A stretch of DNA of 64,000 bases from Miscanthus floridulus. Taxonomy: Eukaryota; Streptophyta; Magnoliopsida; Poales; Poaceae. The notes below the pieces were generated by a model that saw only the letters and a program-made list of their open reading frames with translations, was not told the origin of the DNA and searched no databases. The translations under genes and the position numbers were made by a program. This document shows positions 1 through 64,000 of this stretch, piece after piece (positions within the stretch are counted from its first letter, which is position 1; each line of letters opens with the position of its first letter). Location: the NCBI RefSeq assembly GCF_019320115.1, contig NC_089582.1, positions 126,071,259 to 126,135,258 on the forward strand. Direction: 5' to 3'.

Positions 1-2096
1 GAGCCATGTAATATTCATGCAACTGGCGCATATATGTTGTCAAATTTTTATACTCGTCATCGGGAATCAAAAGATTGCCCCTTTCATACTTCATTGTTGG
101 TGTTCCCATCCCTTGTATATCATAATAGATGTTCGTGGCCTCTTCCATGGTTAATTCAGGGTTATCTTCGACGTAATTCTGTATCTTCCTTAAATCTTCA
201 TTGTGTATTTCATTGGCTCTTAATGTAGCGCACTAATTCTGTGTTTGCCTTGCGAATTCGGACTTCAACAAACACGAAAGCAGTGAGGCATAGAGATTGA
301 AGAAACTAACACAATCTTCCTTCGAGATATGTGCTGTAAATTTTTCTTCAATCAAGTTTGTAACGCTGCCACTGAACAGCCTTTTTCTTTTTTGTTGGTC
401 TACTTTGGGAGCATTAGCAATCGAATCCAAGGACCTTTTCTGCGACTGTGAGGATGCCTTTGATCTTGTTTTGGGCTAAGGTGGAAGAGGAGGAGGAGGA
501 TGACAATGAGAATTCTGTTTTCCTAGGGCTAATGAAGATGGAGGAGGAGGAGGAGGAGTCTTCTCTTTTCTCGGGGCTGATGAAGATGGAGTCGAACGAG
601 GAGGAATAGAAGGAGACCTCTATCTTCTTAGGGGTGATGGCAAGGGATGAGGAGGGGAGTGATCTCTGTTGGGAGATGGTGAGTGATTATCGTGGGTGGG
701 CAAAGACTTGCAGTTGTCCTCATCATCAGAGGACAATTGGTGGTCAAGCTTAATGAAGCGCTTGGGCTAGGCCACTTGAGAGCCCTTGTTATGACCAAGT
801 TTCGGCCTGTCTTCCGATGCGGGGTACTCAATGCGCATCTTATTATACTTCTTATCAAGTATTTTGTCAATGGTGATGCGAGTGTACCCCTATAGATTGG
901 GCGGCCATTAATGGTCCCATCTCCCGTAGGCCAGGCCTGGTCGAGCGCCACCTTGTTCTTTATCCATTCCTGACGGATGTACAACTTGACATTGATGGGT
1001 TCAGTGATGCTGTCCACCGGATGAGGCACATTTGCATCTTCTTCATCGAGCGGGGTCGATCCGCAGCTACTGCGACCCCTAAACTATGGGCTAAAGGCAG
1101 TAGGAGTAGGATTTTGTGGTACTCCTGACCCCTTAGATAGTAAATTTGCTGGACTTGTGCTTCAACAGTTGCTTCAATCCATGCGTCTATTCTATCTTCT
1201 ATCTCTTTTAGTCGGCTTAAACACTCTGCTTCCTGATCCACTCTACCCCTCGAGCGGCTTCGGTAAGTATGAGATTCTTCGGGGAATGCTAGTTTCCTAG
1301 GAACAACACCAGTTCCTCTAGTGCAACCAGGGTGCTCCTTGGTTCTGAGTGCTTGGGTGAGCACGTCTTTCTCCCTATTAGAAGTGCGAGTCCCTTGCCT
1401 CACCTTCTCAGTTACCTAGGAGATCACTCCCATGATTTTTTTTCTTTTTTTCTTGACTACCTCCTTGTCATACTCCGTTGGAAAAGTGAAATACTCTAGG
1501 ATTTTGATATCCCATATGTAATCCTTCTCACTTTCTAGAACCTTCCATGGGTCATTATCTTTCACATTCCACTTTCTGTACCTAATCAAGATGAAGTCCC
1601 TTACAAGTAATCCGAGGATAGTCTTGTATTTGGTCAAAACTATAGACGGTGAGAGTGGATCCCTGAATTCATCAAACTCAGTGATGTGCCAGTGTGCATT
1701 CCTACCAACAGGAATATTTGACACACCTCACTTGGATCTAGCCTACCTGCTACCTAAACCCTCTGGCTCCTTGGCTGGTGGAGGCTCCTACTGGAGACAC
1801 CAAGTAAGCTATGACCCTCTCAATTGATTAGCGTGTGTGGCTATATAGTCACATGATACCAAATTTACCTAGTCATCTTGGTCATTTTGACCCAGCTCGA
1901 GCAGGCCAGACGGGGTCCATGGCTGCTCGTTCTCACCGTCCTGATTGACACCATCACCGTTTGTCAGATCATGCGGCTCTCCCATCCCAGCGATATCAGC
2001 CGCTTCTTGTTGCCAATCTGTTCTTCGACAATGGGGTAACAGGCGACGACAAGTCAGGGCTGTGACACAATCATGGTTCATTTTGGCTATGGACAA
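1..2096 (-). pseudogene. Second CACTA gene (Ptta/En/Spm transposon protein), decayed, 3' part off the edge
   Basis: Minus-strand fragments in several frames match the second gene of CACTA-C piece by piece. The segment at 1724-1416 (ITEFDEFRDP..., VRDFI, KWNVKD) corresponds to the SEFDTDTGKP/VVRDRIPV region of CACTA-C. The segment at 1403-960 (SNREKDVLTQAL, ESHTYRSRSRGR) corresponds to its PNREKDELTYAL/DKDTYRSRQRKK region. The segment at 1029-860 (PVDSITEPINVKLYI) corresponds to its PVDDITEPLTTCELHI region, a DUF8039-like part. A proline- and lysine-rich stretch follows near 650-450. About 600 bp present in CACTA-C between the first two blocks is missing here, so there is an internal deletion as well as frameshifts and stops. 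The Ulp1-like protease expected downstream would lie left of position 1. No function can be retained as it stands. Confidence 0.7.
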
Positions 2097-2100
2097 CTAC

Positions 2101-2796
2101 TAATAGCATATGTTCATATTATATATATATAATATGTTTAATGCAAAGTCTAATAATAAGTCCACATACAACAAATTCAAATAATCGCATATGTTCACCT
2201 AGAACAAATTCATTGTTTGATTGACCACATACAACAAAGCCCACCTACTGTTCTACGAAACTATGCCTACATCAACTTCCAAAAAAGAAAAGCAATTATC
2301 ATAGCCACAAATAAAAGCATGACATCTTTCCAAGACTAAGGAGTAATTCTCCTAATTTTCACATCTCCGGCGGGTGGCTTCTCTTCAATCTCCAGTGCCA
2401 GCGGATGGCTATGGTTTGCATTAATTGGACCATAGTAGGCCAGCTGCTAATGGTTTGCAAGGTAGGCCGGATGACTATAGTAGGCCCTCAAAGCTTCAAC
2501 TTCTGTGTTGTATTTTTTGTGCAAATTACCAGGGTAGCGATTGACTTGAGCATAGCAATCTTTCCAGGTTTGATAAATCCCAGGCACGTGACCAACATGC
2601 ACTACATACCATGCCATGGTTGCCTATATATTTAAGTAAATTAGGTTGTCATTCAAACATGATGTATTAGAATATTAAGTTCATATACAACTAATGAACA
2701 AATATTATCTAGATAAAGAGGCATGGAGCAAGCAACATTGTGAGAGGAGGTACTTGCAGCATCTAACAAATTAAATTGTTCTTCATGATTTTAGCA
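2101..2796. other. Non-coding AT-rich segment inside CACTA-A
   Basis: This stretch lies upstream of the second-gene exons on the minus strand. It is AT-rich and has no coding frame I can support. By position it would be intron or leader of the second CACTA gene, but no splice structure is convincing. Confidence 0.4.
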
Positions 2797-3103
2797 TGAA
2801 AAAGCTTGTCCAACACCGGTTGAGATGGTTTGGACATGTCCAACAAAGATCTCCAGAGGCACCGGTGCATAGTGGAATCCTAAGCCAGGATAGTAACGTG
2901 AAGAGAGGCAGAGGAAGACCAAAGTTGATTTGGGTAGAGGCAATAAAAGGAGACTTGAAAGGATGGAATACCCAAAGACTTAGCCTTAGATAGGAGTTCT
3001 TGGAAAATAGATAGTCATGTGCCTGGACCTTAATTGCTTCTGCTGGGTTTCAACTCTAGCCTACCCCAACTTGTTTGGGACTAAAAGGCTTTGTTGTTGT
3101 TGT
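2797..3103 (+). mobile_element. 5'-truncated RTE-type LINE, 3' end only
   Basis: The frame from about 2797 encodes the C-terminal tail of a plant non-LTR reverse transcriptase: KLVQHRLRWFGHVQQRSPEA, then GRGRPKLIWVEAIKGDLK. The RWFGHV and GRP motifs are a hallmark of the region after the RT domain in RTE-like LINEs. The 3' end runs through an ACTTGTTTGGGACTAAAAGG-type conserved tail into a short TTG microsatellite (3091-3102), the usual RTE-clade 3' end, rather than poly(A). The frame is broken near the end, about 3000. Only the last 300 bp or so was inserted, as is usual for 5'-truncated LINE copies. It lies inside CACTA-A and is therefore a later insertion. I could not identify a convincing target-site duplication. 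Confidence 0.8.
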
Positions 3104-4010
3104 AACAAAGACTTTCTCATCTAAAAAGATAAAACAGTTGTTTGAAATGCCAACATTCAACACGGAACCAAAATTATATAGGAACCATGGAGTGGACCAA
3201 CATCTAGTTAAGCTTATTCTAATTGCAAGCCTTTATAGGCTATATACTGATGCACAATACCAAAATTATATAGGAACCATGGAGTGGACCATGATGCCAT
3301 AGTTCCAGCAAATATCACACTAAAAGTGGAGTTACCAAATACCAAGCACATACCACTCAACATGGCCAATTTAAACAGTTGCTTCCTAAAGGCTAGATCA
3401 TGACATCAAGTTAAGTTACCAAGCAAAAACTGGCACTCTTAAACATTGCAATACCACAATAAGAACGACGATTATGTGTAGAGTAATTGTGCCATCTTAT
3501 TGAACCCTCATATCTGAATGATAAATTATACAACATGATTATAAGTATATGACAGTGAATGTACAGAGTTTAACCACATTAGGTACTTTTGCTAGTACTC
3601 ATGTAATGGATTGGCCTAATGCTTTTTCCCCGCTAAATAACTATAGTTCTTCTCAAAAGTTGGCTCTCAAAAAAATTAATACTAGCAAAGCAGGCGTAAA
3701 GGTATTGATCAAGCTTCTAGATAATTTTATATTATGCAGTTCTTCTCATAGGTCAATGGTATAGATAAACAGATCACACTGGCATGCTCAGTTCCACACT
3801 AGTAAACCATGATACTGTCATTTTGCCATGAAAACCTCCCAATGCCCACCCCTAAAGTCCCATTGGCCACACGGATCATGAGTCAATGTAGGAGAGGACC
3901 TACCAAATCCTTGTCGCCGCAGCCACACACTCACCATGGGGCATTTCATCAAACATATAGTGGGCAGTGAGCCACGCACTCATCATGGGGGTGGGAAAGC
4001 AGTTGTCTAT
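3104..4010. other. Non-coding spacer in CACTA-A
   Basis: AT-rich DNA between the LINE tail and the GC-rich leader. It contains a short direct duplication of a block with CCAAAATTATATAGGAACCA (about 3168-3190 and 3258-3280), about 90 bp apart. No gene is supported. Confidence 0.4.
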
Positions 4011-4019
4011 GCACTCTTG

Positions 4020-4330
4020 AAGTCCTCAGCGGTGGGAGTGTAGGCGTAAAGGAGGAGGGGCATGGCCGGCGTCATGGACAAGGAATGAGGGCATGGACGG
4101 CGTGGTGCTTCAGTGTGGGGCGATGGATGGCGTCATAGGCACTGGCGCGGGACTAACGAGGATGCATCGTGGGGATGCACGGCATCAGCGTCGAAGAAGA
4201 TGAGCGTAGGGCTGGGAACGGCGGTGTGGGAGCGGTGGACGGGTGCACGGGGACGGTGGTGCCTGTCGGCGCGGGGTGGTGCTCTGGCGGCGTGGGGGGA
4301 GGGTTGGCGCGGGGTTGAAATGACTTTGGA
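4020..4330 (-). promoter_or_regulatory. GC-rich leader of the second CACTA-A gene
   Basis: On the minus strand this stretch is a C/G-rich, CCG/CGC-rich leader abruptly following the palindrome array at 4365-5105. The same arrangement (palindrome array, then GC-rich leader, then second gene) is present in CACTA-C at 38885-39400, where a TATA box precedes the leader. I read it as a 5' UTR or first exon. Short open frames on both strands have no recognisable product. Confidence 0.45.
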
Positions 4331-4364
4331 AAATTTCAACCCGTGCCTTGCTTTTATACCAATG

Positions 4365-5105
4365 GTTCATCACTGTCGGTTGTATGTTCTAAACCGATAG
4401 TGATGAGGATACATCACTGTCGGGCCATACCTCGAACCGACAGTGATGGGGTGTAGCAGTTACGAGTTAAGTATGATATCTTTTCTCTTTCTTTTGAATT
4501 CCTCCGACTGCCTCAACGGTTAAGACCCCACAATTTAGTCCTCGATACCCGTGTTCGATTCCCAGGCGGTCCAAATTTTTTAGTTTAATTTTATAAATTA
4601 TTAAATGACTTTGAAAAATTTTACCCCGTGCCTTGTTGTTATCCTAATGGTTCATCACTGTCGGTTGTAAGTCTAAACTGACAAGTGATGAGGCAACATC
4701 ATTGCGGGTCATTCTTTGAACCGGCAGTGATGGCGGTGTAGTGGTTACATGTTAAGTAGGATATATTTTCCCTTTCTTTCGAATTCCTCTTACTGGCTCA
4801 ATGGTTAAGACCCCGCAATTTAGCCCTCGAGACCCGTGTTCAAGTCCCAGGTGGCCTAAATTTTTTGGATTAATTTTATAATTTATCAAGCGCTCTAAAA
4901 GGTCAAAAAAATTAGCCTTGACACACCTCCTATACTAGCGCAGCGGTTAAGACTCAAAACTCTGCTCCCCGAGACCCGAGCTCTAACCTGAGGGCTGGCA
5001 CAATTTTTTTTAATTTTTTATAAATTACTATCGGTTTTGAAAATAGACCGATAATGATAACCAGCATCACTATCGATTTTGTCTCATCACTGCCGATTTT
5101 TTGAA
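4365..5105. repeat. Internal palindrome array of CACTA-A, left block
   Basis: Repeated ATCACTGTCGGTT...AACCGACAGTGAT units lie at about 4368-4450, 4652-4735 and 5030-5105, each with inverted halves around a short spacer. The same unit forms the terminal array at 13560-13800, so these are subterminal-type transposase-binding repeats placed inside the element. The three tRNA-like modules lie between them. Confidence 0.75.
4506..5001 (+). repeat. Three tRNA-like modules (A-box/B-box), left set
   Basis: Three related units of about 70 bp lie at 4506-4572, 4791-4856 and 4930-5001. Each has an A-box-like CAACGGTTAAGAC, CAATGGTTAAGAC or CAGCGGTTAAGAC. In the first two this is followed after about 35 nt by a B-box-like GTTCGATTCCC or GTTCAAGTCCC. 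In the first unit GACTGCC can pair with GGCGGTC as a 7-bp acceptor-like stem with one G-T wobble. The T-arm stem is poor and no anticodon arm can be drawn, so these are not functional tRNA genes. They may be tRNA- or SINE-derived internal Pol III promoter relics. Confidence 0.5.
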
Positions 5106-5109
5106 ACCG

Positions 5110-6600
5110 AAATTAATGTTTATATATATTAAAAAAATCTTTTATATATAGAATAAATAAAAGCATGTGTATTCCTATGTTGAAATGGCTTAAAATTTTT
5201 GGCAAGCATGTACACCAAAATAAAGACCTCACACAGGATCTTAGGTTTTTCTGATCAATTTTTTTATTTATTATATTTTTCTGTGTGCTGAATGAGACAT
5301 AAGAGGGTGAATTTCATCTTGGACCCAATAGATTTTTTCATCGACCTCGACAAAATTCTTATCCCTTGGGCATATTAGAGCCTGTGTAAAAGTTTAGCAC
5401 CATTCTGGATCTTTTCGTGGGTAGACTCAATTCAACCTATAATTAATCGGTGTTGTCGCGTGGAAATTCAATTAAACCTCAGAAAGTAGCAAACCATCTC
5501 CGAAAAATCCTAAACTAGGTGTTTTCTTCACACGTGGTATGTGCAAGCCTAAGAAAAAGGTTAAGACCAATACGACACCAGAATGCGTATGAACCACAGA
5601 AATATTGATAACTTATGTGTATAGTCATGGTCCGATTAAAGGGCTTATGTACCTCTGTGAGTATGTATAACCCGCCTATGTCAAACTGACTTAAAAAATT
5701 TTTGGCAAGCATATATACCTAAATTAAGGCCCTAAACAAGATTTGAGGTTTTTCTGCTCATTTTTTATTAATATATTTTTCTCTATGATGATTGAGATAA
5801 AAGAGGGTGAATTACACCTTAGACCCAATAGATTTTTTCATCGACCTCAACAAAATTCTTAGCCCAAGGACACATTAGAGCCTGTATAAAAGTTTGGCAC
5901 CATTCCAGATCTTTTCATGGGTAGACTTAGTTCAACCTATAATTAATTGGTATCGTCGCGTGGAAATTCAATTAAACCTCAGAAAGTAGCAAACCATCTT
6001 TGGAAAATCCAAAGCTAGGTGTTTCCTTCACACATGGCATGTGCAAGCCTCAGAAAAAGTTTGAGACCAATACAACACCGGAATGCGTATGAACCACAGA
6101 ACCCTTGTTAACCTATGTGTATAGTCATGGTTCGATGAAAGGGTTCATATACCTCTATGAAGCATGTATACTCTGCCTATGTTAAAATGGCTTAAACTTT
6201 TTTTAGCAAGCATGTATACCTAAATTAAGGCCCCAAATAAGATTTGAGGTTTTTCTGATTATTTTTTTATTAATATATTTTTCTCTGTGCTGAATGAGAT
6301 AAAAGAGGGTGAATTACATCTTGGACCCAATAGATTTTTTCATCGACCTCCACAAAATTCTTATCCCTAGGGCACATTAGAGCCTGTGTAAAAGTTTGGC
6401 ACAATTCTGGATCTTTTTGTGGGTAGACTAAGTTCAACCTATAATTAATCGGTGTCGTCGCGAAGAAATTTAATTAAACCTCATAAAGTAGCAAACCATC
6501 TCTGAAAAATCTCAAACTTAGTGTTTCCTTCACCTGTGTCACGTGCAAGCCTGAGAATAATTTTGAGACTAATACAACAACGGAATGTATATTTCTAGTT
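5110..6600. repeat. Three tandem copies of a 500-bp unit in CACTA-A
   Basis: A unit of about 500 bp is repeated three times. The landmark GATTTTTTCATCGACCTC occurs at 5331, 5831 and 6333, and each copy also has AAGAGGGTGAATT, AGTAGCAAACCATC and CTTCACACRTGGYATGTGCA-like segments. Copies are roughly 90% alike by eye. No coding frame persists through a unit. Long tandem arrays of this sort are common in the middle of large plant CACTA elements. Confidence 0.85.
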
Positions 6601-6712
6601 GCCCAACAAATGTTACACGAATTATATGCATGACAATAATTAAACACACAAGCCATACAAATTAAAATTAGAACCCAATTAAACTATGACCATACAAACC
6701 TAGCTAAATAAA

Positions 6713-7730
6713 CATTAATTACTATCAGAATCACTACCAGGATCGATCGGGCCACGCACACTTAGCCATATATGGTAATTGATGTCACGGATTATGTATC
6801 CGCTTGTATCGATGAAGGTCAACACACGTATGAGTGCACTCTCTCGTATCTCACAATACCGAAAGAATAATCGGCCATAGATGTAACCTACTGAACGACC
6901 ACTGCCCCTATTAGTAATCCTTATGTAGTACTAGCATTCTTCTATAGTGAGTTGGCTGAGGTTTTCATTGCAGAAGTCCCAATCGTACCTAAGTTGCTTC
7001 GTAGTTTAGTCTAGAACGGCCCACAAGCCACATGCAGCATAGGTAAGGTCCTGGAGCGCAATTTGCATATGGAGAAAAAGAAAAAAATAGAGAATGTTAT
7101 TATAATAATAAACATGTTTCAAAAAATTACAATAATAAACAACAAATAACCACGATTGAGGTATAAGTGACCATTTTACCACATCTGTACGGTTGTAGCT
7201 CGCAAACCATTCGCTTGCATGCGGGACGGGGATATCACCAGCATTCAAAGCAAGTGCCTTGAAGTGTGCAAAATCAGGCACATCATAGCAAACACGTCGA
7301 AGTGCCTCTAAACAGAAGTGCACGGCACTGAATTGGGCGCTTATCACGTCCGTCTCGTGGATATGGTTCCGATGATTTGCACCCCTCAAAGGGATGAAAA
7401 AACTGAGTTCACGTGTCCATAGCCGATCAGTTGCATTAGATGTCATGTTCTCGACAATGTCCGAGATAAAGAACCAGCTAAGTGTTGTTCGCAACCAATC
7501 TATTGGGGATATAGTCTGCGACATATATGTATGCAACAATGATATTAAACTAATTACACTTATTTGTTAGCATAAAAAAATAAAAGATATTGGAAAATAT
7601 TTCATACAATAGTTGAAATAGAAAATCATGGAATGGCCACATTAGGAGCGAATGGCTCATCGCTAGGGTGGAAACCTAGTTCTTGTGGTGGGGGAGGTCT
7701 GTTGTTCATACCTCCTGATCGATAAAATGC
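6713..7730 (-). CDS. Unrecognised multi-exon gene or remnant inside CACTA-A
   Basis: The best-supported exon runs from about 7515 to 7151: a CGCAG acceptor precedes it and a TG|GTTATT donor follows. It encodes a compact, protein-like segment (ISPIDWLRTTLSWF, HIHETDVISAQFSAVHFCLE, FASYNRTDVVKW). A further exon-like frame at about 7050-6716 encodes CGLWAVLD, YDWDFCNE, RSVGYIYGRLFF and ends in GPIDPGSDSDSN before a stop. An in-frame TAG after WAVLD (about 7011) and an uncertain last junction suggest damage. An upstream short exon near 7730-7630 reads RPPPPQELGFHPSDE. I do not recognise the family. It lies between the tandem repeats and an internal palindrome block, in the same direction as the transposase, so it is either a third element gene or a captured host gene. 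Confidence 0.45.
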
Positions 7731-8064
7731 AAAAAAAATATGAACATAAAATATAAGCACAAAAAATTCTTCCACGTAAAATGTGGCAACATATTTAAAT
7801 ATAGATCGAATGCAAGGAATAAGAATATATATAAATGTAGAATGCAAAGAAACATGAATATAAATATAGATCAAATGAATATAGATAGAATATTAGAGAA
7901 GACAATATATCAATACCAATAAAAAATGCAGGAGACATAACCAAATCACGTAGAGAGAGTGGATTTCTTGAGAAGTGAGAGTGAAACATGAGAAATGAGA
8001 CTGAGAGTTCGTGGGTGGATAGGATCGATGTATGTGGCCAGCGGTTTATTTTATATAGGGGGCA

Positions 8065-8190
8065 TGGACATCACTATCGGTTTTTAAATAGAACCGATAG
8101 TGAAAGTTAATATTATTGCCAATTTTTAAATAGAATAGACAGTGAAAGTGAATATCACTGTCGTTTTTTAAATAGAACCGACAGTGAAGG
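8065..8190. repeat. Internal palindrome block of CACTA-A (right of unknown gene)
   Basis: Three consecutive units of the form CACTATCGG-TTTTTAAATAGAAC-CGATAGTGA lie at about 8071-8190, each an inverted repeat. They belong to the same family as the terminal array and sit just upstream of the unrecognised minus-strand gene. Confidence 0.7.
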
Positions 8191-8199
8191 TGCATATAT

Positions 8200-8830
8200 G
8201 TAAAGAATATATTTATTTAGATAGTACATAAATACATTAAAAAATAAAAAATAGAAATAAATTACATATACGATAACAAAGACCTTACACTAAAATTTTA
8301 TATACGATAACAAAGACCTATTTGCGTATAGGTCAATGTTACAATCAATGTGTATCAACACATTGTAATTTAACCATCTTAGTAGCATTCTTCTAGCACC
8401 AACTAGGGGCAAATAGCAGCACCGAGGTGGTCTACAACCTATACCGGTTGGAGATGACAAGGTGGCATAGATGAATCCATGCCTCTACTATACATGGCAT
8501 TTTTCTTGGTGCAGTCCAGATGCGCAGTGCAGCAGATGGCTCTATGAACCTTGCGGCATCTCCAATCTTTGGCGTTTCTCTATCTTCAGTAGCATTCTTC
8601 TAGTACCTCTTGTGTGCACTATTTTGGTGGACTATGACGCATAACGATATCTGTGGTTTGTTGTAAAAGGAATACATTGTATCATGGCAGATAAGTCTTG
8701 GCTGAAAACAACATGCATGAAGAGGCTCCCTAGCAGGGCACCATTTTATAGGCTAGTTGTCGTGGTAGGTGAGAGCAGTGCTCCAGCTATGGTGATCTGC
8801 GGGAGCACTGCTGGCCCGTAAGGGAATATT
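8200..8830. other. Unassigned CACTA-A segment with a 20-bp internal repeat
   Basis: No persistent reading frame. The block TTAGTAGCATTCTTCTAG (about 8380) recurs as CAGTAGCATTCTTCTAG (about 8590), suggesting an old duplication. Base composition at 8390-8820 is more balanced than its AT-rich neighbours and could derive from a transcribed sequence, but I cannot identify it. Confidence 0.3.
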
Positions 8831-8955
8831 CATATCATTGTCGGTTTTGATTAAAAAATGGCAGAGATAGGGGTCATTAGTGTTGGTTTTTAGAACCGGC
8901 CATGATTCCAAGTATCACTGTCGGTTTTTAAGAAAAAACCGACAGTGATAGGTCT
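8830..8955. repeat. Internal palindrome block of CACTA-A, right block
   Basis: Degenerate units with ATCATTGTCGGTTTT, TGTTGGTTTTTAGAACCGGC and TATCACTGTCGG...CCGACAGTGATA. The last is a near-perfect inverted repeat at about 8913-8951. Confidence 0.65.
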
Positions 8956-9050
8956 GACAAACAACTATCGCTGCCATAGGCGCTCAGCTTTTATTTTTTT
9001 GAAATCAGTGCCACTTCCACAGGCTTTGGATAAAAAAAGATAAAAAAATT

Positions 9051-9383
9051 TGTCCCGCCTGGGTTTCGAACCGAGGGAGCGAGAAAGAGGGATTAGTGGC
9101 TTAACCGTTGCATTAAAGGAGGATTTACATTAGGAAACATTTTGTTATTATTTTTATAGTTTAAGTTGAGGTTCATTTAATTCTGTAAAAATATAAAAAA
9201 AAGTTTGCCGCACCTAGGATTCAAACCAAGGGCGTGGGCTTCATAGTAGCTGGCTTTTACCGCTGCACTATGATAGGGAGTACGTCAAGGTACGTTTTCT
9301 TTTTTGTTTTATCCTCTGAACATGAGTTAATTAATTCGAGGTCCAGATTATAGGGCCTTAACCGCTACGCTAGCATTAAGGAT
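9051..9383 (-). repeat. tRNA-like modules, right set (inverted relative to the left set)
   Basis: On the minus strand, units at 9117-9051 and 9277-9206 show CAACGGTTAAGCC or CAGCGGTAAAAGCC (A-box-like), followed by GGTTCGAAACCC or GGTTTGAATCC (B-box-like). A partial unit at 9383-9338 has only the A-box half (TAGCGGTTAAGGCC). The left set (4506-5001) is on the plus strand, so the two sets point toward each other across the tandem repeats and unknown gene. Confidence 0.5.
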
Positions 9384-9629
9384 TACGTTAGTTTAGGTTA
9401 TGTTTTTTCTTTTATCCATTTAGTGCATGTAAATACATATAATTTATTGTAAAATAATATAAATATTTGTGTCTTGATTATTTAATTCTATGATAATTAA
9501 TTAATGGTCTATAATTATCAAATAATAGTGTTTCTGAACATCATCTCAATATTTGATTACATAGTCAATTATTTAATTTTAGAGAAGCACACAAAATATA
9601 AATTAGATTACATAGTTGGTGAACTACGT

Positions 9630-12600
9630 CCGAATAATGATTACATAGTTAACAATAATCTTACTATCTTTAGGTGCATCAACAATGAGAGCCTCATTGT
9701 GATCGAGCCATACGTAAGCAAGTTCGTCACCCTCTTGAAGGATAGGTAGGGGTACGTTCGCCTCGAATGGAGGCATTTCCTGAGAGCCCCTGTAGTCTTC
9801 TTCGTATGTCACTTCATCAACACCGACAATCTTTCTTTTTCCTTCTAGGACTACTTTTGGCCTTCCTTTTGTCTTGTTGTCCCTTACATAAAAGACTTGT
9901 ATAACATCTCTTGTAAGGACAAAGGGGTCATCTCTGTATGCGGTCTTAGTGAGTTCAACGATAGTGAATCCTTCGCTGTCCGTGTTGATTTCCTCGAGCC
10001 GAACCCACTGGCAGCGAAAAAGAGCTACCTTCAATAGACCATAGGCTAGCTCCCATATATTCTCTATGAAACCATAGTATGTCGCCTGCACATTGCCGTT
10101 TTCATCGTGAGCATCAAAACGAACACCAAAATTTTGGTATGTGCTCTTTTCATCTTGTTTTTTTATGTAAAATGTGAATCCATTGATCTCATACCCTTGG
10201 TACTTAAGATATGTACTCAAAGGTCCCTTGGCTAAGGCATCTAGTTGATTACCCAACTTTAGTCCAAGCAAGCGGCGTCACAACCAGTTGACAAATTCCT
10301 CCTTATATTTTTTTTATCTAGCCAAGCCTGTGACCTGCTCGGATACAGAGTTTGCAGCGATTACCTGTGCGCATCAATGTATGGCATCACACCCTTGGCT
10401 TGCTGGAGAACAGCGAACTGTGCCTATCTGAAACAAATAAGTCATCTACTATAACAGATTTCTCCCTGATCATTCCTTTGCCACGTAGTATTCCCTCATG
10501 ACGAGATTCTAGAACTTTGACCCTTTTGATGTCCTAATAATATGTGCAGAACTCAATGGCCTCCTCCGTTGACCATCCTTTAACCATGCCCCTTCTAGCC
10601 TCAATCTGTTCCTAACATACCTCCTAAAAACATTCATCAATCTTTCGAAAGAGAACATCTGATGCAGGTACATTAGGCCAAGGGCTCAAGATGAATGAGC
10701 AGATGCAATGAAATATCAAAGTAAGTCGACGGGAAATGCATCTCAAGCCTAACGAGAGTTTTAGCTATGTCCCGCTGTAGCTGCTCTAGCATGGACACAT
10801 TAATGACCCTTTTTTAGATCGCATTGAAGAACGAGCAAAGCTTTATGATTGGGGCGTGGACCTTTGGGGGAGGATACCACGTAGGGCAATAGGGAGCAAC
10901 TGAGTCATAATGACATTACAGTCATGGGCCTTCATAGGGCCATAGTTGAACTTGAGTTCTCTCATGTTCACTAGCCTCTTTGGGTTCACACAATAGCCCA
11001 TCGGGACTTTAAGTTCATTGAAGAAAAAAAGAAGCGCACGCTTTTCTTCCTTCTTTAATGCCATGACGCAACCGAAAGTTCGAACTGGCCATTCTCTAGC
11101 TCCACGGGATGCAGCTACTTCCTGATTCCCAAGTGTTGCATGTCTAGGCGTGTGGCTAGTGAATCCTTTGATGTCCCCCCGGTGTCCATCAAGGTGTTAA
11201 GAGTGTTAGCACACACGTTTTTAGTGATGTGCATGGGATCAAGACAGTGGCGTACACTCAGAAATGGCCAGTAAGGTAGTTTCCAGAAAACCGATTTTTT
11301 CTTCCAAACACTTTCATCAGGCGCTGCTACTGCATTGTCCCCCTTCCCAATGACAACCTCCAGTTTATTGAGATCTCAAAGTATCGCAGACCTGTCTCGA
11401 TATTTTAGAGCTAAGTGTTTCTCAATAGTACCATTGAAATCTTTTCTGTTTCTATGATAAGGGTGATCCTTAGGTAGAAACCTACGGTGTCCCATATAAA
11501 CTATCTTTGAGTTATTTGGCAGATTTACCGTATCGGTGTCGTCCAAGCACTCGACACATCCAGTATAGCCTTTTGTCTTCTCTCTGGACAACGAACCTCG
11601 ACCTGGCAGGTTGGTGATTGTAGCGATAAATACTCCCTTGATCATGACATGTTCCTTTTTGTACTCATCCCAAACATCCGGCACACCATTTTCAAACATC
11701 TCCACTAGTTCATCAATCACTGGTTCCAGAAACACATCGATGTGATTCCTAGGTTGTCTTGGCCCTTGGATCAGTAGTGGCATCTGGATGTACGATCGCT
11801 TCATACAGACCCAAGGTGGAAGGTTGTATATACAGAGCGTCACTGGCCAAGTGCTATGATTGCTTGTAACCTGGTCGAAAGGATTCATCTTATCTATGCT
11901 CAAAGCAAACCAAAGGTGCCTTACCTATCCACCGATGTCCTTATAGAACATAGTATTGACAGTCCTCCAGTCATGCCCATCGGCGGGGTGCCTCATCATT
12001 GTATTTTTCTTATGCTCTTCGCCATGCCAGCGCAACAGCTTGGCTGACTTTGCACATGCAAACAGCCTATGCACCCAGAGAGCTATAGGGAAATACCAAA
12101 CGACCTTTACGGGACCTCCTCTGGTCTTGGTACCCTCATCTGACGACCCTTTCTTGTACCGTGGAGCTTCACACTTGGGGCACTTGTCCAAGTCTTCGTA
12201 TTTTTCTCCACGGTATAATATGCAATCATTAGAACACACGTGGATTTTTTCAACCTCGAGGTTGATGGGGCAGATCATTTGCTTGGCCAAGTATGTCTTT
12301 TTTGGTAACTCATTTTTTCTGTGAGCATTTTCCTTATTATACCTAACAACTGATCGAAGCTTTATCGCTCAATCCGTTTGTCGATTTGAACTATAACAGC
12401 ATGATGTCGGCTTTCAGTTTGCTCATTGGACAATTCCTATACAATGGTGTTTTGTCATATTGTCTTATTTTCTCTAGCTTTCTCAGTTGTCTTTCACTAG
12501 GACATCCGGTCTCTATATTATATAGCAGCTGAGAAATGCCGTCGTTATCCTCGGTGTCGTCAGCTAGCGTGTTCCTAAACACATTATTAACTGTGGACAT

Positions 12601-12980
12601 AGGTTCCGTGTTGACACCAGGTTCCTCGTCACCATCATGGATGGCTACGTCAGGCATGTCCACATCATTATCGTTTTCCTACAGAACATTCACACCAACC
12701 TCACCATGCATAGTCCATATTGTATAATTTGGCATGAACCCCCTGGTAATCAAGTGCGATCGTATAGACTCAATTTTAAGATAGTTCTTTTGATTCTTGC
12801 AATCTTTGCATGGGCAGAAGACAGGGTTCTCATTCCCAGCATGAGCTTTGGCATCGGTGATAAACTAGCTGATGCCATGCATATACCGCTTGTCCGTTCA
12901 GGACAGATGCATCCACTCTCGATCCATCTCTGCATAAAAAATACTGAGATAGTAATTACAAAGAATCAATAAGAAATCGA
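9630..12980 (-). pseudogene. TNP2-type CACTA transposase, broken by stops and frameshifts
   Basis: In protein order the minus strand shows a transposase-associated N-terminal domain remnant (about 12940-12700, ending FMPNYTIWTMHGE), and an acidic linker (12663-12391). Next come the cysteine-rich start of the TNP2 core (12290-11925: CSNDCILYRGEKYEDLDKCP, LLRWH, MMRHPADGHDW) and SIDKMNPF with a probable first catalytic Asp (about 11895). Then follow PVTLCIYNLPPWVCMKR, GYTGCVECLDDTD, CLDPMHITKN with the second Asp (about 11240), and HDCNVIMTQLLPIALRGILP (about 10925-10870). A DUF4218-like part (LEQLQRDIAKTLVRLEMHFP, about 10800-10720) and a DUF4216-like C-terminus (about 10230-9640) complete the order. 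There is at least one in-frame TAG (about 11926) plus several frameshifts, so it is not functional as read. In life it would cut and paste the element by binding terminal repeats. Confidence 0.9.
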
Positions 12981-13560
12981 GCTTCATGAACAACAATTGT
13001 AGCTCGAAAGTACCATTTTTAAAAAATATTATTGTACACTAATTATTAGAAAATTGAAATTGGTAGCCCCAGCTCTGTAAATTAAAAATCGTAGTAAAAA
13101 ACAATTATTGCATAATAATAAAGAACAACTATTCTACTCTACTTCTAAGAACTAATTATAGCATCACATACTAATAATGATGATCTTGACCACCATGGAA
13201 TAATTAGCTAGGAATTTAAATGTGTTCATAGACACCAACCTTTTGGATGATGGATTCATCCAATTTGAGCCTTGCACAAATGTCCAATTGAAAAAGTGCT
13301 CTCTAGAATGGAGAAAGAATTAGAATGAGAATCAAGCACTGTAGCCATCAAAACGAAGCTAATTAAGCAACAAAATCAAAGGAGTAGATATTTGTTACTA
13401 ACCTTAAAGCAAAAAGATTAAGCCATTCTTCAAAATCCAAGTGCTTGCTTCATGGTGAAAAGCAGCCGCAACAATAGAGGGAAAGGCCCAAACACGCGTC
13501 TTTGTTCTCGGGATGAAAGAGAGGAGGAAGAAGAGGACGGTTGCAGCCTTTTTGTGATGT
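12980..13560. other. AT-rich leader of the CACTA-A transposase unit
   Basis: Between the terminal array and the first TNP2 coding remnants. AT-rich with scattered minus-strand polypyrimidine tracts; probably 5' UTR and intron. No coding frame recognised. Confidence 0.4.
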
Positions 13561-13837
13561 AGGTTTATCATTATCGGTTCTTGGCTAGAACTGACAGTGA
13601 TAGATCCCAATCACTGTCGGCTCTTTGCTTGAACCGGCAGTGATAAGTGACCGCCAAAACACTGCCGGTTCAAGTCACAAATCGATAGTGATGTGGTCTT
13701 TCACTGTCGGTTTTAGCCCAGGTCTAATCATTTTCTCATTTTCAAGCGATCATAACCGACAATGAAGATATATCACTGCCGATTTTTATAAATCCAATAA
13801 TGACGAGGCCACAGTGATTTTTAAATCTGTAGTAGTG
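13560..13837 (-). repeat. Terminal inverted repeat and subterminal array of CACTA-A (right end)
   Basis: From the terminus inward on the minus strand: CACTACTACAGAT, then several inverted units of CACTGTCGGTT/AACCGACAGTGA type between 13565 and 13812, for example AATCACTGTCGGCTC...GAACCGGCAGTGAT. In En/Spm elements such subterminal repeats bind the element-encoded DNA-binding protein and are required for excision. Confidence 0.85.
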
Positions 13838-15086
13838 CAGCCTGATACGACTGATGACGTACAGCTCTCCCGACGATCCTTTACTTCACGAGCACGGGGT
13901 TAGCAAACAAAGAGAATCTCTCTCACTAGCTAGCTCTCTCTCTCCCCTGTTGGTCCCTTCCTACTGTAGTAGCCCTAGCAATAATATGTAGGCTACTAAT
14001 TAGCTAGCTGCTCCTGCTGCCGCCGCCGCCATCTATCTCTGTTAATCCGGCCGTCCTTTCGCTCTCTAGCCCTCATATTCCTACCACCCACTCACGCCCA
14101 GTGGCGTCTAGCTAGCTAGCAGTAGCTTGGACGACGACGACGAGTAGTTCTCGTACGTGTGTACTAACGCATACGGCCGCCGGTCCATGGGCATACGGCC
14201 GCCGGTCCATGGATGGAGCCGCGCGCGTGAGTGGAGGTGGGTGGCGCCGTGGACGCCACTAGCTACTAGCTAGCTAGCACATCAGGTAGCGCTAGCGACG
14301 CCGGAGCAACCCGTCCCCGTCCCCGTCCCCATCCACACGGTTTTGACCGGACCGCCAGCCCATAGATCGACCCATGGCGTCCGGATCCCCAAATTCGAAT
14401 CGTCCACGGCGCCACGATGCGGCGATCGATATGATCGCCGATCGGCCTCGGTCTCATTCTCATGCACGCGCGCACCCCGCCCACACACACACCTCACTCC
14501 GATCCGTCATTCGTTTGTCTGGGAATATATTGTGTACAAATATGTGCGCGGGCGACTTCGTCGGTCCGCGGCGACGACGACCTCACTTTCGGCGCCGGCC
14601 TCCGTATGTCGCGTCGCCTACTGCCCGGCGCGGCCGCGCTCGATCCTTTTCTTCCGAGCAAAGACGGCACATGCTGTCTGCAGGGTCTCCGGTCGGTCTC
14701 CCTACCTAATCTACTAGGCTCTCTTACGGACGTGAGCGGCGTGTGCCCCGCGCGCGCAACGCGCAAGTCAAGGGGTCAGGTGGCGTCTGTCTGCTGGTGG
14801 ACTGGTTCCACAAAACGGACGGCTCCTGCGTGCAGAGCGGCGGCCGGGCGACGACGATGAGATAAGGGTTACTCGTACGTGGCGTGCGTGTCAACGGCGG
14901 ATCGAACGAAGGGGCGCTGAAATTAACTACGCGCGCGATAGCTAGCAGCAGCCTAGCACAATGCAAGGTAGTGCGCTCCTGTCGCCATCGGGACCGATCG
15001 ACCATCCCGTTCAGCATCACCATCACGGCGGCATCACCACACAAAACGATGAACTGGTGGCGGCTAGGAGTAGCTCATAGTAGGTA
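13838..15086. other. Intergenic GC-rich DNA, no gene supported
   Basis: Many CpG and GCTAGC tetranucleotide-rich stretches with several overlapping open frames on both strands, as expected of GC-rich DNA. None has a recognisable domain. A perfect tandem pair of GCATACGGCCGCCGGTCCAT-type 22-mers lies at about 14169-14212. It could be a promoter or CpG-rich leader, but no coding sequence follows in either direction. Confidence 0.4.
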
Positions 15087-15149
15087 CTCCCTCCACGTTA
15101 GTCGTCATGATATACGTGTCGATCACTACTACAAAAAAAAAACGTTTGT

Positions 15150-15425
15150 AGGAATGGGACACTTTTTTTTATAGGGGTGACGGGTGATGGAGCCGCCTCT
15201 ACAGTGGGCGTGCTCGGAACCTACGAGACCAGCCGCTCCTACAAATAAAACAGTAGGGACGGTTGGTGATACGATCCGCCCCTACAAATGAAACAGTAGG
15301 GGCGGCTGGTGATACGAGCCGCCCCTACAAATGAGTCGATTTGCAGGGGCGGCTTACTCGCCAGCCGCCCCCGGTGTTACGATTTGTAGGAGCGGCTCAA
15401 TCACCAGTCGCCCCTACAAATGCTG
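15150..15425. repeat. Subterminal palindrome array, left end of CACTA-B
   Basis: Tandem inverted units of GTAGGGGCGGCTGGTGATAC/GAGCCGCCCCTACAAAT, several copies between about 15170 and 15420. The matching right-end array is at 17300-17595. The motif differs from those of CACTA-A and CACTA-C, so this is a different family. Confidence 0.85.
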
Positions 15426-15427
15426 CC

Positions 15428-15560
15428 GCCGAAACCCGCAGGCTCCAAACCTGGGCTTGGGCCTCACTTTTGCTTGTAGGCCACTGAAATCCGCAGGCTC
15501 CAAACCTGGGCTTGGGCCTCACTTTCGCTTGTAGGCCACTGAAACCCGCAGGCCTATTAA
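15428..15560. repeat. Tandem duplication of about 60 bp in CACTA-B
   Basis: The block from CGCAGGCTCCAAACCTGGGC to GCTTGTAGGCCACTGAAA occurs twice in succession (about 15435-15490 and 15493-15550) with one or two differences, plus the start of a third copy. Confidence 0.8.
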
Positions 15561-15659
15561 GGATGTCAATGATCTAAGCCCTTGGTCTAAATCCAACGAC
15601 CAAAGTTCGTCCCTCCAGGAACAAAACCGTCGGACTTCCCAAACCCTAACCAGATTTTC

Positions 15660-17100
15660 CTATTCTATCTATGTCACCCTTTTTCCTCCCTTTCCCACCT
15701 TCTTCTTCCTCCTCCTTGTCCCCGACGGCGTGCTTCCTACTGCCGTCGTCGACGAGCTGCTCATCCGCAGCATGACTCCGCATCCTGGGTGCCTCGTCCT
15801 ACCTCCGGCGGTTGCTTCTCCCTGAATCTCGATGTCCGCCATCCGCCACGCCGCCTCTGCTAGCACGCAGGCCTCTGCCGCACCACGCGGCTTCCAGACG
15901 CCTCGCTCGTCCATCCTCTCCACCTCCCTCCACGGGCGAAAGTTCGACCTCGCTCCGTCGAGCTCCGTTCGCTGTTCCAGGTGAGCCTACGCGCCACCTC
16001 CTCGTCCGGCCGAGTCCTTGTAGATTTTAGGCGTGCGCCCCTCCGCCGGCGGGCTGTGCTGTGCGGACGCGGTTCGCGGATCCGGCGGCCGGATCTGCGC
16101 CGTTCTCACCGCCGGCATGTTCCCTCTCCTCGCGGCTGGGCGCACACCCCCTACTCCACTACCTACTTTTCCTAGGCCGTGTGGAGTGGAGTGGAGACCA
16201 GGGTTGGCCTTGGCTCTCCGCTGGCCGCTTAGATCCTCCCCGTCCTGACCTCTTTTACTCCTCTTGCTGCAGATCTGCTGGAGCGCCAGCAAGGCGGCCT
16301 CGCCATCCCTCCAAAGTCTGGAGCAGCAAGGTAAGGCCTGCCCGTACCAATGGCGGCGGCACGCGTGGCGCCCCTAGGCAGCAGATCTAGGTCGGCCACG
16401 CCCCCCCCCCCCCCCCCGACGGTGGATCCAGGGCGGGCGCGCTCCCTGACGATGAATCTAAGGCGGGCCTGTCATCCGGCGATGGATCTAGGGTGGTGAT
16501 GTCCCCTATCGGTGGATCGAGGGCGGGTGTGCTCCCCAACGGCAGATCCTGGGAGAGCCCATCCTCCAAGCAGCAGATCTTGGGTGGTGGCGTCCCCGGT
16601 GGTGGATTGAGGGCTGGCGTGACCGGATCTGAATCTGATGCGAGCGGGCGGAGATCTAATGTGGTCGGATCCTTGGGTGCTTCCTCAAGCAGTCAACGCC
16701 CCTTCATCGGTGCTAGGCCGCAGCACATGGTGGAGTGGCGTCGGGCCAAATCCTAGCGCAGCCATGCCGGTCCGTCTTCGTCGGTGCTTCAGCTCATCTC
16801 CGAGGTGGTGGCGGTAAGTGCTGTCCGGTCCTCTCTTTTTTCACATTTTCTTTAATAGATTTGTCTCCCATATAAATGAGTTAGCTTCTTATTCAAGTCG
16901 GCATCTACTTTCGTTTAAATTTGCAACAATAACATATCGTTAGATCGTTGTGTCTTCATTTCTCATAACTGGTGGTTTTTATTTGCAACCCATCATCCTA
17001 ACTTCTGATTTCTCGCTCACTCATGTGCAGGAAACAAGAACAACGGAAAAGCTATCGGAATTGATGAACTTAGCTATTTTATGATTTTGGTATGCTCTTG
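15660..17100 (+). other. Probable spliced transcription unit inside CACTA-B (captured or non-coding)
   Basis: The plus strand has a pyrimidine-rich leader (15660-15720) followed by well-formed splice signals: CCAG|GTGAGC (donor 15981), CTTGCTGCAG| (exon from 16273), CAAG|GTAAGG (donor 16331), GCG|GTAAGT (donor 16814), and a polypyrimidine-poor GTGCAG| acceptor (exon from 17031). A GC-rich stretch before 16820 changes to AT-rich intron-like DNA afterwards. No open frame carries a recognisable domain, so this looks like captured gene DNA or a non-coding transcript. Expression is inference. Confidence 0.4.
16390..16640. repeat. Minisatellite of about 45-50 bp in CACTA-B
   Basis: Imperfect repeats of a GGTGGATCNAGGGCGGG-type unit occur at about 16422, 16450, 16481, 16512 and 16590, preceded by a run of C (about 16401-16418). 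The minus strand reads as repeating ALDPPSG/TLDPSPD units, but this is a by-product of the repeat rather than evidence for a protein. Confidence 0.6.
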
Positions 17101-17299
17101 AGTTTTTTTGTATGATTTTGATAAGCTCCCACTGCAACGTGGTGTGTATTGATGCTGTGAAACTTGTTAAATTTGGTTAATCTGAATATGATAATGGATG
17201 TAATGATATTGGGTTGTGCATATGCTCAGATTTGAACTATATATATACACACACGGGTCGAATTTGAATTGTACATTTGAAAAAAAAAATTACGAAAAA

Positions 17300-17605
17300 A
17301 TGTACTGTAGGGGTGGTTCTAGAGTGAACCACCTCTACAAACAGGTATTATAGGGGTGGCTGGTACTACATCTGCCCCTACAAATAAATTTTGTAGAGGC
17401 GGCTGGTGTTACCCGCCGTCCGTACAAATCATTTTGTAGGGGCAGCTGATAACACCAGCCGCCTCTACAAATCGATTTGTAAGGGCGGTCTGAAAACCGT
17501 CCCTACAAATACATAATTTGTAGAGACGATTGGGTAGGGGCGGCTGAGCAAACCGCCCCTACAAAGCCTCTAGAGCCGCCCCTACAAAGCTATTGTGTAG
17601 TAGTG
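17300..17605. repeat. Subterminal palindrome array and TIR, right end of CACTA-B
   Basis: Inverted units of GTAGGGGCGGCTGGT and ACCGCCCCTACAAA up to the terminal TAGTAGTG at 17605, mirroring the left array. Confidence 0.85.
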
Positions 17606-18179
17606 GATAACTCTGACTCGATTTATAGAAAATATGTGCAACATTTCTATCTCCAAATAAATTTATTAAAAACTAGATTCAAATATCTATTAATAATACT
17701 AATTATGTATCATAAATATTAATATTTTTTAATATATATTTAGTCAAAGTTATTTAAACGAAAACGATAGATATTTAGGGACGGATGAGTACCTACTGGT
17801 GCTTATCACCTCGTCGCGGATCGGATTACACTAACCATCAGCCATGCATGGACAAAAAACATGGCACCATCAACCATACATACAGATGCTTTTACTGGTG
17901 CTGGTGCGGTACGGTGCTGCCTCATCAGTCGTCAGAACGACGCGCGCGCTCGGTCTCTACCTATCGATCGATCGTGTCCCTTCTTCGTCTCCACGCACCA
18001 CGGAACTTTCAGAGCGGGCAAAACGGCCGGTCGGCGCGCCTGTTTTCGTACGAAGTCGTGGTAGTGGAGACTGCATTGAGATGGCCCTTGATAGCTTTGC
18101 ACTGAGAGTCCCCGGCCGACACGTCCCAGGTTGGCCGGACGGGGCAGGCCGGGCGGCGCGGCACGGCCTGTTTCGGCGC

Positions 18180-18436
18180 GCCTGTTCGGCTCGGCTTATT
18201 GATAGTATAGGACCGGACCGTGGATTGCAAGAACGACGTTTGAGGGGTATAGGTTGAAGTTTCTAGGGTGTGTGTAGTGGTGTAAATATGTTGTGTTGAG
18301 TACAGATACTATAACTTGTACATTAGGAGTTTAGGCTTAAAAAAAAGACCATGGATTATAAGCTATAATAATATCTTTTTCTCATACAAAACCAATCAAA
18401 TCAGTTAATAGTAAATAATTCATCAAATGAACAGGC
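18180..18436. mobile_element. hAT-like MITE with GCCTGTTC ends
   Basis: It begins GCCTGTTCGGCTCGGCTTATT and ends AATCAGTTAATAGTAAATAAT...GAACAGGC, giving 8-bp inverted ends. The AACCAATCAAATCAG/TAATA interior is shared in type with the elements near 23113 and 63191. The intervening 17790-18179 is ordinary intergenic DNA with no supported gene. Confidence 0.55.
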
Positions 18437-19877
18437 TGCTGGCCGCCAATCCCATCATTGCATTGTGGCCTCGACCGCCTTCGCGTCGCGTCGTGCGTGC
18501 GTACCTACGCGTACGTGCGTGCTGCCTGCCTGCCGCTCTGCAGACGACGACGGGGTGCGTGCATGCGTTTGCAGCGCGGATTCTCTCGTGTTGGTTTCCG
18601 GCTTGTCCGCGAGCCCGGTGGTTTTATTCCGGCCGGCCCGGCGCCTTGCTGCTCGCCCCTGCCTTGCCTTACCTACTAGGAGGACGGACGAGGATCGGGG
18701 CGCGCCTGATTGCCTTGTCGGCTGCCTCTCCGGGCACTGCAAGCACTTGCAGTAGCACCCCCCTCTGAGTCTCTGACCCTCTCTCTCTCTCTCCTCTCCT
18801 AGTGGAACAAATGATTCCCGGTTGGTGGTAATCGATCGTCTCGGGATGCTACACAGCACAGGAGCGCCATGCATCTATTTCCTTCCACGGCTCAATTTCT
18901 CGCTCTGCGACGACGCTATAGCTCATTCTAGCTTTGAATCTAGACATGTGTCCACTTTCAGAGCTAGAATTGTATGTTTTTTTTTTTTTTTGCACAGAGG
19001 GAGTAAGCACAATAGAGAACAGACTCGTGTTCTTTTCTATTTTGTCCATGAGAGACACAAGACTAAACTATTGAGAAGTTTGCATTGCTTTTAGTCTATA
19101 GTCTTGCTGCTCTCTGAGACATGCATGAGGCAGCAGCAGCGGTCAAACTATCTAGCAAAGAGGAGCAGGAGCTGGCCTGGATGGATATAGTGGCAAAAAC
19201 GGCCGCCGTACGTACGTCAAAGATACCTTCGTGTCGGTTACAGGCTTGCATTTGTGTACGTGCATTCATACTGGGATTGGGATTGGACTGAGATACGGTC
19301 GGATTTGGATACATTTTATTACTCCAAGTCTCCCAAGTATGGATCATAACAAAGACCATTTGACGACTTACATAGATGGTTACTTAAATGAATGGCACGA
19401 CCTTAGCACGATACTAATACTATTAGATCGATATGACACTAATATATACACTACCTGATTAGGCACTATATATATGGCCTAGCCGTGCTGGGCGGGGCTG
19501 CCGCACGTCGTGTTGCACTCACGGTCCAGGCACGGCCATATGGCCTCTTACTCGTGCCATGCCGGCCTAATGGACATGGCGGTCTAGCGGGTCTGTGCCA
19601 TACTGGGACAGACGGTCACGCTCGGATCGTCGTCACCGTGCGTCCCCACGCCCGCCCGCATCCTCGCCACAGCATGTGCCCCTACGCCGTTGCCCCTGCC
19701 ATGCCTTTGCGCATGTCTGTGTGTCGCCGCCACCACGGCTCGAGTGTCTACCCCGTGCTTAGGCCGTCACTGCACGCGAGGGAGAGGGAATCGGCGGCCT
19801 GTGGTGCGGCGACCGGTGGCTTGGGGAGCATGGAAGGCGCGACTGTCGGCTGGAGGCTGAGGCCGATGGGGTGGCAA
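18437..19877. other. Intergenic, GC-rich then AT-rich; no gene supported
   Basis: 18440-18780 is CpG-rich with overlapping open frames on both strands that have no recognisable content. A CT microsatellite lies at about 18776-18795 and a T run at 18977-18991. 19480-19870 is again GC-rich with an open frame of 180 codons, but its composition (Arg/His/Pro/Gly-rich) looks like GC-driven noise. Confidence 0.4.
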
Positions 19878-20393
19878 CAGTGGTGGAGCCAGGAATTGAA
19901 TTATACATTGGGGGGACTAGCTACAAAGATCCAATTTATAGAAATTGAGCATAGCTTACAACTGGTTATGTTTCCTCGTGGTGATTGTCTGGGTCAATTC
20001 ATTGACTTGGCTTGCATTTTCTTATAGATGTATTCAAGGACTAGGATTTAAGGAGCTATTCTTTCAGTGCTAGGCAACATGCCCGTTGACACCAAGGCTC
20101 TATGATGATTTCATAAATCTTAAGATATAGCGGTCCAGTTTTTCGGATGTGCTTATAGGGAGGACTTTATTATCTAGTGTCTCTTGAATGTGTTCATATA
20201 AGTGATTTTGTATAGTAGTGGTTTGTATGATTTTATTATATAGAAAATATTAATAGGTACATATGACAAGAATTTTGTTATATTCTCTCTTTTAATATAA
20301 ATAAAAATTATAAAGTTATACTAGTAATTTTTTTGGGTGTGATATGTTAGGGGGGGCATTGGCCCCTACAAGCCCCCCTTGGCTCCGCCACTG
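19878..20393. mobile_element. hAT-type MITE, 516 bp, with 8-bp TSD
   Basis: The ends CAGTGGTGGAGCCAGG (19878) and CTTGGCTCCGCCACTG (ending 20393) form inverted repeats matching at 14 of 16 positions. The flanks are GGTGGCAA (19870-19877) and GGTGGCAG (20394-20401), an 8-bp duplication with one mismatch, as expected of hAT transposition. The interior is AT-rich and non-coding. Confidence 0.85.
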
Positions 20394-23070
20394 GGTGGCA
20401 GCCTACAGAATGTCTGAGTAGCCAAGTGGGGAAAACAGGTGAGGTGAAGAAAATTTGTGGTTGGGAGGAAGGAGAACGGGAGGGTTAGTGAGGAGGAGGA
20501 GGTGGATTTTTATGTGGGTTTTCCATCAGCTATACGCATGTAGAGAACATACCTTCATTTTTTACTTGTAGTCTCGGCCAGAGTCGTTGGACCCGAGCAA
20601 AGTGCTGCATCAATTTTCTATGCTGCATCAACACTTGGCTTTCTGTTTTTGTGGCAACAGAAGCACTTTCGAAAAGATAACCAAACACAGCATTAGGTTG
20701 AGTTGACTCCAACATATTTGGTACTTTGTTTGGAGTATGCAATTGACCTCAAGAATTGAAATAGAACAAAATGATGATTTAAATACAAAATAAGCATGAG
20801 TACGAGCAATAAAACAGTAGTAACAAGTAAAATTAAGATGTGAACAAATCCAGATCGAACACTGAAATAGAAAATACACATCCGACACCATAGTTTTATA
20901 AAAAAGTTGGTACATGTTTCATAATTTTCCAATCTTAAAGAAATTAGTTATGAATTTTTAGAAAATGAATCATTTTTAGTTGTTTTTAGAAAATACAAAA
21001 CCACCTTTGAAACTAGCTAGATCGCAAAATGTATATGATATTGATAGCTTGGTGGTCAAAATAAGCTGGTCTGATCCAGCTTCTGCTTTTTAGTACAAAT
21101 GGGAGCTGTGGGAATAAGCGTGGCCAGAATAAGCTACTGAAAAACATGGCGTTTGACTGTTGATTTCAGCTTATTTTGACCATAAACAGCTTATAAATTG
21201 TACCACACAGGCCCTATATCAGAAAATCAAACGGGACCAAAAGAAAGGAGGAGAGAGGTCGTAGCTAGGGTATAAATGGTAAAAGTCCCCGTCCGTTTCG
21301 CTGAGAGCATAGCACTGTTCGTTCGTCGAACGAGATACGGTGGCAGGGGCTCTGAATCGAAGGATTGTCATGCGCTCAGAGGAGAACGACGAATGAGACG
21401 ACGCGAGCTAGCGGCCAGAGGGTGGGTGGGTATGGTTAGTACTAGCTGGCTAGGCTAGTTAGGCCGGCGCAGGGCCGGGGGGTCGTCTCTCGCGCGAGGC
21501 CGAGAGAGAGGCGAGAGGCGCTGGCGACCGAATCTTTACTATTGCGTCAGCGACGAAGCCCTGGACCCTGGTATTGCACGCGTACGCCGGTCGTACCCGA
21601 TCGAGGGCACCAACCACTGCGCACTGCAGGCGCACAGTGCACCGGGTACTCCATCGGCCACACACACAGTGACGGCCGCAGTACACAGCGTCGGTCCTCT
21701 CTCTCTCTCTCTCCTCTCTCTCCCTCGATCTCTGGCCGAGTAGTACAGTACGCAGCAAGACTTCCACGCACACAGGAGGACGACAGGAGAGAGAGAGAGA
21801 GAGAGAGATGGGGTCGTCCATCGTTGGTCCCGGCGGCCCTTGTTGCGTGCTTGCATGCAGCGTGTCAGCGACAAAACTGGTAGATACCAAACTCGCTGTG
21901 CCTCCAGTAGCGAGCTAGTAGCAGTGTCCTGCCGCCTCCTCGCTCCTCCAGCTAGCTCCTGCTTATATATATCACAATAATCCACAGTCTCTCTCTTTCT
22001 CTCTGTCTATCCCACAGTCCCACTCACTCATCATCTTCTGATATCGAGCTTGCTAGCAAGCAGCTACCTCTCGATCGATCGATCGCACGCTACGATGGCC
22101 GCTGGCCGGCACGTACATGCGCCATGCACGCAGATGCGGCGCGCAGAAGCAGCAGCAAGGTGTAGCTGGAGCTGCAGAGGCTGCCTGCTGCGTGCATGGC
22201 TCACTAGGGAGCAGGGAGCTAGCGTCGAAGCGAGCGAGAGTACGTGACGAGACGTACGTGGTGGATCGATCGGAGAGAGTGAGTAGTGCGCGCGCGCGCG
22301 ATCGAGCAAGCTAGGCTGTCCACATGCGCTGTCTGTGTGGTGCGTGTGCGCGCCAGGCCGACCCACGCAGCAGCAGGCACGCACGCCTGCTGTGTGTGCA
22401 CCACCACCACTACCACCGGCCACCACCGCGTAGGCCTAACGGCCGGCCGGCCCCTCGCTCTCGACCTCACCCGCCCGCTGGAACCAACCCATGCAATGCA
22501 ACCAACCCGCATTCCGCACCGAGGCGCGCCACGACCCGTTCGTTCGCTCGCGTCGATGATCTCTGCACCAGCTGGAAGCGGTTGCCCAGACTGACCACGC
22601 TACAGTGTGCCTCGATCCATCGGTCGGTCCCAGCACCAGCCAGCCAGCTAGGACGCCGGCCCCGTCGCCACGTATACGCCGACGTGGACGCCGACGCCGC
22701 CTCTTGTCGTTTTCCCTCCAGGCGAATTAGCATCATCTCCGTGCCTCGCCGGTCATCGTCGTCCCTTGCTTGTTGCTTGGCACCGGCCGGCCGTCCGGGC
22801 CCTAAGCTAGCTAGCAGCTCGCGGCAAAAGCCATGCGATAAACTAACCACCAGGCAGGGCAGGGCAGGGCAGGGCTCCATCTACTACTACGTGTAAAATA
22901 CAGGGCAGGTATGGGCAAAGGACGACATGCGCACAGGAGGAAAAAAAAAGGGACAGAGTGTGAGAGGGCAATGACTGCGACAGCGAGGAATTGTTCTTCT
23001 CGGGAGCCGCGAAAAACTTTGGCCGGGGCCTCGGGATTCCCACTGATGCACTGCGTGCCCACTAGTATGT
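20394..23070. other. Intergenic; CpG-rich island-like block at 21.26-23.05 kb
   Basis: 20394-21250 is AT-rich with a decayed repeat (AATAAGCTGGTC..., CAGCTTATTTTGACC). 21260-23050 is strongly CpG-rich with CT/GA microsatellites (about 21697-21725 and 21790-21809), GATC/GCTAGC-rich stretches and a GCAGG tandem near 22853-22875. Many overlapping frames of 60-190 codons exist on both strands, none with a recognisable domain or a clear splice plan. It may be a promoter or leader, but no linked coding sequence is visible. Confidence 0.4.
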
Positions 23071-23112
23071 AGTACCAAAATTAGTTTACATTACATTATA
23101 CGTGGTACCAAG

Positions 23113-23231
23113 CTGACTTATAAGCCGTATTTTTTTCAGTTAATGAATAGTATTTTTTTCTCACACCAAATCAGCTAATGAGCAAATAATACTTTCAATC
23201 ATGGCTTATCAGCGAAGCGAATTGAACAGGC
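23113..23231. mobile_element. Small MITE fragment related to the 63191 element
   Basis: It shares the sequence GACTTATAAGCCGTATTTTT...CTCACACCAAATCAGC...ACTTTCAATCATGGCTTATC with the element at 63191-63301 (about 80% alike by eye). Its left terminal repeat is not clear, so it is a partial or diverged copy. Confidence 0.55.
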
Positions 23232-23339
23232 ATGTGTGTTTATCTAGCTTATATATGTACCTGTCCACTATGGGTTAGTACGTACGTCCTGATGCTATAC
23301 AGTCGAGCTAGCTGATGATAGGTGCACTATTGGTTATTC

Positions 23340-23585
23340 ATGTATATAGAGAGAGTGAGATGTAGTGTACTATAGCTCGACATACTATGGCCACTGAAAC
23401 CTACCATGTTACCATAACAACACTGTACTAATTTATGAGATTATTATAACTTCTCATGTATATAAGAGAGAGAGAATGAGAGGTACTGTAGTGTAGCTCG
23501 ACATACTATGGCCACTTTCAGTTACCATGTTACCATAACAACTGTACTAATTTACGAGATTACTGTAACTTCTTCTAAGTAATTT
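23340..23585. repeat. Tandem duplication with a unit of about 120 bp
   Basis: Two successive copies share GCTCGACATACTATGGCCAC, TACCATGTTACCATAACAAC and GTACTAATTTAYGAGATTA. The unit starts after GTATATAGAGAGAG (about 23342) and again at GTATATAAGAGAGAG (about 23458). Confidence 0.8.
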
Positions 23586-23589
23586 ACTA

Positions 23590-24317
23590 TAACATTAAGG
23601 TATATATCACCATGAGTTATAGTAACATATATATCATAAATATGCATTCACTTTGAAACCGGGTAAAGTATTTAATCTTTAGCTTACAGCTTAGTTTGAT
23701 TTTCAACCTTTATGAAACCGGGTAACACACACCCACTAACTGCAAAAAATCAAACAAATTTGGACCTCTAGTTGGCTTCAAAAGTGGTTTTCTATTCTTA
23801 AATAATAATATAATCTAGTTTGATATCTAAAAATTCATAATTAATCTATTCTAAATTAGGAAAATATGAAACTAGTTCTAGTTTTCTTCTAAAAATGTCT
23901 TCTGTTTGTTGGTGCTATATTTAGAGTTATTTGGATCTTACTTGTTTTAGATAAAAAATGAGTGCAACTATAAGCAAAAAAGCAACAAAAATAAACCAAT
24001 TCTAAATACCAATATATAGATCATAAACAAGTAGAGAATATTTGTTAGAAAAAAAAACTAATACTAGTTTCATATTTCCTGGTAAAATAAATCATTTATG
24101 AATTTTTAGATACTAAATCAAAATTTATTATTTTTAAAAAAATAGAAACCCACCTTTAAAACTAGCACGAGGATTAAATTTCTTCGGTTTGATAATTGGA
24201 GGGCGTTTGTTATCCGGTTTAGCAGTTTAAGTTTAATAAAGTCATACTACCGCGCAAGTTTGAGGGTGAAAAATGTACATCACCTGGATAGAATCACAAA
24301 AACTTATGGAATATGCA
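23590..24317. other. AT-rich intergenic, no gene
   Basis: AT-rich sequence with an inverted relationship between TTTGATATCTAAAAATTCATAA (about 23820) and TTATGAATTTTTAGATACTAAAT (about 24095), probably the arms of an old transposon. No coding content. Confidence 0.4.
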
Positions 24318-24460
24318 CTCCGTCCATCCCAAAAAAAGTTCACAACTTGCTCGATGAGTCAGTCTCTTTTAAGTTTGACCAATTTATTGTATAGAAAATA
24401 ATATTAATATTTGTATCTCCAAATAAACTTATTATGAAAATATATTATACTATCAATATC
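24318..24460. mobile_element. Stowaway-like MITE, truncated
   Basis: It begins CTCCGTCCATCCCAAAAAAAG, the typical Stowaway end, followed by TTTAAGTTTGACCAATTTAT. The right terminal repeat is missing. Confidence 0.6.
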
Positions 24461-24685
24461 TCAGTCTCTGTGTGTCCTATGAGAGTATATATATACACAG
24501 AGCCGGTGAGAGAAGGGGGCAAACACCCCTATGATTGTAATTTTCCTTTAATATCCTCTCTAGCTATTATACTAATGAAGATATTTAAGTGAACTGGTCT
24601 TATTTTCCTTTCGTGTAAAACATAAATATGTTTGAGTAATAGAATGCTACAAGTGTTGTAATCTTCTCGCTAAAGTGAGGCTTTT

Positions 24686-24893
24686 GAGCCCGTTTGGCTG
24701 CCGGCCACACAGTGTGGCACCACACTCTGTGGCGTAGGAAAACAACGCCATAACTGTGGCGAGAATTGTGCTGGAAATGAACTGAAGATCGTGTGGCGTG
24801 CCTCAGATTAATTACGAACTAAACGGCCCGCCAGCTTTCTTGTGGCCACCGAAGCCTAGGCGAGGCAAACAAGGCCGGTAACCAAACAGCCTC
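24686..24893. mobile_element. MITE of about 208 bp with 19-bp imperfect inverted ends
   Basis: The left end GAGCCCGTTTGGCTGCCGG and right end CCGGTAACCAAACAGCCTC are inverted repeats matching at 15 of 19 positions. The interior has its own dyads (CCACACAGTGTGGCACCACAC). No clear TSD was found, so the superfamily is uncertain. Confidence 0.65.
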
Positions 24894-26049
24894 TATGTGT
24901 GTATACAATTCTCTATATATTTTTTTTTTTGCTGTTGACAATGGCTCCCTATATCAAATTCATGGCTCCGCCCCTATACATATATGTGAGCAGTGGTCCT
25001 ATATATTACCGGATTATTGTGGGTCGTGCATGCAGGCACTGCACACACCAGGACAATTATAATGCCTATGTTGCGTGTGTAACATCTGAGAGGGTTGGCA
25101 GCTGCCCTTTCGAGTCAAGGAGATGTATGTGTTGGTTGGTTCGGCACAATTGTACGAAGTGTACGCGCCAAGGACAGCGGTGGATCGAGCCATGCATGCA
25201 CGCATTCACCAGCCTTACACGCGGTGAAATAGTATATATGCAGTGTGTAAACAAGTTTGTGGTGATCGGTGAGGACTGTGCTTCCTTCTTCGGTTCGGTA
25301 ACTAATCAGCGACAGGCATCGATTCCTTTCCCTTTGCTTTTTGACCACGCGCTCGATTCGATCAATGCCTCAATATCACCGATTATTCGATGCGTTGCTA
25401 GATGGTACTGCCATATAGGTATCGAGCTGATTCTCCATGTCCCTACTAGTTCAGTCACTGCATGATATGGTAAACTATATCTGATCCTCAGTCTTATAGA
25501 ACTCTCTCGAGAGTCAGTTTTAAGTTTTAACTGACAGTTTTTTTTACCACAAAACAAAACGACATGCAAGTCAAACTTAGCTTGTTGTCCGGGTCACACA
25601 TATTTGTTTTCTTCTTTTGCTTCTTGTTTCAAGCAAGCAGGAGACAAATCCGGGCCGTTGATTTCGGATCGTACAGTACAAACACGTGTACTTTTCTTCT
25701 TCTTCCTCTACTTTTGTCAACCCAACTTTCTTCCACAAGTGCGCACATCCTACTACCTTACTGCCATCCTCGACATTGTTCCCACCACCAAGGCCGCTCC
25801 AGTTACCGCCCAAATTATCGTCCTCCACCACCCGTGCCTAGGGGCAGTGTGCCCCGTGTTGTTGTCTTGTCCGTTGTCCACCTCTTTCACCAGTAGTGCC
25901 CGCGGTCACCTCAAATCCATGATCGCAAAACCTTGTAACCCTACCCCTTCCAATAGCAACTCTGCTATTGCTGGTGTTCTTATGTTAGTGTCTGAAATCT
26001 TTCGAGATTTCAGCACCTGAAGGATGAGTGGTGTATTATATTTAAAGGT
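24894..26049. other. Intergenic; open frames without recognisable product
   Basis: A 188-codon frame at 24899-25465 and overlapping 110- and 138-codon frames at 25564-26020 exist. They have irregular composition, lack domains and overlap frames on the other strand of similar length. I do not call them genes. Confidence 0.35.
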
Positions 26050-26375
26050 GATAAGGGTTAGAGCTTGCTTGCTTGGTTTCTAAAAATTGTCCAACCAAAA
26101 CCACATGAAGCCAAAATTTAGACTTGCCAAGATCAAGCCTTCCGAAAGTTAGGGCAAACAATTTAGACAAGCATTTGGTTGAGTGCCATGACATGACAAC
26201 AACCACTTTTCCCTCTTTGAGATTAAAGAAGTTTCTAGTGACTTTACTATGATTTTAGCCATAAATATTGGTGCGCCAATTTTTCGGCAGTAAACAAATT
26301 GATTTCCAAAATTTATAGGATGGCTTAATTTTGGCTGGGCAAGTTTTGAAACCCAACCAAGCAGGACCTTAGTAG
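26050..26375. mobile_element. Possible MITE with TGCTTGGTT-type ends
   Basis: The left end GAGCTTGCTTGCTTGGTTTC and right end GAAACCCAACCAAGCAGGACC are imperfect inverted repeats around a non-coding interior of about 280 bp. The ends match only partly, so this is tentative. Confidence 0.4.
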
Positions 26376-27616
26376 CTCCCTCTCTTTTGCCAGATTCCTT
26401 CTATTGTTCTATTACAATATGATTTATTATTTGGAATATATAATACTATATTTGTGTCATATAAAAATATAGCACAAAAGAATTATTTAAAGTTCTATGG
26501 GGTGCATAATCATCAATCAATCATGTTAAATTTGGGGGCAAACTACTAATAATTCACAAAGACATCCTCATATAAAATGACATGATTCAAATTAATGTGA
26601 AATAACACAAGGATTGTTATTATACCATCATTAAAATAAACTCTCTCGTAATGGATGAGAAATGAAAATGACCTACCACTCTTATTTTGGTGGAGTGAAG
26701 ACAATATAGTATCAATAGTTTTACCAATTTTGGGTACAAAAACTAATACACAACAATGACATTGTCTCTCTAATTGTGCACTATTTTGGACTTGTATAGG
26801 GAACTGAGTTAATTATACTGTATGGTAGAACCTAACTACATGGTTTAAAGTCTCTAGGACTTAACATGGATGCTCGTATATAATTATGACTAACTTTTTT
26901 CTACTTATAGACGATGCACATGTCAACATTAAAGCGTACGTGGTGATCCCATGGCCAATCTCAAGAACTAACTTTCAAATCCATTGAAGATGCTCATAGG
27001 GGTAACATATATATATTTGTATGTGTTCATACGGTTGTGTAGGTATATGTGAGATTCCATGTGTTTTGTGAAGAAAAAAAAAACAGAAGACACACCATAG
27101 TGCATTATTTCCATGCACTCCCAGCCCCCACCCAACACACACTTATATAACAAACAAAAGCAAAGCTCCTTGCTTAGTCCTAAATCCAGCTAGTGCTCCA
27201 GTCAAATACACCCGAAACACGTGTACTTAAAAGTTAAATAAGAAACACACGGGACACCACCCGACACACATACATACACTAATAACCACCCCCGACATTC
27301 CTTTGACATATATATAAACACACACCACCGCTCGCGCGTATACGTATACCACAAGCCTACCTGAACCTTATCGCTCATTCGCTTCCGAGCAACATATATA
27401 CATATATGGCAACGTATTAGGTGCAAATCAATAAACCTATACAAACTTAGAAACTACCAATCAGGACCATTAGATGCTGATTCAATGGATGTGGTGAGAT
27501 GTTGGATTTTTTTTGCGCTTAAGCCTCCTCACCCTATCTATTAAATCAGTACCCAGTGGTTCTGATCGGTAGTTTTCAAGTTTACACACTGTTGGTTTGC
27601 ACCTGATACGTTGCCA

Positions 27617-27620
<4 letters not shown>
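26376..27620. other. AT-rich intergenic, no gene
   Basis: No supported reading frame. There are short ACACAC/TATATA-rich patches between 27120 and 27420. Confidence 0.4.

Positions 27621-27698
<78 letters not shown>
27621..27698. repeat. (TA)39 microsatellite
   Basis: An uninterrupted TA dinucleotide run of 78 bp. Likely highly polymorphic and a cruciform-prone site. Confidence 0.98.
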
Positions 27699-27700
<2 letters not shown>

Positions 27701-27749
27701 CGTGCAGCCTTGGTCTGTTGGTCACGTCTTCGTCGGGGGTGGCTATAAA

Positions 27750-28082
27750 GGGGTGTTTGGATCCAGTTACTAAAATTTAGGAGGTGTGTCGGAAGCATGT
27801 TGTATGTAGTGTTCGGATACTAATAAAAAAACAAATTACATAATCCGTCAGTACTCCACGAGACGAATTTTTTAATCCTAATTAATCCGTCATTAGCACA
27901 TGTTTACTATAGCAAAACATTGTCAAATCATGAACTAATTAGACTCAAAAGATTCGTCTCGCAAATTAGTCGCAAACTATGTAATTAGTTTCGTAATTAG
28001 TCTATATTTAATACTCCATACATGTGTCCAAACATCCGATGGGACAACGACTGAAATTTAGAAGGGCCAACCAAACACCCCC
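27750..28082. mobile_element. Tourist-like (PIF/Harbinger) MITE
   Basis: The left end GGGGTGTTTGGATCC and right end CCAACCAAACACCCCC are inverted. The interior contains the GACGAATTTTTTAATCCTAA and GATTCGTCTCGCAAATTAG blocks widespread in grass MITEs. It lies about 700 bp upstream of the Dof coding start. Confidence 0.8.
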
Positions 28083-28176
28083 TAGAACTAGCTAGGTTAG
28101 ACACGTCGTGCGGCCCCTTCTCTCTCGCCGCTCGATCCCCAGTTTCATGGCGCTTGGGAGCAGCGAAGTGGTTGCT

Positions 28177-28415
28177 GTCATGGTTTCCAATATCGGCCGA
28201 AATTTCCTGATATTTTCGATATATCCTCTTTATCCGTAGGTGCCGATAACGAAATGTCTATTTTTTTTCTACAAATTTTGTTTAAATTTATTTAAATTTA
28301 CTTAAATTCAAATTAAATTTTATTTAAATTTGGTCCAATATTTCTAATATATCATGTTTATTCTCTTTATCTGTGACCCCGATAAATTTTAATTTTCGAA
28401 AATGAAAACCTTGGT
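28177..28415. mobile_element. Possible Mutator-like MITE upstream of the Dof gene
   Basis: The end GGTTTCCAATATCGGCCGAAATTT-like (from 28179) and an end complementary to AAGGTTTTCATTTTCGAAAA (about 28396-28415) form imperfect inverted repeats flanking a TTTAAATT-rich interior. Tentative, because the ends are diverged and no TSD was seen. Confidence 0.4.
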
Positions 28416-28419
28416 TGCT

Positions 28420-28790
28420 GTTGTGCTTCGCTGAGCAGCGGACGGAGGCGGCCGGTATTTCTAGTGCATAGTATCGCCATCAGCGCTCAATAATACTCCT
28501 GCTGCACGCCCGCTTTGTTTTGTAGCTCTTGTCAGCGAACCTTCCCCCTGAAAACCCCACCCACCCTTCCTCTCCGCTCCGATTCTCCTAGCGCCTCACT
28601 TGCTCCATTCCACCACCCACGCATCTCCCTACTCTCCTTTCCTCTCTCTCTCGCTCGCGCTCTCCACGCGCGGATCGATCGATCACCGGAGGCTAGCTAG
28701 CTAGCTCGACCGGCGCGGCCGATTTCAGCTCAGCTGCGCACGTCGACCTGTGCTGTGAGGCGGGCGGCAGACTAGTAGAGAGAGATACAG
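28420..28790 (+). promoter_or_regulatory. Proximal promoter and leader of the Dof gene
   Basis: A CT-rich leader (CCTCTCTCTCTCGCTCGCGC, about 28641-28660) and a GATCGATCGATC/GCTAGCTAGCTAGCTCGA stretch lead to the start codon, whose context is GATACAGATGGCTG. No clear TATA box is visible; TATA-less CT-rich promoters are common for plant regulatory genes. No intron is needed in the coding part. Confidence 0.5.
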
Positions 28791-29867
28791 ATGGCTGGCG
28801 CGGGGGGTACGACGGCTGTGCAGCAGCCGGCGGCGGGGGCGCCGGCCGCTGGGGCCGCCAGGAGCGGGGTCGGGGCAGGCGCCGCGGGGGCGCCGGTCGC
28901 CGACCCGCGCGCCGAGGCGCTGCGGTGCCCGCGCTGCGACTCGGCCAACACCAAGTTCTGCTACTACAACAACTACTCGTTGTCGCAGCCGCGGCACTTC
29001 TGCAAGGCGTGCAAGCGCTACTGGACGCGCGGGGGCACGCTCCGCAACGTCCCCGTCGGCGGGGGCTGCCGCAAGAACAAGCGCTCCAGGAGCAGCGGCG
29101 GGGCCGGCGGGAGGAACGGGTCCTCCTCCTCCGCCTCCGCCGCTGCAGCCGCCGCCGCGGCTGCCGTCACGTCATCCTCGGCGGCGTCGACGCTGTCCCT
29201 CCCGCAGCCGCCGGGGTCCCTGCCGTCGCTGACCTCGGCGCTGGGCCTGCCCGGGGGCGCCTCGCTCGCGTCGTTCCTCCTCGGGACCGCCGGCTCTGGC
29301 GGTGACCACCTCGGTCTCTTCCAGGCGGCCATGCAGTCGGTGGTCTCCTCGGAGGCGACCGCCTACGAGATGCAGCAGCAGCAGCAGCAGCAGACGCAGG
29401 TGGACCACCTGCTAGGCCTCGGCTACGGAGGCGCCGGCGCTCAGATCCAGCTCAAGCCGTGGATGCAGGACGCCGCCGGGGCTGCTGGCGCGGGCGGGAT
29501 CATGGACAGCTTCTATGCGCCGCTGCTGTCCAGCTCCCTCGTGCCGGGGCTGGAGGAGCTGCACGTCAAGGCGGAGGTCGCCGGCGCCGGGGATCACCAG
29601 CAGAAGCTGGCGCCCGGAGACCAGCAGAGCGCCAGCTGGGAGCTGCCGACGCCGTCGTCGTCCAACGTCGACGCCAACGTCATCGCGTCCGACGCGCTCA
29701 TGGCCGCCGCGGCCGCGTCCATGAACCCCGTGGTTAGCTCCACCTCCACGGCGCCAACAATCGTCCCCTCCTCGTTCATGTACTGGGGCAACGGCGGCAT
29801 TGGCGGCGCTGCCGCGGCGTGGCCAGACCTCGCCAACTGCGGATCCTCCATTGCCACGCTCTTCTAG
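28791..29867 (+). CDS. Dof-type zinc-finger transcription factor
   Basis: This is a single open frame of 358 codons. Residues about 44-98 are a complete Dof domain: [19 protein letters not shown], then [18 protein letters not shown] and [13 protein letters not shown]. The zinc ligands are C46, C49, C71 and C74 with C-x2-C-x21-C-x2-C spacing. Dof proteins are plant-specific nuclear factors that bind AAAG cores. A basic stretch (KNKRSRS) after the finger can act as a nuclear signal. The N-terminus is Ala/Gly-rich, the middle has Ser and Ala runs and a Q7-T-Q stretch near residue 200, and the C-terminus ends [10 protein letters not shown]...[15 protein letters not shown]. The first ATG is used; it lies close after the leader, and no upstream in-frame ATG is seen. 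High GC3 and GC gradient fit a grass gene. The subgroup cannot be assigned from memory, so no symbol is given. Confidence 0.95.
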
Positions 29868-31837
29868 CCGCCTGTGGCTGTCCTGCTGGCCTCGTTAACT
29901 TTGTTTTTTTTTACCTTAATTTTCTGGTTAATTTTTTCTTGACTAAAATAACATGTAATTTGTGGGGAAAGCTGAGATGCGAGAGAGAGCACTGTGGAAG
30001 AATGAAGAGAGCTAGATCATCTCACCACTTCATAGGGCAGAAAATTAGACAAATCAAACAATGATCCAATATTTCAAGAGGATTTCTTCGCCGAGTCTCA
30101 ACTTCTTCATCGGATCTATGGTCTTCGCCGTCGAGCGATGATCAAGGCCGTCAACAGCTAGCGTGCATGGATTTAGGAGGAGGAGATCATGAGACCATGG
30201 GGAGCTAGAGAGAGCAAAGACGAAGCCAAGAAGTGTAAGTGCAGTGCTGCCATGACACTACTTGATTTGCTACTTCTTGGCTAGCTTCTCCTTTGGTGTT
30301 TTGTACATAGGGCATGTGGTGTGTGGGGATACAATAGCTATGGTGGCCCATGAGAGATCATGGTGCAAGTCATGAGCCTCTCTATCTCTCTCTCTCTCAT
30401 CTCGGCATTTTAAATCAGTGTGTTTAATTGGTTATTACTCTCTCTCTCTCTCTCTACCATGGATTTGGGAAGAAGTCTCTAGATGTACAAGTAATACTAG
30501 TACTTTCTACACCTTTTGCAGCTGAATTAGAGAACTGTTTTTGAGTTCTCATGCATTAGAGTTGTCAAGGCCGGGTTCATGCATCAAGTTTTCTTCTTTC
30601 TTTCTTTCTTCCAATTGTAGAGTGGAATTAATTCTCCTTTCTGGGGGGTTTTGTTCAAACTTGGCTTGTACGAATTATGATGGCTTTGTGAGTTATGAGA
30701 AATTTAAACATCTGGCACTTCTCATGATGGTACATAGATATGCCCTCTGAGTAGTGGTGCCAGTGCCACACTGCTACTACTACTGCAATACTGCATGCTG
30801 TGTGCTACTCCTCCATCACTTTTAGTGCATGGATGTGTGTCTCACTTTTGGTGATGCGCTGCAGCTTTATCGTCTTTGCTCTCTTTTTCATGCGCGAGTG
30901 TGAGTGCATGATCTGATCTTTGAATTCTGTGCTCCTTGCTATGCTAGCTACTACTATGGCGCTCTCTCTCTCTCTCTCTCCGTATACAAGGAGTATGTGT
31001 ACCTTTCTTTTTTGTTACATGATCATAGGATTCCAACGGCAGTGCACTCAAGTTATCATGCTTGTGTGATGCAGAATCTTCTATCATGCTTGTGTGATGC
31101 AGAATCTTTTGTGCCCGGCGGCCTCATCTAGCTCGTTTCTTGCTGCTGCAGACATAAAAATATGGCTACTGCACTTGTTCTTACCTGCGTGTACGTCTTG
31201 TAGCAACTTCTTCGAGCTGCATTTTGATGCTAGTATAGTATGTAGCGCAGCCATTTTCTCACCGATACATGCATACTTGCATATGAACTAGCATCACAGG
31301 GGAAAAAAGTATCGAGGTGGAAGGGAAAAAACAGTGGAAAAAACAATTTATATGCATGTCTTGGAGCTTCAAATTAAAGAGAGGGAAAAAGTAGTGAGAG
31401 TATGTAGCTTGTAGGGTTTCTAGTTCATTCCTTTCAAAAAAAAAATCTGTCAAATTATTAGCCTTTTGTAGTAACATTTGTGTTCTTTTTCCCTGTCCTG
31501 TGCTTTCTATGCTAGCATAGCAAGTTTACCAATTTTGCTAGTGTTCTTGGACAATGAATATTTGCTGGTTAGGAACATATATAGTCCAAATGGCAATTTG
31601 ATGCTGACATGTTCCCTCCTCTTTGGAAACGAACTACAAGAAAAGTAACTCGGAACTTATGAAGAACTATACCCTTTTTCCGCTAAATGATTCTAGTCTT
31701 CTAGATGCTATACGTTTTCCATCCATCGATCGGATCACATTCAGTCCTCCGTTGATGTGGATAGTCTGTGTGCTGATTCAGTTTGTAGCTGGAGTAGTAT
31801 TAATTAGAAAGGGGATTGGACACACTGCTATAACACA
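29868..31837. other. Dof 3' region and intergenic DNA
   Basis: It starts with the Dof 3' UTR (T-rich from 29900). No clear polyadenylation site can be fixed. CT repeats lie at 30382-30400, 30438-30455 and 30962-30980. A 28-bp tandem pair of the TCATGCTTGTGTGATGCAGA type lies at about 31055-31110. No further gene is supported. Confidence 0.5.
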
Positions 31838-31972
31838 GTATATGTCTGTATAAATCTTTCTGTCAGAATGACTTGCTAGTTTCAGTCATCAAAGTTACTC
31901 TCTCAGTATATCTCTGTATAAATCTTTCTGTCAGAATGACTTGCTAGTTTCAGTCATCAAAGTTATATACTC
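31838..31972. repeat. Tandem duplication of 65-66 bp
   Basis: The unit containing CTGTATAAATCTTTCTGTCA and GAATGACTTGCTAGTTTCAG is present twice in succession with one internal difference (TATGTCTG versus TATCTCTG), followed by a TCTCT repeat. Confidence 0.9.
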
Positions 31973-32154
31973 TCTTCTCTTCTCTTCTCTTTGAGAGCAG
32001 TTGGCATGCATGCAGACGTCTGGGATAGTGTGGAAGTTTGATTTATCATAATGTCTCCAACCTGGGGCCTATTATTTCCTCCCTGTGCGGCCCAGGCGCA
32101 TGCATGCATATATAACTGATAAGTGATACTGTTTCTAAAAAAACGTAAGTGATA

Positions 32155-32431
32155 CTCCCTCTAATAGTATAATCCATTCTTTTAACATATCGTATGTATT
32201 AGCTTTATCCTAAGTCAAACATTTGTAACATTGATCATCAATTTCAAGAAAATCTATACACATGTTAACAACATAAGATTTGTTTTTAGATTCACGATGA
32301 TAAATATTTTCATAATATATAATTTACATGTTGTGAAACTACATATAGATTTCTTAAAATTGATGGTCAAAGATAGAAATGTTTGACTTAGGACAAAGCT
32401 AATACGACATATAAAAAAGAACAGAGGAAGT
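32155..32431. mobile_element. Stowaway-like MITE
   Basis: The left end CTCCCTCTAATAG follows TA (32153-32154). The right part AAAAAAGAACAGAGGAAG is its inverted partner. The interior arms AAATTTTAAG/TTGATGGTCAA and CTAAGTCAAACATTTGTAA versus ATGTTTGACTTAGGACAAAG form long palindromic arms, so the transcript would fold as a hairpin. Confidence 0.75.
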
Positions 32432-33890
32432 GAAAAAAGAAAGTCTGTTATAGATACATATCATATACGCAAATTGGTAACACAAATTTGTTGCAAATTT
32501 GCATAAACTCGATCAGTAGTGCAGTGAAATTACTGTTGATTAGAATGTGTATTCATGCTACCAACTCCCCTTCTGTTTGCTATAATAAAAAGGAAAAACA
32601 ACAGAAAGATTATTATCAAGTATTTCGGCTTCTGGAGACTACAGGTGATAACAATAATATTGATGTTACAATAGTCATATATTAACACACACACACATAT
32701 AAGGTCTGGATAATATATATTTGACGCATATACGCAAGGATGCTGAATCTAATTTTGATACATGCATGCTGCATTTTTTGGTTCGATCGGGTTGTTGAAA
32801 CATATTTGGCAAATTGGGAGTAGCAGTTAATACTGATGATCTGCACTCATTGATCGATTAACATATTGGGTAATTGATGAATATCATTTGATGGACTGTA
32901 TGTAGAGATCCAGCTAGCAAATACGTAGGTACTACACATGTAGTGCGCATGTGTGGTACAGGTTTTTGAAGACTACGGTATTGCATCAAGCGCGCCCGGC
33001 CGGCACTTAGGCAGCAATAGCATAACTATCAAGCAGTCTGTGGTATCTGTATGCTTTTACTCGCACTGCTACTGCTAATTAAGAGACATTACTAAACCGT
33101 AAACCCATTGATCTTTCTGTGCTACGGCAGTCAAGGATCTAATAAATATCTCTAAATCTCAAGCAACGATGATTTAATTGATGTACAAAAATGGTTCAGT
33201 GTACTATACTATACCGTGGCCCAAATTCAGAAACATAACTAGCTATAATCCAATCATGTGTCTGTATATTCAATAGGCCAATTTGAACACACACCGTATC
33301 CAATTTAGAAAAAGGTCGACAAGACCTCAACCTATTTTTTCTGGTATTGTTTCTTTGTTATAGAAGTGATTCCTAAGAAGTATAGCTTGCCAAGCTTGAC
33401 TACATACGGGAATAAATGAAAACTGAAAATGGGGGGTGGGGGCATATATAAGTAGTGTAGATAAATATACTGTGAACATTATAGTAAGCTTTAATTTGTT
33501 TTCCCTTTTAATATCAGCAAGCAACGTTACTCATTCGAGTGTAATATCCACTGCAAATGCTAACGCATCTTTACTGAATCTTGAAATTAAGTTCTGTGAT
33601 GTAGACTGTTCAATCAATTTATATGTGACAGTGGTGAGATATGCATTAGTTAGTGGCCCCTTTGCTTGTGTGATGTGCCATTTTACAAATAATCCATCAA
33701 TGTGTGGCATTTCCCAGTCATGGGAGTCTATGCCTAATTTCCATCTATCAATGTATAGAGCATAGGATTTCACTAATCAACGAACATATGCTAGATTAAA
33801 AATCAGCGAACCATCAGGTATCCTCAACGACTTTCCTTTTTTGAAAAAAAAAATTCTACAACTTTCTATTTTGGAAAGATACAAAGTTAT
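32432..33890. other. Intergenic, AT-rich; no gene supported
   Basis: An open frame of 109 codons (33436-33765, plus) overlaps an 80-codon frame on the other strand. The 33600-33765 part has balanced codon-like composition but no recognisable domain. Ends at the CACTA-C target duplication. Confidence 0.35.
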
Positions 33891-33944
33891 CACTACTAGA
33901 GAACAGACTTTAGAACGATGTTCCAATTTGGCATTAGCCTCGGC

Positions 33945-34175
33945 ATTTTTTGCCCCCGGGACTAAAGGACCCTTTAGTCCCGGTTGGTAATACCAACCGG
34001 GACTAAAGGTCCCTGCCCAACGGTCGTCCGCGGGGCAGGGGCCTTTAGTCCCGGCTGGTATTACCAACCGGTACCAGCCGGGACTAAAGTTTTTAGTCCC
34101 GGTTTGGGTGATGCCCCGGGAATAAAGATTAATCTTTAGTCCCGGTTTGGACCCCTAACCGGGACTAATAATCCC
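33945..34175. repeat. Subterminal palindrome array, left end of CACTA-C
   Basis: Repeated inverted units of TTTAGTCCCGGTTGGTAATA/CCAACCGGGACTAAAG, about five half- or full units. The same motif recurs at 38885-39120 and 44250-44520. Confidence 0.9.
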
Positions 34176-34184
34176 GGCCTATAA

Positions 34185-34306
34185 TTCAGCTCATTTCTTC
34201 CTCCCCGAGCCCGAGCCATTCCATTCAAACTCACTGCCTCTGTTTTTCAGCTTGCTGTTGTTCTTGCTCTCTCCCCCTCCATTGGTGTTGCTCTTCGATT
34301 TTGGAG
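34185..34306 (+). promoter_or_regulatory. Core promoter and leader exon of the first CACTA-C unit
   Basis: CCTATAATTC (about 34179) is TATA-like. It is followed by a pyrimidine-rich leader (CATTTCTTCCTCCCCG, CTCTCTCCCCCTCC) that ends TTTTGGAG|GTAACA, a good splice donor near 34306. The leader could splice to the GRF gene (from 35249) or directly to the TNP2 reading frame, where a TAATACAG acceptor lies at 35848-35855. Splicing is inference. Confidence 0.5.
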
Positions 34307-34414
34307 GTAACAAACTTAATCCTCTTATGTTTTATCAGTAGCTTATCTCATTTTGCGATGTAGATGCATGTGTAACTTTATATGTTGGACTTTATTATGA
34401 TTTTATATGTAAAC

Positions 34415-34681
34415 TTAGAAAATTATAGAAAATCCGTACTAGTTGAACTTGCGGACCGTGTTCAAGTCGGCGAGTATGTTCTCTGCCGAGCGGTAACGGA
34501 CGTCAAGGAGGAGCTTTGATTCTACGAGGGAGAGCGGCAACGGTCGTGGAAGACCGTGTTCCCTTTCTCGTAGAATCGGAGCTCTTCCTTGGCCTAGTAC
34601 GGTGCCGTCCGGTGGAGAAATGCTCGCCGAGTTGATCACGTAAGCAAGGTCAACTAGTACGGATGGTTATTTATTGAAATA
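34415..34681. repeat. Direct repeat copy 1 with an 18-bp hairpin arm
   Basis: A unit of about 266 bp is repeated 479 bp downstream (34894-35160) with roughly 95% identity by eye. In this copy GAGCTTTGATTCTACGAG (34511-34528) and CTCGTAGAATCGGAGCTC (34567-34584) form a stem matching at 16 of 18 positions, with an inner ACGGTC/GACCGT stem. Short conceptual peptides exist on both strands, none recognisable. Confidence 0.8.
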
Positions 34682-34893
34682 TGTTTTTGAGCTATAATTT
34701 GATGGATATTTGATAACTTCAGACCTACAAATGTCATCTACAAATGTTACTATCCTCGGCAACCTAAACGTCCGCGAGCTCGCCGATATCGAGCAAGTCA
34801 CTTAGAATTATTTTTTCCATGAAATGAACTACTTAGAAATCATGCCTTTTTTTAGAATTAAATTTTCCATGAAATGAAAAACTTAGTAAATAG

Positions 34894-35160
34894 TTAGAAA
34901 ATTATAGAAAATCCGTAATAGTTGAACTTGAGGACCGTGTTCAGCTCGGCCAACATGTTCTCTGCCGAGCGGTAACGGACGTCAAGGAGGAACTTTGATG
35001 CTACGAGGGAGAGCTGCAACGGTCGTGGAAGACCGTGTTCCCTTTCTCGTAGAATCGGAGCTCTTCCTTGGCCAAGTACGGTGCCGTCCGGTGGAGAAAT
35101 GCTGGCCGAGATGATCACGTAAGCAAGGTCAACTAGTACGGGTGGTTATTTATTGAAACA
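34894..35160. repeat. Direct repeat copy 2
   Basis: Second copy of the 266-bp unit. The right hairpin arm is unchanged while the left arm carries extra changes (AACTTTGATGCTACGAG), so the stem is weaker here. The segment 34682-34893 between copies contains a short frame starting ATGTCATCTACAAATG that ends after 24 codons. Confidence 0.8.
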
Positions 35161-35248
35161 TGTGAAATCCGTACTAGTTTTGTTTAAATATATCATTTTA
35201 GAAAATATAAAATTTATACTAGTTTGCAAAAATAAGTATAGAAAGTAG

Positions 35249-35769
35249 ATGACAACTGGTACCGGATCATCGGCCTTTTGTTCGGTTGCGAAACGACTGA
35301 GGCCAGAACTCCCTCTCATTATCTGCGGCAAGTGTAAGCAGAAGATTGTGATGGAGTACCGAGTCAAGAGACAGGGACCCAACAAGGGCCGTGTTTTCTA
35401 CAAGTGCCCGGATCGCGATGTGAGTTTCTTACGCATTTTATCTTTATGGCTAATTGACCTGCTTTTCTTGAATATTTTTGACTAAATATTTTTTGGCTTT
35501 AATTACAGTGGGAGGGCAATGGATGCGATGGTTGGTACTGGGAGGAAGATTATGCTACATACGTGCAGAATTTGGGTGCGCTTGAGGTAGCGGCTGCTGC
35601 TGATGAGGCAGTGAGCCAGCAGGAGAAGCTTATTGATATTCAACAGAAGAATGATTTGTCTGTTTTAGTTGCGTACGATCACGAAATAATTATGTTACTA
35701 AAGTGCATTGTAGTTTTAGTTTGTTTAGTGATAGTTGGGATTGCTTACGTTGTAGCCAGACTTAGTTAA
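35249..35769 (+). CDS. GRF-type zinc-finger protein with C-terminal membrane segment (CACTA-borne)
   Basis: Two exons are evident: 35249-35419 and 35509-35769, joined in phase at CGCGAT|GTGAGT and TAATTACAG|TGGGAG, giving 143 residues. Residues 21-68 fit a GRF-type zinc ribbon: CGKC (C26, C29), NKGRVFYKC (C53), GNGC (C63), with WYWEEDY after it. Residues about 117-141 are strongly hydrophobic (MLLKCIVVLVCLVIVGIAYV), a likely single tail-anchor-like membrane segment. A short charged, possibly coiled region with QQEK...IQQK lies between. GRF fingers are known to bind single-stranded DNA in TopoIII, APE2 and NEIL3. The gene is intact, lies 90 bp upstream of TNP2 in the same direction, and could be alternatively spliced with it. 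Role in transposition is unknown. Confidence 0.75.
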
Positions 35770-35858
35770 TTAATCAACCGTGTGTGTGTCATTTATGTTG
35801 TGTAATAAAATACTAAATTATGTTCAAGGTTTTCATAATTTGTCGTGTAATACAGATT

Positions 35859-37765
35859 ATGTCACGCCATTGGATGTACAATGCCGATCGCCGCTCCCAA
35901 GACTTTATTGAGGGCTTGCACTATTTCTTAGGTGTGGCCGAGGCAAATAAGCGGGATGGTTTCATGTGCTGTCCATGTGCCCTATGTAAGAATTTAAAGG
36001 AATATTCAAGCTCAATGAGTCTTCATTCACATTTGCTTAAGTCAGGTTTCATGTCAAACTATATATGTTGGACTAAGCATGGAGAAAGCGGGGTCATGAT
36101 GGAAGAAGGTGAAGGAGAAGATTTAGACATTGATGACATTATTGCTCAGTATGATGCCTTTGATGATACTACAATGGTGGGAGATGAAGAAGAGGTAGCG
36201 GTAGAAGATGATCTCGGTGATGCTCTTGGCGATGCCATTCGTGATGCACAACAAGAATGGGAAAGTGAAAAAGAGAGGTAAGTTCGAGCGCATACTTGAG
36301 GATCATAGGAAGTTGCTATACCCGACGGCCGAAGAGGGGCAAAAAAAGCTGGGTACAACACTAGAATTGCTACAATGGAAGGCAAAGAATGGTATATCCG
36401 ACAAGGCATTTGGGAATTTATTGAACCTCATAAAGAAGATGCTTCCGAAGCCAAATGAATTGCCCACCACTACGTACGAAGCAAAAAAGGTTGTCTGCCC
36501 ATTGGGATTAAAAATCCAGAAGATACATGCATGTCCTAATGACTGCATCCTCTACCATGGCAATGAATACGAGAATTTGGATGAATGCCCGGTATGTAAA
36601 GCATCGCGGTATAAGATCAGGCGCGATGATCCTGGTGACGTCGAGGGTGAACAACGTCCTAGAAAGAAAATCCCTGCCAAGGTTATGTGGTATGCTCCTA
36701 TAATACCACGCTTAAAATGTTTGTTCAGAAATAAAGACCATGCAAAGTTGTTGCGGTGGTATAAAGAAGACCGTAAGGTAGACAATATGCTGAGACACCC
36801 AGCTGATGGGTCCCAGTGGAGAGCGATAGACAGGGAATTTCCAGAGTTTGCAAATGAGGCTAGAAACTTAAGGTTCGCCTTAAGTACAGATGGTATGAAT
36901 CCTTTTGGAGAGCAGAGCACTAGTCATAGCACTTGGCCAGTTACTCTATGTATCTACAACCTTCCTCCATGGTTATGTATGAAGCGGAAGTTCATTATGA
37001 TGCCAATCCTCATCCAAGGTCCGAGGCAACCTGGCAACGATATTGATGTCTATCTGAAGCCATTAGTTGAAGAACTTCTAGTTTTATGGAACAAACCAGG
37101 TGTACGTGTCTGGGATGAGTACAAACAAGAACACTTTGACCTACGAGCAATGTTGTTCGTAACAATCAATGATTGGCCTGCTTTAAGTAATCTTTCAGGT
37201 CAGACAAACAAAGGATATAATGCATGCACACATTGTTTTGATGACCTTGACAGTATATATTTGAAAAGATGTCGAAAGGTCGTGTACCTTGGCCATCGTC
37301 GATTCCTTCCGTTGAATCACCAAGTAAGAAAGAAAGGGAAGCATTTTAAAGGTAAGCCAGACCATCGGAAGAAGCCTCATAACCGAACCGGGGAAGATGT
37401 ACTCGCAATGGTCAAGGATGTGAAAGTAGTATTTAGAAAGGGACAAGGCAGTGAATCTGTTCCCAAAGATGCTAAGGGACACGCACCCATGTGGAAGAAG
37501 AAGTCCATCTTTTGGGAGCTACCCTATTGGCAAGTCCTAGAGGTCCTCCACGCAATCGACGTGATGCACCTAACAAAGAATCTTTGTGTGAACCTGTTAG
37601 GATTCATGGGTGTGTACGGGAAGCCAAAGGATTCACTTGAAGCACACCAGGACTTGCAGGGCATGAAAGAACGAGACAATCTTCATCCAGAGAAGACAGA
37701 TGATGGACGTCATTACTTAAGTCCTGCTAGCTACACGCTTAGCAAAGAAGAGAGGGACAACATGT
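35859..37765 (+). pseudogene. TNP2-type transposase, frameshifted and C-terminally truncated
   Basis: The start is taken at MSRHWMYNADRRSQDF, preceded by a TACAG acceptor. Residues 1-75 are a transposase-associated domain with CCPCALC. An acidic linker follows, and the frame breaks near 36275-36281. Reading resumes in another frame at GKFERILEDHRK and continues through HACPNDCILYHGNEYENLDE, MLRHPADGSQW, STDGMNPF (first Asp), TLCIYNLPPWLCMKRK, KGYNACTHCFDDLD, and HAIDVMHLTKNLCVNLLGF (second Asp). At YTLSKEERDNMF coding sequence changes abruptly to AT-rich repeat DNA. The rest of TNP2, including the HDCxxxMTQLLP block, DUF4218 and DUF4216 seen in CACTA-A, is missing. The enzyme is therefore not functional. 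Otherwise the core has few defects, which suggests fairly recent loss. Confidence 0.93.
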
Positions 37766-38472
37766 TTTGGTCAACTTTCCATTTGAGAAAGTTTGGACGG
37801 TTCAAATTTGTGATTTTTAAATTTCGACGCCTACAAACTAGTTTTCGGGACCCTAGATTGTCTCAAATTGAAAAGTTTTGAATACCGAGTTTGTTAAGCT
37901 CATCAATATATACAATCCTTATATAGGCCATTTTTTCATTTGAGAAAGCTTGAACAAAATGTAGTTCAAATTTCACAAGTGTGTGACATAGTTTTAGAAA
38001 GTATATATGAGATTCAAGAAGTTGTGACTAGTGTTTGATAAAAATTTCTCAAATGGGAAAATGATCTATGTAACAATTGTAGATCTTTCTGAGATGATCA
38101 AACTTGGTATTCAGAGTTTTTTCATCTGAGGTCATTTAGTGTCTCATTTGAGCAAGTTTGACCAAGTCAAATTTGGTCAAATAAAAAAACAACACTTTGA
38201 CTCTAGTATTATGAACTCTAAATGACTTCAAATTGAAAAGTTTTGAATACCAAGTTTGTTAAACTCAAAAAGATCTACAATTGTTGTTTTGGTCAACTTT
38301 CCATTTGAGAAAGTTTGGACGGTTCAAATTTGTGATTTTTAAATTTCGACGCCTACAAACTAGTTTTCGGGACCCTAGATTGTCTCAAATTGAAAAGTTT
38401 TGAATACCGAGTTTGTTAAGCTCATCAATATATACAATCCTTATATAGGCCATTTTTTCATTTGAGAAAGCT
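37764..38472. repeat. Direct repeat flanking the TNP2 truncation point
   Basis: A segment of about 187 bp (37764-37950, with TTTTGGTCAACTTTCCATTT and TTTCGACGCCTACAAACTAG) recurs at 38287-38472, offset 523 bp, almost unchanged. Related AAATTGAAAAGTTTTGAATA blocks lie between. Copy 1 begins exactly where transposase homology ends, so the truncation is tied to this repeat. Confidence 0.85.
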
Positions 38473-38880
38473 GTAGAACAAAAAATACTATATTTTCTCT
38501 ATTTTTATAGGTTCAACAAAAAATTCCTGTCAATTTTGGTCAAAAACCGAGAAAAAATTGAAACATTGACGTTACAATAATGTGATAATAAATTTCCTAT
38601 CGAATAATATTAGTTTTATTAATTTTAAGTTAGAAATATATTTTTGCATTAACAAAATACTTAGTATTAGTAACATTTATATTCTATATTCATAAAAGAA
38701 ATTAAAAACTTTAGGTTACAAAATTTTCCTATTTACAATAAATAATTAGTTAATCAATAGTATTTTTTAAAATAAATATTGCAAAGTATTGAAGTTGCTA
38801 TGGAATTAATTGATTAACCTAGTATTAAACAAAAACAAAATCCCAGGCCTTTCCAATTACGCTGGCGGGTTGGCAAATTT
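38473..38880. other. AT-rich spacer of CACTA-C
   Basis: Very AT-rich DNA between the direct repeat and the central array. No coding frame. Confidence 0.5.
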
Positions 38881-38884
38881 TTCA

Positions 38885-39120
38885 GGGCTTCAGTCCCGGC
38901 CCAGACCAAGAACCGGGACTAAAGGGTGGGCGGCAATTTCGGTGCCCGCCAAAAAATACCTTTAGTCCTGGCTGGCAACATGAGCCGGGACTAAAGGACA
39001 TTTAGTCCCGGCTGGTAAGACCAACCGGGACTAAAGGGTTGGACCTTTAGTCCCGGTTGGTATTACCAGCCGGGACTAAATGCCCTGTAGTCCCGGCTGG
39101 TGTTACCAGCCGGGACTAAA
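38885..39120. repeat. Central palindrome array of CACTA-C
   Basis: Inverted units of TTAGTCCCGGCTGGTAAGAC/CAACCGGGACTAAAG, about eight half-units, identical in type to both terminal arrays. It ends only 11 bp before the TATA box of the second gene. Confidence 0.9.
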
Positions 39121-39130
39121 GGGTCGCAGG

Positions 39131-39400
39131 CTATATATATCGAACGTCTGTTCTGTTCATCTTCGATCTCGCCTCCGTCGCTCAGCCGCCCGCCTGGCCG
39201 CGCCATCCGCCGTCGTCGAGCTCGTCTCTGCCGCGCCGCCGTCGTCGTCTACCTCCGCCCGGCCGCGCCATTCTCCAGGCCTGCATCGCCGCATCCCGTC
39301 TCCGCCGCCGCACCCGACCCCACCATCCGTCGCCGACGCTTCCCGCGCGCCCACGCCGTACGGCCTTCGTCGATCGAACTCGATATGATCTGCTGCTCTC
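39131..39400 (+). promoter_or_regulatory. TATA box and GC-rich leader of the second CACTA-C gene
   Basis: CTATATATAT (39131-39140) directly follows the central array. It is followed by a CCG/CGC-rich leader (39165-39365) and then AT-rich intron-like DNA up to the start codon at 40053. CACTA-A has the same layout on the minus strand. Confidence 0.65.
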
Positions 39401-40052
39401 GATCGGCTTTTTTTTTAGATTTTTTTTACAAAGTCTCGGTTGTATGTTAGATTAAAATAAGTACATGTAGTTTATTGTTAGTTTTTTAGTTATTTTTAGA
39501 TAGTTTTTTATATATTAGATTTAAATGTATTAAAATTTAATTAGTATTTTATTTAGATAGTTTTTTTAGATAGTTTTTTATTATAGTTTTTGATATATGT
39601 TAGATTAAAATGTATTATCTTATTAGTTTATCTAATTTCATATTAGATTTATTTAATTGGATTTAGTAATTATATATTCTATCTCTCTATATATATTATA
39701 TCTAGAGATAGATTCTATATGTATACATATGTACTTAATTATTTCTATATGTATATATACATGTACTTATTTTCATGTGTTGAGAGAGAGAAAATTGTAT
39801 CTAGAGAGACATTCTATGTGTATCACATGCATATCTAGAGATATAGACATATGCACTTATTTCTATGTGTTGAGAGAGAGAGAAAATATATTGTATCATT
39901 CTATGTGTATATATATACATGTACTTATTTCCATGTTGATGAAATATTATGTGTTATTATATTTAATTGGATTTAGTAATTCTATGTGTTATCACATGTA
40001 CTTATATTATGTACCATAGTAATTCTATCTATGTGTTATCTTGAAGATACAA

Positions 40053-43000
40053 ATGGCTGCTCCAAATGATAACTTGAGTGATGACATAATGGCGGATATT
40101 ATCAACGCCGGCACCAATGTGGATGTAGATGACATGAGTCAGTACTTTGCTGATTATGAGGATATCCTGAATATGCCGGTGGTTGAAGATCAACAAATTG
40201 TCGCGCAAGAAAATACTAGCGAGGTATATTCAATTATCTATCATCTCTTATAGATGCATGCGTATGTATATTTGTTGTTAATCGTTGTGTTTGTACTCAT
40301 GTAGCCGGTCTTTGGATCTACATCAACCACCGACAAAAGTAGGAAAGTCCGAGGGCCAAAAAAGCCATTAGAGGGCCGTTTCATAATATCAGAATTCGAC
40401 ACCGACACCGGCAAACCATTGGGACCACATGCTCAGACATATGTCAATCAATGTGGGTTCGTTGTAAGGGATAGGATCCCAGTTAGTGCTCGTGAATGGA
40501 AGCAGAAGATATCCGCTCCTAATGTTAGTTTTGTATCTGATCGTGACAAGAACCTAGCTTGGAGTGATATCACTCAACATTTCACATTACAAGCAGATGA
40601 TGCTTTGAAGGAGCTAGTGAGGGATTGGACAATGAAGAAGATGGCAACATTGTTCCAGAGTTGGAAGAAGACATTGTATAAAAAGTTTATCTTGAAGAAT
40701 GCTACGCAGAATTTCAATGCTAAGGCGTTTGTCAAGTTAGAGTCCCATTGGGATGCCTTCGTAGAATACAAGACATCCCAAGACAGTGAGGAACGTGTGA
40801 TGAGGAATCGGCAGAATGCCCGATAGAAGCAATACCATCATCGCATGGGATCAGGTGGTTATAAGAGTGCTATTCCCAAGTGGCAGAACCTAGAAGCAGA
40901 GATTACTGCCAAGGGAATCATACCTAAAACAATAGAGAAGAACTAGCCTCAACGCGCGAAGAATTGGTTCTATACTCATGGGGGAAGCCTAGACCTAGAC
41001 ACTGGCAAGCTAATTTTCGGCCAAAAAATTAAGAGAGCAACACAGAGACTAGCTCGTGCTAGGGAAGAAGCTGATAGTGGTGTTTTCAAGCCCAATAGAG
41101 AGAAGGATGAATTGACATATGCACTAGAGAATCCCGAACACGGTGGTCGAACAAGAGGCTATGGGGCGGTTCCGTGGCTACACGCATTCCCAGCAGACAA
41201 GGATACCTACAGAAGCCGCCAAAGAAAGAAGGATGAGGAGGCAGAACGAATCCGTGCATTGGAGCAATTTGTTGACGAGTCACGACAAGCATTGCTTGAA
41301 TCACGTGAATGAGAAAAATCTCTTGAGGCAAGAATGCAGGAGGAGATCAAGAGGCAAGTGCAGCTAGCAATGAGTCAAATGCAATCGCAATCAACGCCGG
41401 GAGTCACCATTAGCCCCGTTGGTCAGATGAAAAGTAGTTGTGCTTCTACGGAGCTGCCAGTTATTCAAGACGATGCTGGGTTGCGCTTCCCTGTTGATGA
41501 CATTACCGAGCCTCTAACAACATGTGAGCTGCACATTCCAGATGGTAATAATGCATCAATCATGGTGGCTGTCGGGGTTGTATCTCCAATAGATCGAACG
41601 AAGACACCAAGAATCCATGGGTCAGTTATTCAACCTGGATATGCTAGCGTCTCGGTCGATAGAGTGCTCAAAGGTTACAGCAATATTCCTCTTAACATTG
41701 AAGGCGGTGATGGGGAGAAGACACTAGGAGAAGCAGAAAAGACATTTATTCAATGGCTCAAACGCTTCATCATCATTCCTGGGGCGCCACCGCTTCCCCT
41801 ACCTCACCCTAGGTACGAATGAAAGTGAATGAAATATTATTTTCCATTAATTTTCTATTGGCTTAAAAAATAATTGACACACAACTTGTTTTTGTAGCAG
41901 GGTCTCCCCCCAGCCTAGCCTAATCATTCATTCCCCATCTCATCACAGCGTCGCGGGGGGCGAGACGACTTCATCCCCATGGCGATCGCCAACTCCTACA
42001 CCGGCCCCATCGCCTCCACGACGATCTCCAACTCCTACACCGGCCCCACCGCCTCCACAACGATCTCCAACGCCTCCACGCCGGTCTCCACCAACACCGG
42101 CCACATCGCCTCCACGCCGGTCTCCAACACCGCCCCCACCCCCTCCACAGCGACGCACTACAAAGACGTCTAAGGTCCCGGCGGCAAAGAAGACCCCGAG
42201 AAAAAGAGTTATTTCTCAAGAAATACTTTATGAAAAAACTGATGAGCAAATAGCAGCTGAAGAAGACAAAAAAGTGAAAGATTTTTTTATAGATACCAAA
42301 AAGAAGAGTCAAGTGAAGCTTAAGGAGAAGCCGTACTTTTACCTACCACGAGAGGTGCTGAGGCAGAAGGTCGATGCTCACAAGAAAAAGATGATTGAAC
42401 TTCGTAAGCCTTCGCCACTATCAGACTATGACCGCTCCCTCGTGAAGTCACATGATGCAGATAAGAAAAGGAAAAGAGCATCAGGGAAGGATGTCCCACA
42501 GCTCGGACAACAGAAGCAACCAATGCAAAATCTTGTTGTTGCTAATCAATATGGTTCCAACATAGAAGTCTATCGACCAGACAACTCTGGAGAAGTGTCG
42601 GTTCAAGCCCTTAATGCTTTTTTTCAAGATACTGGTTTAACCTTGGATCAATTGACGGGCAAAGCTCCAATCCAGAACCTGGAAGTTGATACCTGGAAGA
42701 CTTATAAATATGGCAAAAGTCTGTACAACCCTGCGGCTCTGAATGAATTGGGTACGCAAATGTACTTGCTCAACAAGTGGTACATGCAGGCGTGTGGCAG
42801 GGGTGAGCAGTGGATCTTTGTCAGATTTAGAGACCATCATTACTTCCGTGGTGATGACATCTTACATATTAGTTTCGAAGAATTGCATCAACTATACCAC
42901 ATGGACGCTCTGGACAAATCAATCATTAGCTCCTTTTATTTGTAAGTGATTCTTACTTTTATTTAATAAACTCACTTTCATGCGTACGTGTATATAATTA

Positions 43001-43977
43001 TCCTCACATGTAACTTATATTTATATACAGATTCCAGATGTCAGAGCTCCAAAGAATACAAGACACCAGTGTTGGCTTCATTGATCCTTATATCGTATTC
43101 AAAACCGGTATTATTGTCAAGGAGCGATGGGTATCTGAAGCACAGGAGAATATCATGATGTTCTTCGTGAAGCAGCACGACAAGACAACAATACTTTTCC
43201 CGTACAACTTTGAGTAAGTGTTAATAATAATGTAGTCTACACATTTTATGTAATATCAATACAACTTATATGCATGTACGTGTGTGTATAAACCAATGCA
43301 GTTTTCACTGGATACTCATTGTCATTGAGTTAAACTCAAGTCGGTTACTAATCTTTGACTCGTTGAGAAAAGAACGGGCACTATACCAAGATATGATAGA
43401 CATTATCCAGGGGTAATTTCGATCTCTCGCGCACAACTATTATTGAATAGACTTTGCCATAATTTATTAACGATCGTACATTATTGGTCGCACAGGGTTT
43501 GAAAAGAGTTTATTCGGCAACATCATAAGGATTGCAAGGCACCACTTAATGTAGTTGAAATACCAGTAAGTTGTACTATATACACTTCCCCACGTGTTTA
43601 ATTACTATATCGTACTTCAATTTACGTGTGAGATGATGAGAATAATCTTCTTCTCGTACAGTGGTGTTTGCGGCAGGAACCAGGTAATAACTTGTGTGGA
43701 TACTACGTTTGTGAATTTATCACTGCGCACATAAGAAGAACTCCTGAAGATGTCCTCAGAGTACGTATATATCAATTTTTATTTATTTTTAAATGAATAT
43801 ATATACATATATGTGTATTAATACTTTTCCTTTTATTTCAAATGCAAGACTGAATGGTTGAAACGAAGGGTCATGCAAAAAGACCATCTGAAAGCAGTTC
43901 AAGAGTCAATAGCAGGATATCTTCTAGAAAAAGTGCTAAATCCCAACGGCGAGTTCTACTTTGATCTTAAGGAATAA
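40053..43977 (+). pseudogene. Second CACTA gene: Ptta/En/Spm transposon protein with C-terminal Ulp1-like (C48) protease
   Basis: Eight exons keep one phase: 40053-40223, 40305-41812, 41898-42941, 43031-43213, 43302-43412, 43496-43565, 43662-43760, 43849-43977. Each has GT/AG borders. The N-terminal half (KPLEGRFIISEFDTDTGKP, VVRDRIPVSAREWK, SHWDAFVEYK) is typical of Ptta/En/Spm transposon proteins. A DUF8039-like part (PVDDITEPLTTCELHI), a Pro/Ser-Arg-rich linker (41970-42165, many SPPRR/SPTP units) and a lysine-rich stretch follow. Exons 4-8 form a Ulp1-like cysteine protease with FHWILIVIE (His), LLIFDSLRKE (Asp), WCLRQEPGNNLCGYYVCEF (Gln and Cys). Four nonsense codons (40824, 40944, 41310, 43500) interrupt it, all explicable by C-to-T or G-to-A changes. 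The protease fold itself has only the last of these. Ulp1 enzymes cleave SUMO-like modifiers. Confidence 0.85.
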
Positions 43978-44249
43978 ATGATGTAAATTAAATGTTTATT
44001 GATATTGTTATTCTCGAGAACAAGATTATGAAAGTGTTGTATATATACATATATATATATATATCTATAATATATATAGTTTCATACTTTATTCGAATAT
44101 AATAATGCTCAAGATGAGAATTAGATGTAATTATACGCATGCGTGTATTTATATTAGCAGCGTAGAATACGTACATAAAAACATATTATATATTAAACAA
44201 ATACGTGTAACTGAACTGAAAACAAATTAAACAAAAAAAAGAAAAAGAA
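43978..44249. other. AT-rich 3' region of CACTA-C
   Basis: TA-rich DNA (ATATATATATAT near 44050) between the protease stop codon and the right terminal array. Presumably 3' UTR. Confidence 0.5.
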
Positions 44250-44536
44250 AAGGAACCTTTAGTCCCGGTTGGGGTTACCAACCGGGACTAAAGGGTGAAC
44301 CGTTAGTCCCGGTTGGTGTTACCAACCGAGACTAAAGGATGCGCCAGGTTCGCTCGGTTGGAGGGCCTTTAGTCCCGGTTGGTGTTACCAACCGGGACTA
44401 AAGGTCCCTCTTTAGTCCCGGCTCGATGACCCGGGACTGAAGGTTCCACCTTTAGTCCCGGGATCGTTGTCCCGGCGCGGTAACCGGGACTAAAGGCTGT
44501 TACCGCCCGGGACAACAAGTCCATTCTGTAGTAGTG
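44250..44536. repeat. Subterminal array and TIR, right end of CACTA-C
   Basis: Four or more inverted units of TTTAGTCCCGGTTGGTGTTA/CCAACCGGGACTAAAG, then TAGTAGTG ending at 44536. Confidence 0.92.
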
Positions 44537-44725
44537 TATATTCATGACTTTTGTGCATAACATTTTGTAGGACAAAACTTATCACTGCAACTTGTTATCA
44601 TAACCTTTTTAATAGTCTTTTATGTAATTTTATAGACAACTTATCATGATAACTCTTTTCTACGTGACCTTTGCAACCCATTTTTTATTCATAATTGTCA
44701 GCGTACAAAGTTATCATAACAATTT

Positions 44726-46188
44726 TGAAAGCATCCAGACCCCTAGTTGGGTTTCGGTGATTAATGACAATACGTGATTACTGTAACTAACGTGTGTTTT
44801 GCAGAGGCAATTAAGTTAGGTCACGGTAATGGAGATCGATTGAGCAATCATGGTGGTCATGCCCCTACGATGAAAATCGTTTCGGTTTTCAAATGATGGA
44901 CGATAAGGTTAAGGATGAACTAGTTCTAAGTGTCATTTGGTGTTGAAGAGACATTTAGAGTAGTTTAGGACTTTGTTTTTCCTTTGGCCGTACTATTAAG
45001 GGGGGTATGGACGGGTAACTTGACCTAGGTGAGTCTAGTGAGTTAGGTGTGGTGCACACTAGCTAAATCTAGCACTAGGTAGCTCCAAAATAGCCCTTAG
45101 ATCCATTGGAGCAAACTTCATTCACATATGATCGAGATTTGGAAGTGAATGGAGGGTCAAATATTGACCGGACGCTGGCTTCGGTGTGATCGGACGCTGG
45201 CGCAGAGTCCGGTCAGTTCATTTGATCAAGGTGAAGTCGTCTAGAAGTGACCGGACGCTGAGAGGCGAAGTGACCGGGCGCTGAGTCCCAGCGTCCAGTC
45301 GACTCCAGTAAGGTTCTAGAGAGGGAAAATCACGACTGGACGTTGTCCAGCGTCCGGTCACTACTTGATCACTGGAGTTCAGGGTGAACTGACCGAAGCG
45401 TCCGGTCAACATGACCGGAGCGTTCGGTCACCCCGCAGAGGCACATAACGGTTTGTTTTTAGCCTATGTTATAAATACTTCCTCCATTCGTGTGTGGGGG
45501 TACTTTTGCTCATTTCAACAGCTGAAAAACATCTTTGAGAGTGCTAAGAAGAGCAAGGTCCTAGTGAGGTGATTGAGATTTGAGTATCCCAAAGAGAGCT
45601 CTCATTAGTGAGATCAAGAGTAGCAAAGTGTGCATCCACCCTTCTCATTAGGCTTGTCGTGGTCAAGTGAGAGTTCGTGCTTGTTACTCTTGGTGATCGT
45701 CATCACCTAGATGGCTTAGTGGTGATTGTGAGCTTGGTGATCATCCGACGGAGCTTGTGGATGACCCAACTCAAGTTGTGAGCGGTTGTGGGTGATTCAC
45801 CACGACGGAGTGTCAAAGAATCAATCCGTAGAGAGCACTTGATCCTTGTGCGGATGAAGGGGGAGCTACACCCTTGCGCGGGTGCTCCAACGAGGACTAG
45901 TGGGGAGTGGTGACTCTCTGATATCTTGGCAAAACATCGCCATGTTTCTCCTTCTCTCTATACTTTGAGCATTTACTTTGAGCAATTCAATACTTGTCTT
46001 TACAGTCGTAGAATTACCATGCTAGAGTAGGATTGGAACTTAGGTTGTAAGTCTTTTTGTGCGGTAGAACATTAGAAACACTTTTTAGGCACAAGGGGTT
46101 AATTAGGCTAACCATATGATTTAATTATTGCAAAGAAATTTAGAATTAGCCCAATTCACCCCCCCTCTTGGACATCTTGATCCTTTCA
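44726..46188 (+). repeat. 5' LTR of the copia element
   Basis: 1463 bp with TGAAAG...CTTTCA ends. An array of GACCGGACGCTG/CAGCGTCCGGTC dyads occupies 45165-45430, just upstream of a TATA box TATAAATA (45470-45477). Transcription would start shortly after, giving R and U5. Compared with the 3' LTR there are 17 differences in the first 235 bp by my count, 16 of them transitions. Confidence 0.95.
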
Positions 46189-46190
46189 AT

Positions 46191-46202
46191 TGGAATCAGA
46201 GC
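46191..46202 (+). other. Primer-binding site (initiator Met tRNA type)
   Basis: TGGAATCAGAGC lies two bases after the 5' LTR and differs by one base from TGGTATCAGAGC, the usual PBS of plant copia elements, complementary to the 3' end of initiator methionine tRNA. Confidence 0.85.
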
Positions 46203-46241
46203 CTCGTGCTCACATATTTAGGCTTAACCGCCTAGAGAAAG

Positions 46242-48633
46242 ATGTCTCATGGGGATGGACCTCCTCCTATCTTTGAGGGGGATGATTTTCCATATTAGAA
46301 AATTCGCATGGAGGCGTAATTAGAAGCTCTAGATGTTGGAATACTTAGAGCCGCCTCACAAGGCTTCCCAAAACCTCGAGATGCTACACACCTATAAGGC
46401 GATGAGGTGACTTATGAGAAATGGAATGCAAAGGCTCGAAACACCATCTTTAGAGGCCTTTGCAAAGATATGTTCAACCGGGTGAGGAACCACAAAGACG
46501 CCCATGCACTATGGTTGGACGTTTGTGCGCTCCATGAGGGAATAAAGAGTGAGCGTGAGAAACGCTATCATCTTGTCATAAAAAAGCTTAACTCCTTTGA
46601 GATGCTTCCTAAAGAATGTGCTAATAAAATATATTCACGCTTGAATATTCTTATAGAGGAAGTCAATGGGCTTGTTCTCACTCAAATGCAACCATCTGAT
46701 GTTGTAAGAAAGATCTTGAGTGTCCTCCCCATTGACAAATATGGGCATATTATGACCGTGCTTCATCAAGGTGATCTTTCCACCACTACAACGACACAAA
46801 TCTTGGGAAAGATCAATGCTCATGAGATGTACATGCACATCACACCTCAAGATGGCTCATCCTCTACAAAGAAGAAAGAAAAGGACTTAGCATTCAAAGC
46901 TAGCCAAGAGAAGGGCAAAGCAAGACTTGAGTATGAGAGCTTAAGTGATGATGAAGTTGATGATGCAAGTCTTGCTCTCATGGTGAGAAAACCGCCAAGA
47001 TGCTAAAGTAGCTCAACAAGAGTGGCATCAAGTTCGATGGCAAGAAGAAGAAGTTCTTCACTAGCTCAATCTCCGAGATGGATTGCTACAATTGTGGAGA
47101 ACTTGGTCATCTAACACACTAATGCACCAAGCCCAAGAAAGACAAGTTCAAGAACAAGTACAAGGGCAAGAAAGATGACTCAAGTAATGAATAAGAAGAT
47201 GAGAAGAAGAAAAATAAGCCATACAAGAAGAGAGATGGCAAGAAGAAAGACTTTCATAAGAAGAAGAAGAGTGGAAAGGCATATATCGTCGGTGATTGGC
47301 TCACGGACATTGATTCATCTAGTGGCTCATCTGATGATGATAGTGACAACGAGAAGGTGACCACCATTGTTATTGACTCTTCGTCATCTTCACCGCCACC
47401 ACTGCCATCATCCTCTACACACCTATGCCTTATGGCCAAGGGTGAACGCAAGGTATCAAATGATGATGATAGTAGTGGTGATGAACATGCTAGTAATGAT
47501 GATAGCGATAGTGATGATGATGAATATGAATCACCTTCTTATGATGATCTTGCTAGATTGCTAAAACAATACACTACGATCATTATAAAGACTAGAGCTA
47601 AGAATGAAAAGTTAGAAGCTAAGAATGATTCACTTTTAGCAAAATGTGATATGGCGGAAAAGGCTAGTATTGAGCTTAGAGAAGCAAATGATGCTATATC
47701 ATCCAAACTCAAGGAGCTCAAATCTTCTAAGAAAGAGCTTAAAGATAAATATGATAAACTTGAGGGGATGCACAAAGAGCTCATCACTAGCCATAACAAG
47801 CTAAAAGAAGAATACACTACTCTTAAGATTAATCATGATAATCTTATTATTGCTCAAGAATTTCTATCCATGAGCCACATGATGCTACTAACAATGTTGT
47901 TAAGATTGATATAGCTACATCATGTGATGATTTAATCATTGAGAGCATTGAGCAAAGTTCTAGTAGCAAGGGCAAGCAAGTGGTTGAGGCCGATGATTAT
48001 GATGAGTTTGTCAAGCTCAAGAATGGTAATGAAAAGCTCAAGAAAGATCTTATAGAAATCAAAAGCCAAAACACTATTGTGCTAGAAACTCTTGATCATG
48101 ATGGTGATTTGATGCTTGAGAATGAGAAGCTAAAAGAAGAGAACAAGAAGCTCAAGGAAGAGAAAAACAATGATGCTCTCAAGAAAGAGAACAAGAAGCT
48201 CAAATTGGAGAAAGAGCATCTCAAGATTGGATTGAGCAAGTTCATAAGAGGCAAGCATCTACAAAGTGAGCTACTTATGAACACCATCATGAAGATGGAT
48301 AGAAGTGGCATTGGGTATTTGGCAAACCAAGAGAAGAAGGCTCAAGCTCAACAATAACACAAGTCAAAGCCAAAGCCAAAGAGATGCTTTGAGTGTGGAC
48401 AAGAATGTCACTTTGCCCATGAGTGTCAAACTCCACCACCACAACCCTTGTCCAAGTATGCGAGACCTTTTGCCTTCAATGCTCACTACATGCTTAGAAA
48501 GGATTCTAGTGGAAAGATGAAAGTCATGTTCTTAGGACCTCCAAACAAGAATAGGCCTAAGAAAATTTGGGTTGCAAAGTCACTTGTTGAGAAGGTGAAG
48601 GGCCCTCAACAAGTTTGGGTTTCTAAAGCTTGA
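46242..48633 (+). pseudogene. gag: gag of the copia element, interrupted
   Basis: The ATG at 46242 opens MSHGDGPPPIFEGDDF. Three early stops follow before a longer frame (46407-47006) with the typical copia gag region (ALWLDVCALHEG, YHLVIKKLNSFEMLPKE, VVRKILSVLP). A frameshift near 46990 moves the reading to a first CCHC knuckle (CYNCGELGHLTH, with a stop before its last Cys, about 47080-47125), an acidic and lysine-rich part, and long Lys/Glu/Leu coiled coils (47550-47860, 47980-48330). A second knuckle (CFECGQECHFAHEC, about 48391) precedes a C-terminal tail ending VWVSKA at 48633. Gag forms the particle and packages RNA. Two knuckles and extended coiled coil are consistent with SIRE-type gag. 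Not functional as read. Confidence 0.85.
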
Positions 48634-48647
48634 TCTCTTGTGTGTAG

Positions 48648-51600
48648 GTGAACTACAAGACCGGTGGAAGTCATTGGGTTATTGATAGTGGTTGCACACA
48701 ATATATGATCGGCGATCCTCGTATGTTCACCTCACTTGATGAAGAAGTAGATGGACAAGAAAGAATCACGTTTGGAGATAATTCAAAGGGCAAGGTTAAA
48801 GGATTGGGCAAAGTGGCAATATCAAATAATTATTCTATCTCAAATGTGCTATATGTTGCTTCATTGAGCTTCAACTTGCTATCCGTAGGACAATTGTTTG
48901 ATCTTGGCTTCCAATGCTTGTTCACCGAGAAGGAAGTTGTTGTATCTAAGAAGGATGATGATCAAGTGATATTCAAAGGATTTAGATACAACAACCTATA
49001 TCTAGTGGAATTTACCTCCGAAGATGTAAATTTGAAGACATGCCTATTCACCAAAATAACACTTGGGTGGCTATGGCATAGAAGACTTGTTCATATTGGG
49101 ATGAGCTCACTCAAGAAGCTAATGAAGAATGATTTGGTGAGAGGGTTGAAGGATGTGAAGTTTGAGAAGGACAAGCTTTGTAGTGCATGTCAAGCCAGTA
49201 AGCAAGTTGCAAATACTCATCCAACCAAAGCTTTCATGTCAATCACAAGAGTGCTAGAACTCCTTCATATGGATTTATTTGGACCAACAACATACAAGAG
49301 TTTGGTAGAGAATCTTTATTGTCTTGTGATTGTTGATGACTATTCAAGATACACATGGGTATTCTTCCTTCATGACAAATCTGAAATTGCATCTTGCTTC
49401 AAAAAGTTTGTCAAGAGAGCACAAAATGAATTTGAAGTGAAACTCAAGAAAATTAGAAGTGACAATGGGAAGGAATTTGACAACACAAACATAGAAGCCT
49501 ATCGTGATGAAGTTGGGATCAAGCATGAGGTTTCCACAACATATACTCCTCGACAAAATGGTGTAGTTGAGAGAAAGAACCAGACATTGATCACTCTTGC
49601 AAGAACAATGCTAGATGAGTACAACACCCCCGAAGCTCTATGGGCGGAAGCTATCAATACCGCATGCTATGCATCCAACTGCCTATTCCTTTAAAAGTTC
49701 CTTAGCAAGACACCTTATGAGTTGCTCAATGGGAAGAAGCTGAATGTCTCCTTCTTTAGGGTGTTTGGTTGTAAATGCTACATCTACAAGAAGCGGCAAC
49801 ACCTAGGGAAGTTTCAAAGATGTTGTGATATTGATTTTCTTGGTGGTTACTCATCAAAGTTCAAAGCATATAGAGTATTTAATCATGCCACCGGTTTGGT
49901 TAAAGAAACATATAATGTGGAATTTGATGAATCTAATGACTCCCAAGGAGCACATGAGAATCTTGATGATATAGGTGATGAACCATTGAGGGAGGCCATG
50001 AAGAACATTCTGGTTGGAGACATCAAGCCTAAAGATGATGAAGATAATGTATAAGTGATTAATCCACCTTCTTAAACAAGTGTGCCACAAGATGGTAATA
50101 AAGATGGAAGAGTAGAAAATGAAGACACTCATGTCTCCCATGATCAAATGGTGGTACAAGCACAAGATGTTGATGCTCCATAATCTCCTCCTCAAGTTGT
50201 CAATAGAAGAAATACACCTCTACTATAAGATCATCCATAAGATCTTATCATAGAAAGTCCATCAAAGGGTGTAATGACTCACTCACAAAAACTTACTTTA
50301 TTTATTGCTCATCACTCTTTTGTCTCTTGCTTTGAGACTACTAAGGTAGAAGAAGCTCTTCAAGATCTAGATTGGATAAATGCCATGCATGAAGAGTTGA
50401 ACAACTTCACCCACAATGAAGTTTGGACTCTTGAAGAGCGGCCAAAAGGTGTAAGAGTCATTGGAACAAAGTGGGTGTTCTGCCACAAGCAATATGATTA
50501 AGGTGTAGTTGTGAGGAATAAGGCAAGACTAGTTGCAAAGGGGTTCTTGCAAGTTGAAGGTTTGGATTTTGGAGAGACCTTTGCACCGGTTGTAAGACTA
50601 GAAGCCATCCGTATCCTCCTTGCATATGCATCACATCATGACATGAAACTATATCAAATAGATGTGAAAAGTGCATTCTTAAATAGCTTTATTAATGAAC
50701 TAGTCTATGTTGATCAACCTCCTGGGTTTGAAGACCCTAGATATCCAAATCATGTTTATAGGTTGTCCAAGGCATTATATGGGCTTAAGCAAGCCTCAAG
50801 AGCTTGGTATGAGCGCCTTTGGAACTTCCTCATTGAGAAGGGTTTCACCATTGAGAAGGTTGATACCATACTATTCACCATGAAGCTTGATGGGCACATC
50901 TTCATTTGTCAAGTGTATGTTGATGATATCATCTTTGGATCATCAAATGAAGATTCTTGCAAAGAGTTTGGTGGATTGATGTCGAAGGAGTTCGAGATGT
51001 CAATGATTGGAGAGCTTACATTCTTTCTTAGTTTTCAAGTCAAGCAAATGAGAGAAGGGATTTTCATCTCTCAAGAGAAATATACAAATGATCCTCTCAA
51101 GAGATTCAAGATGAATGAATGTAAGCCAATCAAGACACCAATGCCAACTAATGGATATTTCGACCTAGATAAGGGAGGTAACACGGTTGATCAAACTCTC
51201 TACCACTCTATGATTGGTAACTTGTTATATTTAACCGCATCTAGGCCCGACACCATGTTTAGTGTGTGTATGTGTGCTAGATTTCAAGTTAATCATAAGG
51301 AAACTCATTTGATTGCCATAAAAAGAATCCTTAGGTATCTTAAGCACACACCAAGCATTGGCCTTTGGTATCCCAAAGGAGCTATATTTGAATTAGTTGG
51401 CTATTCCAATTTGGATTATGCCTGTTGTAAAGTGGATAGAAAAAGCACATCCAGAGGATGCCATTTACTTGGTAGATCACTTGTGTCTTGGTCCTCTAAG
51501 AAACAAAATAGTGTGGCTTTGTCCACCGCCGAAGCAGAATACATTGCCGTGGGTGCTTGTTGTGTATAAATACTTTATATGAAGCAACCTTTGCTAGACT

Positions 51601-51920
51601 ATGGTGTAGTTCTAGAAAAGGTACCTCTTTTGTGTGACAATGAAAGTGCGGTAAAACTTGGAAATAATCTGGTTCAACACTCTCACACCAAGCACATAGA
51701 TATCCTGCATCACTTTCTTAGAGATCATGTTGCTAAAAATGATATATCATTAGAAGGTGTAAGGACCGAGGATCAATTGGTAGATATCTTCACTAAACCG
51801 CTAGATGAGGCGACTTTTTGTCGATTGCGGAATGAGCTCAATGTTCTTGATTTTAGTAACTTCACTAAAAATGAGCTTGTGTTGTCCCTTGCATTGCATT
51901 GTAATATACAACATGTTTAA
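48648..51920 (+). pseudogene. pol: pol of the copia element: protease, integrase, RT, RNase H with nonsense codons
   Basis: One phase is kept from 48648 to 51920, broken only by about eight stop codons (for example at 49692, 50052, 50499, 51567). Protease: HWVIDSGCTQYM with the DSG active site near 48684. Integrase zinc part: LWHRRLVHIGMSS...CSACQ. Catalytic triad: HMDLFGPT (about 49269), SDNGKEFDN (about 49461), NGVVERKNQ (about 49560). RT: KARLVAKGFLQVEG, DVKSAFLN, KALYGLKQASRAWYERL, and YVDD at 50915-50926. RNase H: TAEAEYIAVGA and HTKHIDILHHFLRD. The integrase-before-RT order defines copia. A region at 50052-50270 between integrase and RT is stop-rich. Confidence 0.92.
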
Positions 51921-52264
51921 TTTTTGGTAATACATATAGGGCTTGTCTAACATGGTTAAGATAACCGCTGTAAAGCGTGTGAAGAAGCTTAACCTTGGAT
52001 CAAACTTGACAAGCAACTAGATTTAATTTTAAGTATTTGCATTGCATATGCATGAATGTTGCTTTGTCGTTTATCTTCAAATTGCCCTCTTATTGCCTAT
52101 TTTCTTAAAAAGAATTATAGCCTAAGGCAAAATATTTTGAAAATTTTGAGGGTTTGAGAGAGGTCACTCATATCAGTCCCAACTGGTGTTTATTTAGATC
52201 TTATTGGAGTTGGGACTTAATTGGGAACAGGCAGCACGAAGGACTTCGAAGATTTGCTAGAAAA
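51921..52264. other. Spacer between pol and the internal dyad array
   Basis: Non-coding, AT-rich; no open frame of note. Part of the copia element. Confidence 0.5.
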
Positions 52265-52631
52265 AGAGTGACTGGATGCTGCACCAGACTCTGAAGTCCA
52301 GCGTTCGGTCAGTTCACAGGAGGTGAACTTGCTGTGAAGGAGTGACCGGACACTGAATAGTGTTCTCTCAACGTCCAGTCAGATGGCGATCCAACGTCCG
52401 GTCAAGCGAAGAAGACAAAGTCAGGATCGACCGGACTCTAGCTAGGTCCGGTCAGTGGTGATCGGACACGTCCGGTCGCGATTCCAAGGGATTTGGACCT
52501 CTCTGGAATCGATCGGACGTTGGGTGGCAGCGTCCGGTCGCTGCCACCAGAGCGTCCGGTCAGTAGAAAATGTGCGGGAATTGAACTCTCTTCTCTGTTT
52601 CCTATTCTACTTCGTGGGGGCCACTATAAAT
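52265..52631 (+). promoter_or_regulatory. Internal dyad array plus TATA box (possible promoter for ORF3)
   Basis: Repeats of CGTCCGGTCA and TGACCGGACRC in both orientations run from about 52265 to 52565, the same motif as in the LTR U3. They are followed by CTATAAAT (52624-52631). In the LTR the last motif lies about 50-60 bp upstream of the TATA box; here the spacing is similar (about 60 bp). Promoter function is inference. Confidence 0.5.
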
Positions 52632-53365
52632 CGCCATGCACGTGGTTGACCTATTCTATTCCGCATCGTCGCCATGCCTACCCGAGCCACCATGCTGTAG
52701 TGCTCGCCCTGCTCCCGTGCCACCATCGCGTCCCTGCGCCGCCGCTCCTATGCGCCACCGCGCTCGCACCCCACTGCGCCGCCGCTGCCCACGCCGTGCT
52801 CCTCGCACCACGCTCATGCCTCCCCTGCCCATAGCCATGCCGTCGTTGCCCGTGCCTCTGCACTGCGCCTTGCTAGCATCACCACCGCGCCATCCTCCAG
52901 CGCCGCCTCCGTGCACCAGCGCCGCCATCCGATCCACATCGAAGTCCCTGCCATCGCAAGCAACAAAGCTACTTTCCTACTCACCGTGCCTAATCCACTG
53001 CCCTACATTGCATTGCTCGGCCGCCGCACTTCGCTAGAACCCTAGCCTCGCATTGCCCCCCGGTGATTCCCCATTTGTCATTCCTCTTCTTTTTGGATCA
53101 TCGGTTCATCAGGTAGCAAGCCCTCGGTTCTAATTTCACACCTAATTGCTTGCTTTCTTAGGGTTTTGTATCTCTAGATGAATAATTAAAATTATTTGTA
53201 TACCCTATATTCTATCGTGCAGTGAGTCGGTGCCGTTGAGGTCCTATTTATAGTTGTCAGTCAACTCGGGGCCAAGCTCGCGAGTACGGATCAAGGCCAA
53301 GCCTCAGAAGTGATAGTTGGCAGTAGATCTTCATCAGCGGCAGTTGTTCTTTTTAGATCCATCAG
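52632..53365 (+). promoter_or_regulatory. C-rich leader and candidate intron before ORF3
   Basis: 52640-53045 is extremely C/G-rich with CGCC, CACC and GCCGC repeats and resembles a leader. A donor ATCAG|GTAGCA (53113) and an acceptor TTTTTAG| (exon from 53357) could remove a T-rich intron before the ATG at 53366. Open frames in the C-rich stretch look like composition effects. Confidence 0.4.
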
Positions 53366-55912
53366 ATGGCTTATGTCAAGAATATTGGAGGTGGTCCCGG
53401 TGATGAGGATCTAAGGCCCTCACCTTGCTAGTCTACAGATCCAAAAGGCAAGGCGACGAAGAAGCTTGCAACAAAGAAGCGGAAGTATCTAGATGCAGAT
53501 ACAGCTAGAGTAGCCGTAGTTGCAGCAGCAGCAGAGCATGTAGAGGCAGGAGATGCTAGGAGTGGAGTTCAGATCGTAGATCAGCTCTCTCCATCTACGA
53601 GAGCTGCAATAGAGCAGGTTGAGCGCCGTCATGGTGGTCCAGCTAGGACTGTCATGGTTGGAGGATGGTGTATAGCTATGGATGAGAGTCAGCCTCAGGG
53701 GGAGTCATAGTAGGAGCCACAACCAGTAGAGCAGACTCAGGAGGGAGAGCAGGTCGAGGAGACAGAGCAGGCACCTTAGCCACGGCTTCGCCGCTCTGGT
53801 CGCACCTGTGCTCCAGTCACTCTGAGGTCAGAGACACAGCAGAGGGGTTCACATCCACCACCCAGACCACAGGGTCCACCTCTAGTGACCCATCTAGATT
53901 TGAGGGCCGCCACGGCCAAGTAGGTGCAGCAGCTCAGATTTGTGGATTTTGAGCAGTGGTTTCCGCCAAGGCAAGATGAGCGTGCATCAGAGGGCTTCTA
54001 CACACCACTGCAGAAAGACTTCTATAATGCATATCTTAACAGTGGGGCACTATTTATGTCACAGAGGGTGTGCAACATTGAGTCCATAGTAGTAGCAGCA
54101 GCTGGAGAGCATATTCTCCCCTATCTAGTATATCTACTAGGGCTGATAGATTTACTTGGATAGATAGGATTATATATTCTATCTTGGGTCCATCAGTTCT
54201 ATGCTTTACTATGGATTAACCCGCAGCATAGATTTATACACTTTGCATTCAGAGGCAGAGATTACAGGCTGACAAGCACTAGGGTCAGGGAGATTCTTAG
54301 GCTTCAGGAGCAGCTCGTCAGGCTACATGAGGTTTGCTATGGACAGACAACACCTCCTAGACGTCCTCATGGCGGTTTGGTACCTCCTACAAATCTAGTC
54401 CGTCACTGCTTCAAAGAGCCTTTTGGTGAGGGGTCGAGCAGGACAAGTAATCTCACTCCTATAGCTAGAGTGTTGGATGCTATTATGAGGAGGACCCTGA
54501 TATATTCCGAGGATGGGGTATCGCGAGGGCTTGACTCACATTTAGTTATGGCTTCTAAACTCCTTGATGCAGCAGACTATGTTTGACATTTGAGACCTCT
54601 TTCTATCAAAGATGGAGGATACTATTGCTGAGGGGTTTAGAGGTCATCGTCAGTTGCCCTATGCTCACTGGATCATATTTCTTATTCGTAGGGCAGTTAC
54701 AGTGAGGCTACCTAACATGCTAGCTGAGTACAATGGTGCTACTACAGAGTTTCCTGCATATAACCTGACTCAGATGATCTGCCATAGTACACCGAGTGCA
54801 CCTAGCCAGCTGCGTCGTCGTCTGGAGGTGCCAGAGACTGCAACCCAGCAGGATGATACTATCAGGGGCATAGCAGCTATAGAGGAGGAGCAGCTTGATG
54901 CTTAGCTGGAGGGGATGGTCGAGAGCGACCCCAATGATAGCTCAGATGAGGACTACCGGGACATTCCTTAGATGCCTCCACGTCGACATGACCATGAGGT
55001 CGGTAGCTCTAGTTTAGCTCCACCTGCACCGCAGACAGACCCCGCTCTACTTGCCATACTTGAGCGGATGAGGTAGGATCAGGCTCGCCAGGCTCAGGAG
55101 ACCGCCGCTACTTTTGCACAGTTTTAGACTCAGTAGGATGAGTTTCAGCGGCAGCAGTAGGCCATACAGCAGCAGTAGCAAGCCATGCATCAGCAGCAGC
55201 TCCTCATGCAGCAGCAGCTACTTAGGTTTATGCAGCATGTTGTGATAACTATTGGGGTCCCACCGCCATAGCCTTCACCCCAGTTTGGTCAGACTGCCAC
55301 CACTTCTATGACTCCTGCGTTATAGCATAGTGCGCTTCAGAGTTAGGGACAGCCACCAGCATAGTTTGCTTCACCTATAGAGCAGGTGTCCTAGTGGTTT
55401 GCCTCGCCAGTGTTAGCCCCATAGTTCACACCTCTTCAGACGGGCTTCACACCGGCTCAGACTTCCTCACTGATAGTGCTAGATACCTTAGTCTCCAGGA
55501 GTCTTGGAGAGACTTTTAGTGAGTTGATAGGGCAGCCTACTCCACCATATTTGCATGTCTTAGGTCCTTCTATAGTTGTACCTATTACCGGGACTACAGA
55601 GACGCTCCCTTCGTCAGTTGCATCATCAAAGCAGGCAGCACCAGTTATTGATCCGACCTAGACCGCTTTAGCATCACTTCAAGCTACAGAGGGTTAGACT
55701 GCTCAAAGCTCTAGTTCAGATGATGATGGCACATAGTTCCAGCTCGCTCCTCGTACCTCAATGCCTGACTCGTTCGCTGTAGCCCCACTGACCGACCCTT
55801 AGGTTTTGGTGTTTGACGCTAAAGGGGGAGAGGGATCGAGTATGTTAGTCTTAGGGGGAGCGACATATCTAGGGGATCTTAGTTTATCTATTAGATTTGG
55901 TTTTTATGTGTG
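53366..55912 (+). pseudogene. Envelope-like third ORF of the copia element, interrupted
   Basis: The ATG at 53366 opens MAYVKNIGGGPGDEDLRPSP. One frame is kept to about 54584, then a frameshift, then another frame to about 55912 (ending VFDAKGGEGSS...IRFGFYV). A basic N-terminal stretch (KKLATKKRKY) is followed by Pro/Gln/Glu-rich sequence. A conserved-looking core follows (FVDFEQWFPPRQDERASEGF, FRGRDYRLTSTRVREILRL, LTPIARVLDAIMRRTLIYSE) resembling the domain called putative plant transposon protein. A Gln-rich tail completes it. Hydrophobic stretches occur near 54110-54230. More than a dozen TAG codons replace likely CAG, especially in the Gln-rich tail (55060-55400). SIRE-type elements carry env-like genes here; a true envelope role is unproven. 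Confidence 0.7.
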
Positions 55913-56264
55913 ATACACTATTATGCATTCGTGTGTCTACTTTTATGCATCAAACTATATTTATGTGATGTGATAGTGATATCTACGTGATCGTGATATA
56001 TGACATGTGTGCTCTCTACTTTGAATTATTTATATGTCATATCACTTGTGCTATGCTCATTTGCTTTGCTTCCGCATTTTACTCCGATGCAAATGAGCTT
56101 TATTACTTGTACTCATGCTCATATCTTTTGAGTACATTATGTTGGCTTAGGTCATATAAGCTTGCCTAACTCTTTTGTTCTTATTGTCAAAAGCTTATAT
56201 GAACCAAGCATGTTAAAAACCTCAACTCTTTCATATATTCGAGGTAGTATTGTCATCAATCACC

Positions 56265-56277
56265 AAAAAGGGGGAGA
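56265..56277 (+). other. Polypurine tract before the 3' LTR
   Basis: A-and-G tract AAAAAGGGGGAGA ending one base before the 3' LTR start. Related tracts AAAGGGGGAGAGG (55821-55833) and TAGGGGGAG (about 55852-55860) lie further upstream. Confidence 0.85.
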
Positions 56278-56278
56278 T

Positions 56279-57718
56279 TGAAAGCATCTAGGCCCCTAGT
56301 TGGGCTTCGGTGATTAATGACAATACGTGATTACTATGACTAACGTGCGTTTTGCAGAGGCAATTAAGTTAGATCATGGTAATGGAGATCGATTGGGCAA
56401 TCATGGTGGTCATGCCCCTACGATGAAAATCATTTCGGTTTTCAAAGGATGGACAACAAGGTTAAGAATGGACTAGTTCTAAGTGTCGTTTGGTGTTGAA
56501 GAGACACTTAGAGTAGTTTAGGACTTTGTTTTTCCTTTGGTCATACTATTAAGGGGGTATGGACGGATAGCTTAACCTAGGTGAGTCTAGTGAGTTAGGT
56601 GTGGTGCACACTTGCTAAATCTAGCACTAGATAGCTCCAAAATAGCCCTTAGATCCATTGGAGCAAACTTCATTCACGTATGATCGAGATTTGGAAGTGA
56701 ATGGAGGGTCAAATACTGACTGGACGCTGGCTTTGGTATGACCGGACGCTGGCGTAGAGTCCGGACAGTTCATTTGATCAAGGTGAAGTCGTCTAGAAGT
56801 GACCGGACGCTGAGAGGTGAAGTGACCGGACGCTAGGGGGGTCGACTCCAGTAAGGTTCCAGAGAGGAAAAATCATGACCGGACCGGTCATTACTTGATC
56901 ACTGGAGTTCGGGGTGAACTGACTGGAGCATCCGGTCAACATGACCGGAGTGTCCGGTCACCCCGCAGAGGCACATAACGTTTCGTTTTTCAGCCTATGT
57001 TATAAATACTTTCTCCATTCATGTGGGGGTACTTTTGCTCATTTTAACAGCTGACAAAAACCTTTGAGAGTGTCAAGAAGAGCAAGGTCCTAGTGAGGTG
57101 ATTGAGATTTGAGAATTCCAAAGAGAGCCCTCATTAGTGAGATCAAGAGTATCACAGTGTGCATCCACACTTCTCATTAGGCTTGTTGTGGTCAAGTGAG
57201 AGTTCGTGCTTGTTACTCTTGGTGATCACCATCACCTAGATGGCTTGGTGGTGATTGTGAGCTTGGTGATCATCCGACGGAGCTTGTGGATGATCCAACT
57301 CAAGTTGTGAGCGGTTGTGGGTGATTCACCGTGACGGAGTGTCCAAGAATCAACCCGTAGAGAGCACTTGATCTTTACGCGGATCAAGGAGGAGCTACAC
57401 CCTTGCGCGGGTGCTCCAACGAGGACTAGTGGGGAGTGGCGACTCTTCGATACATCGGCAAAACATCGCCGCGTTCCTCCTTCTCTCTTTACTTTGAGCA
57501 TTTACTTTGAGCAATTCAATACTTGTCTTTACATTTATAGAATTGTCATGCTAGAGTAGGATTGAAATTTAAGTTGCAAGTCTTTTTGTGCGGTAGAACA
57601 TTAGAAACGCTTTCTAGGCACAAGGGGTTAATTGGGCTAACCATAGGATTTAATTATTGCAAAGAAATTTAGAATTAGCCCAATTCAAACCCCCCTCTTG
57701 GGCATCTTGATCCTTTCA
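56279..57718 (+). repeat. 3' LTR of the copia element
   Basis: 1440 bp, TGAAAG...CTTTCA, collinear with the 5' LTR. The dyad array (about 56715-56965) has lost about one unit relative to the 5' copy. TATAAATA at 57001-57008. Divergence from the 5' LTR is about 7% over the first 235 bp by manual count, so the insertion is not recent. Confidence 0.95.
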
Positions 57719-58764
57719 ATTTTCTCAACATAAATTTTCTACCTACAATTTTGTACAATAAATAAATTTAACAAATAAAGTAACTTATACACATAACCTT
57801 TTGTTGTTCAACATCTCAAAAAAGTTATACACAACTTATCTGACACATCTTTTTACATAATTTATTCTGGAGAAACTTCTCAACCTAAAAATGTTGTTCA
57901 TAGTATATAGAAGAAAAGTGGGTATAGGTTAATATAAAAAATAAAAATAATGATGAAAGAAAAAAAAGAGTAAGAAAATGGGACAGACCTTTCGGATCGG
58001 ATACCATGGGCGCGGAATCATTGTAGAAAATTTGGTTCCAAGGGTTACTATAGAAAAGTTGTCAAGATAAATTGTCTATAAATTTTATTGTAAAAAATAC
58101 AACGAAAAATATGATTAAAAATGGTGGTGATGAGTTTGTCTCGCCAAATATTATGAATAAAAGTTGTAAATATACTAAAAATAAAAAATTGCAAGAGCAC
58201 TTTTTCTTCAAAAAAAAAAGAATGTCGCAGGGTTGTCTTCATTCGCTCGTATCTAGTCCTATGAACATTCACTAATTTGGATTTGGTCAATATAAGAGAG
58301 TGCAGCAGGCTGTCCGTTGGTTTTAAGAATAGTGTGACATTATGAATATCATTGGTACATTAAATTTAGTTAATGTAATTTCCATGCAAGAAAGCTAATA
58401 AATATTACACTGTATATATTAAAATGATCAAAGTTGAAATACCATTGCTTTATTCTTTAAAAAAATTTACTATGTTTTCTGGTTGGCACAATATATTTTA
58501 CTAGTACAAGTTTGTAGCCCATCCGATTGTGTCTTTAATTAGGAACAGTCACTTAAAGTCCGAAGTCGCGCATGGATTGTGCTTTTAGGAATTCTCTAGC
58601 TAGTATCATACAGTATCTATGAGTTGAAATTCTTGCTATATATACCAAACCACCGTACATGCATATACAAAAAAAAGTTCACCGCCGTACATTAGTAAAT
58701 TATCATTTATTATGTGACATCTTTTCCCTACACACGTGTCAGTGCGTTTTTTTTCCCTGACACA
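57719..58764. other. AT-rich intergenic host DNA
   Basis: Continues the sequence interrupted by the copia element (joins 44537-44725). Low complexity, A/T-rich; overlapping 67- and 80-codon frames on opposite strands at 58048-58290 have no recognisable content. Confidence 0.45.
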
Positions 58765-58979
58765 GGCCTCGTTTAGATTGAGGTTATGAATCAGTATTCG
58801 GCACTGTTGACAATTATTGTCCAATCATGGCCTAACTAGGCTCAAAAGATTCGTCTCGTAACTTACAATCAAACTGTGTAATTAGTTATTTTTTTATCTA
58901 TATTTAATACTCCATACATGTGTCCAAAGATTTGATGTGATGGAGAGAGAGTAAAAAAACTTGCAATCTAAACAAGGCC
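58765..58979. mobile_element. Tourist-like MITE with ACA TSD
   Basis: The ends GGCCTCGTTTAGATTG and CAATCTAAACAAGGCC are inverted with one mismatch. ACA flanks both sides (58762-58764 and 58980-58982). The interior shares AAAAGATTCGTCTCG and TTTAATACTCCATACATGTG with the 27750 element. Confidence 0.88.
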
Positions 58980-61565
58980 ACAGTTAACTATTCTATGCAA
59001 ACTATCTCGTCAAGTTATGATGGTCGGAATCAGAATCACCAGCAGAATAAGGACGGACCACGGACGACGGATAGACGTTTCAATTCACCACCTCGATGAA
59101 ACATTTACCTTTCATTTAAGTTAATTATTACCCATATAGTCCAATTGAAGCTACTACTTTTGTTGCCTCTACAATTAAGATGAGGGATATTCTTATTATG
59201 CTGTCTATACACACTCTTATACATTGTTTCTGTATATAATTAAGCAGTATACATATGCTATAATATGCATTTCTAATCTTTTTCTCCCTGTTACCAGTTA
59301 GTACTGTTGCTTATTAACAGCTACTGATAGCGCCATTATGGTGTGTGACGAACACAATGATATGTACTAGGTCGTACGCACGCACAGAGATATATAGGAA
59401 CAGGATATGATCCAGAGACCAGAGGCACATAAAGCACGAGCTGCATGCGACGCAGGGAAAGCTACAAAGGAGGCAGCCGCAGAGAAAAAAGGACTGCTGG
59501 CGATGCGTTGTACGTACGCTGCCCGTGGGCATGCCTTTGTTTTACTGCATGCGCCGAGTACGAGTATGCATGGTAATTGGGTGTGCAGCAGCGCAGCGCA
59601 GTGCAGCGGCGTGATATGATTCAATCGATCCTTGCGGCGTACGTACGGCGGAATAATTGGAGCTCTGAATTTGATGTGTGACTAGACACATGACACCAGC
59701 TCTCATCTGGCCGGCCGGCCGGCCGTGTCAGGCTCAGGCACAGGCGTCGCTGGTACCGCCGGCGACCGCGCGGGCCGGGGCAACTACTGTTACACACAAG
59801 TTCACCGGCGCCGGGGCTTCGACCGACCGAATTCATCATCATCATCATCATCATCTCTCCGAATTCAAACGAAGAAATAAGTTTGAGAGACTGATGATTG
59901 AGTGTTGGATTCCCGGCACTGCACGAGTAGACGAGTACAGTAGTTCCCTCGCCCACCCTAGCGTGCCGTGCGCCCTACTAGCTAGCTAGGACTAGACTCC
60001 TGCGCACTGTGCGACCTTCCACTCATTTTGTTCTGAGGCTGAGAGGGTTGGCGCCCGGGCGGCCCTTAACGGATCGGGCAGAGGCAGAGCCGCATCACAA
60101 ACAGCGGCTGGTGGCCTCTCTGGCTGCCTCTACTAGCTGCCGGGCTGCCGGCCGGCCGGTGCAGTGCAGCTAGCCTACCGCATGCTGCCAAAACCCGGCC
60201 GGTAAGATCCGTCCTCGGCCACGTTTTACTGCAGCTGCCACTGCCAGTAGTGCCACGCACCTGGCCAGCCAGTCACCCACCACGAATACGATCGCGCGAT
60301 GAGCTGCGTGCGTGGGCCTGCCGCGGTTTTTTCCTGCCGCGAATGATGGGGGTTGGAGACACGGCCTGGCCGGCCACCGGCTCAGCGAAAGATGGTCGCA
60401 GCAGCTTCCACCTGGGCCCCTGCGGCCGTGCCCCGGCATGCATGCGCATCGCCGACCCCATGCTTGCCTGCTCGCCCTCAGGCAGCCACAGCAGCGCCTG
60501 TCGTCTCCCTCGCTTATCCCCTTCCTTCGTTCGTTTGTTCGTTCGTTCGATTCATCGCGCGTTGGCGGCATCCAGGCGCAAATCCAATCCAAAAACATGC
60601 ACGGTGAAATTTCAACTCCATCTATATATCGATCGATCCATCCCCCGGCCGGCCCCGGATCGTCCTCCGTTGGTGGTTAAAACTGTCCATGGACATGGAC
60701 CTACTCTACTCCTACTACCTGCGGAACTGTACAACTCTGTCGCCGTGCCACTGATGGATTGAGAGTTCATTTTTACAGGAATTCAGAGTCTACAACAAAG
60801 CCGATACACACAAGTAGCTACTGCGTATAAAATTAAATAAAGGGGGGAAATGACTAAAACTCAGATGATTGATTGAAACTCAGTCGGCCAGGGCTCCACC
60901 AGACGGCGCCTTAAGATGACCGGCAACCAGACGATGCAACTTGCCTAATGCCCGGCGCTAGTCCTTGATCCTTGAGCAATACACTTAAGCATCTTATTTT
61001 CGAAGAAGCTCCACTAAACTAGAGCACCTTCCCTTGAACTAGACATCCAACACGGTATATATGGTCTCTATTGACACATCTCCATAGAGGAGACATCATC
61101 AAACGATCAATCCAGCAAAGCATATATGGTGGAAGAAGAAGAAGAAGATCTATCTTGTTTGTGTTTATGCGGGCATACACACACACACACACACACAACA
61201 TATAGACATCATCAAATGAGCTAGCTAGTCTCCTATCACACGCATAGAAAAACTTTGAAAGCACTCACAAATGTCTAATTTGTGGGCATCAAGATTTGAA
61301 CCTTGATGAACGAAGCCGTGCCTTCATGCCTTCGCCCATCCATCATGGCAACAGACGCTTCCCATCCTTTTCGCAATAATGCTTGTCTAATCTATATACT
61401 AAATGAGTTAATACTAGAGTACTAGCAGATGATATATAAGATTTAATGGACCTTGTCCTTGTTTGATAAATCAATATTACATCTATCTAAAAGAATGCTA
61501 ACAATCCAATTTGGTAAAACAAAATTCTTAATTTACATGCCATCTAGCTAGGTGAGTGGACCGGA
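58980..61565. other. Intergenic; GC-rich block at 59.6-60.7 kb; no gene supported
   Basis: Contains an ATC trinucleotide repeat (about 59834-59855), GGCCGGCCGGCC stretches (59710, 60150), a TTCGTTCGTTTGTTCGTTCG repeat (about 60527-60549), a GAA repeat (61133-61147) and an AC repeat (61176-61197). Several overlapping open frames up to 170 codons occur on both strands but none has a domain. It may include promoter DNA of a gene outside the window. Confidence 0.4.
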
Positions 61566-61680
61566 GGCCCTGTTCGTTTCGCTGAAATTTGGCTTATGCT
61601 AATGCTTATACTGATTTGTTGTGAGAGAAAAATATTGTTCGTTCGTTGAAAAGTACTGCTGAAGTAGTGCAGCAGAACAG
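61566..61680. mobile_element. hAT-like MITE fragment (GGCCCTGTTCG end)
   Basis: Begins GGCCCTGTTCGTTTCGCTGA, a common end of small grass hAT MITEs, with TTGTGAGAGAAAAATATTGT inside. It ends at GCAGCAGAACAG, a degraded inverted partner. Confidence 0.6.
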
Positions 61681-61951
61681 TTGTGAAATGGTACAATTGT
61701 AGCCTAGACTCCTCAAAGCAACTTATGCTGTTAACCGTTCTTTTCTCTACTGCTACTATATATGTGGGAGAGAGAATTTCACGGCCTTCATTTGTCTTTC
61801 TGAATTATCGTGGAAACTTGTTGAACTAAACGGAATGCAGCTTTATTAATAAACTCACCAGCTATTCATATTCCTTACAAGCATGCATATATCTATCTAA
61901 GGATATCCAAAGAGGTGTGCTCCATATGGTGGTGCATCGTTGTTTGGGGGT

Positions 61952-61981
<30 letters not shown>
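61952..61981. repeat. Poly-G run of 30 bp
   Basis: Thirty consecutive G residues on the plus strand, preceded by GGGGGT. Could form G-quadruplexes; length is also prone to sequencing error. Confidence 0.9.
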
Positions 61982-61985
<4 letters not shown>

Positions 61986-63190
61986 CCCAGAGCAACTTGG
62001 AACTGTTTGTTTGACAGCTTGAAAAAATTGCCTGGCCCAGTCATACTTCCTATGCGTCCGATTTTGGACATCTTGGGCAAGGATTCGTCGCCTAACAAGC
62101 ATTTGCCTGCCAGATCTCAATCCAATCATGCCCCTTGTGTTGTTGCTAACCGCTTCTTGTACTGTCTGGGAGTGAATATCCAAAGAGAGGTGGTGGTGCA
62201 TTGTTGTCAAACTCGAGTACGTAGACGGAGCTAGCGGTATGGACATCATATCATGGACGACTCGAAAGATGTGATGGTAGGCAGGTAGTAGGGCATGGAC
62301 GGAGCATATGCTATGCTAGTGGGTGCTGGGTTTTTTCTTTTCCCCTGGTCCTCGCTCACTCCGTAATTTGCTTCCGTACTGTATGTTTATCCAAAATACT
62401 CGCATATACATTATTTGATACGGTAAGATATACTGTATTTGATTTCTGGAGCACATTGGCTAGAAGTAAATGACATCGCTCGAAAACATGAACTAATAAT
62501 TTCCTTTAAGAAATCGTATGCTCCATAGGGACTATCGTGCCTGTTTTTACAGTTATAAAAAAAAACAGTTCTGTTTATTAGGAAACATCAAGCACGTCTT
62601 CTTGCGTGGAACAAGTGTACTGATTCTTTAGGCTACATGCGCCCCACATGCTCCTCCCTTGGCCGTCCCCACTCTCCACTCACCAGTGGCCTGGTGGGGC
62701 CACGACACGTGTCACACACCAATACACCGTGACCAATGTGTTGGGCCACTGTCTCGATGGCTCAGTCAGACAATCACCCTCCACTCACACAGCCGAGAGG
62801 AAGGAGAGAGATACTATCAGTCATCATCCTAATCGCCGCTCCAATCACTCTTGATTGGCGGTCCAAGACGCCCACGGCGACTAAACAAAGCGACAGCATC
62901 ATCAATTACAGGGTGATGACACTGAAACTGAAAGAGGCGCGCAGCGCAGGCGCAGACATGCCGTCCCCGGCAGCCGACATGTCAATCCGCACGGCGCCTT
63001 GACGCAGGTCACTCATCGCTCGCCGGCCCGCCCACTAGAAGCGGTCGCGCTCAGGCCTTCAGGTCTCGTATTTTCCGGAGATTCTCGGGGCACTAGCGCC
63101 TCACCCTGCTATCCATCCATCCCGCGGCCCACCGATTGCGACGTGCACCCTGCTGCGGCCCACCGATTGCGACGTGCATCCTGTTAGTTT
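61982..63190. other. Intergenic; contains a G-box palindrome
   Basis: No gene supported. GACACGTGTC at 62704-62713 is a 10-bp palindrome with the ACGTG core bound by bZIP and bHLH factors in plant promoters, but no coding sequence is attached to it within the window. GC-rich stretch with two copies of CACCGATTGCGACGTGCA-type sequence at about 63129-63178. Confidence 0.4.
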
Positions 63191-63301
63191 GGGCCCGTTT
63201 GACTTATAAATCGTATTTTTTTAGTCAACGAACAATATTTTCCGCTCACACCAAATCAACCAACGGTACTTTCAACCATGATTTACCAGCGAAACGAGCC
63301 C
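63191..63301. mobile_element. Small MITE of about 111 bp with GGGCYCGTTT ends
   Basis: The left end GGGCCCGTTTG and right end GAAACGAGCCC are inverted repeats. The interior (CTTATAAATCGTATTTTTTT, CTCACACCAAATCAAC) is shared with 23113-23231. Confidence 0.65.
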
Positions 63302-63553
63302 AGGCTTCTGCCGGTGCTTCTGCTGCTGTGCCTGCGCGGCAGCAGCGCCCCGCACGTATCGACACGCATGATCGACAGCAGATTAGGGACGAGAGCGAGA
63401 CAGAACATGGGCCCCCTTATTCTTCCACCCACTAGTGGATGTATATACTTGTATAGTAGTACAAGTATAAGTGCCAAGTCAGTCAGCCAGCACACGAAGT
63501 AACCTGTATTGAAGAGCACGGATCTTGCGCCCAGTCTGCAGCAGGTATACGCA

Positions 63554-63640
63554 GCTCAGAACGCCGATCTCGAATCCTGATACGCGCAGCTGGGCAATCA
63601 ATATCAGTATCTGCTCAGAACGCCGATCTCGAATCCTAAT
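63554..63640. repeat. Tandem duplication with a period of about 59 bp
   Basis: GCTCAGAACGCCGATCTCGA followed by ATCC occurs at about 63554 and 63613. ATATCAGTATCTGCTC occurs at about 63601 and 63640. Confidence 0.85.
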
Positions 63641-63827
63641 ATCAGTATCTGCTCCCGCTTCTCAGCACAAGCAGCCAAGCAAAAACCACCAGGCCAGGCA
63701 CATCAGGGTAGGATGTACGTGTAGTTTACATTACATGCGAGTGGCGGCTCGGCTCATGGCTGAACAGCAGCAGGCTTGTATCTTGCTTCACACAGAACGG
63801 GGTTTCCTGGTTATGCAGCGTATGATC

Positions 63828-63925
63828 ATACTTTGGTTCAGTTTCCATCACCTTTCGGTAAAACACCAGATCGGTTATACTTTGGTTCAGTTTTCATCAC
63901 CTTTCGGTAAAACACCAGATCGGTT
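63828..63925. repeat. Tandem duplication, 49-bp unit
   Basis: Two head-to-tail copies of the unit starting ATACTTTGGTTCAGTTTYCA and ending CACCAGATCGGTT, differing at one position. Confidence 0.95.
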
Positions 63926-64000
63926 AGTGTTCCCTCTATCAAAAAGGAAAAGCAGCTTGAGACACCTCTCGCTTGCACCTCACTATCTACTGCCGCGAGT

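What the first reader, a model, noticed from the sequence alone, without database searches (positions are those of the whole stretch)
52265..53366. Possible second, internal promoter in a copia element that reuses the LTR enhancer motif upstream of the envelope-like ORF
The LTR U3 has a dense array of GACCGGACGC/GCGTCCGGTC dyads (45165-45430) ending shortly before a TATA box (45470). The same motif array recurs only once inside the element, at 52265-52565, and is again followed about 60 bp later by CTATAAAT (52624), then a C-rich leader, a candidate intron and the ATG of ORF3 (53366). Env-like genes of plant copia elements lie downstream of pol with no accepted expression mechanism. A private internal promoter sharing the LTR's trans-acting factor would be an explanation.
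Basis: partly seen in the sequence, partly recalled or inferred. Interest (0 to 1): 0.75.

Follow-up and report, generated by a model that had tools for sequence, protein, structure and literature searches.

The report
Sirevirus retrotransposon with probable internal promoter
A decayed plant jumping element carries, in front of its extra "envelope-like" gene, the same array of short DNA motifs that sits in front of its main promoter, plus a conserved intron, which fits a separate promoter for that gene; the shared array was already described in 2010 for this group of elements, and the promoter itself remains unproven.

Summary
GACCGGACG-type half-sites (one mismatch allowed) occur 10 times in the 5' U3, 10 times at 52302-52561, 7 times in the 3' U3 and nowhere else in the element; CTATAAAT follows about 62 bp on. 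The element is an env-containing Sirevirus. Paired arrays in LTR and upstream of ENV were published by Bousios et al. 2010 (PMC2829016), who already used them to support an internal env promoter. New here, from copies in the window's own genome: the array is in 29 of 29 close copies and in 6 of 6 more divergent copies not chosen by it; motif cores show far fewer transversions than spacer or pol; and a 110-bp GT-AG intron before the ORF3 ATG is kept in 53 of 53 copies, which suggests splicing on RNAs that are not reverse-transcribed. Against: 0 of 5 readable divergent copies has a canonical TATA, leaders carry a median of 6 upstream ATGs, ORF3 is broken in the window and in 20 of 20 copies checked, and no transcript data were available. 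ORF3 belongs to PF20167 and shows no clear envelope features in simple checks.

The parts
44726..46188 (+). 5' LTR (TG...CA)
   Evidence: aligned to 3' LTR, 91.3%; borders read
45165..45430 (.). U3 array of TGACCGGACGCT half-sites (11 at <=3 mismatches)
45470..45477 (+). LTR TATA box TATAAATA
46157..46164 (+). polyC-rich stretch at LTR 3' end (resembles the Sirevirus integrase signal)
   Evidence: described in PMC2829016
46195..46203 (+). PBS region (ATCAGAGCC)
   Evidence: identity as PBS recalled
46470..47006 (+). gag piece (PF14223)
48705..49694 (+). pol piece: gag_pre-integrase, integrase core
50643..51569 (+). pol piece: copia reverse transcriptase (PF07727)
51570..51920 (+). pol C-terminal piece, last coding stretch before the linker (no Pfam match of its own)
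52265..52565 (.). internal motif array (12 half-sites at <=3 mismatches, mostly + then - dyads)
   Evidence: in 29 of 29 close and 6 of 6 more divergent copies examined
52624..52631 (+). candidate TATA box CTATAAAT, about 62 bp after the last half-site
   Evidence: state in copies
52640..53112 (+). C-rich leader (inferred exon 1), CpG-rich, with upstream ATGs
53113..53222 (+). candidate 5'-UTR intron, CAG|GTAGCA ... TCGTGCAG|
   Evidence: retained in 53 of 53 copies examined
53223..53365 (+). inferred exon 2 of the leader
53366..55820 (+). ORF3, broken copy of a PF20167 'env-like' gene (many TAG stops, one frame change near 54590)
56269..56276 (+). terminal PPT AGGGGGAG starting 10 bp before the 3' LTR (further copies at 53697, 55823 and 55853)
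56279..57718 (+). 3' LTR
56717..56960 (.). 3' U3 motif array (9 half-sites at <=3 mismatches)
57001..57008 (+). TATA box of the 3' LTR

Best explanation
An env-containing Sirevirus (Ty1/copia, SIRE/Maximus lineage) in which the block 52265-53365 is a second, internal promoter and 5'-UTR. Shown: a shared motif array, few transversions in its core, a retained intron with conserved splice sites, an ATG, and a PF20167 gene behind it. Inferred: a host or element-encoded nuclear factor binds the dyads both in U3 and in the internal block; RNA polymerase II starts near 52650 or further down in the leader; the 110-nt intron is removed; and ORF3 is made from this shorter mRNA, which lacks R and PBS and so cannot be reverse-transcribed, leaving the intron in new copies. 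In this particular copy ORF3 is dead.
For: Array in the same two places, absent elsewhere in the element. Array in 29 of 29 close copies (chosen with the array as query, so biased) and in 6 of 6 upstream pieces of copies found through PF20167 instead (6 of 30 such loci examined). Purine/pyrimidine changes among the 29 copies: motif core 0.0041 per cell, spacer 0.0309, pol 0.0202; 0 of 300 circular shifts of the mask as low. In both arrays departures from the core are almost all C>T or G>A (U3 read in 11 of 20 copies, sites picked at <=3 mismatches). Splice sites in 24 more divergent copies: GT 47 of 48, AG 46 of 47, ATG 71 of 72 against 0.83 identity inside the intron; intron absent in 0 of 53 copies. 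Intron diverges like pol at A/T sites (0.067 both) while leader (0.233), spacer (0.158) and ORF3 (0.145) diverge more. A distantly related plant element, L003 (RT 58% identical), has four GGGTCGACCC palindromes, a TTAAAAG, a pyrimidine-rich ATG-free leader and an unbroken PF20167 ORF. Published: in nine ENV Sireviruses LTR and pre-ENV boxes share one family-specific motif.
Against: No transcript, CAGE or methylation data could be consulted. Counting all substitutions, the motif core is not more conserved than the spacer (0.141 against 0.126) and has more shared polymorphism at non-CpG columns (0.31 against 0.15). Canonical TATA is lacking in 6 of 29 close copies (5 CATAAAT, 1 TTTAAAT) and in 5 of 5 readable divergent ones. 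Median 6 upstream ATGs in the predicted spliced leader of 29 loci, window included. ORF3 is broken in all 20 copies checked. In the 29 close copies AG and ATG are not better kept than the intron interior (P 0.16 and 0.18). P values treat related copies as independent. Retained introns could also mean that splicing of genomic RNA is weak. Six ENV Sireviruses of Bousios et al. lack such boxes.
Confidence: 0.55

Rival explanations
1. ORF3 is expressed by retrovirus-like splicing of the LTR-initiated RNA, from a donor in the 5' leader to an acceptor just before ORF3 (for example TTTTTAGATCCATCAG|ATGG at 53365); the internal array has no promoter role.
For: A polypyrimidine-AG lies directly before the ATG, and its A and G are kept in 24/24 and 22/23 more divergent copies. 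Splicing is reported for Bagy2, and acceptors were predicted for Bagy2 and Athila (as cited in PMC7264820 and PMC2829016).
Against: Does not explain an array confined to U3 and the pre-ORF3 block, nor the separate conserved 110-bp intron upstream. In L001 and L003 no AG lies directly before the ATG (read). No 5' donor was searched for.
Confidence: 0.2
2. The arrays are hairpin-forming palindromes whose main present role is host recognition (siRNA source) or RNA structure, with cis-regulation only in the LTR.
For: Both arrays fold far better than shuffles (z -6.8 and -7.5). Maize Sirevirus LTR palindromes are siRNA hotspots (as described in PMC10760457 and PMC5311732, passages).
Against: A hairpin needs pairing, not one fixed heptamer; pooled over the half-sites the core keeps its letters against transversions. 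By eye the two arms of a dyad carry different departures; no covariation test was run. In the published set linker boxes sit before ENV (77 of 79) and are absent in the 4 RM elements without ENV.
Confidence: 0.12
3. The internal array is a relic: copied long ago and now without function, kept only by recent burst amplification.
For: ORF3 is dead in the window and in 20 of 20 copies; leader and ORF3 diverge fast.
Against: Core purine/pyrimidine change is 7- to 8-fold below the adjacent spacer, and arrays recur in other Sireviruses with other motifs (L003).
Confidence: 0.13

Closest known systems
Sirevirus RM boxes upstream of ENV (Bousios et al. 2010, PMC2829016)
   Same: CGG-CCG palindromic boxes in upper half of LTR and again just before ENV, CpG-rich, TATA shortly after the LTR boxes; internal promoter favoured
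   Different: They could not conclusively identify an internal promoter; here a TATA-like element, a conserved 5'-UTR intron and a transversion-based test of constraint are added
Foamy virus internal promoter (PMC3185757, passages)
   Same: second promoter inside a retroelement driving downstream extra genes, with a factor acting on both promoters
   Different: there the factor (Tas) is encoded by the internal transcript and known; here the factor is unknown. No relation by descent is claimed
Maize Grande gene23 (Gomez-Orte et al. 2013, not read; as cited in PMC7264820)
   Same: extra gene between pol and 3' LTR of a plant element, transcribed from its own promoter
   Different: antisense gene in a Ty3/gypsy element (lineage recalled); no shared motif array mentioned in the passages seen
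VANDAL21 VANC anti-silencing system (PMC5735166, passages)
   Same: element-specific short motif arrays in non-coding parts, plus an extra gene
   Different: DNA transposon; VANC binding to its motif is shown; no binding by a PF20167 protein is known to me

Membership tests
Sirevirus (Ty1/copia) | copia order, integrase before RT, with RVT_2 | tested here: met
Sirevirus (Ty1/copia) | PPT AGGGGGAG starting 10 bp before 3' LTR, further PPTs clustered in the linker | tested here: met
   PPT 56269, LTR 56279; others at 53697, 55823 and 55853
Sirevirus (Ty1/copia) | RM boxes with CGG-CCG core in upper half of LTR (13 of 21 elements in PMC2829016) | tested here: met
   definition
Sirevirus (Ty1/copia) | RM boxes upstream of ENV in RM-bearing members with ENV | tested here: met
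Sirevirus (Ty1/copia) | conserved TATA a short way after the LTR boxes | tested here: met
   45470, about 40 bp after the last half-site
Sirevirus (Ty1/copia) | polyC-rich integrase signal at LTR end | tested here: inconclusive
   CACCCCCC at 46157; exact signal not compared
Sirevirus (Ty1/copia) | RT falls in the Sirevirus clade of a tree | not tested
   only similarity searches were run
Retroviral-type envelope gene | signal peptide and transmembrane helix | tested here: inconclusive
   L003 protein and 19 relatives by simple hydropathy: N-termini mostly basic; maximum 19-residue mean 1.16-1.68, 2 of 20 above 1.6. No dedicated predictor was run; leans to not met
Retroviral-type envelope gene | fold of a known viral envelope | tested here: inconclusive
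   model of L003 ORF, pLDDT 73; no match with E<=0.001 in PDB or BFVD
Functional Pol II internal promoter | mapped transcription start | not testable with these tools
   no transcript data held
Functional Pol II internal promoter | conserved core promoter element | tested here: inconclusive
   TATAAAT 21, TATATAT 2 of 29 close copies; 0 of 5 readable divergent copies

The most novel reading that the evidence does not exclude
ORF3 is not an envelope but a nuclear DNA-binding regulator (transactivator or anti-silencing factor) that recognises its own family's RM dyads both in the LTR and in its own internal promoter, so that Sireviruses carry a positive feedback circuit like foamy virus Tas or a sequence-specific anti-silencing system like VANC, with motif and protein diverging together between families.
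Probability: 0.13. Interest if true: 0.85.

Novelty: new member of a known kind. Interest (0 to 1): 0.42.

Why it matters
How the extra gene of ENV-containing plant copia elements is expressed, and what it does, has been open since at least 2002 (as told in PMC2829016). The conserved intron, kept in every copy examined, gives a simple, checkable signature (a spliced ORF3 leader) that separates an internal promoter from splicing of the genomic RNA, and long-read data from one grass could settle it. If the same factor drives LTR and ORF3, the extra gene is tied to element activity rather than to an infectious phase.

Tried and rejected
Plain identity of motif core against spacer as a sign of constraint: it does not show any. 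I take this to be because cytosines in the core decay by transitions, and used transversions instead. In one search the 3' U3 core showed 12 A/T transversion cells; 12 copies were used, so these may be one change private to the window (not checked further), and the U3 core was otherwise 0 of 508 at C/G sites (P 0.05-0.09 against its surroundings). Simple duplication of U3 into the linker: no collinear homology beyond short motif-bearing matches. CpG island as a sign of lasting hypomethylation: not supported, because after masking the motifs the array has CpG o/e 0.28 and CpG columns of the core vary as much as those of pol (0.122 both); only the leader is CpG-rich in itself (1.09). Conservation between the two LTRs of this copy: uninformative (motif 12 of 116 differ, array gaps 10 of 128, other 81 of 1196). 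Stop-codon suppression from pol, as cited for SIRE1 in PMC2829016: unlikely here, since pol and ORF3 are 1.4 kb apart with stops between. Viral contigs: 4 scans, no relative. Plasmids: 3 distant RT records at 32-34% identity. Rfam: 0 matches. Structure of the ORF3 family: no fold match. L002 shows no dyad excess (2 against 4.3 in shuffles) and ends before any long ORF. L001 has 17 short dyads against a shuffle mean of 4.9 and maximum 17, and its ORF is only 16 codons at the contig end, so it counts little; L003 has 6 against a mean of 1.0 and maximum 4. Failed analyses: misread minus-strand loci (redone); one search read the TATA place through gapped alignments (redone on raw sequence).
Full report
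What is there. The window holds one nearly complete Sirevirus-type copia element, 44726-57718. Its LTRs are 91.3% identical over the blastn alignment, with 103 differences in 1440 aligned sites, about 2.7 million years at a recalled grass rate of 1.3e-8. It has copia pol pieces in copia order, the PPT AGGGGGAG starting 10 bp before the 3' LTR with further copies at 53697, 55823 and 55853, and a long linker with an extra gene, ORF3. Shuffling each array alone gives on average 0.2 hits.

Known in print. I read the abstract, sections 5 and 9 and passages of Bousios et al. 2010 (PMC2829016). They describe, for 13 of 21 Sireviruses, repeated palindromic motifs in the LTR, all but one with a CGG-CCG core. 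In the nine of these that carry ENV there are further copies in the linker, 77 of 79 of them before ENV; the four without ENV have none in the linker. Six ENV elements lack such boxes but have CpG islands at the same place. They note a TATA box after the LTR boxes and say that all this supports the internal promoter hypothesis of Peterson-Burch and Voytas 2002 (not read), though they could not conclusively identify a promoter. Searches of the held open-access library (and 58, which listed 20 of 22) showed no paper that I recognised as mapping such a start; the library lacks most subscription journals.

Related copies. The window lies in an unnamed 2.68-Gb genome whose contigs 1-19 are the large ones among those I met (a recalled match would be Miscanthus). 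A search with 52265-52700 found 4977 candidates, of which 40 were scored; I examined 29 of the 39 other long matches. All 29 carry 6 to 11 motifs in the block. Because the array was the query, I also took copies found through Pfam PF20167 (150 matches scored of 3552 candidates, 30 loci fetched). Upstream pieces of 6 of these 30 were fetched, and all 6 contain the array, 9 to 13 motifs; the other 24 were not examined that far upstream. A distant relative is L003 (RT 58% identical), a probable plant contaminant in a rumen MAG: four GGGTCGACCC palindromes between pol and an unbroken 435-codon PF20167 ORF (81 bits against a cut-off of 45), with a TTAAAAG and an ATG-free pyrimidine-rich leader, 129 bp from that string to the ATG. 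L001 shows a 25-bp-period dyad array, TATAAATA and a possible ORF start, but the ORF is too short to name and its dyad number only equals the shuffle maximum. The third contaminant, L002, shows no dyad excess.

Is the motif under constraint? By plain divergence, no: core 0.141, spacer 0.126, pol 0.075, and the core has more shared polymorphism at non-CpG columns. But core departures in both the internal array and U3 are nearly all C>T or G>A, as methylated cytosines decay. Counting only purine/pyrimidine changes among the 29 copies, with the window left out, the core has 0.0041 per cell against 0.0309 in spacer and 0.0202 in pol. Polymorphic columns are 0.107 against 0.304 and 0.374 (Fisher P 0.0005 and 2e-7). 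None of 300 circular shifts of the mask within the array is as low. Counts relative to the window and split by base class agreed for the internal array; for the 3' U3 (12 of 20 copies) they were only suggestive. Copies are related, so the P values are rough. Part of all change is post-insertion: transversions between this element's own LTRs are 19 in 1440, about 0.013 per pair or 0.007 per copy. The core sits at or below that floor, so I infer hardly any change before insertion; that it is slightly below is unexplained and may be sampling.

TATA, leader, intron. The TATA position reads TATAAAT in 21, TATATAT in 2, CATAAAT in 5 and TTTAAAT in 1 of 29 copies. Of the 23 with a TATAWAW box the distance from the last motif is 62-64 bp in 19 and 85-86 bp in 4. 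In 5 readable divergent copies the place is AT-rich but without a canonical TATA box; the sixth piece ended too early. So the array is general in what I saw and this exact TATA is not. The C-rich leader evolves fastest, and the predicted spliced leader of 29 loci has a median of 6 upstream ATGs, some of which may be decay. The candidate intron 53113-53222 behaves differently: A/T-site divergence 0.067, equal to pol, against 0.233 for the leader. Among 24 more divergent copies (of 30 PF20167 loci, 5 had no homology to this stretch, and one near-duplicate, L065, was dropped) GT is kept at 47 of 48 sites, AG at 46 of 47 and the ATG at 71 of 72, against 0.83 identity inside the intron. In the 29 close copies GT is 56 of 56 (P 0.01), but AG and ATG are not better than background (P 0.16 and 0.18). 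No copy of 53 has lost the intron. If the LTR-started genomic RNA were spliced here with any efficiency, intron-less copies should accumulate through reverse transcription. Their absence in this sample fits splicing on a shorter RNA that cannot be reverse-transcribed. The genome-wide search for intron-less copies did not complete.

The gene. One open piece of ORF3 matches PF20167 below its cut-off (24.3 of 45 bits); three other pieces match nothing. Its relatives number 347 at E <= 0.001, and many of the 120 listed carry PF20167. The L003 protein and 19 relatives have mostly basic N-termini and no clear signal peptide; by simple hydropathy 2 of 20 just pass 1.6 (a recalled cut-off) for a membrane helix. 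The predicted fold (pLDDT 73, with a long helix at 329-382) has no match with E <= 0.001 among solved structures or viral models. PF20167 also occurs in a sunflower Athila element, where a nuclear localisation signal was predicted (PMC11728184, passages). "Envelope" is thus a doubtful name. In the window ORF3 is broken, and each of 20 other copies examined has 5 or more stops in the window's frame, one of which may be the natural end. Some PF20167 matches in the genome have no stop inside the domain.

Mechanism and judgement. I put 0.55 on an internal promoter region that shares a factor with the LTR and gives a spliced ORF3 mRNA, 0.2 on splicing of the LTR RNA, 0.12 on palindromes acting mainly as RNA or siRNA structures (fold z -6.8 and -7.5; maize literature seen as passages), and 0.13 on a relic. 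It would work like the foamy virus internal promoter (passages) and like Grande gene23 (as cited in PMC7264820), without being related to either. The boldest reading is that ORF3 itself is the shared factor, like Tas or like VANC (passages of PMC5735166). Nothing here shows binding, and I found no paper joining Sirevirus and anti-silencing in that sense (three listings; two checked by passages, the third not opened). Passages of PMC12844716 report reduced CG methylation over the middle of sunflower SIRE elements, which is compatible with, but no test of, that reading.

Noticed in passing
53366-55820 and the matching stretches of L034-L053: Stops in ORF3 are almost all TAG: 23 of 23 in the window and 372 of 402 in 20 other copies. 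The window's ORF3 keeps 57 CAG but only 5 CAA codons, so decay looks strand-asymmetric rather than symmetric CHG deamination. Not explained.
   Followed up: partly
L001, L002, L003: Probable plant copia elements sit as contaminant contigs in bacterial records: Labilibacter sediminis CG51 scaffolds 42 and 46 and a rumen Eubacterium MAG.
   Followed up: partly
52177-52184 and 52208-52215: Inverted repeat TCCCAACT / AGTTGGGA in the linker about 50 bp before the array; read by eye.
   Followed up: no
52640-53112: Leader is CpG-rich without any motif (45 CpG, o/e 1.09 over 52633-53112) while gag-pol is at 0.30; it may be a captured host 5' UTR.
   Followed up: no
28791-29867: 358-codon ORF that looks like a Dof zinc-finger transcription factor (recognised by eye).
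   Followed up: no
36208-37881: 557-codon ORF resembling a CACTA-type (TNP2-like) transposase (recognised by eye).
   Followed up: no
L084, L086-L089: More divergent copies keep the array but have TTATAA, CTTAA or TATTTA-like strings where the window has CTATAAAT.
   Followed up: partly
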